From NCBI GenBank assembly GCA_016287565.1, contig JAEFAM010000005.1, forward strand, positions 1-64,000: DNA of 64,000 nt, read 5' to 3'. The DNA is from Clostridia bacterium. GTDB taxonomy: Bacteria > Bacillota > Clostridia > UBA1212 > UBA1255. This document shows, in pieces, positions 1 to 64,000 of the stretch. How positions within the stretch are numbered: the stretch's first letter is position 1; each line of letters starts with the position of its first letter. The position numbers were made by a program, and so were the translations under genes. The notes below the pieces were generated by a model. That model did not search any database and was not told the origin of the DNA. It saw only the letters and a list, made by a program, of their open reading frames with translations.

Positions 1-29
1 CGGTCGATCTGAGATCGTTTAAAGAGCCG

Positions 30-1940
30 TCACAGCATCAGCCCGGCCACCAGATCGCCTATCTCGGAGGCGTTGTCGATGGTGAGGCCGCTGATCAGAC
101 GGGCCTGGGCGTAGAGGATCTTGCTGTAGAGCGCCAGCTTGTCCTTGTCCTCTTCGTAGAGGGCCTTGAGCCGCCCCGCGATGGGATGGTCCATATTGAC
201 CTCAAGCACCAGCTGTGCCTTTACGGCGCCGTCCTCAGCCCCGGGCATCTGGGAAAGCGTCTTCTCCATGCCCATTGACAGAGCGCCCTCGCTGGAAAGG
301 CTCACGGGATGCTTTTCGAGGGTGTTGGTGAAGCGCACCGCATTGACGCCGTCGCCCAGCGAATCTTTTATGAACTTCAGCATTTCCGCGTTCTGCTCGT
401 TCTCCGCTTTGACGCTCTCCTTCTCTTCGTCGGTGGCGATGTCCAGTTCCTCACGCTGAACGTTCAGGAACTCCCTGTCGGCGTACTTTCCAAGCATGCT
501 GAGCGCGAATTCGTCAACGTCTTCCGTGAGATACAGCACTTCGAATCCTCTTGCCAGCACCGACTCCACCTGAGGCAGCAGCTTGATCTGGTTCACCGTC
601 TCACCTGCCGCGTAATATATCTTCTTCTGTTCCTCTTTCATCCGGGAGACGTACTCTTTAAGCGTCACCTGTTTGCCGTCCTCGAAAGAAGACTTCAGCA
701 GGAGCAGATCCTGGAGCGTTTCCTTGTGCGCGCCGTAGTCCATATAAAGGCCGTATTTGAGCTGGCGCCCGAAAGCCTTGAAGAACTGCTCGTATTTGTC
801 CCGCTCGTTCTCCAGCATTTTGGACAATTCCGCAGCCACCTTCTTCTCCACCGCCCGGGCAATGGCCTTGAGCTGCCTGTCGTGCTGCAGCATCTCTCTG
901 GAAATGTTCAGCGACAGGTCGGCGCTGTCAACGAGGCCTCTCACGAAGCTGAAGTAGTCCGGGATCAGGTCCTTGCACTTCTCCATGATCATAACGCCGC
1001 TGGAGTAGAGCTGGAGCCCCTTCTCGTACTCCCTGCTGTAATAGTCGAAAGGCGCGTGGGCCGGTATGAACAGAAGCGCTTCGAAGCTGGACAATCCCTC
1101 CGTCTTCTGGCGGATCACCTTAAGCGGCGCTTCGTAGTCGTAAAACTTGTTCCTGTAAAAGTCCGCGTATTCGTCTTCCGTCACCTGGTCCTGAGCACGC
1201 TTCCAGATAGGCACCATTGTGTTCAGCGTCTCGTCTTCCCTGTAGCTCTCGTACTCGGGCTTGTCGTCCGGGCTGCCTTCTTTTCTGCGGGACTTGGTGA
1301 CTTCCATGCGTATGGGATAGCGAATGTAGTCGCTGTATTTCTTGACCAGTTCCCGGATCTTCCACTCGTCCAGGAATTCGTCGTATTTTTCTTCGTCGGT
1401 GTCAGGCTTCAGATGGAGCGTGACAACGGTGCCCGCGTCTTCTTTATCGCAGGGCTCGATGGAATAGCCGTCGGCGCCGGTGGATCTCCAGCAATACGCC
1501 TCGTCGGCGCCCCAGGCGCGGCTCTCCACCGTGACGGAATCGCTCACCATAAAGGCGGAATAGAAACCTACGCCGAACTGGCCGATGATGTCGATGTCGC
1601 CGCCCTCGCTGCCGGGATCGTTCCCGTCCTTCTTGAATTCGAAAGAGCCGGAATGGGCAATGGTGCCCAGGTTGTTCTCCAGCTCGTCCTTCGTCATTCC
1701 GATGCCGTTGTCCCGGATCTCGAGTGTCCTGTTCTCGCCGTCGGGCACGATGCGGATCTCGTAGTCGGAGCGGTTCAGCGTAACGCTGCCGTCGGTCAAC
1801 GACCTGAAATACAGCTTGTCGATGGCGTCGCTGGCGTTTGATATGAGCTCTCTTAAGAATATCTCCTTGTGGGTGTAGATGGAGTTGATCATCATATCCA
1901 GGAGCTTTTTGGATTCAGTTTTAAATTGCTTTTTAGCCAC
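30..1940 (-). CDS. htpG: Molecular chaperone HtpG (Hsp90 family), GTG start
   Basis: 636 aa; N-terminal KKLLDMMINSIYTHKEIFLRELISNASDAIDKL and DNGIGMTKDEL, IGQFGVGFYSAF motifs typical of HtpG. Confidence 0.97.
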   Translation of the reverse strand: MAKKQFKTESKKLLDMMINSIYTHKEIFLRELISNASDAIDKLYFRSLTDGSVTLNRSDYEIRIVPDGENRTLEIRDNGIGMTKDELENNLGTIAHSGSFEFKKDGNDPGSEGGDIDIIGQFGVGFYSAFMVSDSVTVESRAWGADEAYCWRSTGADGYSIEPCDKEDAGTVVTLHLKPDTDEEKYDEFLDEWKIRELVKKYSDYIRYPIRMEVTKSRRKEGSPDDKPEYESYREDETLNTMVPIWKRAQDQVTEDEYADFYRNKFYDYEAPLKVIRQKTEGLSSFEALLFIPAHAPFDYYSREYEKGLQLYSSGVMIMEKCKDLIPDYFSFVRGLVDSADLSLNISREMLQHDRQLKAIARAVEKKVAAELSKMLENERDKYEQFFKAFGRQLKYGLYMDYGAHKETLQDLLLLKSSFEDGKQVTLKEYVSRMKEEQKKIYYAAGETVNQIKLLPQVESVLARGFEVLYLTEDVDEFALSMLGKYADREFLNVQREELDIATDEEKESVKAENEQNAEMLKFIKDSLGDGVNAVRFTNTLEKHPVSLSSEGALSMGMEKTLSQMPGAEDGAVKAQLVLEVNMDHPIAGRLKALYEEDKDKLALYSKILYAQARLISGLTIDNASEIGDLVAGLML

Positions 1941-2033
1941 TTTAAAGAACCTTCTTTTTGTATTTTTAATGTGTTATTACGCACTTGTACTCCGGCCGGT
2001 CGCTCGGTCGGAGTACAGTGATCGTTCGTGTTA

Positions 2034-3098
2034 TCAGACTTCCACGGTCCAGCCGAACTTGTCGGGAAGTTTGCCGGACTGTATGCCGGTGATGTTGTCG
2101 TAGAGCTTCTGGGAGATGGGGCCGATGGCTCCGTTGTTGATGGTCATGATGTGGTTTTCCCAGTTGAGCTCGCCTACGGGAGAGATGACCGCCGCGGTGC
2201 CGGTGCCGAACACTTCGTCCAGTTTGCCCGCTTCATATGCGTCGTACACTTCCTGGATGCCCAGCCTGCGCTCTTCCACCTTGTATCCCCAGCTCTTCAA
2301 AAGCTGTATGGAGGAGTCTCTGGTGACGCCGGCAAGGATGCTGCCGTTAAGCGCGGGAGTGACGATGGTGCCGTCGATCACGAAGAAGACGTTCATCGTT
2401 CCCACTTCTTCGATATATTTGCGCTCCACGCCGTCAAGCCACAGCACCTGTGTGTATTTCAGCTCTGCGGCCTTTTCCTGCGCCCTGATGGAAGCGGCGT
2501 AGTTGCCCGGAGTCTTGGCGAAACCGATACCGCCTTTGACCGCTCTGACGTAATCGTCTTCCACGTAAATCTTGACCGGATTCAGTCCCTCGGGATAGTA
2601 GGCGCCAACGGGAGACAGGATCATCATAAACAGATAATGATGCGCGGGATGAACGCCCAGGGCGGGATCTACGGCAATGATGAAAGGACGCACGTACAGG
2701 GACGTTCCTTCGTTCGTAGGCACCCAGTCGATATCCACGCGGATGAGCTCCTTAAGAGCTTCGAGAGCGTATTCTTCGTCAATGGGCGGTATGCAGAGGC
2801 GCTCGTTGGAGATGTTGGCTCTCTGGAAGTTTTTCTGGGGCCTGAACAGCAGCGTACGGCCGTCTGCGGTGCGGTACGCCTTCATGCCCTCGAAAATGCC
2901 CTGGCCGTAATGGAAGATCATGGCGGAGGGGTCGAGCGTCAGAGGACCGTAGGGTACGATCCTGCCGTCGTGCCAGCCCTGTCCCTCGTCATAGTTCATT
3001 ATGAACATATGGTCGGTAAAGATCTTTCCGAATCCCAGCTTGCTCTGGTCCTGGGGTTTCGCCTTGGGGGCAGTGGTCTTTGTAACGGAAATATTCAT
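2034..3098 (-). CDS. ilvE: Branched-chain amino acid aminotransferase
   Basis: 354 aa; class IV PLP aminotransferase motifs (FEGMKAYRT, YVRPFIIAVDP, GTGTAAVISPVGEL). Confidence 0.95.
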   Translation of the reverse strand: MNISVTKTTAPKAKPQDQSKLGFGKIFTDHMFIMNYDEGQGWHDGRIVPYGPLTLDPSAMIFHYGQGIFEGMKAYRTADGRTLLFRPQKNFQRANISNERLCIPPIDEEYALEALKELIRVDIDWVPTNEGTSLYVRPFIIAVDPALGVHPAHHYLFMMILSPVGAYYPEGLNPVKIYVEDDYVRAVKGGIGFAKTPGNYAASIRAQEKAAELKYTQVLWLDGVERKYIEEVGTMNVFFVIDGTIVTPALNGSILAGVTRDSSIQLLKSWGYKVEERRLGIQEVYDAYEAGKLDEVFGTGTAAVISPVGELNWENHIMTINNGAIGPISQKLYDNITGIQSGKLPDKFGWTVEV

Positions 3099-3221
3099 TA
3101 TAATTCCTCCCTTTTATGAGCAGATCCCGCCGGAGTACTTCCGTACTTTCCATTTTTCTCTCCGGCGGGTCAATATAATGTGTCGATCTGATATTCGTAC
3201 GGCGCTTCGGCGGACCTTCCG

Positions 3222-4226
3222 TCAGGCGGCCGCTCCGTTTCCGAAGTACGTTTCGGTAGCGCCTTTAACAGAATCGTAGATGGCCTTTATGTAATCCTTG
3301 ATCTTCACGCCGATGTCCGTGTCCTTGAATATCATCACCACGATGACGACTATGCAGGCGATGATGAGGCAGACAAGGAGCTTTACCCAGATGGACAGGG
3401 CGAAGTTCTTGCGGTTCACGTTCTTCTTTCCGAAGGAGTGGACGATAAGGAATATCCAGCCGATCACGGGGACGCAATACAGAAGCGTAAGGAAGAAATA
3501 GCCCCAGGGCGTGATATATTTGGCCTTTTCTCCGGTCTCTGCGGCCTGGTCGGCGGCCTTCTCTTCCACCGGCGCGTAAACGGGCGGAGGAGTCTGTTCG
3601 TAAACGGCGGTGTTCGCCGCGGGAGCGCGGAGATCGGAAGGAACGTTCAGTTCCGGAAGATCGTAGACTCCCAGCTTCTGAGCCTCTTCCTGGGCATCCT
3701 TCGCTTTTTCGTAGGCTGCGCCTGCGTCGTTGAGGGCGGCGGCGTACTGCTCGCCTATCTGAGCAGCTCCGGCTATCATGGCGTTGGCGGCGTTGATGGA
3801 GTCGGAGGCTGCCAGTTTGGTCTTGGCCACGGCGGCCTGCCGCGCCAGTTCTCTGGCTTCTTCCGCTCTGGCCTGGGCCTGAGCCAGCGCTTCGGCGGCT
3901 TCCTGCTCTTTCTTTTTGGCGTCCTGTTCGGCTTTTTCTAATATAGCTCTTTCATCGCTGTCAGGTACGAACACGGCGGCTGCGGCGGCAGCGGCGGTTT
4001 CGGTCTTCTCGACGGCGGCGGCCTCGGTCTTTTCGACGGTCGCTTCGGCTTCCTGGGCGATCTCCTGGACCGCGTTTTCGGACTCTTCTTTTATCTCAGT
4101 TACGGTGTTTTCCACGGCGTTACCGGCGTTGTCCACGGCTTCCTGCGGGGCTGCCATAGGCTGGCCGCAATGCAGGCAGAACTTGGATCCTTCCGCTACT
4201 TCGTTGCCACAATTCTTGCAATACAT
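3222..4226 (-). CDS. Zinc-ribbon membrane protein with Ala/Glu-rich coiled coil
   Basis: N-terminal MYCKNCGNEVAEGSKFCLHCGQPM zinc ribbon; long Ala/Glu/Lys helix; C-terminal hydrophobic segments. Confidence 0.75.
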   Translation of the reverse strand: MYCKNCGNEVAEGSKFCLHCGQPMAAPQEAVDNAGNAVENTVTEIKEESENAVQEIAQEAEATVEKTEAAAVEKTETAAAAAAAVFVPDSDERAILEKAEQDAKKKEQEAAEALAQAQARAEEARELARQAAVAKTKLAASDSINAANAMIAGAAQIGEQYAAALNDAGAAYEKAKDAQEEAQKLGVYDLPELNVPSDLRAPAANTAVYEQTPPPVYAPVEEKAADQAAETGEKAKYITPWGYFFLTLLYCVPVIGWIFLIVHSFGKKNVNRKNFALSIWVKLLVCLIIACIVVIVVMIFKDTDIGVKIKDYIKAIYDSVKGATETYFGNGAAA

Positions 4227-4402
4227 AACGTACCTCCCAGAGTAGAGTATAAAACTATGGTTATTTTACATTGTTTTTGCGGAAATTTCAATAGTCAGGG
4301 CGACGGGCCAATAATTCGTGGAAAGCTGCGGGCAGCTGCTGCAGACTGCGGTAAACCTCGGTAATTCGATGATATCCGCCCGGATCCGCCCGTGAGGCCG
4401 TT

Positions 4403-4825
4403 TCAGCCCCGCCTGCAGATCACCGCGTCGTCGTCGCCGTAATAACCGGGCCGGACTCCTATCTCTTCGAAGCCTGCCTTTTTATACAGTTCTCTGGCGG
4501 CAATATTTTTGGAACGGACTTCCAGAAATACGGTCTCGCAGCCCGCTGCCGTGAAAGCCACCGCGAGCTCGTCCAGGAGCCTTTTGGCGAATCCCCTTCG
4601 CCTGAATTCGGGAAGCACGCATATGCGCTGCACCTCCCCTTCTCCGGGAGATATGGTGCCGCAGGCGTATCCGGCCACGACTTCGTTTTCAGAAACGGAC
4701 GCAAAAATATATTGACCGGTCAGGAACGACGCGGTGAGCGTCTGCTCCGACCAGGGCTCGCTGAAGCATCGGGATTCCAGCAGGGCAAATTCGGGTATGA
4801 GGCGCAAAATGTTGTCGGCGCTCAC
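4403..4825 (-). CDS. rimI: Ribosomal protein S18 alanine N-acetyltransferase (GNAT)
   Basis: GNAT motifs (ICVLPEFRRRGFAKRLLDEL, ARELYKKAGFEEIGVRPGYY); directly downstream of tsaE-tsaB. Confidence 0.9.
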   Translation of the reverse strand: MSADNILRLIPEFALLESRCFSEPWSEQTLTASFLTGQYIFASVSENEVVAGYACGTISPGEGEVQRICVLPEFRRRGFAKRLLDELAVAFTAAGCETVFLEVRSKNIAARELYKKAGFEEIGVRPGYYGDDDAVICRRG

Positions 4826-4829
4826 GGTC

Positions 4830-5534
4830 TCACCAGTCTTTCATGTAATTGAGGACAAGTTTTCCGGGCAGGAAGGCTTCCCTGTCCGGGGCCTCGACGT
4901 AGGCCCGGGTCCCCAGCTCGGCCACCGCAAAGGGGTCCGGATAGGATCTGCCGGCGTCTATATCGAATTCCGGGAAATCGCACCCGCGAAGTACTTCGGC
5001 AATTTCTTCGTTCAATGCCGCGTCTCCCGCCACTTCCACTTTTACGCCTCCGGGCTCCCCTTCCAGCGCCTTTTTCACGGCGCCGGTCAATACGGATATA
5101 TGATCCACCATAAAAGGCGTCAGGGGCCTTGCGCCCTTATAAAGGCAACCGTATGCCCTGAGGTTCCTGGCGTCGATCAACGCCAGCCTGTATTTTTCGC
5201 CGCCTTCCGGGCGAGTATCCGCCGCGCCGTCGAAAACGAGGCTGTCAAGGGTGTTGACGCCCGCCACGGGAATGCCCAGAGCGAACGCCATGGTCTTGGC
5301 GGTGGAGGCGCCGATCCTGACGCCGGTAAATGAACCGGGGCCGGTATTGACGCATATCAGGTCAAGTTCGGATGGATCTATATTATTCTGAGCCAGCAGC
5401 GCCTGAATCTCCGGCAGCAGTTTGACGGAATGCGTTCGTCTGTCTGCCACCGCCACCCTGCCGACGAGCTCTCCGTCTTTTACGAGGGCCGCTCCGGCGC
5501 TGGCGCAGGACGTGTCGATGCCGAGTACTAACAT
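4830..5534 (-). CDS. tsaB: tRNA threonylcarbamoyladenosine biosynthesis protein TsaB
   Basis: MLVLGIDTSCASAGAALVKDGELV start; LICVNTGPGSFTGVRIG motif; start trimmed from the longer 5681 ORF, which overlaps tsaE. Confidence 0.93.
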   Translation of the reverse strand: MLVLGIDTSCASAGAALVKDGELVGRVAVADRRTHSVKLLPEIQALLAQNNIDPSELDLICVNTGPGSFTGVRIGASTAKTMAFALGIPVAGVNTLDSLVFDGAADTRPEGGEKYRLALIDARNLRAYGCLYKGARPLTPFMVDHISVLTGAVKKALEGEPGGVKVEVAGDAALNEEIAEVLRGCDFPEFDIDAGRSYPDPFAVAELGTRAYVEAPDREAFLPGKLVLNYMKDW

Positions 5535-6046
5535 TTTTCCTCCTTCGCTCTCAAGGGAGCCGCGCCTTCCGGCAGCGTGATCTCTATACTCCTGACGTCC
5601 TCCGCCCCTTCCGGCTCCTCGATCTTCACCGAAAAAGTCCTTTCCGGGAGCCGCGCCAGTTCCTCGAACCGGTCGGCCCATTCTATCACCGTGACGCCTT
5701 CCGCCAGGTAGTCGAAAAAGCCGATCTCGATGAGTTCGTCGAACTCCGCGAGCCTGTAAACGTCCATATGGAAAAGGGGCAAAGGGCCGGAACGGTATTC
5801 GTTGACGATGGTGAAAGTGGGGCTGACCACGTAGCCGTCGATGCCGAGCCCCGCGGCGATCCCTTTCGTGAAGTGGGTCTTGCCCGCTCCCAGGTCTCCG
5901 TAGAGCAGCACCACGTCGCCCCGCTTCAGATACGAAGCGAGACGCGCGCCGATATTGACCGTTTCAGAAACGCTCCTCGCGGTCAACGTCACGGTATTGG
6001 ACTGAGGGGTGCCGCCGGAACGGGGGGACGAGCTTATAATTGCCAC
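5528..6046 (-). CDS. tsaE: tRNA threonylcarbamoyladenosine biosynthesis ATPase TsaE
   Basis: GDLGAGKTHFTKGIAAGLG Walker A and SPTFTIVNEY, HMDVYRL motifs. Confidence 0.95.
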   Translation of the reverse strand: MAIISSSPRSGGTPQSNTVTLTARSVSETVNIGARLASYLKRGDVVLLYGDLGAGKTHFTKGIAAGLGIDGYVVSPTFTIVNEYRSGPLPLFHMDVYRLAEFDELIEIGFFDYLAEGVTVIEWADRFEELARLPERTFSVKIEEPEGAEDVRSIEITLPEGAAPLRAKEEKC

Positions 6047-6077
6047 CGTAAAACCACCTGATGCCTCTGTAATTTAC

Positions 6078-6105
6078 AAAAACCCCGAATTTGCATCCGG
6101 GGTTT
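6078..6105 (-). terminator. Rho-independent terminator of rplM-rpsI
   Basis: Minus strand AAACCCCGGATGCAAATTCGGGGTTTTT: perfect GC stem followed by U-tract. Confidence 0.85.
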
Positions 6106-6125
6106 GAAAACGTGATAGATACGGA

Positions 6126-6515
6126 TCAACGCTTGCTGAACTGAGGCGCTCTTCTTGCTTTTTTGAGACCGTATTTCTTTCTTTCCTTCATTCTCGGATC
6201 TCTGGTGAGGAAGCCTTCCTGCTTGAGGTTGGCTCTGTTTTCGGGATCCGCTTCTACAAGCGCTCTGGCGATGCCGTGCCTGATGGCGCCTGCCTGACCG
6301 GTGAAGCCGCCGCCGGTGACTTTGCAGACCACGTCGAACTTGGCCGCGCTGTTGGTGACTTCGAGGGGCTGACGGACGATCAGTTTAAGAGTCTCGAGTC
6401 CGAAATAATCGTCGATGCTCTTCTCGTTGATGGTGATGGTGCCGTTTCCGGGCTTCAGCTCAACTCTGGCCACGGACTTTTTTCTTCTACCTGTTGCAAA
6501 ATATGTATCTGCCAT
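6126..6515 (-). CDS. rpsI: 30S ribosomal protein S9
   Basis: [16 protein letters not shown]... and C-terminal [11 protein letters not shown]. Confidence 0.98.
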
Positions 6516-6537
6516 GACTGAATCCTCCTGTCTTACC

Positions 6538-6975
6538 TCAGAACTCTAAAGTCTCGGGCTTCTGAGCCTGATGATCGTGCTCGGAACCGGTGTAAACTTT
6601 GAGTTTCCTGAACATCTGGCGTCCCAGGGCGTTCTTGGGGAGCATGCCGCGGACGGCGGCTTCCACAGGATAGGTGGGATGCTTTTTAACCATGTCTTTG
6701 TAAGTGACTTCCTTAAGGCCTCCGGCGTAACCGGTGTGGTGGCGGTAGAGCTTATCGGTGTATTTCTTACCGGTAAGGACGACCTTGTCGGCGTTCAGGA
6801 CGATCACGAAATCTCCGGTGTCCTGGTTCGGCGTGAACTCGGGCTTGTTCTTTCCGGTAAGGATGTTGGCGACCACGGTCGCAAGCCTTCCGAGAGTCTT
6901 ACCCGACGCGTCGATAACGTACCATTTCTTCTTAGCCGCGCTGAAGTCGGCGGCTTTAGCTGAATATGTACCCAT
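6538..6975 (-). CDS. rplM: 50S ribosomal protein L13
   Basis: [33 protein letters not shown]; start trimmed from the 7008 ORF. Confidence 0.98.
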
Positions 6976-7038
6976 AGCTTGGTATTCCTCCTGCTTGATT
7001 ATTAACACATTCCGCCCCCTCGGAGGCGAACGGTGGCC

Positions 7039-7067
7039 ATTTTAGTACAACAAAAAACAGGTGTCAA
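7039..7067 (-). promoter_or_regulatory. Sigma-70 promoter for rplM-rpsI
   Basis: Minus strand TTGACA-N17-TAAAAT. Confidence 0.75.
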
Positions 7068-7172
7068 GTACTTTTTTCGCCGAAATCGAAATATATCTCT
7101 GTTTCTTTGATTTTCTCTTTGTTTTTCTCATTTTCTCTCATTTTCTCGTTTTTCATTTCATTTTTTTCGAGG

Positions 7173-7202
7173 TTGCTTTGCAGTGTTCTTTTATGGTAAA
7201 AT
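7173..7202 (+). promoter_or_regulatory. Possible promoter for ROK glucokinase
   Basis: TTGCTT-N18-TAAAAT. Confidence 0.35.
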
Positions 7203-7273
7203 CTAAGACGATATTTTTCCTGATATTGACCGGCGGAATACTTGTCCGCGCGGGACCCGGGGAGGTTTTGAGC

Positions 7274-8215
7274 ATGTACAGAATAGGTATCGATCTGGGC
7301 GGAACGAATATGGCGTTCGGACTCGTTGACGGCGAGGGAAGGCTGCTGAAGAAGGAGTCTGTTCCCACCGAGCGTGACGCTACGGCGGAAGAACTTACGG
7401 AATTTATGGCCAGGCAGGCGCTGTCTTTTATTGACAGGTGCGGCGTGGGGCGCGATCAGGTGGAATCCATCGGGATCGGCTGTCCGGGCGCGTGCAACGA
7501 CGAAAAGGGCATCTTGATATTGACGGTCAATCTTCCCTTCAGATACACCAACATACGCAAGATATTCGCGGGGATCACCGACATTCCCGTACATCTGGGC
7601 AACGACGCCAACTGCGCGGCGCTGGGCGAAGCGCTCTTCGGCAGCGGCAAGGGCGCAAGTACCTGCCTCACCGTTACCCTGGGCACCGGCGTGGGCGGCG
7701 GCATCATTATAGACGGCAAGATCTACACCGGCTTCAACGGAGTGGCCGGGGAGATGGGCCATATGGTGATACGCAAAGGCGGCGTCATGTGCGGCTGCGG
7801 CAGAAGGGGCTGCCTGGAATCCTACGCTTCGGCTACCGCTCTTATAAGGGAGACCAGAAAGGCCGCGCTGAAGCATCCCGAGTCGCTCATCAACGAGATC
7901 TGCGGAGGCGACCTGGACAAGATCAACGGCAAGACCGCTTTCGAGGCTATGCGGGCCGGCGACAGGGCGGGTACCAGGATCGTCAAGAACTACATCAAGG
8001 ACCTGGGCGAGGGCCTGGTCAATTACATCAACATTTTCCAGCCGGAGGTCATCCTCCTGGGCGGCGGCATCTCCAAAGAGGGAGAAGGGCTGCTGAAGCC
8101 GCTTCGCAGGTACATCTACCGCTATTCCTACGGCACCAAGATGCTGGCCAGGACCAGGATCGAAAAGGCGAAGCTGGGCAACGACGCCGGCATCATCGGC
8201 GCGGCCATGCTGTGA
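7274..8215 (+). CDS. glk: ROK family glucokinase
   Basis: MYRIGIDLGGTNMAFGLVD; ROK zinc motif CGCGRRGCLE; RBS ggagg upstream of ATG at 7274. Confidence 0.9.
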   Translation: MYRIGIDLGGTNMAFGLVDGEGRLLKKESVPTERDATAEELTEFMARQALSFIDRCGVGRDQVESIGIGCPGACNDEKGILILTVNLPFRYTNIRKIFAGITDIPVHLGNDANCAALGEALFGSGKGASTCLTVTLGTGVGGGIIIDGKIYTGFNGVAGEMGHMVIRKGGVMCGCGRRGCLESYASATALIRETRKAALKHPESLINEICGGDLDKINGKTAFEAMRAGDRAGTRIVKNYIKDLGEGLVNYINIFQPEVILLGGGISKEGEGLLKPLRRYIYRYSYGTKMLARTRIEKAKLGNDAGIIGAAML

Positions 8216-8231
8216 TCATACGGGAGCCGCA

Positions 8232-9047
8232 ATGGGCAGAAGAAACATCACGTTGACCATAGAATATTGCGGCATTGCATATTGCGGCTGGCAGATACAG
8301 AGCAATGCTCCCACGGTCCAGTCCGAGATGGAAAGGGCGCTTTCGGAGCTTTGCGGCGAGGAGATCCGGGTCACGGGCTGCAGCAGGACGGACACGGGCG
8401 TACACGCGCTGGAGTTCGTGCTGAATTTCTACACTTCTTCCACCATACCCTCAGAGCGCTTCCCGGCGGCGGTGAATTCGTTCCTGCCTCCCGATATCGT
8501 CGTACGCTCCGCAAGGGAAGTTCCGGAAGGCTTTCACGCCAGATTCGACGCCAAATATAAAACGTACAGATATTTTTTCGATATTGCCCCCTGCCCTTCC
8601 GCGTTTCTTTCCGGAAGAGTGTGGAGCGTTAAAATGCCGTTGCCCGGAAAAGATCCGGACAGAGATATCGAACGGTCCCTGGAAGAACTGAATTCTGCGG
8701 CTGCATGCTTCGTAGGCACCCGGGATTTTTCCGCTTTCAGAGCCGAGGGCAGCAACGTCCGTTCCACCGTCAGGACCGTCACGGACGCGAAAGTGTTCTT
8801 AGTGGACTCCTGCGTTCTGTTCAGTTCTGGCGCGTCTGACCGGCCCCTGCTCTGCTTCGAAGTGAGGGGCAACGGTTTTCTCTACAATATGGTGAGGATA
8901 ATGGCGGGGACGCTCCTGGACGTTTACAAGGGCAAGCTGCTTCCTTCAGAAATACCGGATATCATAAGATCTAAAGACAGGACCAGGGCGGGAATGACCG
9001 CGCCGCCCGACGGGCTTTATCTATGCAAAGTGGAATACGATGACTGA
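8232..9047 (+). CDS. truA: tRNA pseudouridine(38-40) synthase TruA
   Basis: GCSRTDTGVHAL catalytic motif; FLYNMVRIMAGTLLDV. Confidence 0.95.
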   Translation: MGRRNITLTIEYCGIAYCGWQIQSNAPTVQSEMERALSELCGEEIRVTGCSRTDTGVHALEFVLNFYTSSTIPSERFPAAVNSFLPPDIVVRSAREVPEGFHARFDAKYKTYRYFFDIAPCPSAFLSGRVWSVKMPLPGKDPDRDIERSLEELNSAAACFVGTRDFSAFRAEGSNVRSTVRTVTDAKVFLVDSCVLFSSGASDRPLLCFEVRGNGFLYNMVRIMAGTLLDVYKGKLLPSEIPDIIRSKDRTRAGMTAPPDGLYLCKVEYDD

Positions 9048-9064
9048 ATCGACAGCCGCGGAGA

Positions 9065-10042
9065 TCAACTGTTCTCCCGGCTTTTTCTGACTCCGCTCTC
9101 GTCAATGAGAGGATCGATCACCGGCAGCATCCTGATGAACAGCACCGCACCGCAGGAGACCGCGAACAGGAACAGCAGCTGCTTCAAGCATACCGCTCCC
9201 ACGCTGAAAGCTCCCAGCATGCCCGCATTGAGCCCGGTCAATTTGAACAGCTTGTCCAGGCCTTCCACCATGAACGACAACCCCACGCCGGTGAACAGAT
9301 AGAAGGACAACGCGTATATGAGCGACTGTTTGGGGAATCTCCTGGTGCACAGGGACGACACGAAAGTGGCTCTCCTGCCCCAGAGCCCAGTGAGCTCCAC
9401 GCTGTATGCGGAAAAAGCGTAAACGTAATATAAAAACAGGCCTGGGATCACGCAGAGCATCAGGCCCATGGACGTGGCGAGCCGGACGATAAACATCGTC
9501 ACCCAGAGTTTCGGGAAGCTCCTGACCGCTGCCTCGAAAAGGGCCGAGAAAGATACTTTACCCGCAGGGATCTCTTCCACGAACGAATCTGGCTCGGGAG
9601 GCGCAGCGTTTTTGAATTTTTCTCCCACCAGGATGACGGCTCCGGCTTCCGTTATAAGGGAGACGGATTCCAGCAAAGCCGTGATGAGCGCGTACAGGAC
9701 CAGGCGAAGCGTTAGATTTGAGACTTCCTGCGAAGAGGCCGCGGCTTCTCCCCCGCCGTACATCATATCCAGCACGGTACCGTATACGCCGCCAAAATCG
9801 AAGCGCATATCTACCACGTACACCTGCACGATGGCAAGCGGAAGCGTCACCAGCAATACCAGCAGCAGGATCTTGGCGAAATTTTCTTTATAGCAGCTCC
9901 AGGCGTCCTTTATGATGCCCGAAAAATTGACGGACGAAGGACCGCCCGGGGAGCCTGAGCTTTCCCGTTCGTCCCGACCCTCATATACGTAATTGTCCTG
10001 AACGTTTGGTCCGTTGCTGCCGGATCCGTCGAATTCTGCCAT
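9065..10042 (-). CDS. Multi-pass membrane protein of unknown function
   Basis: 325 aa with several hydrophobic segments; intact start, 3 bp from the downstream ORF. Confidence 0.7.
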   Translation of the reverse strand: MAEFDGSGSNGPNVQDNYVYEGRDERESSGSPGGPSSVNFSGIIKDAWSCYKENFAKILLLVLLVTLPLAIVQVYVVDMRFDFGGVYGTVLDMMYGGGEAAASSQEVSNLTLRLVLYALITALLESVSLITEAGAVILVGEKFKNAAPPEPDSFVEEIPAGKVSFSALFEAAVRSFPKLWVTMFIVRLATSMGLMLCVIPGLFLYYVYAFSAYSVELTGLWGRRATFVSSLCTRRFPKQSLIYALSFYLFTGVGLSFMVEGLDKLFKLTGLNAGMLGAFSVGAVCLKQLLFLFAVSCGAVLFIRMLPVIDPLIDESGVRKSRENS

Positions 10043-10044
10043 TT

Positions 10045-10617
10045 TTATTTCATTCCGCTGACTTTTTTGCCCTTTTTCTTAGAACCGTAGCCGGTGGTGC
10101 CTTCTTCGGTCTTGCCGTGCTTCTTCTCCCACCTGGGAACGGCGAATCTGATATACAGCCAGACAAGTACGAAACCTATGGCCGAAAAGAACAGCGCCAC
10201 CAGATGGAAGAACAGCGTGTAGTCCAGCCAGTTCCCCACCGACTGCCTGTTGTTGAAATAGGCGTCGATCACGTTCTTCAGCGTGACTCCCGCGCCGGTC
10301 TTGTGGAGCGTCACCAGTATAAAGAAGAAAAGCGTCAATATCACCGCGGTCACGTCCGCCAGGATCAGGAAAATGATCTGCTTATTGTTCCGCTCGTTGA
10401 CGTCAATAAAGTACAGATATATCACGTAAACGCCTGCGCCTACCAGGATCAGGAACGGGAAGCTCCTGAGCTCCAGGCCCAGATAAAACAGAAAAAAAGG
10501 AAGGCCTCCCAGCATGCCGCCCAGCAGGCCGAACAGGTATGAAAGGCCGTACCGCTTTTTTCCTTCCCCGGCGCGTCTCTTTTGTTCAGCTTTGCTAAGT
10601 TCGGTGGGGTCTACCAT
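10045..10617 (-). CDS. Membrane protein of unknown function (about four TM segments)
   Basis: 190 aa, hydrophobic segments, Lys-rich C-terminus. Confidence 0.65.
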   Translation of the reverse strand: MVDPTELSKAEQKRRAGEGKKRYGLSYLFGLLGGMLGGLPFFLFYLGLELRSFPFLILVGAGVYVIYLYFIDVNERNNKQIIFLILADVTAVILTLFFFILVTLHKTGAGVTLKNVIDAYFNNRQSVGNWLDYTLFFHLVALFFSAIGFVLVWLYIRFAVPRWEKKHGKTEEGTTGYGSKKKGKKVSGMK

Positions 10618-10671
10618 ATAAAAACACCTCGCGCTCCCGCAGCGTCTGCCGCCGGATCTTTTCTGCGCGGC

Positions 10672-11157
10672 TCACAGATCTTTGAATATCTCGTCCAGTT
10701 TGGCGTCCACTTCGTCGAAGGAGATGTTTTCCACGAATGCCAGTTCGCTGACCACGGCCCAGTATACGCCGCGGTAGATCCTGTTCTCTCCCGCCGATAA
10801 AGCGCGTCCACGCTCTCTGAGTCTTAAGTACTTATAAACTTCCACAGCCTCAAGTATGTCTCCGGAGCGGAGCTTGTCCATGCTGAGCTTGCTCCTCTTG
10901 CTCCAGGTCTCCCCCTTGATGTCCACGTCGGTCTTGAAATGTTCGTACACTTCAGGAAGCCGGTCCGGAGAGATCAGATGCCTGAGCCCCGACTCCTCGG
11001 CCTTGTCTGTGGGGATGCTTATCTTCTGCCTGCTGCCGTAAAAAGACATTACGTAATACTCTCTGGTCTCACCCAGCACTTCGCACTCAGTAATCTCTTC
11101 TACTACCCCTGCGCCCTGGAGGGGATAAGCAAGCTTTTCACCGATATTAAAACGCAT
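10672..11157 (-). CDS. CarD/CdnL-family transcriptional regulator
   Basis: MRFNIGEKLAYPLQGAGVVEEITECEVLGETREYYVMSF; CarD N-terminal RNAP-interaction domain pattern; ATG at 11157 with GAGG RBS preferred over upstream TTG. Confidence 0.88.
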   Translation of the reverse strand: MRFNIGEKLAYPLQGAGVVEEITECEVLGETREYYVMSFYGSRQKISIPTDKAEESGLRHLISPDRLPEVYEHFKTDVDIKGETWSKRSKLSMDKLRSGDILEAVEVYKYLRLRERGRALSAGENRIYRGVYWAVVSELAFVENISFDEVDAKLDEIFKDL

Positions 11158-11247
11158 ATTCCTCAATTCCTCGTTTTAAAACAGCTTCTCACGGATGGTG
11201 GGCAGAATGGGGAATCCAAATTTTCCCCTATACGAAAAGCTGTTTTT

Positions 11248-11276
11248 ATTATATACTATTTAGCGGAATTTTACAA
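11248..11276 (-). promoter_or_regulatory. Sigma-70 promoter for carD-family gene
   Basis: Minus strand TTGTAA-N17-TATAAT. Confidence 0.7.
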
Positions 11277-11319
11277 GGCGATTTTCGGCCGGGGAGCCGG
11301 AGGCGCCTGAGGAGGTCAT

Positions 11320-12528
11320 ATGTCCGGAGGTTTTTCTTATAGCGTTTCCGAGCTTAAAAATCTGTTCGAGTCCGTGTTCGGCGGCGGCCGGGAGCTTCGT
11401 GTGTTCACCGCTCCGGGGCGGGTCAATCTCATCGGAGAGCATATAGATTATTGCGGCGGCAAGGTGTTTCCCGCGGCGCTGACGCTTTCCAACACCGTGG
11501 TGGCGGCGGTCAACGGCACTGACAGGGTCCGGCTGTACGCCACGGATCTTAAGGAGATATTCGAGTTTTCTCTCGGCGATATCGACGGGGCGAAGGGGCT
11601 GCGCTGGGGCAAGTACCAGGCGGGCGTCGCCAAAGAACTTAAGGAAGCGGGCTGCAGGCTGAAAGGCGTTGACATGCTGTTCCACAGCACGCTGCCTTTC
11701 GGGTCAGGCCTCTCCTCTTCCGCGTCCATCGAGCTGGCAACCGCGTTGACCCTGCTGAGCTTTTCCGAGAACGCCGAAGAGATGGCCGGGAAGCTGGACA
11801 AGGTGCGCCTGGCCGTTCTGGGCCAGAGGGCCGAGAATCTGTTCTGCGGCGTCAATTGCGGCATAATGGACCAGTTCGCTTCCGCGATGGGTAAAAAGGA
11901 CAACGCCATCCTCCTTGACTGCGCCACCCTCAGCTACGAATACGTCCCCCTGGAGCTGGGCGATTATTCGCTGGTGCTGGCCAACACGTGCAAAAAGCAC
12001 GCGCTCGGGGCGTCCAAGTACAATGAGCGCCGGGCAGAAGTGGAAAAAGGCCTTAAAATGATGCACGAGGCATTGCCGGAAGCCCGGAAGGCCCATCTGT
12101 GCGACTATACGGAAGACGAATTTACAGCCGCCCGCGATCATCTTAAAAGCGATCCGGTGGTTTCGGCCAGAGTCGAGCACGTGATAAGGGAGAACGCAAG
12201 AGTTTCCAGAGCCGCGGAAGTGCTTAAATCCGGAGATCTGTTCAAATTCGGAACTATTTTAAAAGAGGCCAACGATTCGATCCGCTACCTGTACGAGGTG
12301 ACGGGCGACGAACTGGACGCCATGTTCGAAGAAGCCGGTTATTTTGACTGCTGCCTGGGCTCCAGGATGACGGGAGCCGGATTCGGCGGCTGCACCGTGA
12401 ACATCGTGCTTACGGCAGAAACGGAAAGATTCTGCAGCGGCCTTAAAGAGCGCTACGAAAAGCGCACCGGCATCACGCCGGAGTTTTACGTATGCTCCAT
12501 CGGCGACGGAGTCAGGGAACTCACTTGA
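11320..12528 (+). CDS. galK: Galactokinase
   Basis: APGRVNLIGEHIDYCGGKVFPAAL signature; LPFGSGLSSSAS GHMP ATP-binding motif. Confidence 0.95.
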   Translation: MSGGFSYSVSELKNLFESVFGGGRELRVFTAPGRVNLIGEHIDYCGGKVFPAALTLSNTVVAAVNGTDRVRLYATDLKEIFEFSLGDIDGAKGLRWGKYQAGVAKELKEAGCRLKGVDMLFHSTLPFGSGLSSSASIELATALTLLSFSENAEEMAGKLDKVRLAVLGQRAENLFCGVNCGIMDQFASAMGKKDNAILLDCATLSYEYVPLELGDYSLVLANTCKKHALGASKYNERRAEVEKGLKMMHEALPEARKAHLCDYTEDEFTAARDHLKSDPVVSARVEHVIRENARVSRAAEVLKSGDLFKFGTILKEANDSIRYLYEVTGDELDAMFEEAGYFDCCLGSRMTGAGFGGCTVNIVLTAETERFCSGLKERYEKRTGITPEFYVCSIGDGVRELT

Positions 12529-12584
12529 GGAAACTCACTTGAGGAAACTCACTTGATGGCGCTCACTTGAGAGAGTTCGCGTGA
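12515..12584. repeat. 14-bp tandem repeat (5 units, increasingly diverged)
   Basis: GGGAACTCACTTGA / GGAAACTCACTTGA / GGAAACTCACTTGA / TGGCGCTCACTTGA / GAGAGTTCGCGTGA. Confidence 0.85.
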
Positions 12585-13156
12585 GGATATATGGTTCCTT
12601 CGGCCAGCTCCAGCGCTTTGCTTTCGCCGAAAAGTTCGCGCACCAGCGTAAGGCCGAACAGGAACGCGCAGCCTGCGCCCCTGCCGGTGACGAGTTTTCC
12701 GTCGGTGACCACGGGATCCTTACTGTAATTATAATCAGTCGAGTTTTCGTCAAGGCATCCGGGATATGAGGTCACGTTCCTGCCCCGTATGATCCCCGCC
12801 CGTTCCAGAGCCGTGGGAGCGGCGCATATGGCGGCAATATATTTCCCTGCCCCGAACGCTTTTTTCAGATATTCCAGCACCCGTACGTCTTCTCTGAGGC
12901 TCTTCGAATTGGGGCCTCCTCCCGGCAGGAACACGCAGTCGCACGCCGCGCCCGGGACCATATCCTCCCACAGCTTGTCCGCGCCCAAACCGATATCGTG
13001 GGCGCCTTTGAGAGTCTTCCTGCCGGTCATACTTATAACGGTCACTTCGGCTCCGGCTCTTTTTAAAAGATCCACCGGGGCGATCAGCTCAGTCTCCTCG
13101 AAACCGTCGTGGACCAGAACGTTGACGCGTATCTTTTTACCGAACAGCTTTTCCAT
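12563..13156 (-). CDS. DJ-1/PfpI family protein
   Basis: NVLVHDGFEETELIAPVDLLKRAGAEVTVIS; AAICAAPTALERAGI nucleophile-elbow Cys. Confidence 0.9.
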   Translation of the reverse strand: MEKLFGKKIRVNVLVHDGFEETELIAPVDLLKRAGAEVTVISMTGRKTLKGAHDIGLGADKLWEDMVPGAACDCVFLPGGGPNSKSLREDVRVLEYLKKAFGAGKYIAAICAAPTALERAGIIRGRNVTSYPGCLDENSTDYNYSKDPVVTDGKLVTGRGAGCAFLFGLTLVRELFGESKALELAEGTIYPHANSLK

Positions 13157-13165
13157 AATTTCCTC

Positions 13166-14560
13166 CTACGCTTCCGTGCTGCCGATCTCGGACGACAGCT
13201 CCAGAATATTGTCCACGAAAACGATCCGCCCGGGCCGTCCCGAGGAAGTCAGATTCTTTTTGTTGCCCGCGGGCACGTATATCTTCTCGAATCCCAGCCG
13301 CACCGCTTCGTTGACCCGCTTCTCTATATTGGTGACGGGCCGTATCTCGCCGGTGAGCCCCAGCTCCCCTATATAGACGGCGTCCGACGGCAGCGGTATT
13401 CCTCTGAAGGATGACATTATTGCCGCGCACACCGCCAGATCGGAGGCAGGTTCGTTAAGCCTGATGCCTCCCACCACGTTGATGAACACGTCGCATTTGC
13501 CCAGGGCGTAACCCGCGCGCTTTTCCAGCACCGCGATCAGCAGGGAGATCCTGTTGTAGTCGAGGCCGGTGCACATTCTTCTGGGCATATTCAGGGAGCT
13601 GCCCGTGATCAGGGCCTGTATCTCCAGCATCATAGGCCTGCTGCCTTCCATTGCCGCCACCACCGCGGTGCCGCTGACGCCTTTGGGGCGCCCCTCCAGC
13701 ATTGCATAGGAAGGATTTTCCACTTCGTGGAGCCCGGTGTCACGCATCTCGAAAACGCCTATTTCGTTGGTGGAGCCGAAACGGTTTTTCACCGCCCTCA
13801 GGATGCGGTAGCTCAGGTGCCTCTCCCCTTCGAAATAGAGCACGGTGTCCACCATATGCTCCAGCACCCTGGGCCCGGCGATGGCTCCGTCTTTAGTAAC
13901 GTGCCCCACTATGAACACGGTTATGCCCAGCACTTTGGCGATCCTCATGAATTTACCCGTGATCTCTCGCACCTGGCTCACGCTGCCGGGAGCGGAAGTG
14001 AGCTCGGGATCTTCCAGCGTCTGTATGGAGTCCAGGATGATGTAGGAAGGCTTCACCGCGTCTATCTGAGACACGATGCTGTCCACCGAAGTCTCGTTGT
14101 ATATAAACAGTTCTCCCCGGTTCACGCCCAGCCTCTGGGCCCTTAATTTGATCTGGCTCTCGGATTCCTCTCCCGAAACGTACAGCACTCTTCCGGCGGA
14201 CAACGCCAGATGCCCCGATATCATCAGCATCAGCGTGGATTTGCCGATGCCCGGATCTCCGGCCACCAGCACCATTGAACCGCGGACAATTCCGCCGCCC
14301 ATCACTCTGTCGAGTTCGCTGATCCCGGACGAATCCCTGACGCCTTCGCTGTCGCAGCTGATCTCGTCGATCCGTACCGGCTTCGTGTTCTCTCCCAGCC
14401 CCATCTGTTTAAGGGGGCCCGAAGACTTCTTACCGCCGCCCGTTTCCTTAGGCTCTTCCACGAAGGAATTCCATTCGCCGCAGCCCGGGCACCTGCCCAG
14501 CCAGCCGCTGGATTCGTATCCGCATTGAGTGCAATAAAAAACCGTTTTCTTAGAAGCCAT
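13166..14560 (-). CDS. radA: DNA repair protein RadA
   Basis: FYCTQCGYESSGWLGRCPGCGEWNSF zinc finger; GDPGIGKSTL; KNRFGSTNEIGVFEM. Confidence 0.97.
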   Translation of the reverse strand: MASKKTVFYCTQCGYESSGWLGRCPGCGEWNSFVEEPKETGGGKKSSGPLKQMGLGENTKPVRIDEISCDSEGVRDSSGISELDRVMGGGIVRGSMVLVAGDPGIGKSTLMLMISGHLALSAGRVLYVSGEESESQIKLRAQRLGVNRGELFIYNETSVDSIVSQIDAVKPSYIILDSIQTLEDPELTSAPGSVSQVREITGKFMRIAKVLGITVFIVGHVTKDGAIAGPRVLEHMVDTVLYFEGERHLSYRILRAVKNRFGSTNEIGVFEMRDTGLHEVENPSYAMLEGRPKGVSGTAVVAAMEGSRPMMLEIQALITGSSLNMPRRMCTGLDYNRISLLIAVLEKRAGYALGKCDVFINVVGGIRLNEPASDLAVCAAIMSSFRGIPLPSDAVYIGELGLTGEIRPVTNIEKRVNEAVRLGFEKIYVPAGNKKNLTSSGRPGRIVFVDNILELSSEIGSTEA

Positions 14561-14562
14561 TT

Positions 14563-17385
14563 TCAGATCTCCCCGGCCGCACTGCCGTTGACCGTCCTCT
14601 TAAACACCAGCCCCGTGCCGTCTTCCGACAAGGCCACCGTAATGCCGGCCCTGTAATTGACGCCGTTCTCTCCGTCTTTATCCGGATCTGCAGCGGTGTT
14701 GACGCCCGATGCTCCTTCGGCGTTTTCGCAGGGGCTTTCCGGCAATATCAGCCTCAATATCTCTTCGGACAGCGCGTCCTCGATCTCGCGCCTGATGACT
14801 CTCTTAAGCGGCCTGGCGCCAAATTTCCTGTCGTACCCTTTCCTCGCCAGATACCCGGCAACTTCCGGCTCGAAAACGATATCGATGCCGTTCTCTCTGC
14901 CGCGGCTGCTGAGTATCTTGAGCTGCAGTTCGGCGATCTTCACAGTCTCCTCAGGCGTTAGCGGCCTGAATATGACGGTCTCGTCCACGCGGTTCAGGAA
15001 TTCCGGCTTGAACACGCGCTTGAGCTCCGCTTTGACCGCCTCGGCCATGGTCTCGTAGCCGCTCTCTTCCGTCTCGATGCCGAAGCCCAGGAAGCGCCTG
15101 TCCGTGATGTCCTTGGCGCCCACGTTTGACGTCATTATTATGACCGTGTTCTTGAAATCCGCGGTCCTGCCCTTGGCATCGGTCAATATTCCGTCTTCCA
15201 GCACCTGGAGCAGTATATTGAACACGTCCGGATGGGCTTTTTCTATCTCGTCGAACAGCACCACACTGTAGGGCTGGGTCCTCACCCGTTCGGTGAGCTG
15301 GCCGCCGTCCTCGAATCCCACGTATCCCGGAGGGGAACCGATCATTTTGGAAACGCTGTGGGGCTCCATATATTCGGACATGTCCAGCCTGATCATGCTC
15401 TTTTCGGTGCCGAAAAGGTTTTCCGCCAGCGCCCTCGCCAGTTCGGTCTTGCCCACGCCGGTGGGCCCCAGGAACAGGAACGATCCTATAGGCCTGCCGG
15501 GATCTTTCATTCCGGCCCGGCCTCTTCTCACGGCCTTGGACACTAAGGACACCGCTTCGTCCTGCCCCACGAGCCTCACGTGGATGGCCTTTTCGAGTTC
15601 CAGCAGTTTTCTGGTATCGTCCTCTCCCAGTTTCGCCACGGGGACTCCGCTGAGCTGGGAAATGACCTGACGGATGATGCCGGCATCGACGGTGGAAACG
15701 TCTTCTCTTTCTTTCTCTATAAAGGCGGCCTTCAGCGCTTCCAGCCTGTCGGCGAGCACCTTTTCTTCATTGTCCAGTTCCGCGGCCCTGGCGGTGTCTC
15801 CCGCCTTTATCGCTTCGATCTTTTCTTTATATTTGGCCTTTATCTGAGCTTTCAGACTGCTTCCGCGCCCGTCGGTCAACGGCGCTCCGGCCTTCCCGCC
15901 TGCTTCGTCCGGCCCGCCGCTTTCGGTCTTTCCGGAGCCGCTCCGGTCAATACCTTTTCCCAGCCTGGCCAGGGTGGCGGCTTCGTCGATCACGTCGATG
16001 GCTTTCTCGGGCAGATACCTGTCGCTGATAAATCTGGCGCTGAGCCTCACGGCCTCCCTCAAAGCCACCGGATCGAAGCGCACTCCGTGGAACGACTCGA
16101 ACCCCGGCGAGAGCGCGGCGATCATCCTGAGCGCGTCCTCCTCTCCCGGCTCCTTCACCTGGATCGGCTCCAGCAGCCTTGAAAGTGCGTTGTTCTTCTC
16201 GAATATTCTTCGGTAATCCTGGGTGGAAGTGGCTCCGATGATCCGCACGCCGGTCTGCGAAAGGGCCGATTTCAGCATTGCCGACGGATCGCCTCCCTCG
16301 GCGGAACCGTACGACAGCACGTGAATGTCATCGATGAACAGTACGGTGTTCTTGTCCGCGGCGGCCTCCTCGATTATCATCTGCATCCGCTCTTCGAAGT
16401 CTCCCCTGTACCTGGTGCCCGCCAGCAGCGACACAGTATCGATCCTGATGAGCCTGAGATTCCTGGCTATATCCGGAGCGGCGCCTTCCGCTATCATGGC
16501 GGCCAGCCCCTCGGCCACCGCCGTCTTGCCAACGCCCGTCTCTCCGATCAGGCAGGGGCAGTTCCTGGTTTTCCTGAAAAGGACGCGTATCATCCTCTCG
16601 ATCACGTCGTTTCTGGCAGCCACGGGGCTGTATCTTCCTTCCCGGGCCTCTTTTACCATGTCGCGGCCGAAATATGAAAGAGGATCGGCCTGCTGAACGT
16701 TCTCTCTGTAGCCGCCCTTGCCGTCGTCCTGCTGCCTCATGAACAGTTCCCGGAACGCCTGGGAAGTGGCCGCCTGCTCGTCTTCGTCGGGAAGCTCCAC
16801 GCCGTCCATCTGGAACATCATCTTTTTCTTCATCAGCTCGTTGGTGTTGAGGAGCTGGGTGACCTCGGTGGCGAAGGCCCTGTCGTCCACGCCCAGGTCT
16901 CCGATTATATGGAGCGCGAAGGAGTCGATGGTCAGCAGCTGCATCAGCAGATGGAGCGTACCGATCATTGCCCGCCTGTCTCCCTGCGTGCGCTGGACCG
17001 CCCCTTCGTAGCTGCCTTTTATGGCTCTGAAAGCGCCGTAGCTGTAGCCGAGCGCCCCGGACCCGGGATCCGCGTTGACGCCGTATCGTTCTTCAGCCTC
17101 GCCGTCTTCTGTGGGGATGAATTCGTCCTGCCCCCTTTTAGGCCTTTTTCCTGACTTGTATATGATATCGAAGATCTCTTCGCGCTTAATGCCGTAATCG
17201 TTCATTATGCCGGAAGCGGTGCCGCTCCCAAGCCGGGCAAGGCCCCAGAGCAGGTGGCCGGTATTGACCGTTTCCGAACCGAGAAAGACGCACAGGTTTT
17301 CAGCCGCGGCAATGGCGGCCAGGGCGTTTTCCGTAAAATTCTCTCTGTGTTCGTTTATGAACCGGCAGGCAAACGTTCTTTTCAT
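14563..17385 (-). CDS. clpC: ClpC-type Clp ATPase (two AAA+ domains, N-domain)
   Basis: Two Walker A motifs ([20 protein letters not shown]), UVR-like linker, LGF tripeptide; immediately upstream of radA in transcription. Confidence 0.93.
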   Translation of the reverse strand: MKRTFACRFINEHRENFTENALAAIAAAENLCVFLGSETVNTGHLLWGLARLGSGTASGIMNDYGIKREEIFDIIYKSGKRPKRGQDEFIPTEDGEAEERYGVNADPGSGALGYSYGAFRAIKGSYEGAVQRTQGDRRAMIGTLHLLMQLLTIDSFALHIIGDLGVDDRAFATEVTQLLNTNELMKKKMMFQMDGVELPDEDEQAATSQAFRELFMRQQDDGKGGYRENVQQADPLSYFGRDMVKEAREGRYSPVAARNDVIERMIRVLFRKTRNCPCLIGETGVGKTAVAEGLAAMIAEGAAPDIARNLRLIRIDTVSLLAGTRYRGDFEERMQMIIEEAAADKNTVLFIDDIHVLSYGSAEGGDPSAMLKSALSQTGVRIIGATSTQDYRRIFEKNNALSRLLEPIQVKEPGEEDALRMIAALSPGFESFHGVRFDPVALREAVRLSARFISDRYLPEKAIDVIDEAATLARLGKGIDRSGSGKTESGGPDEAGGKAGAPLTDGRGSSLKAQIKAKYKEKIEAIKAGDTARAAELDNEEKVLADRLEALKAAFIEKEREDVSTVDAGIIRQVISQLSGVPVAKLGEDDTRKLLELEKAIHVRLVGQDEAVSLVSKAVRRGRAGMKDPGRPIGSFLFLGPTGVGKTELARALAENLFGTEKSMIRLDMSEYMEPHSVSKMIGSPPGYVGFEDGGQLTERVRTQPYSVVLFDEIEKAHPDVFNILLQVLEDGILTDAKGRTADFKNTVIIMTSNVGAKDITDRRFLGFGIETEESGYETMAEAVKAELKRVFKPEFLNRVDETVIFRPLTPEETVKIAELQLKILSSRGRENGIDIVFEPEVAGYLARKGYDRKFGARPLKRVIRREIEDALSEEILRLILPESPCENAEGASGVNTAADPDKDGENGVNYRAGITVALSEDGTGLVFKRTVNGSAAGEI

Positions 17386-17400
17386 TCTGGAATTCCTCCG

Positions 17401-18153
17401 TCAATCTTCAAAAAAGCACCTTATCCCCGACAGCGCGGCCATTCCCGCCGTCTCGGTCCTGAGTATCCTTCTTCCCAGCGAGAAAGCTCTGAAGCCGCAG
17501 CCGCGCGCGAATTCCGCCTCCGCGAGGCTGAATCCTCCTTCGGGCCCGATCACTACCGAAACAGCTCCCCTGAAGTTTTCTCCCAGCTCCGTCAATATCT
17601 TTTTCAAAGACGTTTCTTCTTCGTTTTCGTACGCGAAAAGTTTTACCTCTTCTTCCGGGCGGTTTTCGAGGGCGGCCTTCAGGCTAACGGGTGAAGCCAC
17701 CCTGGGCACGATGCCTCTGCCGCACTGTTTCGAAGCTTCTTCGGCGATCTTCTGCCACCTGGCCTGCTTCTTATTTCCTTCGGACTCGTTCAGCCGCACC
17801 ACCGTATGTTCGGTCATGGCAGGGATTATCTCGCAGGCGCCCAGCTCCACCGCTTTCTGGATGATCAGCTCCATTTTATCGCCTTTGGGGACTCCCTGTA
17901 TGAGCGTCACCCTCACGTCCGGCTCCGTGGTGTTTTTAGATACGGACAGCACCTCTGCCCTCACGCAGGAGGAGTCGAAGCTCTCTATCCCGGCTTCGAA
18001 TTCCCTGCCGTCGGTGGCGCAGAGATGCAAAACGTCCCCTTTTTTCATACGGAGGACGTTAACGATATGGTTGACGTCGCCTCCCCGTATCTCTATAAGT
18101 TTGTCCGCCTCGGCCTTCGCGGCCTGATCCGCGTCGATAAAAAACTTTCTCAT
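17401..18153 (-). CDS. rsmE: 16S rRNA (uracil1498-N3)-methyltransferase RsmE
   Basis: HIVNVLRMKKGD, VIGPEGGFSLAEAEFA, LGRRILRTETAGMAAL SPOUT motifs. Confidence 0.95.
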   Translation of the reverse strand: MRKFFIDADQAAKAEADKLIEIRGGDVNHIVNVLRMKKGDVLHLCATDGREFEAGIESFDSSCVRAEVLSVSKNTTEPDVRVTLIQGVPKGDKMELIIQKAVELGACEIIPAMTEHTVVRLNESEGNKKQARWQKIAEEASKQCGRGIVPRVASPVSLKAALENRPEEEVKLFAYENEEETSLKKILTELGENFRGAVSVVIGPEGGFSLAEAEFARGCGFRAFSLGRRILRTETAGMAALSGIRCFFED

Positions 18154-18187
18154 TATCCCTTCTCGCGGCCTTTCCGCTTCCGCCCGG

Positions 18188-19189
18188 TCAACAGGTCACC
18201 GCCAGCTCCAGCGCCAGCGATTCGTCTATATCTCCCACTTTTATGGCCTGATCCAGTTCCATTATATCCTTCAGCTTTTTCCTGAGCTCCGCTTCGGTAA
18301 ACCGCCTGCACTGCTCGCACTGCTTCCTTACGGGATACGGTTTCTGGCCCGTGGCGGCGCCGATCTCGCTCTCCCGCATCCCTTCTGCGAGCATCGTTTT
18401 AACGCCCAGAAGGTTTTCCCAGTTCCGGCCCAGCATGGTAAGTATGCCAAGGGCGGAGGACTTGTCCTTCCTGGCCCCGTCAGTCAGCGCGTGGAGCAAC
18501 TTGAGAGCGGTCCCCGTGTCGCCTCTGGACACGGCGTCCGTCAGATCGAATATGCGCGCGTTCAGCGACAGTTCGCACACGCTGCGGACGTGTTTTTTTT
18601 CTATTTTTCCGCCTTCCGGCACGGTCAATATCAACTTTTCCAGCTCGTTTTTCAGGCTGACGATGTCGTTGCCCACGCCGCCAACCAGCAGATCCGCCGC
18701 GTCCGGCGTCAATATCCTCCCCGCCCTTGCCGCGTCTGAGGTCAACAGCTTTTTGACCGCCGTCTCGTCCTGCCTGGCGCATTCGAACACCACGCCCATC
18801 TTTAAAAACGCCTTGAATGCCGCGGACCGCCTGTCCACTTCGGCCTCTGAAAATACCACCGCGGTGCCTCCGAAGGCAGCGCCTTCCAGAAAAGATATGT
18901 CCGAAGCTTTCTTGAACAGCCCGCTGTCCCTGATTACGATGAGCTTTTTCTCTCCGAACAGGGATATGCCTTCGATCTCTTCTCTTATCTCTTCCGAATC
19001 GAACTCGCCGGTATATGTGATGACGTTTATGCTGTCGTCAGCCAGCAGGTTTTTAAGCCTTCCGAGGTACAGTTCTTTTAAGTACAGTTCCTCCCCGAAA
19101 AGCAGGTAGCATCCGGAAAGCTTCCCGGAAGCGATATGGGCTTTCATCTCCTGAGCGGTCTTGATTTCTCCGGTCAAACAGTCTGCCAT
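18188..19189 (-). CDS. holA: DNA polymerase III subunit delta
   Basis: YLLFGEELYLKELYL N-terminus; overall HolA pattern; overlaps comEC end by 16 bp. Confidence 0.88.
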   Translation of the reverse strand: MADCLTGEIKTAQEMKAHIASGKLSGCYLLFGEELYLKELYLGRLKNLLADDSINVITYTGEFDSEEIREEIEGISLFGEKKLIVIRDSGLFKKASDISFLEGAAFGGTAVVFSEAEVDRRSAAFKAFLKMGVVFECARQDETAVKKLLTSDAARAGRILTPDAADLLVGGVGNDIVSLKNELEKLILTVPEGGKIEKKHVRSVCELSLNARIFDLTDAVSRGDTGTALKLLHALTDGARKDKSSALGILTMLGRNWENLLGVKTMLAEGMRESEIGAATGQKPYPVRKQCEQCRRFTEAELRKKLKDIMELDQAIKVGDIDESLALELAVTC

Positions 19190-21501
19190 ATTTTTATTCT
19201 CTTTCTCCTGAATAGCCCGGGCCTTCCTATCCTTACGCAGATGCCTCCGCCTTCATCGGTGCGGTAGACCTCGGCGCCGCACTCTTTCAGCCTTTCCAGC
19301 GTCTCCGGCGAAGGGTGCCCGTAACCGTTGTTGCGTCCGACACTGATTATAGCATATTCCGGTGAAGTTAGCGACAGCAAATTTACGCCGCTGCCGGAGG
19401 CGGAGCCGTGATGCGGAACCACCAGCACGTCCACGTCTTTAAGAGCTCCCGAGCGGCACAGCGCCTCTTCTCCTTCCCTCTGAAGATCCCCGGTGACGGT
19501 GAGGCTGCCGAATGCACATGAAAACGTCACGCAAAGAGACGCGTTGTTCTCGTCGGCGTCGCTCCTGCCTCCGAAAAAAGGATCCGATACGGCAAAAGTC
19601 ATCGTCACCCGGCCCAGCGCCGCCCCGTCGCCTCCGTCGACATTGACCACCTCCCAGCCCGCTGCCTTTGCCCTTTCTCCCGCCTCTCTCAATCCGGAAC
19701 TCGAGTCCCGGCTTATATAGAGCTGCGCCGGAGGGAACGCTTCCAGTAAATCGTCGAGGCCTCCCGTGTGATCCGAATGGCCGTGCGTCAACACCACGAA
19801 GTCCAGCCGGTCCGCCCCCTGGGCCTCCGCCACCTCCCCTATATCCGTAATGCCGCCTCCGGTGTCGATGAGCCCCGCGTATCCGTCCGCTTTTACGAGC
19901 ATGGCGCTTCCCTGCCCCACGTCGATCACCAGCGCTTCTATCAAAGGCTTCTCCACCAGGGCGACGGTCACCGAAGCTACCACTGCGGCAGCACCCAGGG
20001 CGGCAATTATCCTGTGCCTCCTCCGGCCGTTTTCCCGGCTCCTGGCCCTTACGATCCGTTCCCTTATCTTCTCCCTCAAAGGCGACAGCAGCACGGCAGC
20101 CAAAGCGCAGGCTGCAAACACTATCCACCTGAAAGAAGCCGGCACGCTGACGTACCCGAAAGGCGCAGGCAGCCTGCTCCCCGCAAGCGCCAAAAGGTTC
20201 AGCGCCGCGCATATACCCTTCAGCAAATATCCGATCACCCAGGCCAGAGGCCTCAAAATAAACAGAGGGTGCAGCGCCCCGCAGACCGTCAGCAGGTATC
20301 CCAGCAGGCATACCGCCGCGGCCAGAGGCGAAGCGTATACGGTGGTCAGGAGCCCAGCTGCCGAAAAGCCTCCGTAAAGGTACACCGACAACGGCAGCAG
20401 CGCCAGGTTCACGCTTATTCCCGCCGCCAGCGACCTCAGGTTTATAAGAGACAGCTTCTTTACGTCCTTTCTCTCTTTATATCTCAAAGACAGAAACAGT
20501 TCCGTCACCGACGGGGCAATAAACACCAGCCCCGCCACCGCCGCGTAGCTCATCAGGAATCCCGCGCTGAACACGGCATATGGGTTAATGAATATCTGCG
20601 CCGCCGCGGACAAAAACAGCGCGTTCAGCCTGTCGTAGGGCCTTGACAATACAGCGCAAACGTACCCGAATACCGCCGCGGCCGAAGCCCTGATAACGGA
20701 ATATGAAAAATCGGCGATCAGCAAAAAAGCCGCCAGCGGGAATATCAGCAATATCTGCCTCAGCCTGAAGCCGGTCTTTCTGTTCTTCACCAGGGCCCTG
20801 AAAGGCAGCAATATAAAAGTCACGTGCATGCCTGAAACGGCCATCAGGTGAGAGATGCCTCCGGTCCTGAAAACGTTTTTGACCTCCCCGTCCAGAGAGC
20901 CGGTGTCGCCGGTCATTATTGCCCCAACCACCTCCGCCGGTCCCTCTCCCAGGCAGTTTCTCAATATCCGTCCGGTGTGGTACCTGACGAAGGCCCCGGG
21001 CAGGTGCAGGACGCCGGGAAAAGCGTTGTCCCGGTCCACCGGCGTCTTCTCTATGCCGTCTGAAAATATCTTCAAACAGTACGTTACGCCCCTGGAAAGC
21101 AGATATCTCCTGTAATTAAAAACGCCCGGATTCCGGGGCGGTTCGGCCTCGTAAATGTAATAATGGGTCACGTTCACGAACGCCCCCGCTTCTATTTCCG
21201 AAAGCTGCTCCGGCTCCAGCCCCGAAACGTCCGCCAGCGCCTTGAAGCCGCTGTTCACGAAGACCATCTTGTCTTCTCCGTTCCAGGTGGATCTGTATAT
21301 AAAACCGCTGAGGCTGCCGGCGCGCTTGAGCCCCGAAAGCTTCGCCTGGTCCATCCGTCCCAGCCCCGTAAAATGCACTCTGAAACCGCCCAGGGCAATG
21401 GCCGAGAGCAGCAGGATCAGGCAGAATCTTCCCCGGAGAGAAAACCGCTGCCGCCTCGAAGGCGCGCTCCCCGGAAGGGCAAAAAAAGAGTTCCCGCTCA
21501 T
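19174..21501 (-). CDS. comEC: ComEC/Rec2 competence-related channel with metallo-beta-lactamase domain
   Basis: HLMAVSGMHVTFILLP; VLTHGHSDHTGGLDDLL; LVVPHHGSASGSG. Confidence 0.95.
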   Translation of the reverse strand: MSGNSFFALPGSAPSRRQRFSLRGRFCLILLLSAIALGGFRVHFTGLGRMDQAKLSGLKRAGSLSGFIYRSTWNGEDKMVFVNSGFKALADVSGLEPEQLSEIEAGAFVNVTHYYIYEAEPPRNPGVFNYRRYLLSRGVTYCLKIFSDGIEKTPVDRDNAFPGVLHLPGAFVRYHTGRILRNCLGEGPAEVVGAIMTGDTGSLDGEVKNVFRTGGISHLMAVSGMHVTFILLPFRALVKNRKTGFRLRQILLIFPLAAFLLIADFSYSVIRASAAAVFGYVCAVLSRPYDRLNALFLSAAAQIFINPYAVFSAGFLMSYAAVAGLVFIAPSVTELFLSLRYKERKDVKKLSLINLRSLAAGISVNLALLPLSVYLYGGFSAAGLLTTVYASPLAAAVCLLGYLLTVCGALHPLFILRPLAWVIGYLLKGICAALNLLALAGSRLPAPFGYVSVPASFRWIVFAACALAAVLLSPLREKIRERIVRARSRENGRRRHRIIAALGAAAVVASVTVALVEKPLIEALVIDVGQGSAMLVKADGYAGLIDTGGGITDIGEVAEAQGADRLDFVVLTHGHSDHTGGLDDLLEAFPPAQLYISRDSSSGLREAGERAKAAGWEVVNVDGGDGAALGRVTMTFAVSDPFFGGRSDADENNASLCVTFSCAFGSLTVTGDLQREGEEALCRSGALKDVDVLVVPHHGSASGSGVNLLSLTSPEYAIISVGRNNGYGHPSPETLERLKECGAEVYRTDEGGGICVRIGRPGLFRRKRIKIWQTV

Positions 21502-21658
21502 ATCTCCTCCGCGTTTCCAGCCGCTCGTATGCGGCCGGCGCTGTCAAAGGAAGCGGAAACTGCCTTTATCTTTATTACCGCGGCGCTCCCCGTCCGGTAC
21601 GATTATACCACTGGAAAAGCTTGCCCGCCGTATATTTCCCGGGAAATATGAGACTGCC

Positions 21659-22489
21659 TCATCCCCCGGCTTTTTCTATCTCGCCAAACAGCTTTTCTAT
21701 CTTTGAAAATCTGTGGGCCACGCCGGCCTTGCTCAGGGGCGGAGAACAGAGCTCCCCTATCTCCGTAAGAGACAGTTCAGGATTTTCCTCCCTCAGTTTG
21801 GCTATCTCACGGACTCCCTCGGGAAGTTCCTCCAGCCGCCCCGCCTCCGCGATCCTGCGGATCATGCCTATCTGCTTCGCCCCGGCGGAAAGCGCCTTGT
21901 TGATGTTGGCATCGTCGCAGTTCAGCACACGGTTGCTGTTCCTTCTGCCTTCCCTCATTATCCTCACGTTCTCGTATTCCAGCACTCCTTTTATGGCTCC
22001 TATCGTCACGAGGAACGCGGATATCTGGCCGGAATCTTTCAGATACAGAAGATAGCGGCTGCCTTTAATGGTGCCCTTGGGAACGATGTCGCACAGCTCG
22101 AAGGCGGCGATGCCCAGTTCGTAGGAAGTGAGATTCTTAAAAGTGATCTCGATATGTGCAGGGCTGTCAGGATCGTTGACGTATCCTCCCGCCAGGAAGC
22201 AGCCCCTCAGAAAGGCGGCGGCGCTGTTCCTGTCGGTCAATGAAAATGAGCCGCTCCAGCGAAGGTCCACGCCGTACACCGGCCTGGCGCCCTCCCTGTA
22301 GAATGTCCTGGCGGCAACGCCTCCCGAGCGTACGCAGAGCTTCTCGGCCCGCTCCCCCACGCATTTATTGTGGGTCCGGAGCCTGCCGTCGGTCATAACG
22401 TATATGCCGTAGAACTCGGCGACCTTGTCGGATCTCCGCTTGCTCTCGTGGCGCGACAACTGTTCTTTTACGTCGGAAGTGAATGACAT
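21659..22489 (-). CDS. whiA: DNA-binding protein WhiA
   Basis: MSFTSDVKEQLSRHE; FLRGCFLAGGYVNDP LAGLIDADG-like domain; C-terminal HTH. Confidence 0.95.
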   Translation of the reverse strand: MSFTSDVKEQLSRHESKRRSDKVAEFYGIYVMTDGRLRTHNKCVGERAEKLCVRSGGVAARTFYREGARPVYGVDLRWSGSFSLTDRNSAAAFLRGCFLAGGYVNDPDSPAHIEITFKNLTSYELGIAAFELCDIVPKGTIKGSRYLLYLKDSGQISAFLVTIGAIKGVLEYENVRIMREGRRNSNRVLNCDDANINKALSAGAKQIGMIRRIAEAGRLEELPEGVREIAKLREENPELSLTEIGELCSPPLSKAGVAHRFSKIEKLFGEIEKAGG

Positions 22490-22507
22490 GCAGCACCCGG
22501 CCTTTTC

Positions 22508-24598
22508 TTAAACGCTGCCGTCCAGCAGGAACAGCAGATGGAGCGCCCTGGTACACGCGGTATACAGGGCAAGTTTGCCTTCTTCGGAGCAGAAATACGG
22601 ATTGTCCGCGCCGAACACCGCCACGGCGTCGAACTCCAGGCCTTTTGCCAGATAGACGGGAAGGAAATATCTGCGAAGCGTGCCGGGAGCGTTGCCCGTA
22701 AAACCGGAAACGCGCCTGAGCATATCCGCCTGGGCCCTGGTCATCGTGATGAAAGCCACGCTTTCCATGCCTTCCGAGGCGGCCTGTTCGCACACGCCGT
22801 CCACGAGCGCTTTAAGTTCCGCTTCACCGGCGTTTTCGGGGATCCTTATATGTTCCGGCTCTTTTCCCTCACGCACGGATCTGATCATGCCAGGCTCCCG
22901 GCCCAGCACTTTTGCGGAATAGTCCACGATCTGCGTAGTGGATCTGTAGTTCGTATCCAGCACGTACCTTTTAAAGGGCCTTCTGGGTATTATGGACCTG
23001 ATCCTGGCGGCGAAATCTCCCGTGTTTCCGAACACGGCCTGGTCGCTGTCTCCCACGAAAAGCATGTTAGTGCCCGGGAAGCGCTTCCTCAGCAGTTCCA
23101 GGAATATGCAGCTCAGGTCCTGGGCCTCGTCGCAGATGAGGTAGAACACCCCTTTAAGTTCCGGATCCGCGGCAACGATATGTATGAGCGCCACCGCGCA
23201 CGCGTCTTCGAACATGTCCCTGAAGAACGTGAGCGGCGTCAGGTCAATGCCGCATTCCCGCCCGAATGCCTCGTCGGTGTACATGCGCCTGTAGAGTTCA
23301 GGAGCGCTGAGCCCCAGCATCATGGAATCCAGCGTGTTGAGGACGTGCTCTTTATTGGCCTCTTTCTGGATACTGTAGCGGCGGCAGAGCTCGTCACGGA
23401 TCCTGACGTTCCGCTTGAACAGAGGCTCGTCCGCAAACACGGAATAGAACATGTCCGACAGCACCGCAGCGCCTACCCTGCCTTCCCGCTCCTCCGTAAG
23501 TTCTATGTCTTCAGGCACGAAGATATGCGCCTTAAGATATTCGATATAAGAGGTCACCAGTTTGCTGAAAGTCTCCGAGGACTTCAGCCTGCGGCAGATG
23601 GACATGGCCTCGGCAACGGAATTGTTCTCCGCGGAAGATTCCAGCCCGAATTCTCCGGCGGTCTCCGCCTCGTCCAGGCGGCTCATGAAATCCACTTCGC
23701 CTATGTCGTCAAGTATCTCTTTTAAGAGGTCCTCCTGGAGATAGGGGCGGATGTTGTCCTCGCCCAGGTCCGGCAGCACGGTGGAGATATATTCGGAGAA
23801 GTAGTCGTTGGGAGAGATTATTGCCAGTTCCTCGTCCTTCATCCTGTTTCTGAAACCGTAAAGGATGTAGGCGGCCTTGTGAAGGGCCACGGAAGTCTTG
23901 CCGCTGCCCGCGCAGCCGGATATGACGGTGACTCCTTCTATGTGGTCCCGGACGATCTTGTGCTGCTCTTTCTGGAGAGACTCCACGATTATGCGCATAT
24001 GTTCCCCGGCGTTTCTGGAAAGGGCTTCGGACAATATCTCGTCATCCGAGGGCATGCTTATCCTGCTGACTCTTACCAGCTTCCCCTTCTCGAACCTGTA
24101 CCTCCGCTTTTCTTTGAGGTCAACGTTCTGCTTCCCCGCGGGAGTTTCGAAGGAGGCCTTTCCGGGCTCGCTCTCGTAATAAAGGGAGCACACCGGCGCC
24201 CGCCAGTCGAAGGTGATTATCTCGTCGGTCTCCGGATCTCTCAAAGTCTCCAGAGAGATGTACACCCGGTTGTTTTCTCCGGGCTCGTCGTCGTATTCGT
24301 AATCGAATCCCGCGAAATAAGGCTCCTGCTGCTGCCTTCTGAGCTTTTTCAGATGGGTCATGCTGCCCAGGTAGTCCCTGGTGTCCAGCGCCTCGTTGCT
24401 GAGAAGGTCCAGCTTCTCGTCGTCCTTCAGCTCCGAAAAATAGTCGCTGAAATACTTGCGCTGCTCCAGGATCTGGCTCCTCCTCTTGCCGGAAGCGGCG
24501 ATCTCCGCCCCGATGCAGGCGTCGATGGCCTTCCTGGTCCTTTCCGCGTATTCAAGTTCTCCGGGATCCGTGCCACGGAAATCGTCTTTATAATTCAT
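22508..24598 (-). CDS. UvrD/HelD-like (superfamily 1) ATPase
   Basis: GCAGSGKTSVALHKAAYILY Walker A; ICDEAQDLS; VGDSDQAVFG; LDTNYRSTTQIV; N-terminal RKYFSDYF-type coiled coil typical of HelD. Confidence 0.88.
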   Translation of the reverse strand: MNYKDDFRGTDPGELEYAERTRKAIDACIGAEIAASGKRRSQILEQRKYFSDYFSELKDDEKLDLLSNEALDTRDYLGSMTHLKKLRRQQQEPYFAGFDYEYDDEPGENNRVYISLETLRDPETDEIITFDWRAPVCSLYYESEPGKASFETPAGKQNVDLKEKRRYRFEKGKLVRVSRISMPSDDEILSEALSRNAGEHMRIIVESLQKEQHKIVRDHIEGVTVISGCAGSGKTSVALHKAAYILYGFRNRMKDEELAIISPNDYFSEYISTVLPDLGEDNIRPYLQEDLLKEILDDIGEVDFMSRLDEAETAGEFGLESSAENNSVAEAMSICRRLKSSETFSKLVTSYIEYLKAHIFVPEDIELTEEREGRVGAAVLSDMFYSVFADEPLFKRNVRIRDELCRRYSIQKEANKEHVLNTLDSMMLGLSAPELYRRMYTDEAFGRECGIDLTPLTFFRDMFEDACAVALIHIVAADPELKGVFYLICDEAQDLSCIFLELLRKRFPGTNMLFVGDSDQAVFGNTGDFAARIRSIIPRRPFKRYVLDTNYRSTTQIVDYSAKVLGREPGMIRSVREGKEPEHIRIPENAGEAELKALVDGVCEQAASEGMESVAFITMTRAQADMLRRVSGFTGNAPGTLRRYFLPVYLAKGLEFDAVAVFGADNPYFCSEEGKLALYTACTRALHLLFLLDGSV

Positions 24599-24694
24599 TT
24601 AGGTCTCCTGTCCGGATATGCCGTAAATAAGCCGTAAAAAAGTATCTTGCCGCCGCGTTTTTCAGCGTCGCGCTTCACGCCGCACTTGCCGTCC

Positions 24695-27127
24695 TCAGGC
24701 TTTGGCCAGCCTGATCTCGCCGTTCTCGAGGAAGATCCTCACCGTGTCGCCGGAATTGACGTCGCCCCTGAGGTACAGTTCGGCCAGTTCGTCTTCGATG
24801 TGCCTCTGGATGTAGCGGCGCATGGGCCTTGCCCCGTACTTCTCGTCGAAACCTTCTTTGGCAAGTTTTTCGTAAACGCCCTCTTCCACGGACAGTTTCA
24901 CGCCGTTGTCCAGGCTCTCCGCGGCGATCTCCGACACCATAAGTTCGGCGATCCCGGCCATGCTCTTCGGGTCAAGGCTGTCGAACACCACGATCTCGTC
25001 GACACGGTTCAGGAATTCGGGCCTGAATATGTTCTTCAGCGCCTCCCTTGACGCGTCCGCCGCCGACGCCTTCTCGTCCGCCGAAAAGCCGATGCTCTTG
25101 GACTTGAGGGAATTGCCCGCGTTGGAGGTCATTATGATGATGGTGTTGGAGAAATCCACCACCCTGCCCTGGCTGTCGGTAAGGCGGCCGTCGTCAAGTA
25201 TCTGGAGCAGCATATTGAACACGTCCGGATGGGCTTTTTCGATCTCGTCCAGCAATATGACGGAATAGGGCCTTCTCCTGATCTTTTCGGTGAGCTGTCC
25301 CGCTTCGTCGAAGCCCACGTATCCCGGAGGGGAACCGATGAGTTTGGAAACGGTATGCTTTTCCATATATTCGGACATATCCAGCCGCACCAGCGCCTCC
25401 TGGGTTCCGAACAGCTCTATGGCCAGCTGTCGCACCAGCTCCGTCTTTCCTACGCCCGTAGGTCCCACGAGGATAAAAGATGCGGGTTTGGTGTGCTTCC
25501 TGAATCCGGAGCGGTTCCTGCGTATGGCCCTTGCCACGGCCTCCACGGCCTTGTCCTGGCCGATGATGTGAAGCTTCAGGCGGCTGTCCAGTTCCATGAG
25601 GCGCTTGGCCTCGTCCTCGGAGACCGTGTGCACAGGGATGCCGGTCCAGGTCTCTATGACGCCCGTGATATCGTCGAAGGTAACGTTGTTGAACTCGTTC
25701 TTTTTCAGCTCTTCGAACTGCTTCTCCAGAAGCGCCGCCTTGTTTTTGTTCTCGGCAACCGTCTTGAACTTTTCGAGCTGCTCCTCTTCGGTCCTGCACT
25801 CTTTGCCCTCCAGCGCTTCCGTTTCCGCGTTCAGGGCGTCGAGCTCTTTTTTCAGCGCGTCAAGCTTTCCCGGCACCTCGTTGCGCAGATTCGCCCGGGA
25901 AGCGGCCTCGTCCAGCACGTCAATGGCCTTGTCCGGCAAAAACCTGTCCGTGATGTACCGCTCGGACAATTTCACCGCTTCTTCTATGAGGGCGTCGCTG
26001 ACCCTGGTCTTGTGGAATTCCTCGTAATGCTCCTTGACGCCTTTCAGGATGTCGATGGTCTCGGCAACGGAAGGTTCGTTGACCATGACGGGCTGGAAGC
26101 GGCGCTCCAGGGCGCTGTCCTTCTCGATATATTTCCTGTACTCTTTAAGGGTCGTGGCGCCGATGACCTGTATCTCGCCTCTGGAAAGGGCGGGTTTCAG
26201 TATGTTGGCGGCATTCATCGACCCCTCGGCCTCTCCGGCGCCCATGATGTTGTGGATCTCGTCGATCACGAGGATAACGTTGCCCGCGGCCTTGACCTCG
26301 TCCAGCAGGCCTTTCATCCTGCCTTCGAACTGGCCCCTGAACTGGGTACCGGCCACCATGGCCGTGAGATCCAGCAGGTAGATGCGCTTGTCCAGAAGCT
26401 TTTCAGGCACCTGTTTCCTGGCGATCCTGAGGGCAAGCCCTTCCGCGATGGCGGTCTTTCCCACGCCTGCCTCGCCTACCAGCACCGGGTTGTTTTTGGA
26501 GCGGCGGTTGATTATCTGTATCACCCGTTCGGTCTCCCGGTTGCGGCCTACTATATTGTCTATCTTTCCTTCTTCCGCCCGGGCGGTGAGGTCGCTGCCG
26601 TACATGGAAAGGAACTTGAACTTCTGGGGCTTCCTGTCGCCTTTTTCTCCCCTGGCGCCTTTGCCGGTCTTTTCCTGGGACTGCCCGGCCCTGTCTCCGC
26701 GGCCTTCTCCGGACGGTCCTTCCTGATCGGAGTTGCCCTGGCCGGCGTTCATATTGTTGGCGATATTGCCCAGCCCTGCGCCGAATTTCTTCAGCAGCTC
26801 GAAAAAGTTGGGAGCGCCGGTAGACGAGGGGATGGCGCCGTTTTCCGTATTCTCGGCGGCCTCGCCCTTGTCCTCGCCTTCTCCGTTTCCGGAGGCGATG
26901 GCGTCGTCCATCTGTTCGGTGAGGCTGTTCATCTCGTCTGCCATGGCTTCCAGCTCGTCGTCAGGTATGTTCAGGTTCTTAAGGAACTGATTTACCTGGG
27001 GAAGGTTCAGTTTTTTGGCGCAGACGATGCAGAGGCCCTTGTTCACCTGGTTCCCCGCCTGATCTATCTGTGTCACAAATACGGTGGCGATCCTTTTTCC
27101 GCACATGGAACATATTTCTCTCTTCAT
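24695..27127 (-). CDS. clpE: ClpE-like Clp ATPase with N-terminal zinc finger
   Basis: [17 protein letters not shown]...[12 protein letters not shown] zinc finger instead of a Clp N-domain; two AAA+ modules; IGF tripeptide; ATG at 27127 overlaps the uvrA stop. Confidence 0.85.
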
Positions 27128-30090
27128 TTTGCTTTTTTCTCCTTCTCGCTGCCCTTGGAGGCCTTCCTTCCGGAGGCCTTCTCTCTGTCTCTCTCGAAAA
27201 TCATCTTCAGGAACTCTCCGGTGTACGATCCCGGCGTCCGGGCCACTTCTTCGGGAGTGCCCGTTGCCACCACCGTGCCTCCGGCGTCGCCGCCTTCGGG
27301 TCCCAGGTCTATAATGTGATCGGCGCATTTTATCACGTCGAGGTTGTGCTCTATGACCACCACGGTGTTGCCCGCGTTGACCAGCCGGTCAAGTATCTCT
27401 ATAAGCTTCTTTACGTCGTGGGTGTGAAGGCCGGTGGTGGGTTCGTCGAGTATGTAAAGCGTGTTGCCCGTTCCTATCCGGGACAATTCGGAAGCCAGCT
27501 TCACACGCTGCGCTTCTCCGCCGGACAACGTAGTCGACGACTGCCCCAGTTTCATATATCCCAGCCCCACGTCCACCAGGGTGTCTATCTTCCGCCTTAT
27601 CTGGGGGATCTCTTCGAAGAACCCGGAGGCCTCGTCGATGGTCATATCCAGCACGTCGGATATGTTTTTACCCCGGTAGCGTATCTCCAGCGTCTCCCGG
27701 TTGTAGCGCTTCCCTTTGCACACTTCGCAGGGCACGTAGACGTCCGGCAGGAAGTGCATCTCTATCTTCTTTATGCCGTCGCCGGAGCAGGCCTCGCAGC
27801 GGCCTCCCTTTGCGTTGAAGCTAAACCTGCCGCTCTTGTAGCCTCTTGCCCGGCTTTCGGGCAGCATGGCGAACAGGTCCCTTATCTGGGTGAACACGCC
27901 CACGTAGGTGGCGGGGTTGGACCTGGGGGTGCGGCCGATGGGAGACTGGTCGATGCATATGCATTTGTCGATATTCTCCCTGCCCTCGGAAGCGGTGTAT
28001 TTTCTGCCCAGGGGGTCCTCGTCGGTAAACATCATGGAAAGGACTTCGTTTACGAAGGAGCTTTTTCCGGAGCCGGACACGCCGGTGACGCACACGAACT
28101 TGCCAAGAGGCACGGTGACGGTGATGTTTTTGAGATTGTTGACCCGAAGGCCGCTGACGGTGAGCTTTTTGCCGTTGCCCTCCCGCCTGGCCGTGGGGAC
28201 CGGTATGCGCATCCTGCCGGACAGATACTGGCCGGTGATCGATTCGGGGCAATCCATTATCTCCTCGGGCGTTCCCACGGCAACGATCTTTCCGCCGTGC
28301 ACTCCCGCCAGCGGTCCCACGTCAACTATGCAGTCGGCGCTCATCATGGTCTCTTCGTCGTGCTCCACCACTATTAGCGTGTTCCCCAGGTCCCGGAGCT
28401 TCTTAAGCGTGGCCAGCAGTTTCTGGTTGTCCCGCTGATGGAGGCCTATGCTGGGCTCGTCGAGTATGTACAGCACGCCCATAAGTCCGGCGCCTATCTG
28501 TGTGGCCAGGCGGATGCGCTGGGATTCGCCGCCGGAAAGGGTCCCGGAGGAACGTGCCAGCGTCAGATAGTCCAGCCCTACGTTGACAAGGAAGCTCAGC
28601 CTGCCTCTTATTTCTTTCAGCAGATCCTGGGCGATGATCTCTTTTTCTCCCTGAAGTACCAGCCCCTCTACGAAAGCCAGGGCGTCCCTCACGGACTTTT
28701 CAGTGAATTCCGATATGTTGACGCCGCCTACAGTGAAGCACAGGGATTCCCGGCTGAGCCGCTTTCCGCGGCAGTCGGGGCAGACGTTTTCGGACATATA
28801 GTACTCTATGGGGTACATCTCGAAATTGCCCTGGAGCTTGTTGGCGTAATGCTTTTTAAGCACGTTCAATATGCCGGGGTAAGGCTGGCGCAGCACCTTG
28901 TAGCCGTTGTTGAAAGGCACGTTCTTGTCGCCGCTGCCGGACGCCACCACGGAAGCGATCTCCCGGGGCAGCTCGCCTACGGGTGCGTTGACGTCGAATT
29001 TGTACGTCTTCCCCAGAGATTCGATTATCGCCAGCTTCTCGGTAAGATTGTTGTCCAGCAGCATGGCCATCAGCACGTCGTAGGTGGAGCGGTGGGATAT
29101 CTTGGCTATGAAGTCTTCTTCTATGAACTGGACTATCCTGCCTATGCCGGAACATGTGGGGCAGGCGCCGGCGGGGCTGTTGAATGAGAACATCCTCGGG
29201 GAGACTTCGGGCAGGCTGAAGCCGCATTCCGGGCAGGCGAAATTCTGGCTGAACAGTGCTTCCACCGTTGCCTTTGCGTCGCCTTTTTCTATGATCTCGT
29301 CGATCCTGGCGTCCGAACCCGGCAGCGCCTCCCTGACCTTTTCGAAATCGTTCACGGCCATTCCCGCGCCCAGCGACACGGACACCACCGCGAGCCCCGC
29401 GGCCAGCCGGAGCACAGTCTCCAGTGACTCCGCCACCCTTCTCTGAAGTTCGGGACGCATGACGAGACGGTCAACGATGACATCTATGTCGTGATTTTTG
29501 TATTTCTCCAGCGTGATCTCCTCGTCCAGAGAGTACATCTCTCCGTCAACTCTCACTCTGGCGTATCCGTTTTTGCGAAGCGACTCGAAAAGCCTGGCGT
29601 ACTCGCCTTTCCTCCCCCGGACGACAGGCGCCAGCAGCTGGACCCGCATCCCTTCCGGCAGCTTCATCACCGCATCGGTCATCTGATCCACCGTAGTGGC
29701 CCTGATCTCCCGGCCGCATTCGGGGCAGTGCGGCACTCCGACCCTGGCGTACAGCAGCCTCAGATAGTCGTATATTTCCGTAACCGTGCCCACCGTGGAC
29801 CGGGGGTTCCTGGAAGTGGATTTCTGGTCAATGGAAATGGCGGGAGAAAGGCCTTCTATCCCGTCCACGTCCGGCTTTTCCATCTGCCCTATGAACATTC
29901 TGGCGTAGGAAGACAGAGACTGCATGTACCGCCTCTGGCCCTCCGCGTATATGGTATCGAAAGCCAGGGAAGACTTGCCCGAGCCGGACAATCCGGTAAA
30001 TACCGTGAGCTTGTCCCGCGGTATCTTTACGTCGATATTTTGAAGGTTGTTCTCCCTCGCGCCTTTGATCTCGATATATTCCTGTTTCAT
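27124..30090 (-). CDS. uvrA: Excinuclease ABC subunit A
   Basis: [34 protein letters not shown]; multiple CxxC zinc motifs; [15 protein letters not shown]. Confidence 0.98.
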
Positions 30091-30167
30091 CTTATGCCTT
30101 CAAAAAACTTCAATGATCTTCGCCTTTAACTGCAGCCCTTTGCCTGCAGTTCTTTGCCTGCCGCCCT

Positions 30168-32267
30168 TTATCTGTCCCCGCTCTGCCTGAGCTTTTTGAT
30201 GATGTCCCTGTATCTGGCGGCTTCTTCGAACCTGAGCTCTCCGGCAGCCTCCGACATCCTGCCCGTGAGCAGGTCCATAAGCTCGTCTACAGAAAGTTCC
30301 AGTTCCTCGTCCGTAAGTATGAGAGCGGAATCTCCCGACAGGTCGGAGCCCGCGTGTCTGACGCCTCTCCCGGAACCCGAAGTCCTGCCTCTGCCCTTGT
30401 CCGGTCTCTCCGGGAGCAGCAGCTTCCTGAGCGCGTCCCTGCCGTCTTCTCCCGCTATGGCGCCGGTGGATATGACTTCCCGTACGCTCTTTCGCACGGA
30501 CCTGGGCACGATGCCGTGCTTTTCGTTGAAAGCCAGCTGTATCGCCCTGCGCCTGCTGGTCTCGGTGATCGCCGAGCGCATTGCCTCCGTCACCGTATCG
30601 GCGTACATTATGACCTTGCCGTTCACGTTTCTGGCCGCTCTGCCTATGGTCTGGATCAGAGAGACCTCGCTGCGGAGGAAACCGACCTTGTCCGCATCCA
30701 GTATGCACACTCTGGACACTTCCGGCAGGTCGAGCCCCTCTCTTAAAAGGTTTATGCCTACCAGCACGTCGAACACGCCCAGCCTGAGGTCCCGTATCAG
30801 CGCCATCCGGTCAATGGTCTTCACGTCCGAGTGCATATATTCCACTTTTATCCCTATGCCCGCCAGATGGGCCGTGAGCTTCTCGGCCATCTTCTTGGTC
30901 AACGTAGTGACCAGCACCCTCTCGTGGCGGGAGACGGCTCCGTTGATCTCTCCGATCAGGTCGTCTATCTGCCCTTCCACCGGCCTCACTTCGATCTCCG
31001 GGTCAACAAGCCCCGTGGGCCTGATGATCTGCTCCACCACGTTCACGGAGCGGGACCTTTCGAATTCGGAAGGCGTGGCGCTGACGAACACCACCTGGTT
31101 CAGCTTGTCCTCGAACTCCCCGAATTTTAGGGGCCTGTTGTCGAAGGCGGAAGGCAGCCTGAAGCCGTATTCCACCAGCGAGACTTTTCTGGCGTGGTCC
31201 CCGTTGTACATTGCCCTGACCTGAGGGATCGTGGCGTGGGACTCGTCGATAAACAGTATAAAGTCTTCCGGGAAGTAGTCCAGCAGCGTGTACGGAGGGC
31301 TCCCGGGCGCCCTGCCGCTTATGTGGCGGGAATAGTTTTCTATTCCGTTGCAGAACTTGGTCTCTTTCAGCAGCTCCATATCGTACCTGGTGCGCTGCTC
31401 CAGCCTGTACGCCTCCACGATCTTGTTCTGGGCCTTCAGTTCCGCCAGCCTTTCTTCCAGCTCTTCGCCTATGGTGACGATGGCGTGTTCAAGCTTGGCG
31501 TCGGTGGTGGCGTAGTGGGAGGCGGGAAAGATGGCCGCGTGGTTCAGCACTCTCCTGAGGCTGAAGTTCATAGGGTCGCATTCGCATATGCGCTCTATCT
31601 CGTCTCCGAAAAATTCTATCTTAAGTATTGCGTCGTCCCGGTCCGAAGGCCTGACGGACAGGGTGTCGCCGGAGACCCTGAACGAGTTCCTGGCGGAGAA
31701 ATCTCCTCTGTCGAAAACGTAATTCATGGACGCCAGCCTTTTGGCCAGTTCCCCTATCTCCATCTCCATGCCGGGACGCAGGGACAGCATCAGGTCCGTG
31801 TAGTCCTCCGGATCGCCCAGTCCGTAAATGCATGAAACGCTGGCAACGATGATCACGTCGCGCCTTTCAAGGAGCGCCGCCGTAGCGGAGTGGCGGAGAC
31901 GGTCGATCTCGTCGTTGACGCTGGAATCTTTCTCTATGTAAGTGTCGGTGGCGGCAATATACGCTTCGGGCTGGTAGTAGTCGTAATACGACACGAAGAA
32001 CTCCACGGCGTTGTCCGGGAAGAACTCCCTGAATTCCGAGCACAGCTGGGCGGCAAGCGTTTTGTTGTGCGCCAGCACCAGCGTAGGGCGCTGCACTTTC
32101 TCGATGACCTTGGCCATGGTATAGGTCTTGCCGCTGCCCGTAACGCCTAAAAGGGTCTGGCAGACGTCGCCTTCTTCGATGCCTCTGGCCAGCGCCTCTA
32201 TCGCCTCCGGCTGGTCGCCTTCCGGCTTGTATTCAGATACAACATGGAATAATTTCTGTTCCATCAC
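30168..32267 (-). CDS. uvrB: Excinuclease ABC subunit B
   Basis: [31 protein letters not shown]-terminal UVR domain. Confidence 0.98.
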
Positions 32268-32291
32268 GTCGTAAGGGCGCGATTTTCAGGG

Positions 32292-33296
32292 TCAACCGCG
32301 CGGGAAACCCACTTTTCCGTACACGTCCGCCAGCACGCCCCGGGCAATTTCGGAGGCTTTCTCGCTGCCGGTCTTAAGGACTTTATCCAGAAGAGCTCTG
32401 TCGGAGACCAGCGCTTCGTACCTCTCCCGTACCGGCTCCAGCGCGTCGGCAACGGCCTCGCCGACCGCCATCTTGAAGTCGCCGTACCTGGCTCCCCGGA
32501 ACACGTTCTCCACTTCTTCCGAAGAGAGCTCCTTTACGGCTCCGTAAATATTCATCAGGTTGCTGACGCCGGGCTTGTGCTCCGGATCGAATCTCACTTC
32601 CGCCTCGGAGTCGGTCACCGCTTTTTTGAACTTCTTCATGATGACTTCCCTGGGCTCGGTGATGAGTATGAAATTGTTGACGTTGGTGTCGGATTTGGAC
32701 ATCTTCTTGTCCGGCTCCTGGAGGCTCATTATCCTGGCGCCCTGCCTGGAAATGAAGGGCTGGGGAACTACGAAAGTGTCTCCGTAAACTTTATTGAACC
32801 TTTCGGCGATGTCCCTGGCCATCTCCAGGTGCTGCTTCTGGTCGTCTCCGATGGGCACCACGTCGGACCGGTAAAGCAGTATGTCCGCAGCCATCAGCAC
32901 GGGGTACGTGAACAGCCCGGCGTTGATATTGTCGGCGTGGCGGGAGGATTTGTCCTTGAACTGGGTCATTCTGGACAGTTCCCCGAGGTACGTGTAGCAG
33001 TTCAGGATCCAGCTGAGTTCGGCGTGCTCGTGTACCTGGGACTGGAGGTAGAGGATGCTCTTTTCCGGGTCGAGGCCCACCGCCAGATAAAGGGAGAGCA
33101 GGCTGTAGATCCTTTCGCGGAGCTGCTCCGGGTCCTGCCTCACCGTTAGCGAGTGCATATTGGCGATGCAGAACAGGCAGTCGTTGTCGTCCTGGAGCGC
33201 GGGAAAACGCCTGAGGGCGCCGAGATAATTGCCCAGCGTCAACATACCTGTAGGCTGGATAGCGCTGTATATTCTTTTATTGCTGATCTCACTCAT
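32292..33296 (-). CDS. trpS: Tryptophanyl-tRNA synthetase
   Basis: SAIQPTGMLTLGNYLGAL; PDKKMSKSD (KMSKS). Confidence 0.97.
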   Translation of the reverse strand: MSEISNKRIYSAIQPTGMLTLGNYLGALRRFPALQDDNDCLFCIANMHSLTVRQDPEQLRERIYSLLSLYLAVGLDPEKSILYLQSQVHEHAELSWILNCYTYLGELSRMTQFKDKSSRHADNINAGLFTYPVLMAADILLYRSDVVPIGDDQKQHLEMARDIAERFNKVYGDTFVVPQPFISRQGARIMSLQEPDKKMSKSDTNVNNFILITEPREVIMKKFKKAVTDSEAEVRFDPEHKPGVSNLMNIYGAVKELSSEEVENVFRGARYGDFKMAVGEAVADALEPVRERYEALVSDRALLDKVLKTGSEKASEIARGVLADVYGKVGFPRG

Positions 33297-33410
33297 CTGG
33301 TCTACCTCCGCATCGCTTTACGTTATAAAACTCATATGCCCCTTTGGGGGCCTTTTCGCCTGACGCGCCCCGGAAAAAAGCTTCCCGACGGCCCCGGAAG
33401 GCGTCTGGAT

Positions 33411-33440
33411 ATTATACCACAACGGGCCTTTCGTATGCAA
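33411..33440 (-). promoter_or_regulatory. Sigma-70 promoter (extended -10) for trpS
   Basis: Minus strand TTGCAT-N18-TATAAT with TGG directly before TATAAT. Confidence 0.7.
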
Positions 33441-33536
33441 ATGGAAATTGACGGACCGTGTCCGGATCGACTTCAGATCGCCTTCGAAACGCCTCCCGAT
33501 CGTATCCGGACAGTCTCCGGACCGCATACGGACGAA

Positions 33537-33565
33537 TTGACAAATCGCATCCGATCTGCAATAAT
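33537..33565 (+). promoter_or_regulatory. Sigma-70 promoter for the DUF4838 gene
   Basis: TTGACA-N17-AATAAT. Confidence 0.7.
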
Positions 33566-33605
33566 CTGCAATGATCACAATGCCCTGGACCGGCGGAGGA
33601 AAAAT

Positions 33606-35306
33606 ATGAATAAAGATGGACCTTTTGTAAAGAGGCTGACGCTCTCGGGCCAAAACGTCGGAGAGTTTACGGTGGTGCGGCGTTCGGAAGCGTCCCCGAC
33701 GGTGGAACGCGCCGCAGCGGATCTGGTCAAATATATAATGCTGGCCACGGGAAAGCGGCTCCCCGTGCTCACAGATGCCGAAGCGAAGGCGTCCGGGACC
33801 GTCAGGCGCATATTCGTGGGCAATACGCTCTTCGACACCGAAAGGGTCGACAGCGCCGTTAAAAAGCTCAAAAACGACGGATACGCCGTGATCCTGGAAG
33901 GCGGAGATCTGTATCTCACCGGCGCCACCGACACCGGGGCAATGTACGCCGTGTACAGTTTTCTGGAAGACGCCGCAGGCTGCCGCTTCTACTCTTCGAA
34001 GTTCGAGACAGTGCGCAAGGCGGACGCCATCGAGATTCCCGAAGGATACGAAGTCTCCTTCTCCCCCCTCATGATCAACCGGGACACCCACTGGTTCGAC
34101 ACCTTCGATCCGGCATTTGCGGCCAAACAGAAGCTCAACGGCGCGGTGCGCAGGAATATGGACGGCTACGGCACCTCTATGAAGTATGCGGGGCCCTTCG
34201 TACACTCGCTCCCCGCCCTGGCAGGCTCCAAAAGAGAGCCCAACGTTCAGCCCTGCCTCACCGATCCCGCCGTGTACGAAAAAGTGCTGGAGAACGCCCG
34301 AAAGTATTTAAGAGAGACTCCCGGCGCCAAGATCATTTCCATATCCCAGAACGACTCCTACCCCGAAGGGCGGGGCTGCCAGTGCGAGAACTGCCGCAGG
34401 CTTGACGACCGGGAAGGCACCCCCATGGGGTCGCTTTTGACCTTCGTCAACAGGATCGCGGGAGAACTAAAAAAAGACTGGCCCGACGTATATATCGACA
34501 CGCTGGCATACAGATACACCAGAAAGGCCCCAAAACATTTAAAGCCCGCGGACAACGTCATTATCCGCCTCTGCTCCATTGAGTGCTGCTTCTCACACCC
34601 CATCGAGAGCGGCTGCGAGCGCAACCGTGAATTCGCGGAAGACCTGGAAGCCTGGGCCGGTATCAGCAAGAACCTGTTCATATGGGACTACACCACCGAC
34701 TTCCTGTATTACGTCAATCCCTTCCCCAACCTTAAAGTCCTCTACGACAACGTCCGTTTCTTCGTAAAAAACCACGTCATAGGCCTGTTCGAGCAGGGCG
34801 CCTACCAGTCTTATTCCGGCGAGTTCGGGGAGCTCCGGGCATACCTGCTGGCCAAGATAATGTGGGATCCGGATATGAGCCGGGAGCGGTTCTACGCATA
34901 TATGGACGATTTCCTCCAGGGGTATTACGGAGAAGGCTGGAGATTTATTCGCGAATATATTGACCGCACCTCCGAGCTGGCGGCGAAGGGGCATATGGGG
35001 ATATACTATCCCATCGACAGGATATTGAACCTTGACCGGGAAGAGGCCGTTAAGGAGATGCGGGAGTTCCGGGCGCTGTGGGACAAGGCCCTTGCCCTGG
35101 CGGAGGGAGAGCAGCGGGACAACGTGGAAAAATCTTCTCTCCAGGTGCTGTACGCTTATCTCTGCCTCTACTGGGACAACGACGTCTCTCCCAAAGAGAA
35201 GGAGCGCCTTTACGAGCTTATGAAGAAATATGATATCAAATACTACCGGGAAGGCTGCGTCCTGCCCGAAAACCCGGACTTCACCTGCCCTCCGGACAGA
35301 TGGTGA
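33606..35306 (+). CDS. DUF4838-type protein (glycoside hydrolase-like), no signal peptide
   Basis: AADLVKYIMLATGKRLPVLTD N-terminal GH-associated alpha/beta domain; CQCENCRRLDDREGTPMGSLLTFVNRIAGEL typical of DUF4838; GGAGG before ATG 33606. Confidence 0.78.
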   Translation: MNKDGPFVKRLTLSGQNVGEFTVVRRSEASPTVERAAADLVKYIMLATGKRLPVLTDAEAKASGTVRRIFVGNTLFDTERVDSAVKKLKNDGYAVILEGGDLYLTGATDTGAMYAVYSFLEDAAGCRFYSSKFETVRKADAIEIPEGYEVSFSPLMINRDTHWFDTFDPAFAAKQKLNGAVRRNMDGYGTSMKYAGPFVHSLPALAGSKREPNVQPCLTDPAVYEKVLENARKYLRETPGAKIISISQNDSYPEGRGCQCENCRRLDDREGTPMGSLLTFVNRIAGELKKDWPDVYIDTLAYRYTRKAPKHLKPADNVIIRLCSIECCFSHPIESGCERNREFAEDLEAWAGISKNLFIWDYTTDFLYYVNPFPNLKVLYDNVRFFVKNHVIGLFEQGAYQSYSGEFGELRAYLLAKIMWDPDMSRERFYAYMDDFLQGYYGEGWRFIREYIDRTSELAAKGHMGIYYPIDRILNLDREEAVKEMREFRALWDKALALAEGEQRDNVEKSSLQVLYAYLCLYWDNDVSPKEKERLYELMKKYDIKYYREGCVLPENPDFTCPPDRW

Positions 35307-35348
35307 CCGGCGAATAAAATATAACTACTCGGGAAAAGAGGAAAGACC

Positions 35349-36383
35349 ATGTTAAGATTCGACGAAAAATATTGCATCGAAGCGTTCAAAAAACTGATCG
35401 ACGTCGACAGCACCACCGGCCAGTACGAAGAAATCGAGAAAGTGCTCTCGGAGATGCTTGACGGGTACGGCATAAGCTACTTGCGCACTCACAAGGGAGG
35501 CGTGATCGCGGACCTGGGCGGCGAGGGAGATCCGCTGGTGGTAACGGCGCATCTGGACGACATCGGATTGATGGTGCGCCACGTGAATGCCGACGGCACC
35601 TTGAATGTCTGCGCCGTGGGAGGCCTGTATCCCTTCTACTGCGTCACTGAAAACGTGAGGATATACACCCGTTCCGGGAAAGTTTTCACAGGCTCCGTAT
35701 GCAGGACGCCCAACTCCATCCACGTCACCGAAGAAGAGCTCCGGGCTGTGCTGCCTGACTTCAGGACCAACGTGTGCGTGGTGCTGGACGAGGACGTGAA
35801 GACCGCCGAAAACGTAAAAAAGCTGGGCATCGACACGGGGGACATGATCGCGCTGGAGCCCCGGTTCAGGCTGGAGAACGGATACGTGAAATCCAGGTTC
35901 GTCGACGACAAGGCCTGCGCCGCCGTGCTGCTGACGCTGATGAAAGAGATGAAGGAAGCGGGGCTCGTTCCCAACCGCAAAGTATACGCATATTTCGCGT
36001 TTTACGAGGAGATCGGCCACGGCACCGTATGGATGCCAGAGGGCGTTAAAGACATACTGGCGGTGGATATAGCGCCTACGGGACCGGCTCAGAATTCGGA
36101 CGAGCGGAAGGTGTCCATCTTTGCCAAGGACTCGCGGTACCCGTACCACTGGGGCATGACAAACGAGCTCCGGGAGGCTGCGATACGGTCCGGGGCAGAC
36201 TACGTGATGGATATTTTCACGCCGCATTACGGCACGGACGGAGACGCCAGCGTTGCCGCCGGCTACGACATCAGGCACGGGGCAATAGGTCCGGGCACGC
36301 TGAACAGCCACGGGTACGAGCGCACGCATATTGACGGACTTAAAAACACCTTCCTGGTGCTGGCGGAGTATATCGGACTGTAA
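35349..36383 (+). CDS. M42 family metallopeptidase (aminopeptidase/endoglucanase type)
   Basis: VTAHLDDIGLMV; SRFVDDKACAAVLL; YFAFYEEIGHGTVW; YGTDGDASVAAG metal ligands. Confidence 0.9.
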   Translation: MLRFDEKYCIEAFKKLIDVDSTTGQYEEIEKVLSEMLDGYGISYLRTHKGGVIADLGGEGDPLVVTAHLDDIGLMVRHVNADGTLNVCAVGGLYPFYCVTENVRIYTRSGKVFTGSVCRTPNSIHVTEEELRAVLPDFRTNVCVVLDEDVKTAENVKKLGIDTGDMIALEPRFRLENGYVKSRFVDDKACAAVLLTLMKEMKEAGLVPNRKVYAYFAFYEEIGHGTVWMPEGVKDILAVDIAPTGPAQNSDERKVSIFAKDSRYPYHWGMTNELREAAIRSGADYVMDIFTPHYGTDGDASVAAGYDIRHGAIGPGTLNSHGYERTHIDGLKNTFLVLAEYIGL

Positions 36384-36461
36384 ATTATCGAAACGGCCAG
36401 GACAAGGCGAGATCAAAGCCAAGAGGTTATCTGACGTTGACCGCGGCAAGAAAAGCTGCGG

Positions 36462-37817
36462 TCATTCGTTTAATTTCCTGATCCACTTGTAGCTGTTGCA
36501 GCGTATGAACGCGGCAATGCATTTCAGATACTGGTCCAGATTCAGGCAGATGAGCACGATCTCGGGAGGCCAGCGGAACACGAAGGCGGAGAGCAGCGAC
36601 GCCGGCATCACTATCCCCCATATAAATACCAGATCCATCTTGAATACGAATTTGGTGTCACCGCCCCCTGAAATGATGCCGGTGTTGGTGCACATCTCGT
36701 ATGACATAAACAGCAATACGGTGGCCTCGATCAGCATGAACGTCTTAGCCAGGCGGTAGGTCTCTGCGCTGATGTTGTACACGCTGAGGAACGGTATGCG
36801 CACGGCAAAAAGCAGGCTGCCCATAAGGAGGCCGATGGCAACGAACAGCAACTGGAGCGTCCTGGTATTGACCTCCAACTTTTTCATATCGCCCTCGCCC
36901 ACGGTCTTGCCCGTGATGATGGCTGCGGCGCTGGCGGCACCCACGGAAGCCACTTTGAAGAACAGGAATATGGTGGACGATATGGAATGGGCCGCGATGG
37001 CGCTGTCGGAAAGATGGCCGAGAATGGCGGTCTGTATGGCGGTATTGAGCCCCCACATAAATGCGGCCGTCAGCAGCGGCAGGCTGACTCTTATATACTT
37101 GCGGGTAAGTTCCCCGTCCCGGGACTTGAGGTCACGGAGACGGAAGCGGAATTTCTTCTCGACCGCCAAAACGTAAACGCACACTCCGGCGCACTCTAAA
37201 ACTCTTGCCGTAAGCGTGCCTATGGCGGCACCCCGGACGCCCAGTTCTGGGAAGCCGAAACGGCCGGAGATCAGCACGAAATTGATGGAGCAGTTGATCA
37301 CAAGTGCGAAAAGAGACGCGATCAGCGCAGGTTTAACTCTTTCCATGCTCCTGAGGCCTCCCAGCACTATGGTGGTAGCAGCGAAGAAGGGATAGCTGAA
37401 CCGCACGATGCGCAGGTACGCAGCGCCTTCGGCAATGATCCCGGGATCTTTGGAGAATATGCGGACAACGAATTCGGGGCTCACGCTCACGAATATCATA
37501 AACACCGCTACGATGATCCCCGCCGCTCTTAAGGCGATGGACAACAGCTTCTTTATGGGGTCCGTCTCCCCGATGCCCCAGTACTGGCTGGCCAGCACGA
37601 TCATGCCGTTGCCCACGCCGAATACAAGCTGCTGGAGGATGAACTGGATCTGGTTGACCGCCGCCACGCCCGCAAGGGCAGTCTCGGAATAGCTGCCCAG
37701 CATAAGGTTGTCCGCAAGATTTACGCTGAGCACCACGATCTGCTCCAGCATGAGAGTCAGCGTCAATTTAAAGAACGTCCTGTAGAAGCTCTTGTCCCGG
37801 GAAATGAAACCGTCCAT
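36462..37817 (-). CDS. MATE family efflux transporter
   Basis: 12-TM pattern; NLADNLMLGSYSETALAGVAAVNQIQF; start trimmed to MDGFISRDKSFYRTFFKLTL. Confidence 0.9.
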   Translation of the reverse strand: MDGFISRDKSFYRTFFKLTLTLMLEQIVVLSVNLADNLMLGSYSETALAGVAAVNQIQFILQQLVFGVGNGMIVLASQYWGIGETDPIKKLLSIALRAAGIIVAVFMIFVSVSPEFVVRIFSKDPGIIAEGAAYLRIVRFSYPFFAATTIVLGGLRSMERVKPALIASLFALVINCSINFVLISGRFGFPELGVRGAAIGTLTARVLECAGVCVYVLAVEKKFRFRLRDLKSRDGELTRKYIRVSLPLLTAAFMWGLNTAIQTAILGHLSDSAIAAHSISSTIFLFFKVASVGAASAAAIITGKTVGEGDMKKLEVNTRTLQLLFVAIGLLMGSLLFAVRIPFLSVYNISAETYRLAKTFMLIEATVLLFMSYEMCTNTGIISGGGDTKFVFKMDLVFIWGIVMPASLLSAFVFRWPPEIVLICLNLDQYLKCIAAFIRCNSYKWIRKLNE

Positions 37818-37818
37818 C

Positions 37819-38298
37819 TTACCTGTACCTTCTGAATTCCGGATGCTCCGAAACGAGCTTTTCCAGCAGCGCACGGCAGCCTTCCCGGATCTGGCGCCCC
37901 ACTTTCTCGAAATCTCCCGTGTACCAGGGATCTTCTATGTCTCCGGGGCTGTCCGTGAAATCTCTTAAAAGGAACGTTTTGTTTTCCATGCCTTTGGGGC
38001 AGTATCTCATCATGTTGCGCAGGTTGTACCGCTCCATGGCCACCAGCATGTCGTGATCCTCGAAATCTTCCCTGCCCATCTGCCTGGCCCGTTTTCCTGA
38101 GGGGTCGATGCCCAGCCTGCGGAGGTATGCTTTCGCGGGAGGATAAACGCCGCAGCCCAGCTCCTCGGAAGAAGTCCCGGCGGAGGACACTTCTATCTCG
38201 CCGGACAAGCCTCTTTCGGCTACCATATCTCTCATTATGTATTCCGCCATGGGCGACCGGCAGATGTTGCCGTGGCAGACGAACAATATTCTGATCAT
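37819..38298 (-). CDS. Low molecular weight protein tyrosine phosphatase
   Basis: ILFVCHGNICRSPMAEYI P-loop; DPWYTGDF. Confidence 0.95.
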   Translation of the reverse strand: MIRILFVCHGNICRSPMAEYIMRDMVAERGLSGEIEVSSAGTSSEELGCGVYPPAKAYLRRLGIDPSGKRARQMGREDFEDHDMLVAMERYNLRNMMRYCPKGMENKTFLLRDFTDSPGDIEDPWYTGDFEKVGRQIREGCRALLEKLVSEHPEFRRYR

Positions 38299-38344
38299 AC
38301 GATCTTTCTCCTAAAAGCGATGCCCCGGGAAGCGAAACGTTCTC

Positions 38345-39226
38345 TCACGTAGCGTCGAACAGGCTCATCTGCGTGTACTTTTCCGGAAACTCGTTCAGGA
38401 AAGCGAAACATTCATCCGGAGAGCACATCATTCCGTACTTTTTGCACAACGAAGTCAATACCTCTTTGAGCTTTCTCGCGTCCGGGCTGGGCAGCTCGTA
38501 GGCATTGCCGTACCGGCGGATATATTTCTCCTTAAGGCCCGGGAAATGTTTGTCCAGCGCGGAATAGTAATATTCCCTGTCCCCTTCCCGCAAAGTCAGA
38601 CCCATGCCGAAATCCACGATGCCCCTGACGCCGGCTCCGGCGCACTCCTCCAGGATCGCCCGGATATTGTCCTCGGTATCGTTTATGAAGGGCAGTATGG
38701 GCGTCATCCACACTATGGTCGGGATGCCCCTGTCCCGCATTTCTTTCAGCACCTGTATGCGTCTTTTCGTGTTGCACACGTTGGGCTCCAGGATGGCGCA
38801 AAGGCCGTCGTCGAAGGTGGTGAGCGTCATCTGCACCACGCACCTGGTTTCCCGGTTGAGCTCTTCCAGCAGGTCTATATCCTGCAATATCCTGTCGGAT
38901 TTGGTCAATACCGTGGCGCCGAAGCCGTACTTCAGTATGATCTCCAGGCATTTTCTGGTGAGCCTGAGTTTCTCCTCGCAGTGCATATAAGGGTCCGACA
39001 TGGCGCCGGTGCCGATCATGCACTTTTTTCGCTTGGACCTGAGAGCGGCCTCCAGCAGCTCGGGGGCGTTGCGCTTGACCTCCACGTCCTCGAAAGGGTG
39101 CGTGAACCGGTAGCAGGCGCTGCGGCTGTCGCAATAAACGCAGCCGTGAGAGCATCCACGGTATATGTTCATGCCGTAATGCCCGCCGTTTCCCGTCAAT
39201 ATCCCTTTCGCCTCTACGAAATGCAT
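38345..39226 (-). CDS. Radical SAM protein (SPL/Rv2578c-like)
   Basis: NIYRGCSHGCVYCDSRSACY CxxxCxxC cluster; TKSDRILQDIDLL. Confidence 0.88.
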   Translation of the reverse strand: MHFVEAKGILTGNGGHYGMNIYRGCSHGCVYCDSRSACYRFTHPFEDVEVKRNAPELLEAALRSKRKKCMIGTGAMSDPYMHCEEKLRLTRKCLEIILKYGFGATVLTKSDRILQDIDLLEELNRETRCVVQMTLTTFDDGLCAILEPNVCNTKRRIQVLKEMRDRGIPTIVWMTPILPFINDTEDNIRAILEECAGAGVRGIVDFGMGLTLREGDREYYYSALDKHFPGLKEKYIRRYGNAYELPSPDARKLKEVLTSLCKKYGMMCSPDECFAFLNEFPEKYTQMSLFDAT

Positions 39227-39324
39227 GTCCGCTCCCTTTCAATTCTCCCGCGCCGTCGACGACCGGAAGGGTCAAACTAAAAATAATACTTGCGGCCCGG
39301 GATGTCAATCGGTTTTTGGCAGAT

Positions 39325-39352
39325 CTTCCGGCCTGAAACGACGGGCCGGAAG
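39325..39352. repeat. Inverted repeat CTTCCGGCC-N10-GGCCGGAAG between divergent genes
   Basis: 9-bp perfect arms 11 bp upstream of the -35 of the DUF1287 gene. Confidence 0.7.
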
Positions 39353-39363
39353 CCTCAGGCGTA

Positions 39364-39393
39364 TTGACAGTGACCGCCTTCAGGAAGTAAAAT
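39364..39393 (+). promoter_or_regulatory. Sigma-70 promoter for the DUF1287 lipoprotein gene
   Basis: TTGACA-N18-TAAAAT. Confidence 0.65.
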
Positions 39394-39492
39394 TCGAAAG
39401 CGCGCCCCGGTCCGGCTTTCATATACGGTCATCGACCCGAACATACGAAGCGCCGCCCGGAATACCATACCGCCTGACGAAAGGAGACCCGC

Positions 39493-40575
39493 GTGAAGAG
39501 TGCCGCGCTTTTGATCGGAATACTGTTTGCCGCTCTGCTGTGCGCCTGCGGGACCCGCAATAACGGGGGCAGGGACAATGAAGGCGGCCAGGTCGTATAC
39601 GTAACGGCAAAGCGCGTTGACCCCACGGAAGCTCCCGCCACGGAGCCAAACCACACCGACGAGCCCGACCCCACCGGAATACCGGCGGCAACGGAAACGG
39701 CAACGGCAGCGGCGGCTCAAGCGAAAACGGAATTGCCCGAAGTGACGGAGGAAGCCCGGACCACTGAAACTCCTGCCCCGGCGCAGACGGACGTTCCCAC
39801 CGCAGCGCCCACATCAGTTTCCACAGGCACTCGGTCGCCCGAGCCCACGAAAGCTCCTACGCAGAAGCCCACGGAGACCCCCACGAATGAACCCACCGCC
39901 GAGCCCACGCCCCGGCCCAAGGTAACACCCTCCCCCACGCCTGCGCCTACCCCGGAGCCCACCGAGCCGCCGGATTACAGCTACATAGAAAGGGCCATAA
40001 GCCCCGTGGACTTCAACGAAAACGGCATCGACGACTACACCGACATATTGAACGGAGCCAGGAAAGACGCCATAAACCATCCGCGCTACGATCCCAGCTA
40101 CCAGCGGAACGGCTATCCCCCGGACGACGTAGGCGTGTGCGCAGACGTTATATGGCGCGCCTTCAGGGAAGCCGGATACAGCCTCAGGTATATGGTGGAC
40201 AAAGATATCAGGGACAACACCTGGCGCTACTCTGAAATATATAACAAAAGAGAAAAGCGGGACAACAAGATCGACTTCCGGCGTGTCAGGAACCTGCGTA
40301 TATTCTTCGACGAATATGCCATATCCCTGACCACCGACATTTACGACATAGAAGAATGGCAGCCGGGAGACATAGTAATATTCAACAAAAACACCCATAT
40401 AGGGATCGTTTCGGACAAGCGGAACGATAAAGGCATTCCGTATATCATCCACAACGGAGGCCAGGAGGAGCGGGAGCAGGATTATCTGGAAGGAGACCAT
40501 AAAGTTGCGGCCCATTTCAGGTTCGACGCTTCCAGGGTGCCTGAAGAGATGCTCATCCCCTGGGAAGGCGACTGA
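39493..40575 (+). CDS. DUF1287 domain lipoprotein with Thr/Pro/Glu-rich linker
   Basis: Lipobox FAALLCAC; ~100-aa T/P/E/A linker; DDVGVCADVIWRAFREAGY ... GDIVIFNKNTHIGIVSD ... YIIHNGG typical of DUF1287. Confidence 0.85.
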   Translation: MKSAALLIGILFAALLCACGTRNNGGRDNEGGQVVYVTAKRVDPTEAPATEPNHTDEPDPTGIPAATETATAAAAQAKTELPEVTEEARTTETPAPAQTDVPTAAPTSVSTGTRSPEPTKAPTQKPTETPTNEPTAEPTPRPKVTPSPTPAPTPEPTEPPDYSYIERAISPVDFNENGIDDYTDILNGARKDAINHPRYDPSYQRNGYPPDDVGVCADVIWRAFREAGYSLRYMVDKDIRDNTWRYSEIYNKREKRDNKIDFRRVRNLRIFFDEYAISLTTDIYDIEEWQPGDIVIFNKNTHIGIVSDKRNDKGIPYIIHNGGQEEREQDYLEGDHKVAAHFRFDASRVPEEMLIPWEGD

Positions 40576-40613
40576 GGTCCCGGGCTCCGCGGCGCGGACG
40601 GAAGGAGAAAAAC

Positions 40614-42062
40614 GTGAAAAACTTTTGGCTGAAAGGAATATCGACGGGAAACAAGTCCGGGTGCGCCGGGACAGGATCCGCCGCTGCCTTCGGGCGCTCC
40701 TTCGCAAAAGTTTGCGCGCTCTTTATTGCCGCCGCGGCGTTTCTCACGGTGCTGTCAGGAGCGTTGACGCTGTCCTCCCGCGCAGAAGGACCCATTGACG
40801 ATACCCAGGAGAACTACCTTGCCTATATGGTGGCGGAACAGGATTCGGGGCAGATATTGTACGTGCAGAACGCCCAGGCCGCCTGCGACGCGTCGCTGGC
40901 TTCGAGGCTCATGTGCGCAGTGGTGGTAAGCGAATATACGGTAGACGGAAAAAAGATACTTGTCACCGACTCGGTGACGCCTACGGAAAACAGCATCTCC
41001 TCCGACGGCAAATTCCGCCTCTACGCAGGCACGGGATATACCGTGGGCAATCTCCTCCGGGCCATGCTTCTGGGGGGCGCGGACAACTGCGCCCGGGCGC
41101 TGGCATCTTTTGTGAACCCCAACGCGGACTATTTCGTCACGCTGATGAACCAGACGGCGGCAAAGCTTGAAATGAAAGACACCTATTTCACTTCCCCGGA
41201 CGGAGCCAAAAACTCCCTGGCCAGGACCACCGTCACCGACATGGCGCGGCTCTACGACTACGCCCTCAAGAATTCCACCGTAAGGAATATCATCCAGAGC
41301 GAATTCAGCCACATCTGGAACAACACGGCCATATTCAACCTGTGTTCCCTTCCCTTCGCGCTCAAGAACACCTACGGCACCGCCACAGCGGGAGGACTTT
41401 TCCAGAGCGGCGGAAACGAGGGGCTGCCGGGGACGATTGCCGTCAACATCACTCTCCCCCAGTCCGCTTCCGGCGACGCCCCGATGAAGCTCCTGGTGAT
41501 CGTGCAGGACAGCGTTGACGACGAGCAGCTGAACACGCTGGCAAGGTCTCTCATTGCCGACAGCTTCGTGGAATTCCACAAGGCAAAAGCGTTCAAGGCC
41601 GGAGACAAGGTGGCGTCATACGGCATTTCGGGCCAGTCGCTCTCTATAGTTTCCGAGTCCGACGTTTATCTGGTATTGCCCTCGGACGCACAGGTCTCCG
41701 CGTACGTCCAGTCGGTCACATACACTTTCACGAACGAAGATCCCAAAAACGCAGCCAATCCCCCGGAGCTTTCCCTCCCCGTTACGGAAGGCCAGAAGCT
41801 GGGCACCGCCACGCTGCTTCTGAGAGACGGCTCCGTGCACGTTATCCGCATACTGGCGGGCAATACGATCCAGACCGACAACCCGCGGTTCAACAGCTTC
41901 CTCAACATCCTGGAATCGTACAAACCGCTGTTCATATTCATTGCCATCCTGCTGGCGGTGGAACTGTTCATCATCGTCGTGGTGGCGGTCAACAAGATCC
42001 GCCGTTTTTCCGAAAAAAAGCGCCTGCTCGAAAAACGTTCGAGCAGACGCGATAAAGCTTGA
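40614..42062 (+). CDS. Peptidase S11 (D-alanyl-D-alanine carboxypeptidase)-like protein with degenerate active site, GTG start
   Basis: Overall S11 pattern (YVQNAQAACDASLASRLM, LLRAMLLGGADNCARALA, KDTYFTSPDGAKNSLARTTVTDMARL) plus C-terminal TM; SxxK, SxN and KTG motifs absent. Confidence 0.8.
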   Translation: MKNFWLKGISTGNKSGCAGTGSAAAFGRSFAKVCALFIAAAAFLTVLSGALTLSSRAEGPIDDTQENYLAYMVAEQDSGQILYVQNAQAACDASLASRLMCAVVVSEYTVDGKKILVTDSVTPTENSISSDGKFRLYAGTGYTVGNLLRAMLLGGADNCARALASFVNPNADYFVTLMNQTAAKLEMKDTYFTSPDGAKNSLARTTVTDMARLYDYALKNSTVRNIIQSEFSHIWNNTAIFNLCSLPFALKNTYGTATAGGLFQSGGNEGLPGTIAVNITLPQSASGDAPMKLLVIVQDSVDDEQLNTLARSLIADSFVEFHKAKAFKAGDKVASYGISGQSLSIVSESDVYLVLPSDAQVSAYVQSVTYTFTNEDPKNAANPPELSLPVTEGQKLGTATLLLRDGSVHVIRILAGNTIQTDNPRFNSFLNILESYKPLFIFIAILLAVELFIIVVVAVNKIRRFSEKKRLLEKRSSRRDKA

Positions 42063-42081
42063 CCTTTTATAAGTTCTCTCA

Positions 42082-43311
42082 TTATTTGATCTTGGCCAGA
42101 TGCGCGAACCTGGGAAGCCCGTCTTCCACGGGAGGATGAGACTCGCCCTGAATGAGAGGAAGCGCGTATTTCACGTAGTCTTCCGTGATGAAATTGCCCT
42201 CCGCGTTGATCCATTCGCGGGGAAGCTTTTTCTCCGTGTTGGCCACTTCGCTGAGCGGGATCATCTTGGGCAGGCACTTGTAATTGCCCTTCTCGTCCGT
42301 CGCGCGCTCGAAGCCGATGCAATAATCGGTATAGCCTTCCACGGCCTTCTTGACGGCGGTGGCTCCGGCCATATGAGCTTCGTTCACGTCGGTTAGAGAA
42401 CCGCAGTGAGCGGCGCAGCGCTGAAGCAGGCTGAATTCGATGCCGCGGACCTTGCAGCCGATGGCCTCTTTAGCGGCGTTGGCCAGAGTGGTGGCAACGC
42501 CTCCCAGCTGGGCGTGTCCGAATGCGTCCCGGACTCCGCTGTCAGCCACGAACCTTCCGTCCGCGTACTGGGCGCCTTCCGAAACGGCAACGATGCACTT
42601 GCCCTGCTTCTCGTATACGCGTTTAACGTCAGCCAGATACTGCTCCATGGAGAAAGGAAGCTCGGGAACGTAGATCAGATCCGGGCCCATTCCCTTGTAA
42701 GCCGCCAGGGCGGTGGAGGCGGTGAGCCAGCCCGCGTGGCGTCCCATGACTTCCAGCACGGCCACCATGCCGGTGTCGTAAACTCTGGCGTCCTGGTAGA
42801 CTTCCATGGTGGAAGTGGCAACGTACTTGGCCGCGGAACCGTATCCGGGGCAATGGTCCGTGCCGTACAGGTCGTTGTCGATGGTCTTGGGCACGCCCAT
42901 GACTCTCATCTCGTATCCGGACTTCTGCATATACTTGCTGATCTTGTTGCAGGTGTCCATGGAGTCGTTGCCGCCGTTGTAGAAGAAATAGCGGATGTCA
43001 TACTTCCTGAACACTTCCAGGAGACGCCTGTAATCCGTATCGTCCACGTCCGCGTCTTTAAGCTTGTACCTTACGGAACCCAGTGCGGAAGAGGGCGTGG
43101 TCTTGAGCAGTTCGATCTCGTAGGGATCTTCCTTGCTCATATCGTAGAATTCTTCGTCGAGCATGCCTCGGATGCCGTGAGCCGCGCCGTAGACTTTAGT
43201 GATGCAATCCTCTTTCAGAGCCGTCTGGAAAACGCCCGCGGCGCTGGAGTTGATAACGGAAGAAGGGCCGCCGGACTGTCCGAAAATTGCGGCGCCGATC
43301 AGTTTAGCCAT
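42082..43311 (-). CDS. 6-phosphofructokinase, PPi-dependent type
   Basis: FGQSGGPSSVINSS; FFYNGGNDSMDT; GVPKTIDNDL (K rather than G in PGTIDND, PPi-type); start trimmed to MAKLIGAAIFGQSGG. Confidence 0.9.
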   Translation of the reverse strand: MAKLIGAAIFGQSGGPSSVINSSAAGVFQTALKEDCITKVYGAAHGIRGMLDEEFYDMSKEDPYEIELLKTTPSSALGSVRYKLKDADVDDTDYRRLLEVFRKYDIRYFFYNGGNDSMDTCNKISKYMQKSGYEMRVMGVPKTIDNDLYGTDHCPGYGSAAKYVATSTMEVYQDARVYDTGMVAVLEVMGRHAGWLTASTALAAYKGMGPDLIYVPELPFSMEQYLADVKRVYEKQGKCIVAVSEGAQYADGRFVADSGVRDAFGHAQLGGVATTLANAAKEAIGCKVRGIEFSLLQRCAAHCGSLTDVNEAHMAGATAVKKAVEGYTDYCIGFERATDEKGNYKCLPKMIPLSEVANTEKKLPREWINAEGNFITEDYVKYALPLIQGESHPPVEDGLPRFAHLAKIK

Positions 43312-43406
43312 AGTTTGATACCTCGTTTTCTTGTGGTTTGTATTTTGCCGCGCCGCCCCTCCGGCCGCCTGTTCAGGAGCCTTAGGGGGCACCGCACCGT
43401 TTGCTT

Positions 43407-43451
43407 AAAAAGCGACGCAGGGGCAATCCGTCGCGTAGATCTGCCCCTGCG
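43407..43451 (-). terminator. Rho-independent terminator of fba
   Basis: Minus strand CGCAGGGGCA...TGCCCCTGCG (10 bp) followed by TCGCTTTTT. Confidence 0.75.
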
Positions 43452-43488
43452 GTCAACATTGCCGATCAGGTCGCCGACCCGAGACCGG

Positions 43489-44427
43489 TCAAGCCTTTCC
43501 GCTGCAGCCGAGCACGTCGCGAAGTTTGTGCCTTACGAGCTCCTTGATGTTGGCGCGGGCGGGTTTCAGATACTCTCTGGGGTCGAACTTGTCCGGATGC
43601 TCGTTGAAGAACTTGCGGATCGTTCCGGTCATGGCCAGGCGCAGGTCGGAGTCGATGTTGATCTTGCAGACCGCGGATCTGGCGGCTTCGCGAAGCTGAT
43701 CTTCGGGAACGCCGATGGCGCCGGGCATTGCGCCGCCGTTTTCATTGATCATGGTCACGTATTCCTGAGGAACGGAGGAAGATCCGTGAAGCACGATGGG
43801 GAATCCGGGAAGTCTCTTCTCGCACTCGTGGAGCACGTCGAATCTGAGCTGGGGCTTCGTTCCGGGTTTGAACTTGTAGGCGCCGTGAGAAGTGCCGATG
43901 GCGATGGCCAGGGAGTCGCAGCCCGTGCGGGTGACGAACTCTTCGACTTCTTCGGGCCTGGTGTAGGACGCGCAGCCCTCGGCTACCTTAACTTCGTCCT
44001 CGATGCCGGACAGCGTTCCGAGCTCGGCTTCCACGACGACGCCGTGCTCGTGAGCGTACTCGACTACCCGGCGGGTGATCTCTATGTTCTCTTCAAAAGG
44101 TTTGGAGGAAGCGTCGATCATTACCGAGGTGAATCCGCCGTCGATGCAGGACTTGCAGGTCTCGAAATCAGGGCCGTGGTCAAGGTGAAGCACGATGGGG
44201 ATCTCGGGGCACTCGATAACGGCAGCCTCGACCAGTTTCACGAGATACGTGTGATTCGCGTACGCTCTCGCGCCTTTGGATACCTGAAGAATAACGGGAG
44301 CGTTTTCTTCTTTGCAGGCTTCGGTTATACCCTGAACGATCTCCATATTATTCACGTTGAACGCGCCGATGGCGTATCCGCCGTTGTAAGCTTTCGCAAA
44401 CATCTCTTTTGAAGTTACTAATGGCAT
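43489..44427 (-). CDS. fba: Class II fructose-1,6-bisphosphate aldolase
   Basis: AFNVNNMEIVQGI; VLHLDHGPDFETC; SVMIDASSKPFEENI; LHGSSSVPQEYV. Confidence 0.96.
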   Translation of the reverse strand: MPLVTSKEMFAKAYNGGYAIGAFNVNNMEIVQGITEACKEENAPVILQVSKGARAYANHTYLVKLVEAAVIECPEIPIVLHLDHGPDFETCKSCIDGGFTSVMIDASSKPFEENIEITRRVVEYAHEHGVVVEAELGTLSGIEDEVKVAEGCASYTRPEEVEEFVTRTGCDSLAIAIGTSHGAYKFKPGTKPQLRFDVLHECEKRLPGFPIVLHGSSSVPQEYVTMINENGGAMPGAIGVPEDQLREAARSAVCKINIDSDLRLAMTGTIRKFFNEHPDKFDPREYLKPARANIKELVRHKLRDVLGCSGKA

Positions 44428-44523
44428 ATAAAAACATCTCCTTAAAGAATTTGGACGGCGCAGGTCGTTCTCCGGCGGGAAGCGAACTTCGGTGCCTTAT
44501 AAGAGCCCCCGCGTCCGCCGCAT

Positions 44524-44552
44524 ATTTTAACAAATCCCCCGGGGATTTGCAA
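44524..44552 (-). promoter_or_regulatory. Putative fba promoter with palindrome in the spacer
   Basis: Minus strand TTGCAA-N17-TAAAAT; CAAATCCCC-C-GGGGATTTG (44531-44549) overlaps the spacer. Confidence 0.5.
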
Positions 44553-44644
44553 CAGATTTTTAAGGCGCGGGCCGCGCCGGAAGCGCAGATCCGCGCCTGT
44601 TTTTCACAAGCCCGAGGGCAAGGCGCGGCACAGCCGCGCGAGGC

Positions 44645-47600
44645 TTATTTCGATACTTCGATGCGGAAGGTCACTGAATCGGAGGGATCCGCGATCTCGT
44701 ACACGAAAGAATACTCGTAAGTGCCGTCGGGAGCCATTGCCACCTGGTATCCGTCGTATTCCTCCACGTTGTACACGTATTCCGTCAACGAACCGTCGTT
44801 GCCCACCGTGTATATCTTCGGCCTTGCAAGCACGTCGAAGCCGGATACCACCACCGTGTTGCGGTTGCGGGAACCGGTCAACATGAACTGGGCGGCGTTG
44901 TCGACTGCCTCTACCCTGGGGACGTACTCGTCGGGGATGACCGTGCCGAGAGCAGCGGTAACGCCGAGGGGCTTCAGCACGGAATCTTCGTAAACGTATC
45001 TGGCATGGTAGGCGCCCTTCTCTGTCTTGTCGCCGAAAGGCAGCAGTATCAGGTTCAGGGTAATGGTATCGCCTTTTTTGAAAGAGACCTTGTCCTCGTC
45101 GAGGGACAGCACCAGGTCGTCAAGCTTGCCGTCGAAAGAGTAGTTGACGATGAACTTGGGTTCGATCTCCTTGCCGCCCACCGTGATCCGGGCGGAGCGC
45201 AGTATCAGGCCGTAGTTCATTACGTCGGTGCCGGACTTGCCCTTTGCGCCGTAGATGCAATAGTAGAAGCTGCCCTTGTTAAGATGGTACGTTACCGCGG
45301 TGCGGCCTTCGGTAGGAAGGTCCACCGTCTGTTCCGCGCCGCTTGCGTCAAGGTACGCGAAATTCTGGAAGTTGTTGTCCCGGCTGTTGAACCTGATCAG
45401 CGAGAAGCTGTTTGCGAAATCGTTCACGGTGAGGTCCTTGAGAAACTCCAAAGAGACAGTGTAATAGGTGCGGTTCTCGTCGTTCTGAGGGAATTCCACG
45501 TGGCGCAGCGTATATTTGTAGGAGCCTTCATCGGAGACGTAACTGTACTCGATATCGGCGTAGGTAGGTCCGTAGGACTTGATGTCGGTGCCGGTATATT
45601 CGCTCTGGTATTTGTTGCCCTCCTGGTCGGCGTAAGCGGGCCATTTATGTATGCCAACGGAAGTGAACTGAGGCTGGGAGCTCCACATGACGCCGCTGCA
45701 GCCGCGGAAGTCGGGCAGCGTCCAGCCGTCCTTGCCGTAAACGTAGAAGGGAGCGATGCAGTTGGATTCCGTAACGCCGGTGGACATATGGTAGTAACCG
45801 ATGAAGAACTGTATGGACGATATCTGCTTCAGCGCGAAGGCGCCCCAGTTCTGGTAAAGGTGAAGTTCGGTGAACGTGAGGGACTCGCCGCTCTTTACGG
45901 AAAGCGGGAAGATGCTGTCGCCGTACTGCTTGTCCTGGGGATCGTAGAAGGGCTCCTCGTATTCTCCTTCGAAATTCTTGCACACTTCGATAGGCATGGG
46001 TACCATCAGCTTGTTCTCGTCCAGCAGCGCCGCGCATTCCAGGCAGCCGTTGCTGCCGCGGAAATCGAGATAGATCTTGCGGTCCTGGGTGTCGCCCTTC
46101 ACGGTGACGTCGGTGGTGTAATATTTGTTGACACGCTTCTTTTGATAAGCGGTGCTGAAATCGGTGCCGTTCTTTTTGAACGTATAGCAGCCTTTTACGC
46201 TGTCGTATCCCGCGAATTTGGTCTTCGCCGTGGTCTCGCCTATCGTGATCTCGGTGAGAGGATTCCGCTCCAGCCAGGCTTCCAGGTCGATGGCCTCGAA
46301 GCCGTCGGTCTTGTCGTTGTAGAGCCTGTTGGCCACGGTCAGGTCTTTGCCTTTCTTAAGGATTCCGTTCGACAGGGAGGATTGCCTGACTTCGTAAAAA
46401 CCGTCGGAGAGCGTCACGGTCACGCTTTCGGAGCCGCTGTTCTCGGAGGGGATGATGATGCCCACGGTGCCGTTGTTCCTGATATGGAACGCCACGTATT
46501 CCACCGATCCCGGGTCAATGCCGTTCAGGTCTCCGTGGATGCCGTTCTTGTCCCTGATCTGTATCTTGTCCGCTTTTTCCGCGTCGACTCTCCACACCAC
46601 GCCGTACTCTTGAATGTTGGCAACGGTAGCGGCGGCAACGAATCTGAACGCCTGGTGGAGCTTGTCCGAATACAGGTGGTACGTCCTGTCGGTGCGTATA
46701 TCCATGGTGCTTTCGATCTTTACCGCTTCGATGCTCGTGATGAGGAACCTGTCCCCCGCCCCTCCGTTCAGGTCGAACCGGATGCCTTTAAGGTCGCCGT
46801 CCAGCTGGTCAAGATTCACCACGTAAGTATGTTCCTCGCCGTCTCCCTTGACGTTGAAGCCGATATACTGGGAGCCGTTGAAACCTTTGCTGACCGTGTC
46901 GTAATAGTATACGGTGGATTCGCAGCTGACTTTCGAAACGATCTTCACGCGCACTGCGTTGACCTCGTTTCTGTTAACGGCCTCTTTCAGTTCGTATCCC
47001 ATATAAGGATCGTCGGAGCTCTCCACGATATAGACGAGGCCTTCTTCGGAGGATTCCGCCTTGCAGTTGTGCGGTTTCCATCCCTGGGCGGAAAGGGACG
47101 CGATCGGGCGGCTGGAACTGACTATCACGTCGTTGTCGGAACTCATTGCCATGCGCAGATCGAATATATGGGCCTCCGTGTAGTAATACCCGAGCCTGAA
47201 CGTGTTCTGGCGCCCGTCGTAGGCCGAGAAGCGGTCGGACCATTCCGTGCCGGAGCCGTCTATCACGTACATATCCATGGAATTATCAAAGTAATGCTCT
47301 CCGTAATAGTCGCCGAAGTACGTGATACCCCGGCCGCCGCTGCCGGAAAGATTTATCTCGAATCTGGAGACCGAATTCGAAAGTGTGAAGCTCTTTCTGT
47401 CGGGAGCCGTAAAACAGGTCTGGACTTCGTTGGCCATGCGTTTCGCGTAGATCAGCGAATCGGCCAGCGGCGTATCTCCTGAAATGTCTCTCATAGGCAC
47501 CTCCGTGGGTCTCTCCGTGGGCACCGCAGGGTCCGTCGGGACGTCTCCGCCTCCGCCGTTATTGCAGGCGCTCAGGAAAAGCATAACGAAAAGCAATGCG

Positions 47601-47680
47601 GCAGCCGCTAAAAGCGCCGCTCTTCTGACGCGGTCTCTCCGCGCTGTATTTCTGCGGTCCGATGATTCGATAAGTTGCAT
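44645..47680 (-). CDS. Large secreted lipoprotein of unknown function
   Basis: 1011 aa; N-terminal positively charged region, hydrophobic segment, lipobox LFLSAC; otherwise beta-rich with no motif recognised. Confidence 0.8.
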   Translation of the reverse strand: MQLIESSDRRNTARRDRVRRAALLAAAALLFVMLFLSACNNGGGGDVPTDPAVPTERPTEVPMRDISGDTPLADSLIYAKRMANEVQTCFTAPDRKSFTLSNSVSRFEINLSGSGGRGITYFGDYYGEHYFDNSMDMYVIDGSGTEWSDRFSAYDGRQNTFRLGYYYTEAHIFDLRMAMSSDNDVIVSSSRPIASLSAQGWKPHNCKAESSEEGLVYIVESSDDPYMGYELKEAVNRNEVNAVRVKIVSKVSCESTVYYYDTVSKGFNGSQYIGFNVKGDGEEHTYVVNLDQLDGDLKGIRFDLNGGAGDRFLITSIEAVKIESTMDIRTDRTYHLYSDKLHQAFRFVAAATVANIQEYGVVWRVDAEKADKIQIRDKNGIHGDLNGIDPGSVEYVAFHIRNNGTVGIIIPSENSGSESVTVTLSDGFYEVRQSSLSNGILKKGKDLTVANRLYNDKTDGFEAIDLEAWLERNPLTEITIGETTAKTKFAGYDSVKGCYTFKKNGTDFSTAYQKKRVNKYYTTDVTVKGDTQDRKIYLDFRGSNGCLECAALLDENKLMVPMPIEVCKNFEGEYEEPFYDPQDKQYGDSIFPLSVKSGESLTFTELHLYQNWGAFALKQISSIQFFIGYYHMSTGVTESNCIAPFYVYGKDGWTLPDFRGCSGVMWSSQPQFTSVGIHKWPAYADQEGNKYQSEYTGTDIKSYGPTYADIEYSYVSDEGSYKYTLRHVEFPQNDENRTYYTVSLEFLKDLTVNDFANSFSLIRFNSRDNNFQNFAYLDASGAEQTVDLPTEGRTAVTYHLNKGSFYYCIYGAKGKSGTDVMNYGLILRSARITVGGKEIEPKFIVNYSFDGKLDDLVLSLDEDKVSFKKGDTITLNLILLPFGDKTEKGAYHARYVYEDSVLKPLGVTAALGTVIPDEYVPRVEAVDNAAQFMLTGSRNRNTVVVSGFDVLARPKIYTVGNDGSLTEYVYNVEEYDGYQVAMAPDGTYEYSFVYEIADPSDSVTFRIEVSK

Positions 47681-47748
47681 AACGTTCCCTCCGTTTTCGT
47701 CTCTCCGCGGCCGCGCCGTTTCGGCAGGGCCCGGTCCGGGTCAATAAT

Positions 47749-47772
47749 AAAAAACGCGGCAAAAGGCCGCGT
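47749..47772 (-). terminator. Rho-independent terminator of the XRE-cupin gene
   Basis: Minus strand ACGCGGCCTTTTGCCGCGTTTTTT. Confidence 0.85.
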
Positions 47773-47779
47773 CAACACA

Positions 47780-48322
47780 TCAAAGAAGAATGGCAAGGAA
47801 TCTGGCGGGTTTTCCGTCCAGGGATCTCATGCCGTGGGGCGTCATGGAATCGAAGTACAGGGAGTCGCCCGGCTCCAGGATGCACTCCTGCCCGTCGATG
47901 ACTATCATAAGCTTCCCTTCGACGCAGTAGTTGAACTCCTGGCCTTCGTGGCGGTTCAGATGTATCTCTTCGTCCGGGGCGCTGTCGACGGTAACCAGGA
48001 ACGGTTCCGCGGTCCGTCCGGCGAAATTGTACGCCAGATGCTGGTATTTATAGCGGTTGCCGCGCTCGATGTTGATGCCGCGGCCTTTCTTTACGAAACT
48101 GAAAGTATGGAGCATGGGGCCGCCGCCGGAAAGGAGGTCGGTCATCTCCACGTTGTAATATTTGGCGATGTCGGAAAGTTCGCCCATAGGAACGTCCAGC
48201 TCGCCGTTCTCGTATTTGAGCAGCAGTTCGGGGCTGATGCCGGTGCCTTCCGCAGCCTCTTCAATGCTCACTTCCGCGATCTCTCTTAAGTCTTTTATTC
48301 TCGCGCCTATCTCTCTGTCCAT
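47780..48322 (-). CDS. XRE-family regulator with C-terminal cupin domain
   Basis: MDREIGARIKDLREIAEVSIEEAAEGTGISPELLLKYENGELDVP HTH; HLNRHEGQEFNYCVEGKLMIVIDGQECILEPGDSLYFDSMTPHG cupin. Confidence 0.93.
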   Translation of the reverse strand: MDREIGARIKDLREIAEVSIEEAAEGTGISPELLLKYENGELDVPMGELSDIAKYYNVEMTDLLSGGGPMLHTFSFVKKGRGINIERGNRYKYQHLAYNFAGRTAEPFLVTVDSAPDEEIHLNRHEGQEFNYCVEGKLMIVIDGQECILEPGDSLYFDSMTPHGMRSLDGKPARFLAILL

Positions 48323-48340
48323 ATGGTCTCCCTCCTTCGT

Positions 48341-48366
48341 AAACGGGCCTTCGGTCAAGGCCGTTT
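48341..48366. repeat. Inverted repeat AAACG(G)GCCTT-N5-AAGGCCGTTT upstream of the XRE-cupin gene
   Basis: 10/11 bp arms in the 5' UTR between promoter and start codon. Confidence 0.75.
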
Positions 48367-48392
48367 CAGGACCGATATCCTCTCTCTCTTTA

Positions 48393-48421
48393 ATTATACA
48401 GTTTCGCGGCCGTCCGTTCAA
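48393..48421 (-). promoter_or_regulatory. Sigma-70 promoter for the XRE-cupin gene
   Basis: Minus strand TTGAAC-N17-TATAAT. Confidence 0.75.
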
Positions 48422-48448
48422 TACTTCCGGCGCAAAATCGCCCGTGAG

Positions 48449-50053
48449 TCATTCCACCTTGCAGTCAAGCAGCTTCAGGTTCTTGTTCTTGTCCACCGCC
48501 CAGTCGATGCCCCATTCGTTTTCGAACAAGAGCACCTTGGAGCCTTCCCTGTCCACCGCCTTCAGCGTTGACGACGTAAGCGTCAGATCGTGGGGATCGA
48601 TGGACTGGTCTTCCAGCCATCTGGCGTAATGGTAGGGCAGCTGCTGCATCTTGATCTCCACTCCGTACTCGCCCCTGAGCCGGTGTTCCAGCACCTCGAA
48701 CTGCAGCACGCCTACGGCGCCTATTATTAGCGTTTCTACGCCTATATCCATCTGCTTGAATACCTGGATAGCTCCCTCTTCGGAAAGCTGTTCTATGCCC
48801 TTCTGGAACTGTTTGCGCTTCATTGCGTCCGCGTACTGCACCCGGGCAAAATGTTCTGAGGGGAACACGGGCATGCCTTCGAATCTGAGGCTCGTGCTGT
48901 CGACGCTCAGGGTGTCTCCTATCCCCAGGATCCCGGTGTCGAACAGGCCGATAATGTCTCCGGCGTACGCTTCGTCGACGATGGTACGCTCCTGAGCCAT
49001 GAACTGCGTAGGCTGAGTGAGGCGGATCTTCCTGCCGGTGCGGGTGTGATTGACCTCCATGCCCTTTTCGAAATGGCCGGAGGTGATGCGCAGGAACGCC
49101 AGCCTGTCACGGTGGGCCGGGTTCATATTGGCCTGGATCTTGAAGATGAAGCCGGAGAAAGGAGTATTGACCGGATCCACCACCACTCCGCCGGCTGCCG
49201 CCTTTTCGTGGGGGCAGGGCGCCATCTTTATGAAATGTTCCAGGAACGTCCTGACGCCGAAGTTCGTCATGGCCGAGCCGAAGAATATGGGAGTCTGCTT
49301 TCCGGACAGCACCGCGTCAATATCCAGCTCGTCGCCCGCCATATCCAGCAGCCCTACCTCTTCCACCAGCCGGTCGTGGTAATAGCTCCCCAGCCTGTTT
49401 CTGAGTTCGGGATCGTCAACTTCTCCCGTGACCGTTGCCGCCTGCTCCTGTCCGTGGTTGCCGCCTTCGTACAGCTCCACCTGCCTCTCCCGCCTGTTGT
49501 ACACGCCCTGGAAATCTCCGTCGGTACCGATGGGCCAGTTCATAGCGAAAGATTTGATCCCCAGCACGTCCTCTATCTCCTGCATCAGGTCGAAAGGGTT
49601 TTTAGCAGCCCTGTCCATCTTGTTTATAAACGTGAAGATGGGTATGCCCCGCATTTTACAGACGTGGAAAAGCTTCAGCGTCTGGGCCTCTACGCCCTTG
49701 GCGCCGTCTATCAGCATCACCGCGCTGTCCGCGGCCATGAGCGTTCTGTAAGTGTCTTCCGAGAAGTCCTGGTGGCCGGGCGTGTCAAGTATGTTTATGC
49801 AATATCCGTCGTACTCGAACTGGAGCACCGAGGAGGTGACGGAGATGCCGCGCTGCTTCTCGATATCCATCCAGTCGGACACGGCGTGCTTGGTGGCTTT
49901 TCTGGCTTTTACGGAACCTGCCAGCCTTATAGCTCCGCCGTAGAGCAGCAGTTTCTCGGTCATCGTGGTCTTGCCGGCGTCCGGGTGAGAGATGATGGCG
50001 AAAGTCCTTCTCCGCTTTACTTCCGACGCTGTTTTTTCTGTTTCAAACGACAT
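48449..50053 (-). CDS. prfC: Peptide chain release factor 3
   Basis: RRTFAIISHPDAGKTTMTEKLLLYGGAI; DTPGHQDFSEDTYRTL. Confidence 0.97.
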   Translation of the reverse strand: MSFETEKTASEVKRRRTFAIISHPDAGKTTMTEKLLLYGGAIRLAGSVKARKATKHAVSDWMDIEKQRGISVTSSVLQFEYDGYCINILDTPGHQDFSEDTYRTLMAADSAVMLIDGAKGVEAQTLKLFHVCKMRGIPIFTFINKMDRAAKNPFDLMQEIEDVLGIKSFAMNWPIGTDGDFQGVYNRRERQVELYEGGNHGQEQAATVTGEVDDPELRNRLGSYYHDRLVEEVGLLDMAGDELDIDAVLSGKQTPIFFGSAMTNFGVRTFLEHFIKMAPCPHEKAAAGGVVVDPVNTPFSGFIFKIQANMNPAHRDRLAFLRITSGHFEKGMEVNHTRTGRKIRLTQPTQFMAQERTIVDEAYAGDIIGLFDTGILGIGDTLSVDSTSLRFEGMPVFPSEHFARVQYADAMKRKQFQKGIEQLSEEGAIQVFKQMDIGVETLIIGAVGVLQFEVLEHRLRGEYGVEIKMQQLPYHYARWLEDQSIDPHDLTLTSSTLKAVDREGSKVLLFENEWGIDWAVDKNKNLKLLDCKVE

Positions 50054-50062
50054 AAATGCCTC

Positions 50063-51292
50063 TCATATCCTGATGAATTTTTCGGTGTAGTTGCGGCCCG
50101 CCGGGAACCTTGCCGGATCAGACAGGACCGAATCGTAGACGCTCTGTGAAACGTTGTCCCAGAGAGCCATTTTAAGGGCGGTGCCGCAGGTCTCTTCTTT
50201 TAAGTAGTCTTTTAAGGAGATCACCGGCGCCGTACCGGAGGAGGCCGCTCTCCTGCATATCTCCGCCAGTACTTTTTCTCCTTTTCCGCTCCCGGCTCCC
50301 AGGAACCTCAGGTAAGGGAAAAAGCCGCGCTCGAATATATTATATCTTTCATCCGGCTCTATCAAGTTTTTTTCTCCGGGCATGACCAGGGCCCATACCA
50401 GGAACCGGGAGATCCGGGAGGAGGCATACCGCTTCGAGGTGGACTCCGTCACGGCCTTTTCCCAGGAATTGGCGGCGCAGGCGTTTTTCAATATATGCCG
50501 GGCAATGCCGCCGCTGCCGAAGGGCAGTTTTTCCAGCGTCTCCGGATCGGCGGTGCGGAGGCGGACGGACAATTGCGCCGAGAAGTCTTCCGAAGTGACC
50601 GGCCTTTCGGTCTCGAGCCATTTGCGGAGGATCTCCGCCGCCTGTTCCGGCATATACTTCTCCGCTTCCGCCGATTGCCCCTCCGCGAGAAGCTCTCTTA
50701 TGGCTCCCGCGCTGGCAATATTGCCGCCTTCCCCGGGCCGCTCTCCGTGGCCCGCTCCGGCTCTGGGCACCATGCAGAATTCCGGAGCCCGGTCAAGCTT
50801 CATTGACGCGGCAATATATTCGCAGGCCAGTATGTCGTTTGGCCTGAGCCTTGCCCCGTCCGACAGCCATTCCGAGGCGGCCCTGGCGTACGAAGCCCCT
50901 GCGTCTATCTTTTCCCTGACGGCGTCTCCGAACGCTTCCGATCCCTTCCTCAGGGCCAGTTCCCGCACCGTCTCTTCATCCGACTCGATGCCGAACGCCA
51001 GCACGTCCGCCCCTGCCGCCCCGGCAAGTCCGACGCCTCCCAGCGCGAAATACTGGGCCGATGAAACGGCGTACACGAAAGGCAATTCTGCCACCGCGTC
51101 AGCGCCGCACTTCAAAGCCATCTCGGCCCTGGCCCACTTGTCGCATACCGCCGGCCTCCCCCTCTGGGTAAAGCTCCCGCTCATAATACAGATAACGCCG
51201 TCACATCCGGTGCGACGGCGCGTCTCTTCTATCAGGTATTTATGACCGTTGTGGAACGGGTCAAATTCACATATTACCGCTGCGATCTTCAT
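50063..51292 (-). CDS. tmcAL: tRNA(Met) cytidine acetate ligase TmcAL (YlbM family)
   Basis: AVICEFDPFHNGHKYLIEETRR nucleotidyltransferase HxGH motif; IMSGSFTQRGRPAVCDKW. Confidence 0.93.
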   Translation of the reverse strand: MKIAAVICEFDPFHNGHKYLIEETRRRTGCDGVICIMSGSFTQRGRPAVCDKWARAEMALKCGADAVAELPFVYAVSSAQYFALGGVGLAGAAGADVLAFGIESDEETVRELALRKGSEAFGDAVREKIDAGASYARAASEWLSDGARLRPNDILACEYIAASMKLDRAPEFCMVPRAGAGHGERPGEGGNIASAGAIRELLAEGQSAEAEKYMPEQAAEILRKWLETERPVTSEDFSAQLSVRLRTADPETLEKLPFGSGGIARHILKNACAANSWEKAVTESTSKRYASSRISRFLVWALVMPGEKNLIEPDERYNIFERGFFPYLRFLGAGSGKGEKVLAEICRRAASSGTAPVISLKDYLKEETCGTALKMALWDNVSQSVYDSVLSDPARFPAGRNYTEKFIRI

Positions 51293-51335
51293 ACTTTCAG
51301 CTTTTATCAGGCCCTTGTTCAGCCCCTATCCGGCC

Positions 51336-53051
51336 TCATTCCTCCAGATCAGCCTGGTTGTTCTGGTTCTCGCCCAGGGCGATATCCATTATCACGGGCA
51401 GCACCATTGGATTGCGCTTGGTCTGCTCGTAAACGTAATCGTGGATGGCGTCCCTGATGACCGTCTTCTTGTAGGCCCAGTCACGCTTGCCTCCGTAAAT
51501 GTCTCCTCTGGAAAGCGCGTCCCTGGCGGTCTCCTTGATGTGCTCGATGATATCTTCGGATTCGCGCATGTACACGAAGCCTCTGGAGATAACGTCTGGC
51601 CCCGCCATCAGCGCGCCGGTCCTGGAATCGACGGTCATCACCACTGCGATAAGTCCGTCTTCCGCCAGATGCTTTCTGTCTCTTAAAACGATGCTGCCCA
51701 CGTCGCCTACTCCCAGGCCGTCGATGAGCACGTTGCCCGCCTGCACCATTTCGTCGCAGCGCACCGATTCTCCTTCGAATTCAAGCACTCTGCCGTTCTC
51801 CAGGATGAAGCAGTTCTCCTCGGGGATACCCAGCTCCACGGCAATGTTTTTATGCCGCATCAGGTGCCTGTACTCTCCGTGCACCGGGCAGAAAAATTTG
51901 GGCTTGACGATGGTCTGTATGAGCTTCAGTTCCTCTTCGCAGGCGTGGCCGGAAACGTGTACTTCCGCCAGTGATTTATGGATGACGGTGGCGCCCCGTT
52001 TGCACAGTTCGTCGATCATTCTGGCGATGGGCTTTTCGTTGCCCGGGATGGGGCTCGCCGAGATAATTACGGTGTCGCCGGGGACAATGTCTATCTGCCT
52101 GTGCGTTGCCACGGCCATCCGGGTCAACGCGGACAGCGGCTCTCCCTGGCTGCCGGTGGTGATTATGACCAGTTCTTCCGGCGGGTAGTTGTCGATCTCC
52201 TCCAGGTCGATGAGCACGTCCGTATCCGTGATGTAGCCCTTCTCGATGGCAACGTCGATGACGTTGACCATGCTCCTGCCGCAGATGACGCATTTGCGCC
52301 CGAACTTTACGGCGGTGTTGATGATCTGCTGGACCCTGGAAACGTTGGACGAGAACGTTGCCACGATAATGCGGCCCTTCGTCCTGGCAAATATCTCTTC
52401 GAAGGTGCGGCCTACCGTGCGTTCCGACATGGTAAACCCTCTGTGCTCCGCGTTAGTGCTGTCCGACATGAGCAGCAGCACGCCTTTTTCGCCCAGTTCC
52501 GCCATGCGCATCAGATCGATGGGCTGCCCTTCTATGGGAGTGTAGTCCACCTTGAAGTCTCCGGTGTGAAGGATTATGCCGCAGGGCGTGATTATGGCCA
52601 GTGCTGCGGAGTCCACGATGCTGTGGTTGGTCCTTATGAACTCCACGCAGAAATCGCCTTTGATGACCATCTCTCCGTAATGCATCTCAATCATTTCGAT
52701 GCCGGAGGTGCTCATACCCTCTTCTTCCAGTTTCTTCTCCACCAGGCCCAGAGTGAATTTGGTACCGTATATGGGAACGTTTATCTCTTTGAAAAGGTAC
52801 GGAATGGCACCGATGTGGTCCTCATGGCCGTGCGTAAGGAAAAGGCCCCGGATCTTCTGCTTGTTCTCCGTAAGATAAGTCATATCAGGTATGACCGCGT
52901 CAACGCCGGGCATATCCAGGTCGGGGAACGCCACGCCGCAGTCAACGATGATCATGTCGGAATCCGTTTCAAATACAGTCAGGTTCTTTCCTATCTCACG
53001 GATACCGCCCAGCGGAATTACTCTAAGTTTTCTATTTCTGTTAGGCAACAT
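51336..53051 (-). CDS. rnj: Ribonuclease J
   Basis: LRVIPLGGIREIGKNLTVFE; FLTHGHEDHIGAIPYL metallo-beta-lactamase motif; beta-CASP domain. Confidence 0.97.
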   Translation of the reverse strand: MLPNRNRKLRVIPLGGIREIGKNLTVFETDSDMIIVDCGVAFPDLDMPGVDAVIPDMTYLTENKQKIRGLFLTHGHEDHIGAIPYLFKEINVPIYGTKFTLGLVEKKLEEEGMSTSGIEMIEMHYGEMVIKGDFCVEFIRTNHSIVDSAALAIITPCGIILHTGDFKVDYTPIEGQPIDLMRMAELGEKGVLLLMSDSTNAEHRGFTMSERTVGRTFEEIFARTKGRIIVATFSSNVSRVQQIINTAVKFGRKCVICGRSMVNVIDVAIEKGYITDTDVLIDLEEIDNYPPEELVIITTGSQGEPLSALTRMAVATHRQIDIVPGDTVIISASPIPGNEKPIARMIDELCKRGATVIHKSLAEVHVSGHACEEELKLIQTIVKPKFFCPVHGEYRHLMRHKNIAVELGIPEENCFILENGRVLEFEGESVRCDEMVQAGNVLIDGLGVGDVGSIVLRDRKHLAEDGLIAVVMTVDSRTGALMAGPDVISRGFVYMRESEDIIEHIKETARDALSRGDIYGGKRDWAYKKTVIRDAIHDYVYEQTKRNPMVLPVIMDIALGENQNNQADLEE

Positions 53052-53265
53052 TCAACCAGCCTCCTGATCAGTTCGGTAACGATCTTAAAGCAACAACGCC
53101 AATATCGAACACGCTTTTTTATTTACGCCGCCATTATATCACAGGGCCCCGGGAAAAAGGAATACGTTATATTTAAAAAAATCCGAAATTTTTTGTGTTA
53201 AAAATATGACCGCAGGCGGCAGAACAAGGCGCTCCTGGCATTTGAAATTTTTCTGAAAATTATAG

Positions 53266-53294
53266 TTGCATTATTTTCTCGCCGGTGGTAGAAT
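53266..53294 (+). promoter_or_regulatory. Sigma-70 promoter for tRNA-Gln
   Basis: TTGCAT-N17-TAGAAT about 30 bp upstream of the mature tRNA. Confidence 0.65.
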
Positions 53295-53324
53295 ACGCGT
53301 TGCCGAAAGAAAAAACGGCATGAT

Positions 53325-53395
53325 TGCGGAATTGTGTAATGGCAGCACGAATGACTCTGACTCATTTTGTCTGGGTTCGAATCCTAGTTCCGCAG
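53325..53395 (+). tRNA. tRNA-Gln (anticodon CUG)
   Basis: Acceptor TGCGGAA/TTCCGCA; anticodon stem AATGA/TCATT with loop CTCTGAC; T-arm CTGGG-TTCGAAT-CCTAG; CCA not encoded. Confidence 0.92.
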
Positions 53396-53398
53396 CTG

Positions 53399-53436
53399 AA
53401 AAAACGCGTGGTCTGGCTTACAGATCACGCGTTTTT
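53399..53436 (+). terminator. Rho-independent terminator of tRNA-Gln
   Basis: AAAAACGCGTG-GTCTGGCTTACAGAT-CACGCGTTTTT. Confidence 0.88.
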
Positions 53437-53614
53437 GAATGATGCGTGCTTCTCACATGATGTGTGCCCTTCGGGCAAAGATGCGTGCTTCGCACATGAT
53501 GCCTGCCCTGACGGGCAAATGATGCGCGCTTCGCGCATGATGACGTTCGCTTCGCTCACTAATACAGCGGTATCAATCCATCATCAGCGCAGCGACATCA
53601 TCAGCGCAGCGCCA
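53437..53614. repeat. Degenerate ATGATG-spaced mini-hairpin array with terminal 17-bp direct repeat
   Basis: ATGATG-type spacers at 53439, 53457, 53478, 53496, 53519, 53537 flanking GTGCTTCGCAC, GCCCTTCGGGC, GCCCTGACGGGC and GCGCTTCGCGC stems; CATCATCAGCGCAGCG repeated at 53579 and 53596. Confidence 0.88.
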
Positions 53615-54988
53615 TTATTTCTTCTTCTTTTTTATCACCAGCAGCGCAACTACGGCGGCGGCAACGACTACGACACCGGCAACGATACCGATGATAAGGC
53701 CGGGATTGACGCCGCTCTTTTCGTTGACGTCAACTTCTTTGGGCGCCTCGGTAGCCGGCACTTCCGTGGCAACGTACGTAGGCGGAACGTAGGTGGGCGG
53801 CACGGGAGATGTGTACGGGGTGGCGGCGGTGGCGGGCGCTTTGGTGGGAGTAGCCTCCGGTGTCGGGAACGCGGCGTTTCCTTCGGCCAGCCACTTCTCA
53901 CCGAACGCCTTGGCGTCGGCTTCGGTGGCGAAGAAAGCTATGTAATACAGTTCATACTCGCAATGGGCGTTGGAGGGCGATAAGGGGTCCAGGCGTGAAT
54001 CGGCCAGGTAGCCTTTCCAGTTCTTGTTCTTGCCCATATTGACCGTAACGTACTGGCAGTCGTCGGTGTTGGCGTAGGTGAACTTCATATCCTTGGGCTC
54101 GTCGAATCCCATGTTTTCATCTGTCTGGAAGAAGAACTGTCCGTTCCTCCCCGCCTCGGAAACGTTAAAGCGGACGCCGATCTGGAGATATTTATAAATC
54201 TCGGAATTGACCTCGTATGCCTCGTCGTCCATACCCACCTGCCCCAGAGGAAGCCCGAAGTACGGGTCGCCGGTAGCTTCCATAACGATGACTTCGCACT
54301 TTTTGTCCGGGTCGAAATCGATCGATTCGATCTCGTTTCCGCTTGACGGGAAGAAAGTGCCGTCGAGGAATCTTTCGTCGTCATCGAATGCGAAAATGAC
54401 GGGGGGAACGTCGGAGGACTGCTCGGGTTCTTTGGTAGGCGTCGCAGGCAATTCGCTGCCGGAAGCGTTGTAATAGACTTCCAGGTCCATATTGAAGGGG
54501 GTGGTCATCTTGACGATGGTGCCGTCAGCAAGTTTGCAGAGGAACGTATATTTATGGACGCCCTCCAGTCCGGAAGCGTCTACAGTGATCCAGTAGCGGG
54601 AGCAGTACTCGAAGCCCTGTGAAGTGGCCGCGTTGACAACGTCCTCGCCGGTGGTGGCCTTTTGATCGGGGCTCATCTGGGGAACTCCGTCATCCACCAT
54701 ATAGCCGAAGGAATCGATGTCCTGGCTGCCGGCCACCCAGCCTCTCACGCCGAAACTCTCGGCGGGGCCGTTGATCACGGAATCGTGGTCGGTCAGATAG
54801 TCCGCGCCCTGGCCGTCTACGCCTACGACTTCGTTGTTGATCATCACGGAGTCGAATACCACGACGAATTTATTTTCATCGTCTACATAGTCGAAATAGT
54901 CTGTGACAGTATCGTCCGCGAAAGTGTGGATCAGCGCCATTGACGCCGCAATGGCAAGTACGAGAACGACCGATAGCAGTTTTTTCAT
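53615..54988 (-). CDS. Secreted, membrane-anchored surface protein of unknown function
   Basis: Signal peptide MKKLLSVVLVLAIAASMALIHTFA; P/T-rich stalk; C-terminal TM GLIIGIVAGVVVVAAAVVALLVIKKKKK. Confidence 0.8.
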   Translation of the reverse strand: MKKLLSVVLVLAIAASMALIHTFADDTVTDYFDYVDDENKFVVVFDSVMINNEVVGVDGQGADYLTDHDSVINGPAESFGVRGWVAGSQDIDSFGYMVDDGVPQMSPDQKATTGEDVVNAATSQGFEYCSRYWITVDASGLEGVHKYTFLCKLADGTIVKMTTPFNMDLEVYYNASGSELPATPTKEPEQSSDVPPVIFAFDDDERFLDGTFFPSSGNEIESIDFDPDKKCEVIVMEATGDPYFGLPLGQVGMDDEAYEVNSEIYKYLQIGVRFNVSEAGRNGQFFFQTDENMGFDEPKDMKFTYANTDDCQYVTVNMGKNKNWKGYLADSRLDPLSPSNAHCEYELYYIAFFATEADAKAFGEKWLAEGNAAFPTPEATPTKAPATAATPYTSPVPPTYVPPTYVATEVPATEAPKEVDVNEKSGVNPGLIIGIVAGVVVVAAAVVALLVIKKKKK

Positions 54989-55087
54989 CTGTCCGACCTC
55001 CAAAAAAGTTTTAAAAGTATGATGAAATTATAAACTTTCCGTCAAAACGTGTCAAACGGGATCTTCGCGCCATCAGGGCGGCCGGTA

Positions 55088-55116
55088 TTTACAAAACACC
55101 GCGAGACAGGTATAAT
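55088..55116 (+). promoter_or_regulatory. Sigma-70 promoter for glpK
   Basis: TTTACA-N17-TATAAT. Confidence 0.75.
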
Positions 55117-55173
55117 TTGACCAGACTACCCGGGTACGCATCCTACAATTTGTAAAAGGAGAATAAATTCAAT

Positions 55174-56655
55174 ATGAAAAAGTACATTCTTGCGTTGGAC
55201 GAAGGAACCACGAGCGCCAGAGCGATATTGTTCGACAAAAACATGAACGTCGTCTCCATAGCTCAGAACGAATTCCCCCAGATATTCCCGAAGCCGGGCT
55301 GGGTGGAGCAGAATCCCCTTGAAATCTACGCCAGCCAGTATGCGGCGATGACCGAATGCGTTGCCCTTTCAGGAGCGGCCCCCGAGGAGATCGCGGCCGT
55401 AGGCATCACCAACCAGCGCGAGACCACCATTGTCTGGGAAAAGAGCACCGGGCGGCCCGTGTTCAACGCCATCGTGTGGCAATGCCGCCGCACCGCCGGC
55501 ATATGCGAAAAGCTTGAAGAAGCCGGGCTTGCCGATAAGATCGCGGAAAAGACGGGGCTCAAGATCGACGCCTATTTCAGCGGCACCAAGATCAAGTGGA
55601 TCCTGGACAACGTAGAAGGCGCCCGTGAAAAAGCGGAAGCGGGAGAACTGCTGTTCGGCACCGTGGACACCTGGCTCATGTGGAAACTCTCCTCCGGCCG
55701 CATCCATCTGACGGACCACACCAACGCCTCCCGCACCATGCTGTACAACCTCCGCACCGGAGACTGGGACGAGGAGCTGCTCAAGATACTGGGCATCCCC
55801 CGCTCCATGCTGCCCGGGATCGCCCCCAGCGGCCACCTGTACGGAAACATTGACTTCCTGGGAGTTTCCCTGCCCGTATGCGGCGTTGCCGGAGACCAGC
55901 AGTCCGCGCTGTTCGGTCAATGCTGTTTCGCGCCCGGCGAGATGAAGAACACCTACGGCACCGGCTGCTTCCTGCTGGCCAACACCGGCAGCGACATCGT
56001 GCGCAGCAAGAGCGGCCTCATCACCACGGTGGCGGCAACGCTTGACGGAGAAGCTCGCGAGTACGCGCTGGAAGGCAGCGTTTTCGTAGGCGGCGCCGTT
56101 ATCAAATGGCTCCGCGACAGCATGAAGCTTATCGATGAAGCTCACGACAGCGAATATTTCGCCAGAAAGATAAAGGACACCGGCGGCGTATATATGGTAC
56201 CGGCCTTCAGCGGCCTTGGCGCTCCCTACTGGGATATGCACGCCCAGGGCACCATAGTGGGAGTCACCGGCGGAACGGGACGCGCCCACATCATAAGAGC
56301 GGCGCTGGAATCCATCGCGTATCAGACGGAAGACGTTATCCGGTCCGTTTCATCGGATATGGACAAACCTCCCGTGTCCCTTAAAGTCGACGGAGGCGCT
56401 TCTGCCAACGGCTTCCTGATGCAGTTCCAGGCGGATATTTCAGGCCTCGACGTGGTGCGGGCGGATATGAAGGAAGCCACCGCTGCAGGCGCGGCTTATC
56501 TGGCGGGATTGACCTGCGGATTCTTTAAAGACCGCGAAGAGATCAAGGCGCTGGCCTCGGCGGCGAAGATATTCTCCCCCGAAATGGACAACGATACCAG
56601 AAAGCAGAAGCTGGACGGATGGCACAGAGCCATAAAGGCCTGCAGAGCCTATTGA
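55174..56655 (+). CDS. glpK: Glycerol kinase
   Basis: [64 protein letters not shown]. Confidence 0.97.
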
Positions 56656-56702
56656 CGAAGCGAAAAGCGTGAAGCCCGGACCGGCCGGAAGGAGCGAGTC
56701 AG

Positions 56703-57623
56703 ATGGAAAAAAAAGAATTCTCGGCAATGTCTTCGGACGAAAAGCATCTCCTTAAGGGAGTAGTATACGTGCCTGACGGGCGGCCCAAAGGGCTGATCCA
56801 GGTGATCCACGGCATGGCGGAGCACATAGGCAGGTACGACTACTTTATGACGAAATGCTGCGAGGACGGCTGGCTCGTTTTCGGGTACGACAATCTCGGC
56901 CACGGCCGCACAGCCATCGGGGACGGAGAGCTGGGCTTCATCGCTAAAAAGGACGGCTGGAAATATCTGGTCAAGGACGTTCAGATATTCAAGGAAGCGG
57001 TGGTGAAAGAGTACGGCATAAGCCATCCGTACGTTCTCATCGGCCACAGCATGGGATCGTTTATTGCCCGCCACTCCGCCGTGTCCAATCCCAGGCCGGA
57101 TAAACTGATCCTGCTGGGTACCGGCGGACCTCAGTCCGGCGCAGGAGCCGCGGCCGCCCTTGCCCGGACGCTCAGCGCGGTGAAGGGCCCCGAGCGCAAT
57201 TCCAAAATGCTGGAGAAGATCATGTTCAAAGGCTACAACGACCGGTTCAGGGACGAGCCGGACGCGGACGAATACAGCTGGCTCTCCAACGACAAGAACG
57301 TCAGGATCAAATATATGACCGACAGGTTCTGCGGCCACCGTTTCAGCGTTTCGGCCCTGGGAGATCTGCTCAAGCTGGTGGAAAACACGGGAAAGAAGCA
57401 GTGCATCGACGCTACCTGCAAGACCATGCCCATATTCCTGGCTTCGGGAGAAAACGATCCCGTGGGAGACTACGGCGAAGGCGTTGCCAAGGTGGCCAGG
57501 ATGTTCCACGACAGCGGGGCCAAGATGCGGCTCAAACTGTATCCGGGCATGAGGCACGAGATATTGAACGATAGTTCCCGGGACGAAGTCATACGGGACA
57601 TTCTGGAATTCTGCGACAAATAA
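56703..57623 (+). CDS. Alpha/beta hydrolase, monoacylglycerol lipase/lysophospholipase-like
   Basis: IQVIHGMAEHIGRYDYF; FGYDNLGHGRT; VLIGHSMGSFIARH nucleophile elbow; ASGENDPVGDYG; GMRHEILND. Confidence 0.88.
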   Translation: MEKKEFSAMSSDEKHLLKGVVYVPDGRPKGLIQVIHGMAEHIGRYDYFMTKCCEDGWLVFGYDNLGHGRTAIGDGELGFIAKKDGWKYLVKDVQIFKEAVVKEYGISHPYVLIGHSMGSFIARHSAVSNPRPDKLILLGTGGPQSGAGAAAALARTLSAVKGPERNSKMLEKIMFKGYNDRFRDEPDADEYSWLSNDKNVRIKYMTDRFCGHRFSVSALGDLLKLVENTGKKQCIDATCKTMPIFLASGENDPVGDYGEGVAKVARMFHDSGAKMRLKLYPGMRHEILNDSSRDEVIRDILEFCDK

Positions 57624-57668
57624 CGAATAAACCTTGACGCTCCCCCTAAAGGAGCGGCGGACGGTTTT

Positions 57669-57701
57669 TAAAGACAGGTCAAGTACAGGTTAAAGACAGG
57701 T
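57669..57701. repeat. 11-bp tandem repeat x3 upstream of the SGNH gene
   Basis: TAAAGACAGGT / CAAGTACAGGT / TAAAGACAGGT. Confidence 0.75.
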
Positions 57702-57708
57702 GACGACG

Positions 57709-58260
57709 ATGAAAAAGATAACATTGCTTGGAGACTCCATAAGACTTAATTACGAAAACAGAGTGAAAGAACTGCTGGGAGACGGATACGAAGTATTCAG
57801 GTACGACGACAACGGCAGATTCGCCCAGTACACGCTGCGGTCGCTGTTCGACTACCGCCCCTTTATAGAGGGCAGCGACGTGATCCACTGGAACAACGGC
57901 CACTGGGATCTATGCGACCTTTTCGGAGACGGTTCCTTCACCGATATCGGCCAGTACGCGGCAATGCTCCGTCGCATCGCCACGCTGCTGCTGAAGATCA
58001 CGCCCAACGTGGTATTCGCCACCACCACCCCCGTGAGACCCCAGAATCCGTACAATTCGAACGACGTGATCGACAGGTTCAACCGCGCGGCGATCGAGAC
58101 GCTGGAGCCCATGGGCGTCAGGATCAATGACCTCAACGCGGCGCTTCGGGGAGATATTGACCGTTACATCTGCGACGATCTAATCCACCTCACTCCGGAA
58201 GGCATCGAACTGTGCGCCGGAAAAGTGGTCGAAGCGGTGAAAAGCTTCGAGCTTCAGTGA
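57709..58260 (+). CDS. SGNH/GDSL hydrolase family protein
   Basis: MKKITLLGDSIRLNYE (GDS block I); HWNNGHWDL; DDLIHLTPEG (DxxH block V). Confidence 0.85.
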   Translation: MKKITLLGDSIRLNYENRVKELLGDGYEVFRYDDNGRFAQYTLRSLFDYRPFIEGSDVIHWNNGHWDLCDLFGDGSFTDIGQYAAMLRRIATLLLKITPNVVFATTTPVRPQNPYNSNDVIDRFNRAAIETLEPMGVRINDLNAALRGDIDRYICDDLIHLTPEGIELCAGKVVEAVKSFELQ

Positions 58261-58326
58261 CGGGCGGCGCGTTTTTAAAGCGTTTTCCATGTTATTTTAA
58301 ATTTTTATCTTTTGATCCGAAAAAGC

Positions 58327-58354
58327 GGAACTGAAGCCTTCTCCCGCGGGTCTG
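58327..58354 (+). promoter_or_regulatory. Possible ECF-type autoregulatory promoter
   Basis: GGAACT-N16-GGTCTG, resembling the GGAAC...GTC ECF consensus. Confidence 0.35.
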
Positions 58355-58431
58355 TATCAGTGAGGGTCGATTTTAAAACGGTCTGACCTCGAGGGGTTGA
58401 GCCCGGATCCGGAATCAGAGAAGGTGTTTTT

Positions 58432-58983
58432 TTGACCGACGGCGAGATCTTAAAAATGATATCAGCGCGTGATGAAAGCGGTCTGGCGGAGCTGGAGCGC
58501 AAGTATTCCGGCTATTGCCGCACCGTTGCGTTCAACGTTTTGGGAGACCGGGACGAGGCGGAAGAATGCGTCAACGACGCCTTTTTAAGGATCTGGAACG
58601 CCACTGGGAGAGAAACGCCCGAAAAGCTGAAACCCTACCTGGGCAAGACCGTCAGAAACATTGCCCTCAACCGCTACAGGGACAACAACAATTCCAGACA
58701 CCGTGTGCTTAGCGCCGCCGGGCCTCTGGAAGACGCGGACCGCCTGGCCGCGCCTGAGGTCAATTACGACCGCGCCATCACGGTGGCCGCGCTGATCAAC
58801 GAATTTCTGCACTCTCAGCCCGAGAAGAAACAGAAGCTCTTTGTAGCGAAATACTATTACGAAATGACGGATGAGGAGATCGCCTCCCTGCTGGGTATCC
58901 CCCGGGGCAGCGTCAAGTCCGGCATCAGCCGTATGAAAAAGGAACTTCGGAGCCGTTTCGAAGAGGAGGGCATCAGCGTATGA
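58432..58983 (+). CDS. RNA polymerase ECF sigma factor (TTG start)
   Basis: ARDESGLAELERKYSGYCRTVAFNVLGDRDEAEECVNDAFLRIW region 2; YYEMTDEEIASLLGIPRGSVKSGISRMKKELR region 4. Confidence 0.93.
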   Translation: MTDGEILKMISARDESGLAELERKYSGYCRTVAFNVLGDRDEAEECVNDAFLRIWNATGRETPEKLKPYLGKTVRNIALNRYRDNNNSRHRVLSAAGPLEDADRLAAPEVNYDRAITVAALINEFLHSQPEKKQKLFVAKYYYEMTDEEIASLLGIPRGSVKSGISRMKKELRSRFEEEGISV

Positions 58984-60536
58984 ACGACGACAAGCTTAGA
59001 TATTACTCAAAACTGATATCCGAGGATCTGGTTTCAAAAGTGGACCCGGAAAACCCGGAAAAAAGTTCTGAAAAAAAAGGTGCCTCAGGCCGGGTTTCAG
59101 GCGGAGTGCTTTCGGCCGTGATCACCGTGGCGCTGTTTGCGGCGGGAATAGTCATTTCCGTTACGCTGGCTGCCCGGTCCGGGAGCAGGAACAGGCGGGG
59201 CGGAGATCAGGAAGGACCCGTTGCCGGAGCCACCGGCGACGTCTCCCCTGCCACAGCCACTCACGACCCGGAGGAAGAGGATATGGCAGAGTTCGAGAAC
59301 GCAAAAAAGATAACGTTGACGCTGCCCGCCGGTATCCTTCCGGAAGGCCTGGAAGGAGGAGCGTACGCGGCAGATATGCGCCAGGTCTATACCGATCTTT
59401 TCCTGTCATACGGCCTTCCCTCCTTTGACGAAGTGGAGATCAGCGAGACAGGCCGTTTCAGGCTCTTCGTCGACACCTCCGTCCAGTCTATTTTTCAACC
59501 TGCGTACCGGAACTCCATAGCGTTTATGCCCGCAAGGATATGCGTCACAGGAAGGATCGAAGCCTCTCCGGGCAGCGAAGGCGAAGAACCGGAAGGCGCC
59601 GCTTTCACAGGACTTCACGCGGGACGGTCATTTTCTCTGGTGGTCGAAAATCTCGTTTACAGATACGAAGACCAGCTGCCGGAGCATCAGATCCTCGACG
59701 CCATCAACTACGAATTAAAACATATGGAAGGCGCGATCGTCGGCTCGAAAGGGCAGTCGATCGAATGGACGACTCCGGGAAGGAACCGCCAGATCAGCGA
59801 GGAAACGCTGGAAAAGTACGTCAACGCATTGATAAGCAACGGCGGTCGTTACTCCCTTTCCGCATCCACGTTCAAACGGCTGGACGTCCGGATGATATCC
59901 GGCAACGCATTTCTGGTGGAACGTTTAAATATGGCTGAAGGCGGAGATCTGTCTGTAGACAGAGGAGACCGGGTATTCGTATACGGTGAAGGGGCCAGAC
60001 CCGCCTCCATTTCCTACGAGACCGCCATTTACGGGGCCACCAGAACGTATACCTTCGATGAAAACGGCCTCCTCACGGGAGCGGTATATCTGATGTGGGA
60101 CGCCCAGTCCGCGTCGTATAACGTAAATTATACCATAGAGACGTTCTCCGGCCCCGGCGGCGAAGAGAACGTGAAGGTCACCCGGGAGGGACCGGATGAT
60201 CGACGGATCGTCATTCTCAACGGCTCCGGAAAAGAGATCTACAACGAAACGCAGAAGGACAACACTAAATTTTTCAAGTACACCGCGTACGTGCCCTATC
60301 AGCTTCCGGGCAACGAGAATATCACCTGCATGATCTCAAGCCTCACCATACGCTCCGGCCCGAGGCGGGCATATGCTTACGAAGACCGTTATCTTGCCAA
60401 CGACTACGGGGCGCTCTTAAATACGCTGTTGACGGAGGCGGAAGTAGATACGACAGGCTGGGACGGCGCGGCCTTCGAAAGGTATTGCCCCGGAATGACG
60501 TTCGACCCGGACAAGGGCTGGCGCCTCGAGGGCTGA
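58980..60536 (+). CDS. Single-pass membrane protein, putative anti-sigma factor
   Basis: ATGA overlap with ECF sigma gene; short N-terminal cytoplasmic region, one TM (VLSAVITVALFAAGIVISVTLAA), large external domain. Confidence 0.65.
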   Translation: MNDDKLRYYSKLISEDLVSKVDPENPEKSSEKKGASGRVSGGVLSAVITVALFAAGIVISVTLAARSGSRNRRGGDQEGPVAGATGDVSPATATHDPEEEDMAEFENAKKITLTLPAGILPEGLEGGAYAADMRQVYTDLFLSYGLPSFDEVEISETGRFRLFVDTSVQSIFQPAYRNSIAFMPARICVTGRIEASPGSEGEEPEGAAFTGLHAGRSFSLVVENLVYRYEDQLPEHQILDAINYELKHMEGAIVGSKGQSIEWTTPGRNRQISEETLEKYVNALISNGGRYSLSASTFKRLDVRMISGNAFLVERLNMAEGGDLSVDRGDRVFVYGEGARPASISYETAIYGATRTYTFDENGLLTGAVYLMWDAQSASYNVNYTIETFSGPGGEENVKVTREGPDDRRIVILNGSGKEIYNETQKDNTKFFKYTAYVPYQLPGNENITCMISSLTIRSGPRRAYAYEDRYLANDYGALLNTLLTEAEVDTTGWDGAAFERYCPGMTFDPDKGWRLEG

Positions 60537-60626
60537 ACCCGCCTGCGCTCGACCTCACGCCCCGAGGAGCAATAGCCCGGGCGCGTTATCGCTCCCCTCC
60601 CTTCCCCCCTATGGCAGAAAAAGCAG

Positions 60627-60655
60627 TTGACAATTTCGCGAAAAAAGGGTAGCAT
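60627..60655 (+). promoter_or_regulatory. Sigma-70 promoter for flavodoxin-like gene
   Basis: TTGACA-N17-TAGCAT. Confidence 0.7.
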
Positions 60656-60710
60656 AGGAACGGTATTTTTTGGCCGTGACGTTGCCAAAGGGCGGAAGGA
60701 GTTATCCCTG

Positions 60711-61265
60711 ATGAAGAAACTGGTATTATATACGAGCGTTGACGGAAATACGGACGCGGTGGCTCATGCGATCGCCGAAAGGATCGGAGCCGATACTGCG
60801 CGTCTGGTGCGCGTTAAGCGCGTTAAGGGCTTCGGCTTTTTCAACAATCTGAAGCTCCGTATGGAAGTGCTTCACCATAAGAAGCCCGACATATTCCCCT
60901 TCAAATGGGACCCCCGCGACTACGACCTGATCTTTATAGGCACGCCTGTGTGGTACGATTCGTACAACCCCGTGTACAACACCCTGTTCAACGTCATCAA
61001 GATCTACGACAGAAAAGTAGCTCTGTTCTCCACCGGCGAGAAAGAGGACACGAAAGCCCTCACCAAGCTGGCCAACGACTGGCTGAAGGAGTCGGTGGTG
61101 CTGGACACGAAGCACTGCGTGGAGCCCATCTGGTGCGACGAGGAATCCGAGACCCAGGCCATCCTGAACGATATGGCTGACTGGGCGGAAAGGATCTCCG
61201 AGCGCGCCGAGAAGATGATCGAGCAGGAAGAGCTGGAGCGCAGAAAGACCATCTACAAGTACTAA
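60711..61265 (+). CDS. Flavodoxin family protein
   Basis: KLVLYTSVDGNTDAVAHAIAERI FMN-binding loop; DLIFIGTPVWYDSYNP; ATG at 60711 downstream of promoter. Confidence 0.88.
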   Translation: MKKLVLYTSVDGNTDAVAHAIAERIGADTARLVRVKRVKGFGFFNNLKLRMEVLHHKKPDIFPFKWDPRDYDLIFIGTPVWYDSYNPVYNTLFNVIKIYDRKVALFSTGEKEDTKALTKLANDWLKESVVLDTKHCVEPIWCDEESETQAILNDMADWAERISERAEKMIEQEELERRKTIYKY

Positions 61266-61266
61266 T

Positions 61267-62040
61267 ATGGAATTCAATGATTTGCCCGGAAATTACAGGG
61301 AGATGCGGCTTCTTCCATACAAGAAGGATCTCGGATATTCCTACGTTTTCGGTCTGTTCCCGGTGATCGAGCTGGCGGATAATCTTCCGTCAGCCCTTTT
61401 TCGTATCGTGACCTCTTCCAGGCTGAGCGAGTCCAACCGGAAGCTGCTGGCCGAAAAAACGGAGTCCCTCGGATTGGCCGTCACTGAGGACGACAGGGCG
61501 ATAGAGCGCCTCTCTCCTAAAGAGAACTGTTTCGCCATAGGCGTTTTCAGAAAGTTCGAAGCGGCCGCGGATACGGAGCGGGATCACGTGGTGCTGGTGG
61601 ATCCGGCGGACAAGGGCAACCTGGGCAACATCATAAGGAGCGCCGTAGCTTTCGGCATCAAGGACGTCGTACTTGTGGGCAGGCCCGCGGATCTGTTCGA
61701 CCCTCACACGGTGCGCGCCTCCATGGGAGCCATCTTCCGCGTGCGCCCCTCCTTTTACGGTTCCTTCGACGAATACGCCGCTTCGTTCCCCCGCCGTCAA
61801 TACTACCCCTTTATGCTGAAAGGGAGGCCCATGGAAGACGCGGTCCCCCGCCGCGATTCGCCGGTATCCCTGATATTCGGCAACGAATCCTCCGGCCTCG
61901 ACGACAGCTTCCTGTCCGTGGGAGAACCCCTCCGGATAGGCCAGACGGACGAAGTGGATTCTCTAAATCTTACAGTGGCCGCCGGGATCGCCATGCACTG
62001 GCTGGCTTTTTCGGAGCCTTCCCGAGGTGAACGGAAATGA
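61267..62040 (+). CDS. TrmH/SpoU family RNA methyltransferase
   Basis: DPADKGNLGNIIRSAVAFGIKDVVLVG; LIFGNESSGLDD; SLNLTVAAGIAMH SPOUT motifs. Confidence 0.88.
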   Translation: MEFNDLPGNYREMRLLPYKKDLGYSYVFGLFPVIELADNLPSALFRIVTSSRLSESNRKLLAEKTESLGLAVTEDDRAIERLSPKENCFAIGVFRKFEAAADTERDHVVLVDPADKGNLGNIIRSAVAFGIKDVVLVGRPADLFDPHTVRASMGAIFRVRPSFYGSFDEYAASFPRRQYYPFMLKGRPMEDAVPRRDSPVSLIFGNESSGLDDSFLSVGEPLRIGQTDEVDSLNLTVAAGIAMHWLAFSEPSRGERK

Positions 62041-62888
62041 AAGAATTACCGGAAGCGCTGCAAAAAAAATCGAGGCTGGCCGGCGTCAACGACCAGAAAG
62101 TGAAAGACGCCCGTGATATGCTGCTGGGCCGGTACAAAGGCGACGACGGGCTTTTTATTTGCGAAGGCCTCTGGGCCGCGGAAAAGCTGCTCTCGAAGGG
62201 GCTGGAGATCGAAACGGTATATTACGATTCCGTTTATTTTTCTCCCGAGGGAAAATGCACGGAGGAAGAGCTGAGGCAGTTGACGGCGGTGGCCGGCGCG
62301 GCGGCGGAAGTATTGTCCGTTTCTCCGAAAGCATGCGCCAGGATCAGCGACAGGGACGGAGCGGACGTTTGCTTCATCGTGGCAAGATTGCCCGAATACG
62401 ACCCTGAAGCGCTGGAGCTCCGGGACGATATGCTCGTAATGATACTCGACGGGCAGGAGCAGCCGGGCAATATCGGGGCGATCCTGAGGTCTCTTGACGC
62501 GGCGGGAGGCGATTTCGCCATCGTCACACACAGGCGCGTGAAACTCACCCACCCCCGCCTGATCCGTTCCAGCCTGGGCAGCGCGTTTATGATGCCCTTC
62601 TTCGAGATGCCCTTCGAAAAACTTACGGCGTGGCTGCAGGACAAAGGCTTCCGCACCGTGCTCACCGACCTCACCGCCACTAAAAATTTCTGCGATATCT
62701 CCCCCAAAGGCCGCATCGCCGTGGTGGCGGGCAACGAGCATACCGGCATCTCTCCGGAATGGCGGGAAATAAAAGGATCCGAGCCGGTGATAATACCGAT
62801 GCTCGGATCTGTGGAATCTCTCAACGTAGGCTTCGCCTCCACGCTGGTGGCGTACAATATCGGGCTCAGGCAGAAGGGCCTGATGTGA
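62037..62888 (+). CDS. TrmH/SpoU family RNA methyltransferase (second, ATGA overlap)
   Basis: LDGQEQPGNIGAILRSLDAAG; VVAGNEHTGISPEW; ESLNVGFASTLVAYNI SPOUT motifs. Confidence 0.88.
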   Translation: MKELPEALQKKSRLAGVNDQKVKDARDMLLGRYKGDDGLFICEGLWAAEKLLSKGLEIETVYYDSVYFSPEGKCTEEELRQLTAVAGAAAEVLSVSPKACARISDRDGADVCFIVARLPEYDPEALELRDDMLVMILDGQEQPGNIGAILRSLDAAGGDFAIVTHRRVKLTHPRLIRSSLGSAFMMPFFEMPFEKLTAWLQDKGFRTVLTDLTATKNFCDISPKGRIAVVAGNEHTGISPEWREIKGSEPVIIPMLGSVESLNVGFASTLVAYNIGLRQKGLM

Positions 62889-62945
62889 CCGGAAGCCGCT
62901 TGATACGGAAGACAGTGCACGTCCGCGCCGAACCGGAGTCCCTTA

Positions 62946-64000
62946 TCACCAGTAATCCTTCAGATGGCCGCTCCGTCTCCCCTGGCGGAGCTTTCTTTTT
63001 GCCTTGGCCTCTATCTGACGGATGCGTTCCCGGGTCACGTTGAAATAGCGTCCCACCTCTTCCAGCGTATGCTCCACGCCGTCCTCGAAGCCGAAGCGCA
63101 TCATTATGACCTTGCGTTCTTTTTCGCTCAAAGTGTCAAGAACTTTTACGATCTCTTCTCCCAGGATGGAATTGGCGGCGATATCGAAGGGCGAAGGCGC
63201 CTCGTCGGCGATCGTATCGCCTCTCACTCTGTCCTCGTCGTCGCCCAGAGGATCGTCGAAGGAGACCACGTCCTGGCTCGCGGCCATCATCCTGACAACT
63301 TTATCTTCGGGAATGTTCAACTCTTCCGCCAGTTCTTTATAGGAGGGTTCCCTGCCCAGCTTCTGGGTAAGTGATCTGGAGACGCGGTTCAGCCTGTTCA
63401 TTGACTCCACCATATGCACCGGGATCCTTATGATCCTGGTCTGGTCCGCTATCGCCCGGCCGATGGCCTGGCGTATCCACCAGGTGGCGTAGGTGCTGAA
63501 CCTGTAGCCTTTGCGGTAGTCGTATTTCTCCACGGCGCGCATCAGGCCGATATTGCCCTCCTGAATCAGATCGAGGAGCCCCAGGCCCTTGCCCATATAA
63601 TGTTTGGCCACGCTGACCACCAGGCGCAGGTTGCTCTCGGCCAGCACGTTCTTGGCCGCTTCGTCTCCGTTCTCGATCCGGATCGCCAGTTCCTGCTCCT
63701 CCTCTGCGGTGAGCAGAGGGATATTGCCGATCTCCCGCAGGTAAAGGCGCACGTGGTCTTCCAGGCCGAAGCCTTCTATCAGGTGCTCGAAATCGCCGTT
63801 TTCGTCGCTTTTAGGTATGGGATCCTCTTTTTCGGGGGCAACGGCTACGCGGATGCCGTTTCCGGCGATCACGTCGTACAGCCGGTCGGCAACGTCTCCG
63901 CTCAGCTGCACGTCCTCGGTCACCGCTGCGATCTCGTCCACCGTCACGTACCCGCGCATCCTGCCGCTGTGAAGCAGGCGCAGCACTTCCTCGCTGCCCT
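62946..64000 (-). CDS. rpoD: RNA polymerase primary sigma factor, 5' end beyond window
   Basis: Region 2 [60 protein letters not shown]; region 4 [18 protein letters not shown]; frame open to window edge. Confidence 0.96.

Follow-up and report, generated by a model that had tools for sequence, protein, structure and literature searches.

The BOX elements of Streptococcus pneumoniae follow a boxA-(boxB)n-boxC layout. REP/BIME sequences, of the GTAG and CGTC superfamilies (PMC3733652), and REPINs (PMC3116915) are built from short extragenic hairpins, and the ends of GTAG REPs often supply a stop codon (Di Nocera et al., PMC3733652). Gut-1 (Rfam RF01706) was described in 2010 as a noncoding RNA found only in human gut metagenomes, and was listed as certainly RNA (Weinberg et al., PMC2864571). 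It is filed in Rfam as an sRNA, and its consensus consists of successive mini-hairpins with GUGAAAU between them.

Here, we analyzed an array of mini-hairpins in a 64,000-nucleotide stretch of DNA (the window) from a Clostridia bacterium. The array occupies positions 53438-53614 and fills the gap from the terminator of a tRNA-Gln gene to the stop codon of a convergent gene at 53615. These borders had been named in the original prediction, which was read from the letters of the window, and were recovered with ARAGORN, as an inverted repeat and as an ORF, respectively. The locus is composed of the following features:

53325-53396, + strand: tRNA-Gln (anticodon CTG), 5' of the element (ARAGORN; Rfam RF00005, 57.6 bits)
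53400-53436, + strand: intrinsic terminator of the tRNA, AAAAACGCGTGGTCTG / CAGATCACGCGTTTTT (inverted repeat, 94% complementary)
53438-53542, + strand: left arm, five mini-hairpins between six words, ATGATG five times and AAGATG once (sequence, repeats, covariation of the 12-nt units)
53438-53542, + strand: stems of the left arm, in order GTGC.., GCCC/GGGC, GTGC/GCAC, GCCC/GGGC and GCGC/GCGC
53543-53563, + strand: core unit ACGTTCGCTTCGCTCACTAAT (also given as CGTTCGCTTCGCTCACTAAT), which is the family's most conserved block (matches in this genome and in other Clostridia MAGs)
53564-53578: centre of the element, which in other copies is AT-rich and flanked by ..CTAAT and ATTAG.. (by-eye comparison of 16 copies)
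53579-53612, - strand: right arm, two inverted CATCAT units CATCATCAGCGCAGCG(A/C), a 17-bp direct repeat with 94% identity (same arm in other copies)
53613-53619, - strand: degenerate terminal word CATTATT, overlapping the stop codon of the convergent gene (TAA, 53615-53617)
53615-55003, - strand: convergent gene, a flank outside the element (ORF; secreted or membrane-anchored protein with a C-terminal TM segment and a KKKKK tail)

The word ATGATG stands at 53439, 53457, 53496, 53519 and 53537, with AAGATG at 53478, and a repeat search recovered the dimeric spacing of about 39-41 bp in the left arm; both agree with what had been claimed. The extent of the array had been drawn correctly for the left arm only, missing the core, the centre and the inverted CATCAT right arm past the last ATGATG. 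Similarly, the hairpins that had been described with CTTCG-like loops are present, with loops of mostly 3-4 nt. In an Rfam scan of the window, only the tRNA reached its gathering score. CRISPR arrays, with identical repeats of about 23-47 bp and unique spacers of similar length, were ruled out, as had been anticipated, because the units here are 17-23 bp long and the spacers are recurrent hairpins. The convergent gene (53615-55003) seems to be one of a paralogous set encoding secreted proteins; the TM-KKKKK C-terminus recurs at several sites in the genus.

The stems had been said to differ between units while their pairing is kept, and this was borne out. In the 12-nt unit class, 94.1% of cells held a standard pair (vs. 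65.9 ± 4.1 after shuffling), and the covariation score was 0.629 (vs. 0.127 when shuffled; slid versions reached at most 0.335), with none of 500 shuffles as good on either measure. Over all unit kinds, the mean stem length was 3.48, compared with 1.90 in the units' own shuffles. When the whole + strand was folded as a single RNA, it gained no stability over shuffles (z = -0.94); thus, the signal lies in local mini-hairpins rather than in one big fold.

The hairpins also exhibited a strand preference. Among distinct stem/loop combinations of Gut-1-type arrays, not all of which are independent, the strand that reads hairpin then word carried a GN(N)A loop in 44 cases and a TN(N)C loop in 2 (p = 3e-11), and a manual count of ATGAAG units gave a similar trend (about 28 vs. 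1). Of 21 ATGATG-family units, 16 were more stable on the GN(N)A-favoured strand and none on the opposite strand with RNA parameters, whereas with DNA energy parameters the preference was weak (9 vs. 4). The favoured strand reads hairpin then CATCAT, and its loops are partly of the GNRA type. A stricter rule, C(GNA)G in every loop, was rejected; AAA, AAC, TTT, ATA and CTTG loops are also present. Given the biases in loop and stability, one strand is probably the structured one, either as RNA or as ssDNA, two forms that the strand preference does not separate.

Copies of the array occur in this genome far beyond chance. The pattern ATGATGN{7,22}ATGATG had 63 matches in the genome (vs. 1 for the reversed control), and pattern searches, which may have missed a few, gathered at least 16 dispersed copies. 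The original prediction had proposed a dispersed structured repeat of REP/BIME kind, and had named as its refutation a local product with neither further copies nor kept pairing; the many copies and covarying stems favor the former. The core had 12 genome matches at two or fewer mismatches, each within a two-armed element. Across the 16 loci that we read, the number of units varies freely, their order changes, and arms occur in both orientations. By a crude ORF call, least exact near tRNAs, 8 of the 16 copies sit between convergent ORFs. Several copies lie directly behind an intrinsic terminator or within about 12 bases of one, three adjoin tRNA genes, and some start 0-13 nt from a stop codon; the adjacent gene in L002 takes its stop codon (TGA) from the terminal word AAATGATG (1465-1470). 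The copies showed no association with one gene class, and neither a mobile intermediate nor a clear target-site duplication was found among them.

Of 31 genomes of the order, one contains the unit pattern GCTKCGCRCATGATG, and genomes of the same genus contain 1-12 matches to the generic ATGATG pattern, which is background. In five same-genus genomes, the tRNA-Gln locus is without the array. So is the syntenic gap in G002, where the homologue of the convergent gene is present and the gap has diverged. From this absence in relatives, the simplest reading of the sequences is that the array was gained in this lineage, presumably by insertion. A flank search for the exact empty site in 19 core-bearing genomes returned mostly tRNA and repeat matches and no clean pair. 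The G002 gap holds a GGGGACAGGTACC-type / GGGGACAG-type repeat in the place taken by the ATGATG array in the window.

We found the core in 81 DNA stretches. Almost all of them come from Clostridia MAGs of rumen or horse gut, about 25 in number, in which the two-armed architecture is mostly the same and AATGAAG/CTTCATT replaces AATGATG. At one orthologous tRNA terminator, the same site carries an ATGAAG element in three genomes and a GTGAAG-punctuated array in two, with a different terminator stem in each. A viral origin was rejected because viral contigs are without the core. Core matches in Gemmatimonadetes, Woesearchaeota and Rickettsiales MAGs had no surrounding array and are chance or unexplained; in the Rickettsiales MAG (L094, around 7020), AAATGATG lies immediately 5' of an exact core. 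At a tRNA ending GAATCCACCTTCCCCCACCA (L161, L165, L167, L181 and L182), the whole terminator stem is swapped between related species with its position and pairing kept. At RUG/RGIG loci (e.g. L071, L115 and L123), many ATGAAG elements have a longer repeat (GTGAGTAAGTGCGCACTTAA.., then a AGCAGACTGA..TCAGTCTGCT terminator) before them, upstream of the core.

The window array (L006) is built like Gut-1, of mini-hairpins split by a fixed unpaired word, with ATGATG in place of GUGAAAU, but gave no match to the Gut-1 covariance model at E ≤ 0.1. At E ≤ 0.001, Gut-1 has 67 matches in this genome, 0-3 in same-genus relatives, and 7-72 in 18 of the 19 core-bearing genomes. In L056, ATGATG units continue into GTGATATT units within one array, and the latter match Gut-1 (57.3 bits). 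The Gut-1 arrays of this genome have two inverted arms too, with GTGATATT and GCTAAATT words mixed. The window array is a sister variant of Gut-1 and not a member, and Gut-1 itself resembles a repeat that spreads more than it does a lone RNA gene. Throughout this genome (G000), Gut-1 arrays (e.g. L200 780-2150, L201 750-2000, L202 750-1800 and L203 590-1140) use the words GTGATATT, GTGAGATT, GTGATGTT, GCTAAATT and GCGAAATT, and in some the two arms enclose a further repeated palindrome (AAACGCCCAG...CTGGGCGTTT).

How the copies spread could be explained in several ways. A RAYT (TnpA-REP) had been suggested as partner, and a true REP/BIME moved by such an enzyme would fit small inverted extragenic hairpins near 3' ends in a genome with three Y1_Tnp genes (L053, L054 and L055). 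However, an unrelated palindrome of the GGGGACAGGTACC type flanks these genes, and none of the three has an ATGATG array beside it in this draft genome of 143 contigs, from which a gene may have been missed. Y1_Tnp is also present in 4 of 6 same-genus genomes without arrays; among six ATGAAG-bearing genomes, three lack a Y1_Tnp match and three have one small, weak match each, with other palindromes. The foot of the hairpins carries neither a GTAG nor a CGTC tag, the words being ATGATG and CATCAT. We found no transposase tied to the element and rejected a RAYT as mobiliser by proximity, since the Y1_Tnp genes border other palindromes; movement by RAYT is very improbable. The array is extragenic, has many copies and occurs as inverted pairs, and these results support a REP/BIME-like character in kind, although by the RAYT test the array does not qualify as a REP.

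Alternatively, the array might be transcribed when either the tRNA gene or the convergent gene is read through, and act as a structured noncoding RNA or 3'-UTR element, as assumed for Gut-1. This would suit an anatomical relative that is filed in Rfam as an sRNA and was listed as a certain RNA (PMC2864571), a favoured strand with partly GNRA-type loops and greater stability by RNA parameters, and copies at gene ends. Dozens of copies per genome, in both arm orientations and with shifting unit number and order, are harder to reconcile with an RNA element, as are the lack of a single gene class alongside, the position of the window array beyond a strong terminator, and close relatives without it; we consider this explanation unlikely. 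Replication without selection or a mobile element, through template switching (quasipalindrome correction), slippage of units and occasional gene conversion, is a less likely source. Hairpins reportedly arise and are maintained by template switching, with two-sided changes (PMC8794818). The orthologous loci L107 and L142, which are 98% identical, differ by such a change in one stem (C-G to A-T), as expected of one event, and unit number varies freely between copies. The L107/L142 change also counts towards the two-sided covariation of the stems. Such a neutral process leaves unexplained, however, how a composite element with a conserved core, two inverted arms and fixed words came to occupy 16 unlinked loci, and why about 25 other genomes share its core.

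L053, L054, L055 and L156 contain RAYT-like genes near GGGGACAGGTACC-type palindromes or related GGGGACAG repeats. L145, L146 and L147 contain small Y1_Tnp-like genes of rumen Clostridia, with palindromes (e.g. GTAGGGGC..GCCCCTAC) in or beside the coding sequence.

On balance, we think that the array is probably one copy of a non-coding, non-autonomous and modular dispersed repeat, which spreads in a lineage-specific manner and settles behind terminators and gene ends. Each copy comprises a left arm of [AATGATG + mini-hairpin] units and the core, then a short centre followed by inverted units (hairpin + CATCATT) as the right arm. The dispersal, inverted arms and lineage-specific bursts argue for spread at the DNA level, driven in trans. 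Single strands folded into hairpins may be the form in which copies are made and moved, by a trans-supplied factor that would recognize the hairpin strand, and copies would persist where they do little harm, directly past terminators and stop codons. As a side effect, the copies could plausibly also influence the 3' ends of transcripts. The kept pairing may have arisen without selection, via template switching during replication, perhaps on top of mobility.

The repeat probably belongs to a wider superfamily in gut Clostridia with constant anatomy and a variable word (ATGATG, ATGAAG, GTGAAG, GTGATATT/GTGAAAT or GCTAAATT), Gut-1 included. More speculatively, the arrays with these words could be one undescribed superfamily of mobile single-strand-hairpin elements, moved by a dedicated enzyme that recognizes the GN(N)A hairpin together with the word, so that words diverge between lineages like recognition tags; we offer this extension only tentatively. 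The orphan family Gut-1 gains a context here, as an amplified, inverted-arm hairpin repeat with lineage-specific words and not a single-copy noncoding RNA. The arrays are also a natural data set on how perfect hairpins arise and persist, whether by selection or template switching, and they point to a possible mobilising enzyme in abundant, poorly studied gut bacteria.

Compared with described systems, the array shares with Gut-1 a fixed word of 7-8 nt (GUGAAAU / GTGATATT in Gut-1), the lack of a protein product, the same strand orientation, and amplification in the same genome. It differs in the punctuation word, and Gut-1 was not described in 2010 as a dispersed repeat with inverted arms. Like REP/BIME sequences and REPINs, it consists of short, inverted extragenic hairpins near 3' ends and convergent genes, and its terminal word, like the ends of REPs, can provide a neighbour's stop codon. 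In contrast to them, its words are not GTAG or CGTC, each copy contains many units of 17-23 bp, and no link to a RAYT was found. Finally, it resembles BOX elements in architecture, being modular and bounded by end pieces, with middle units that vary in number, but in the window element the repeated units are themselves hairpins, and they stand on both sides of the centre.
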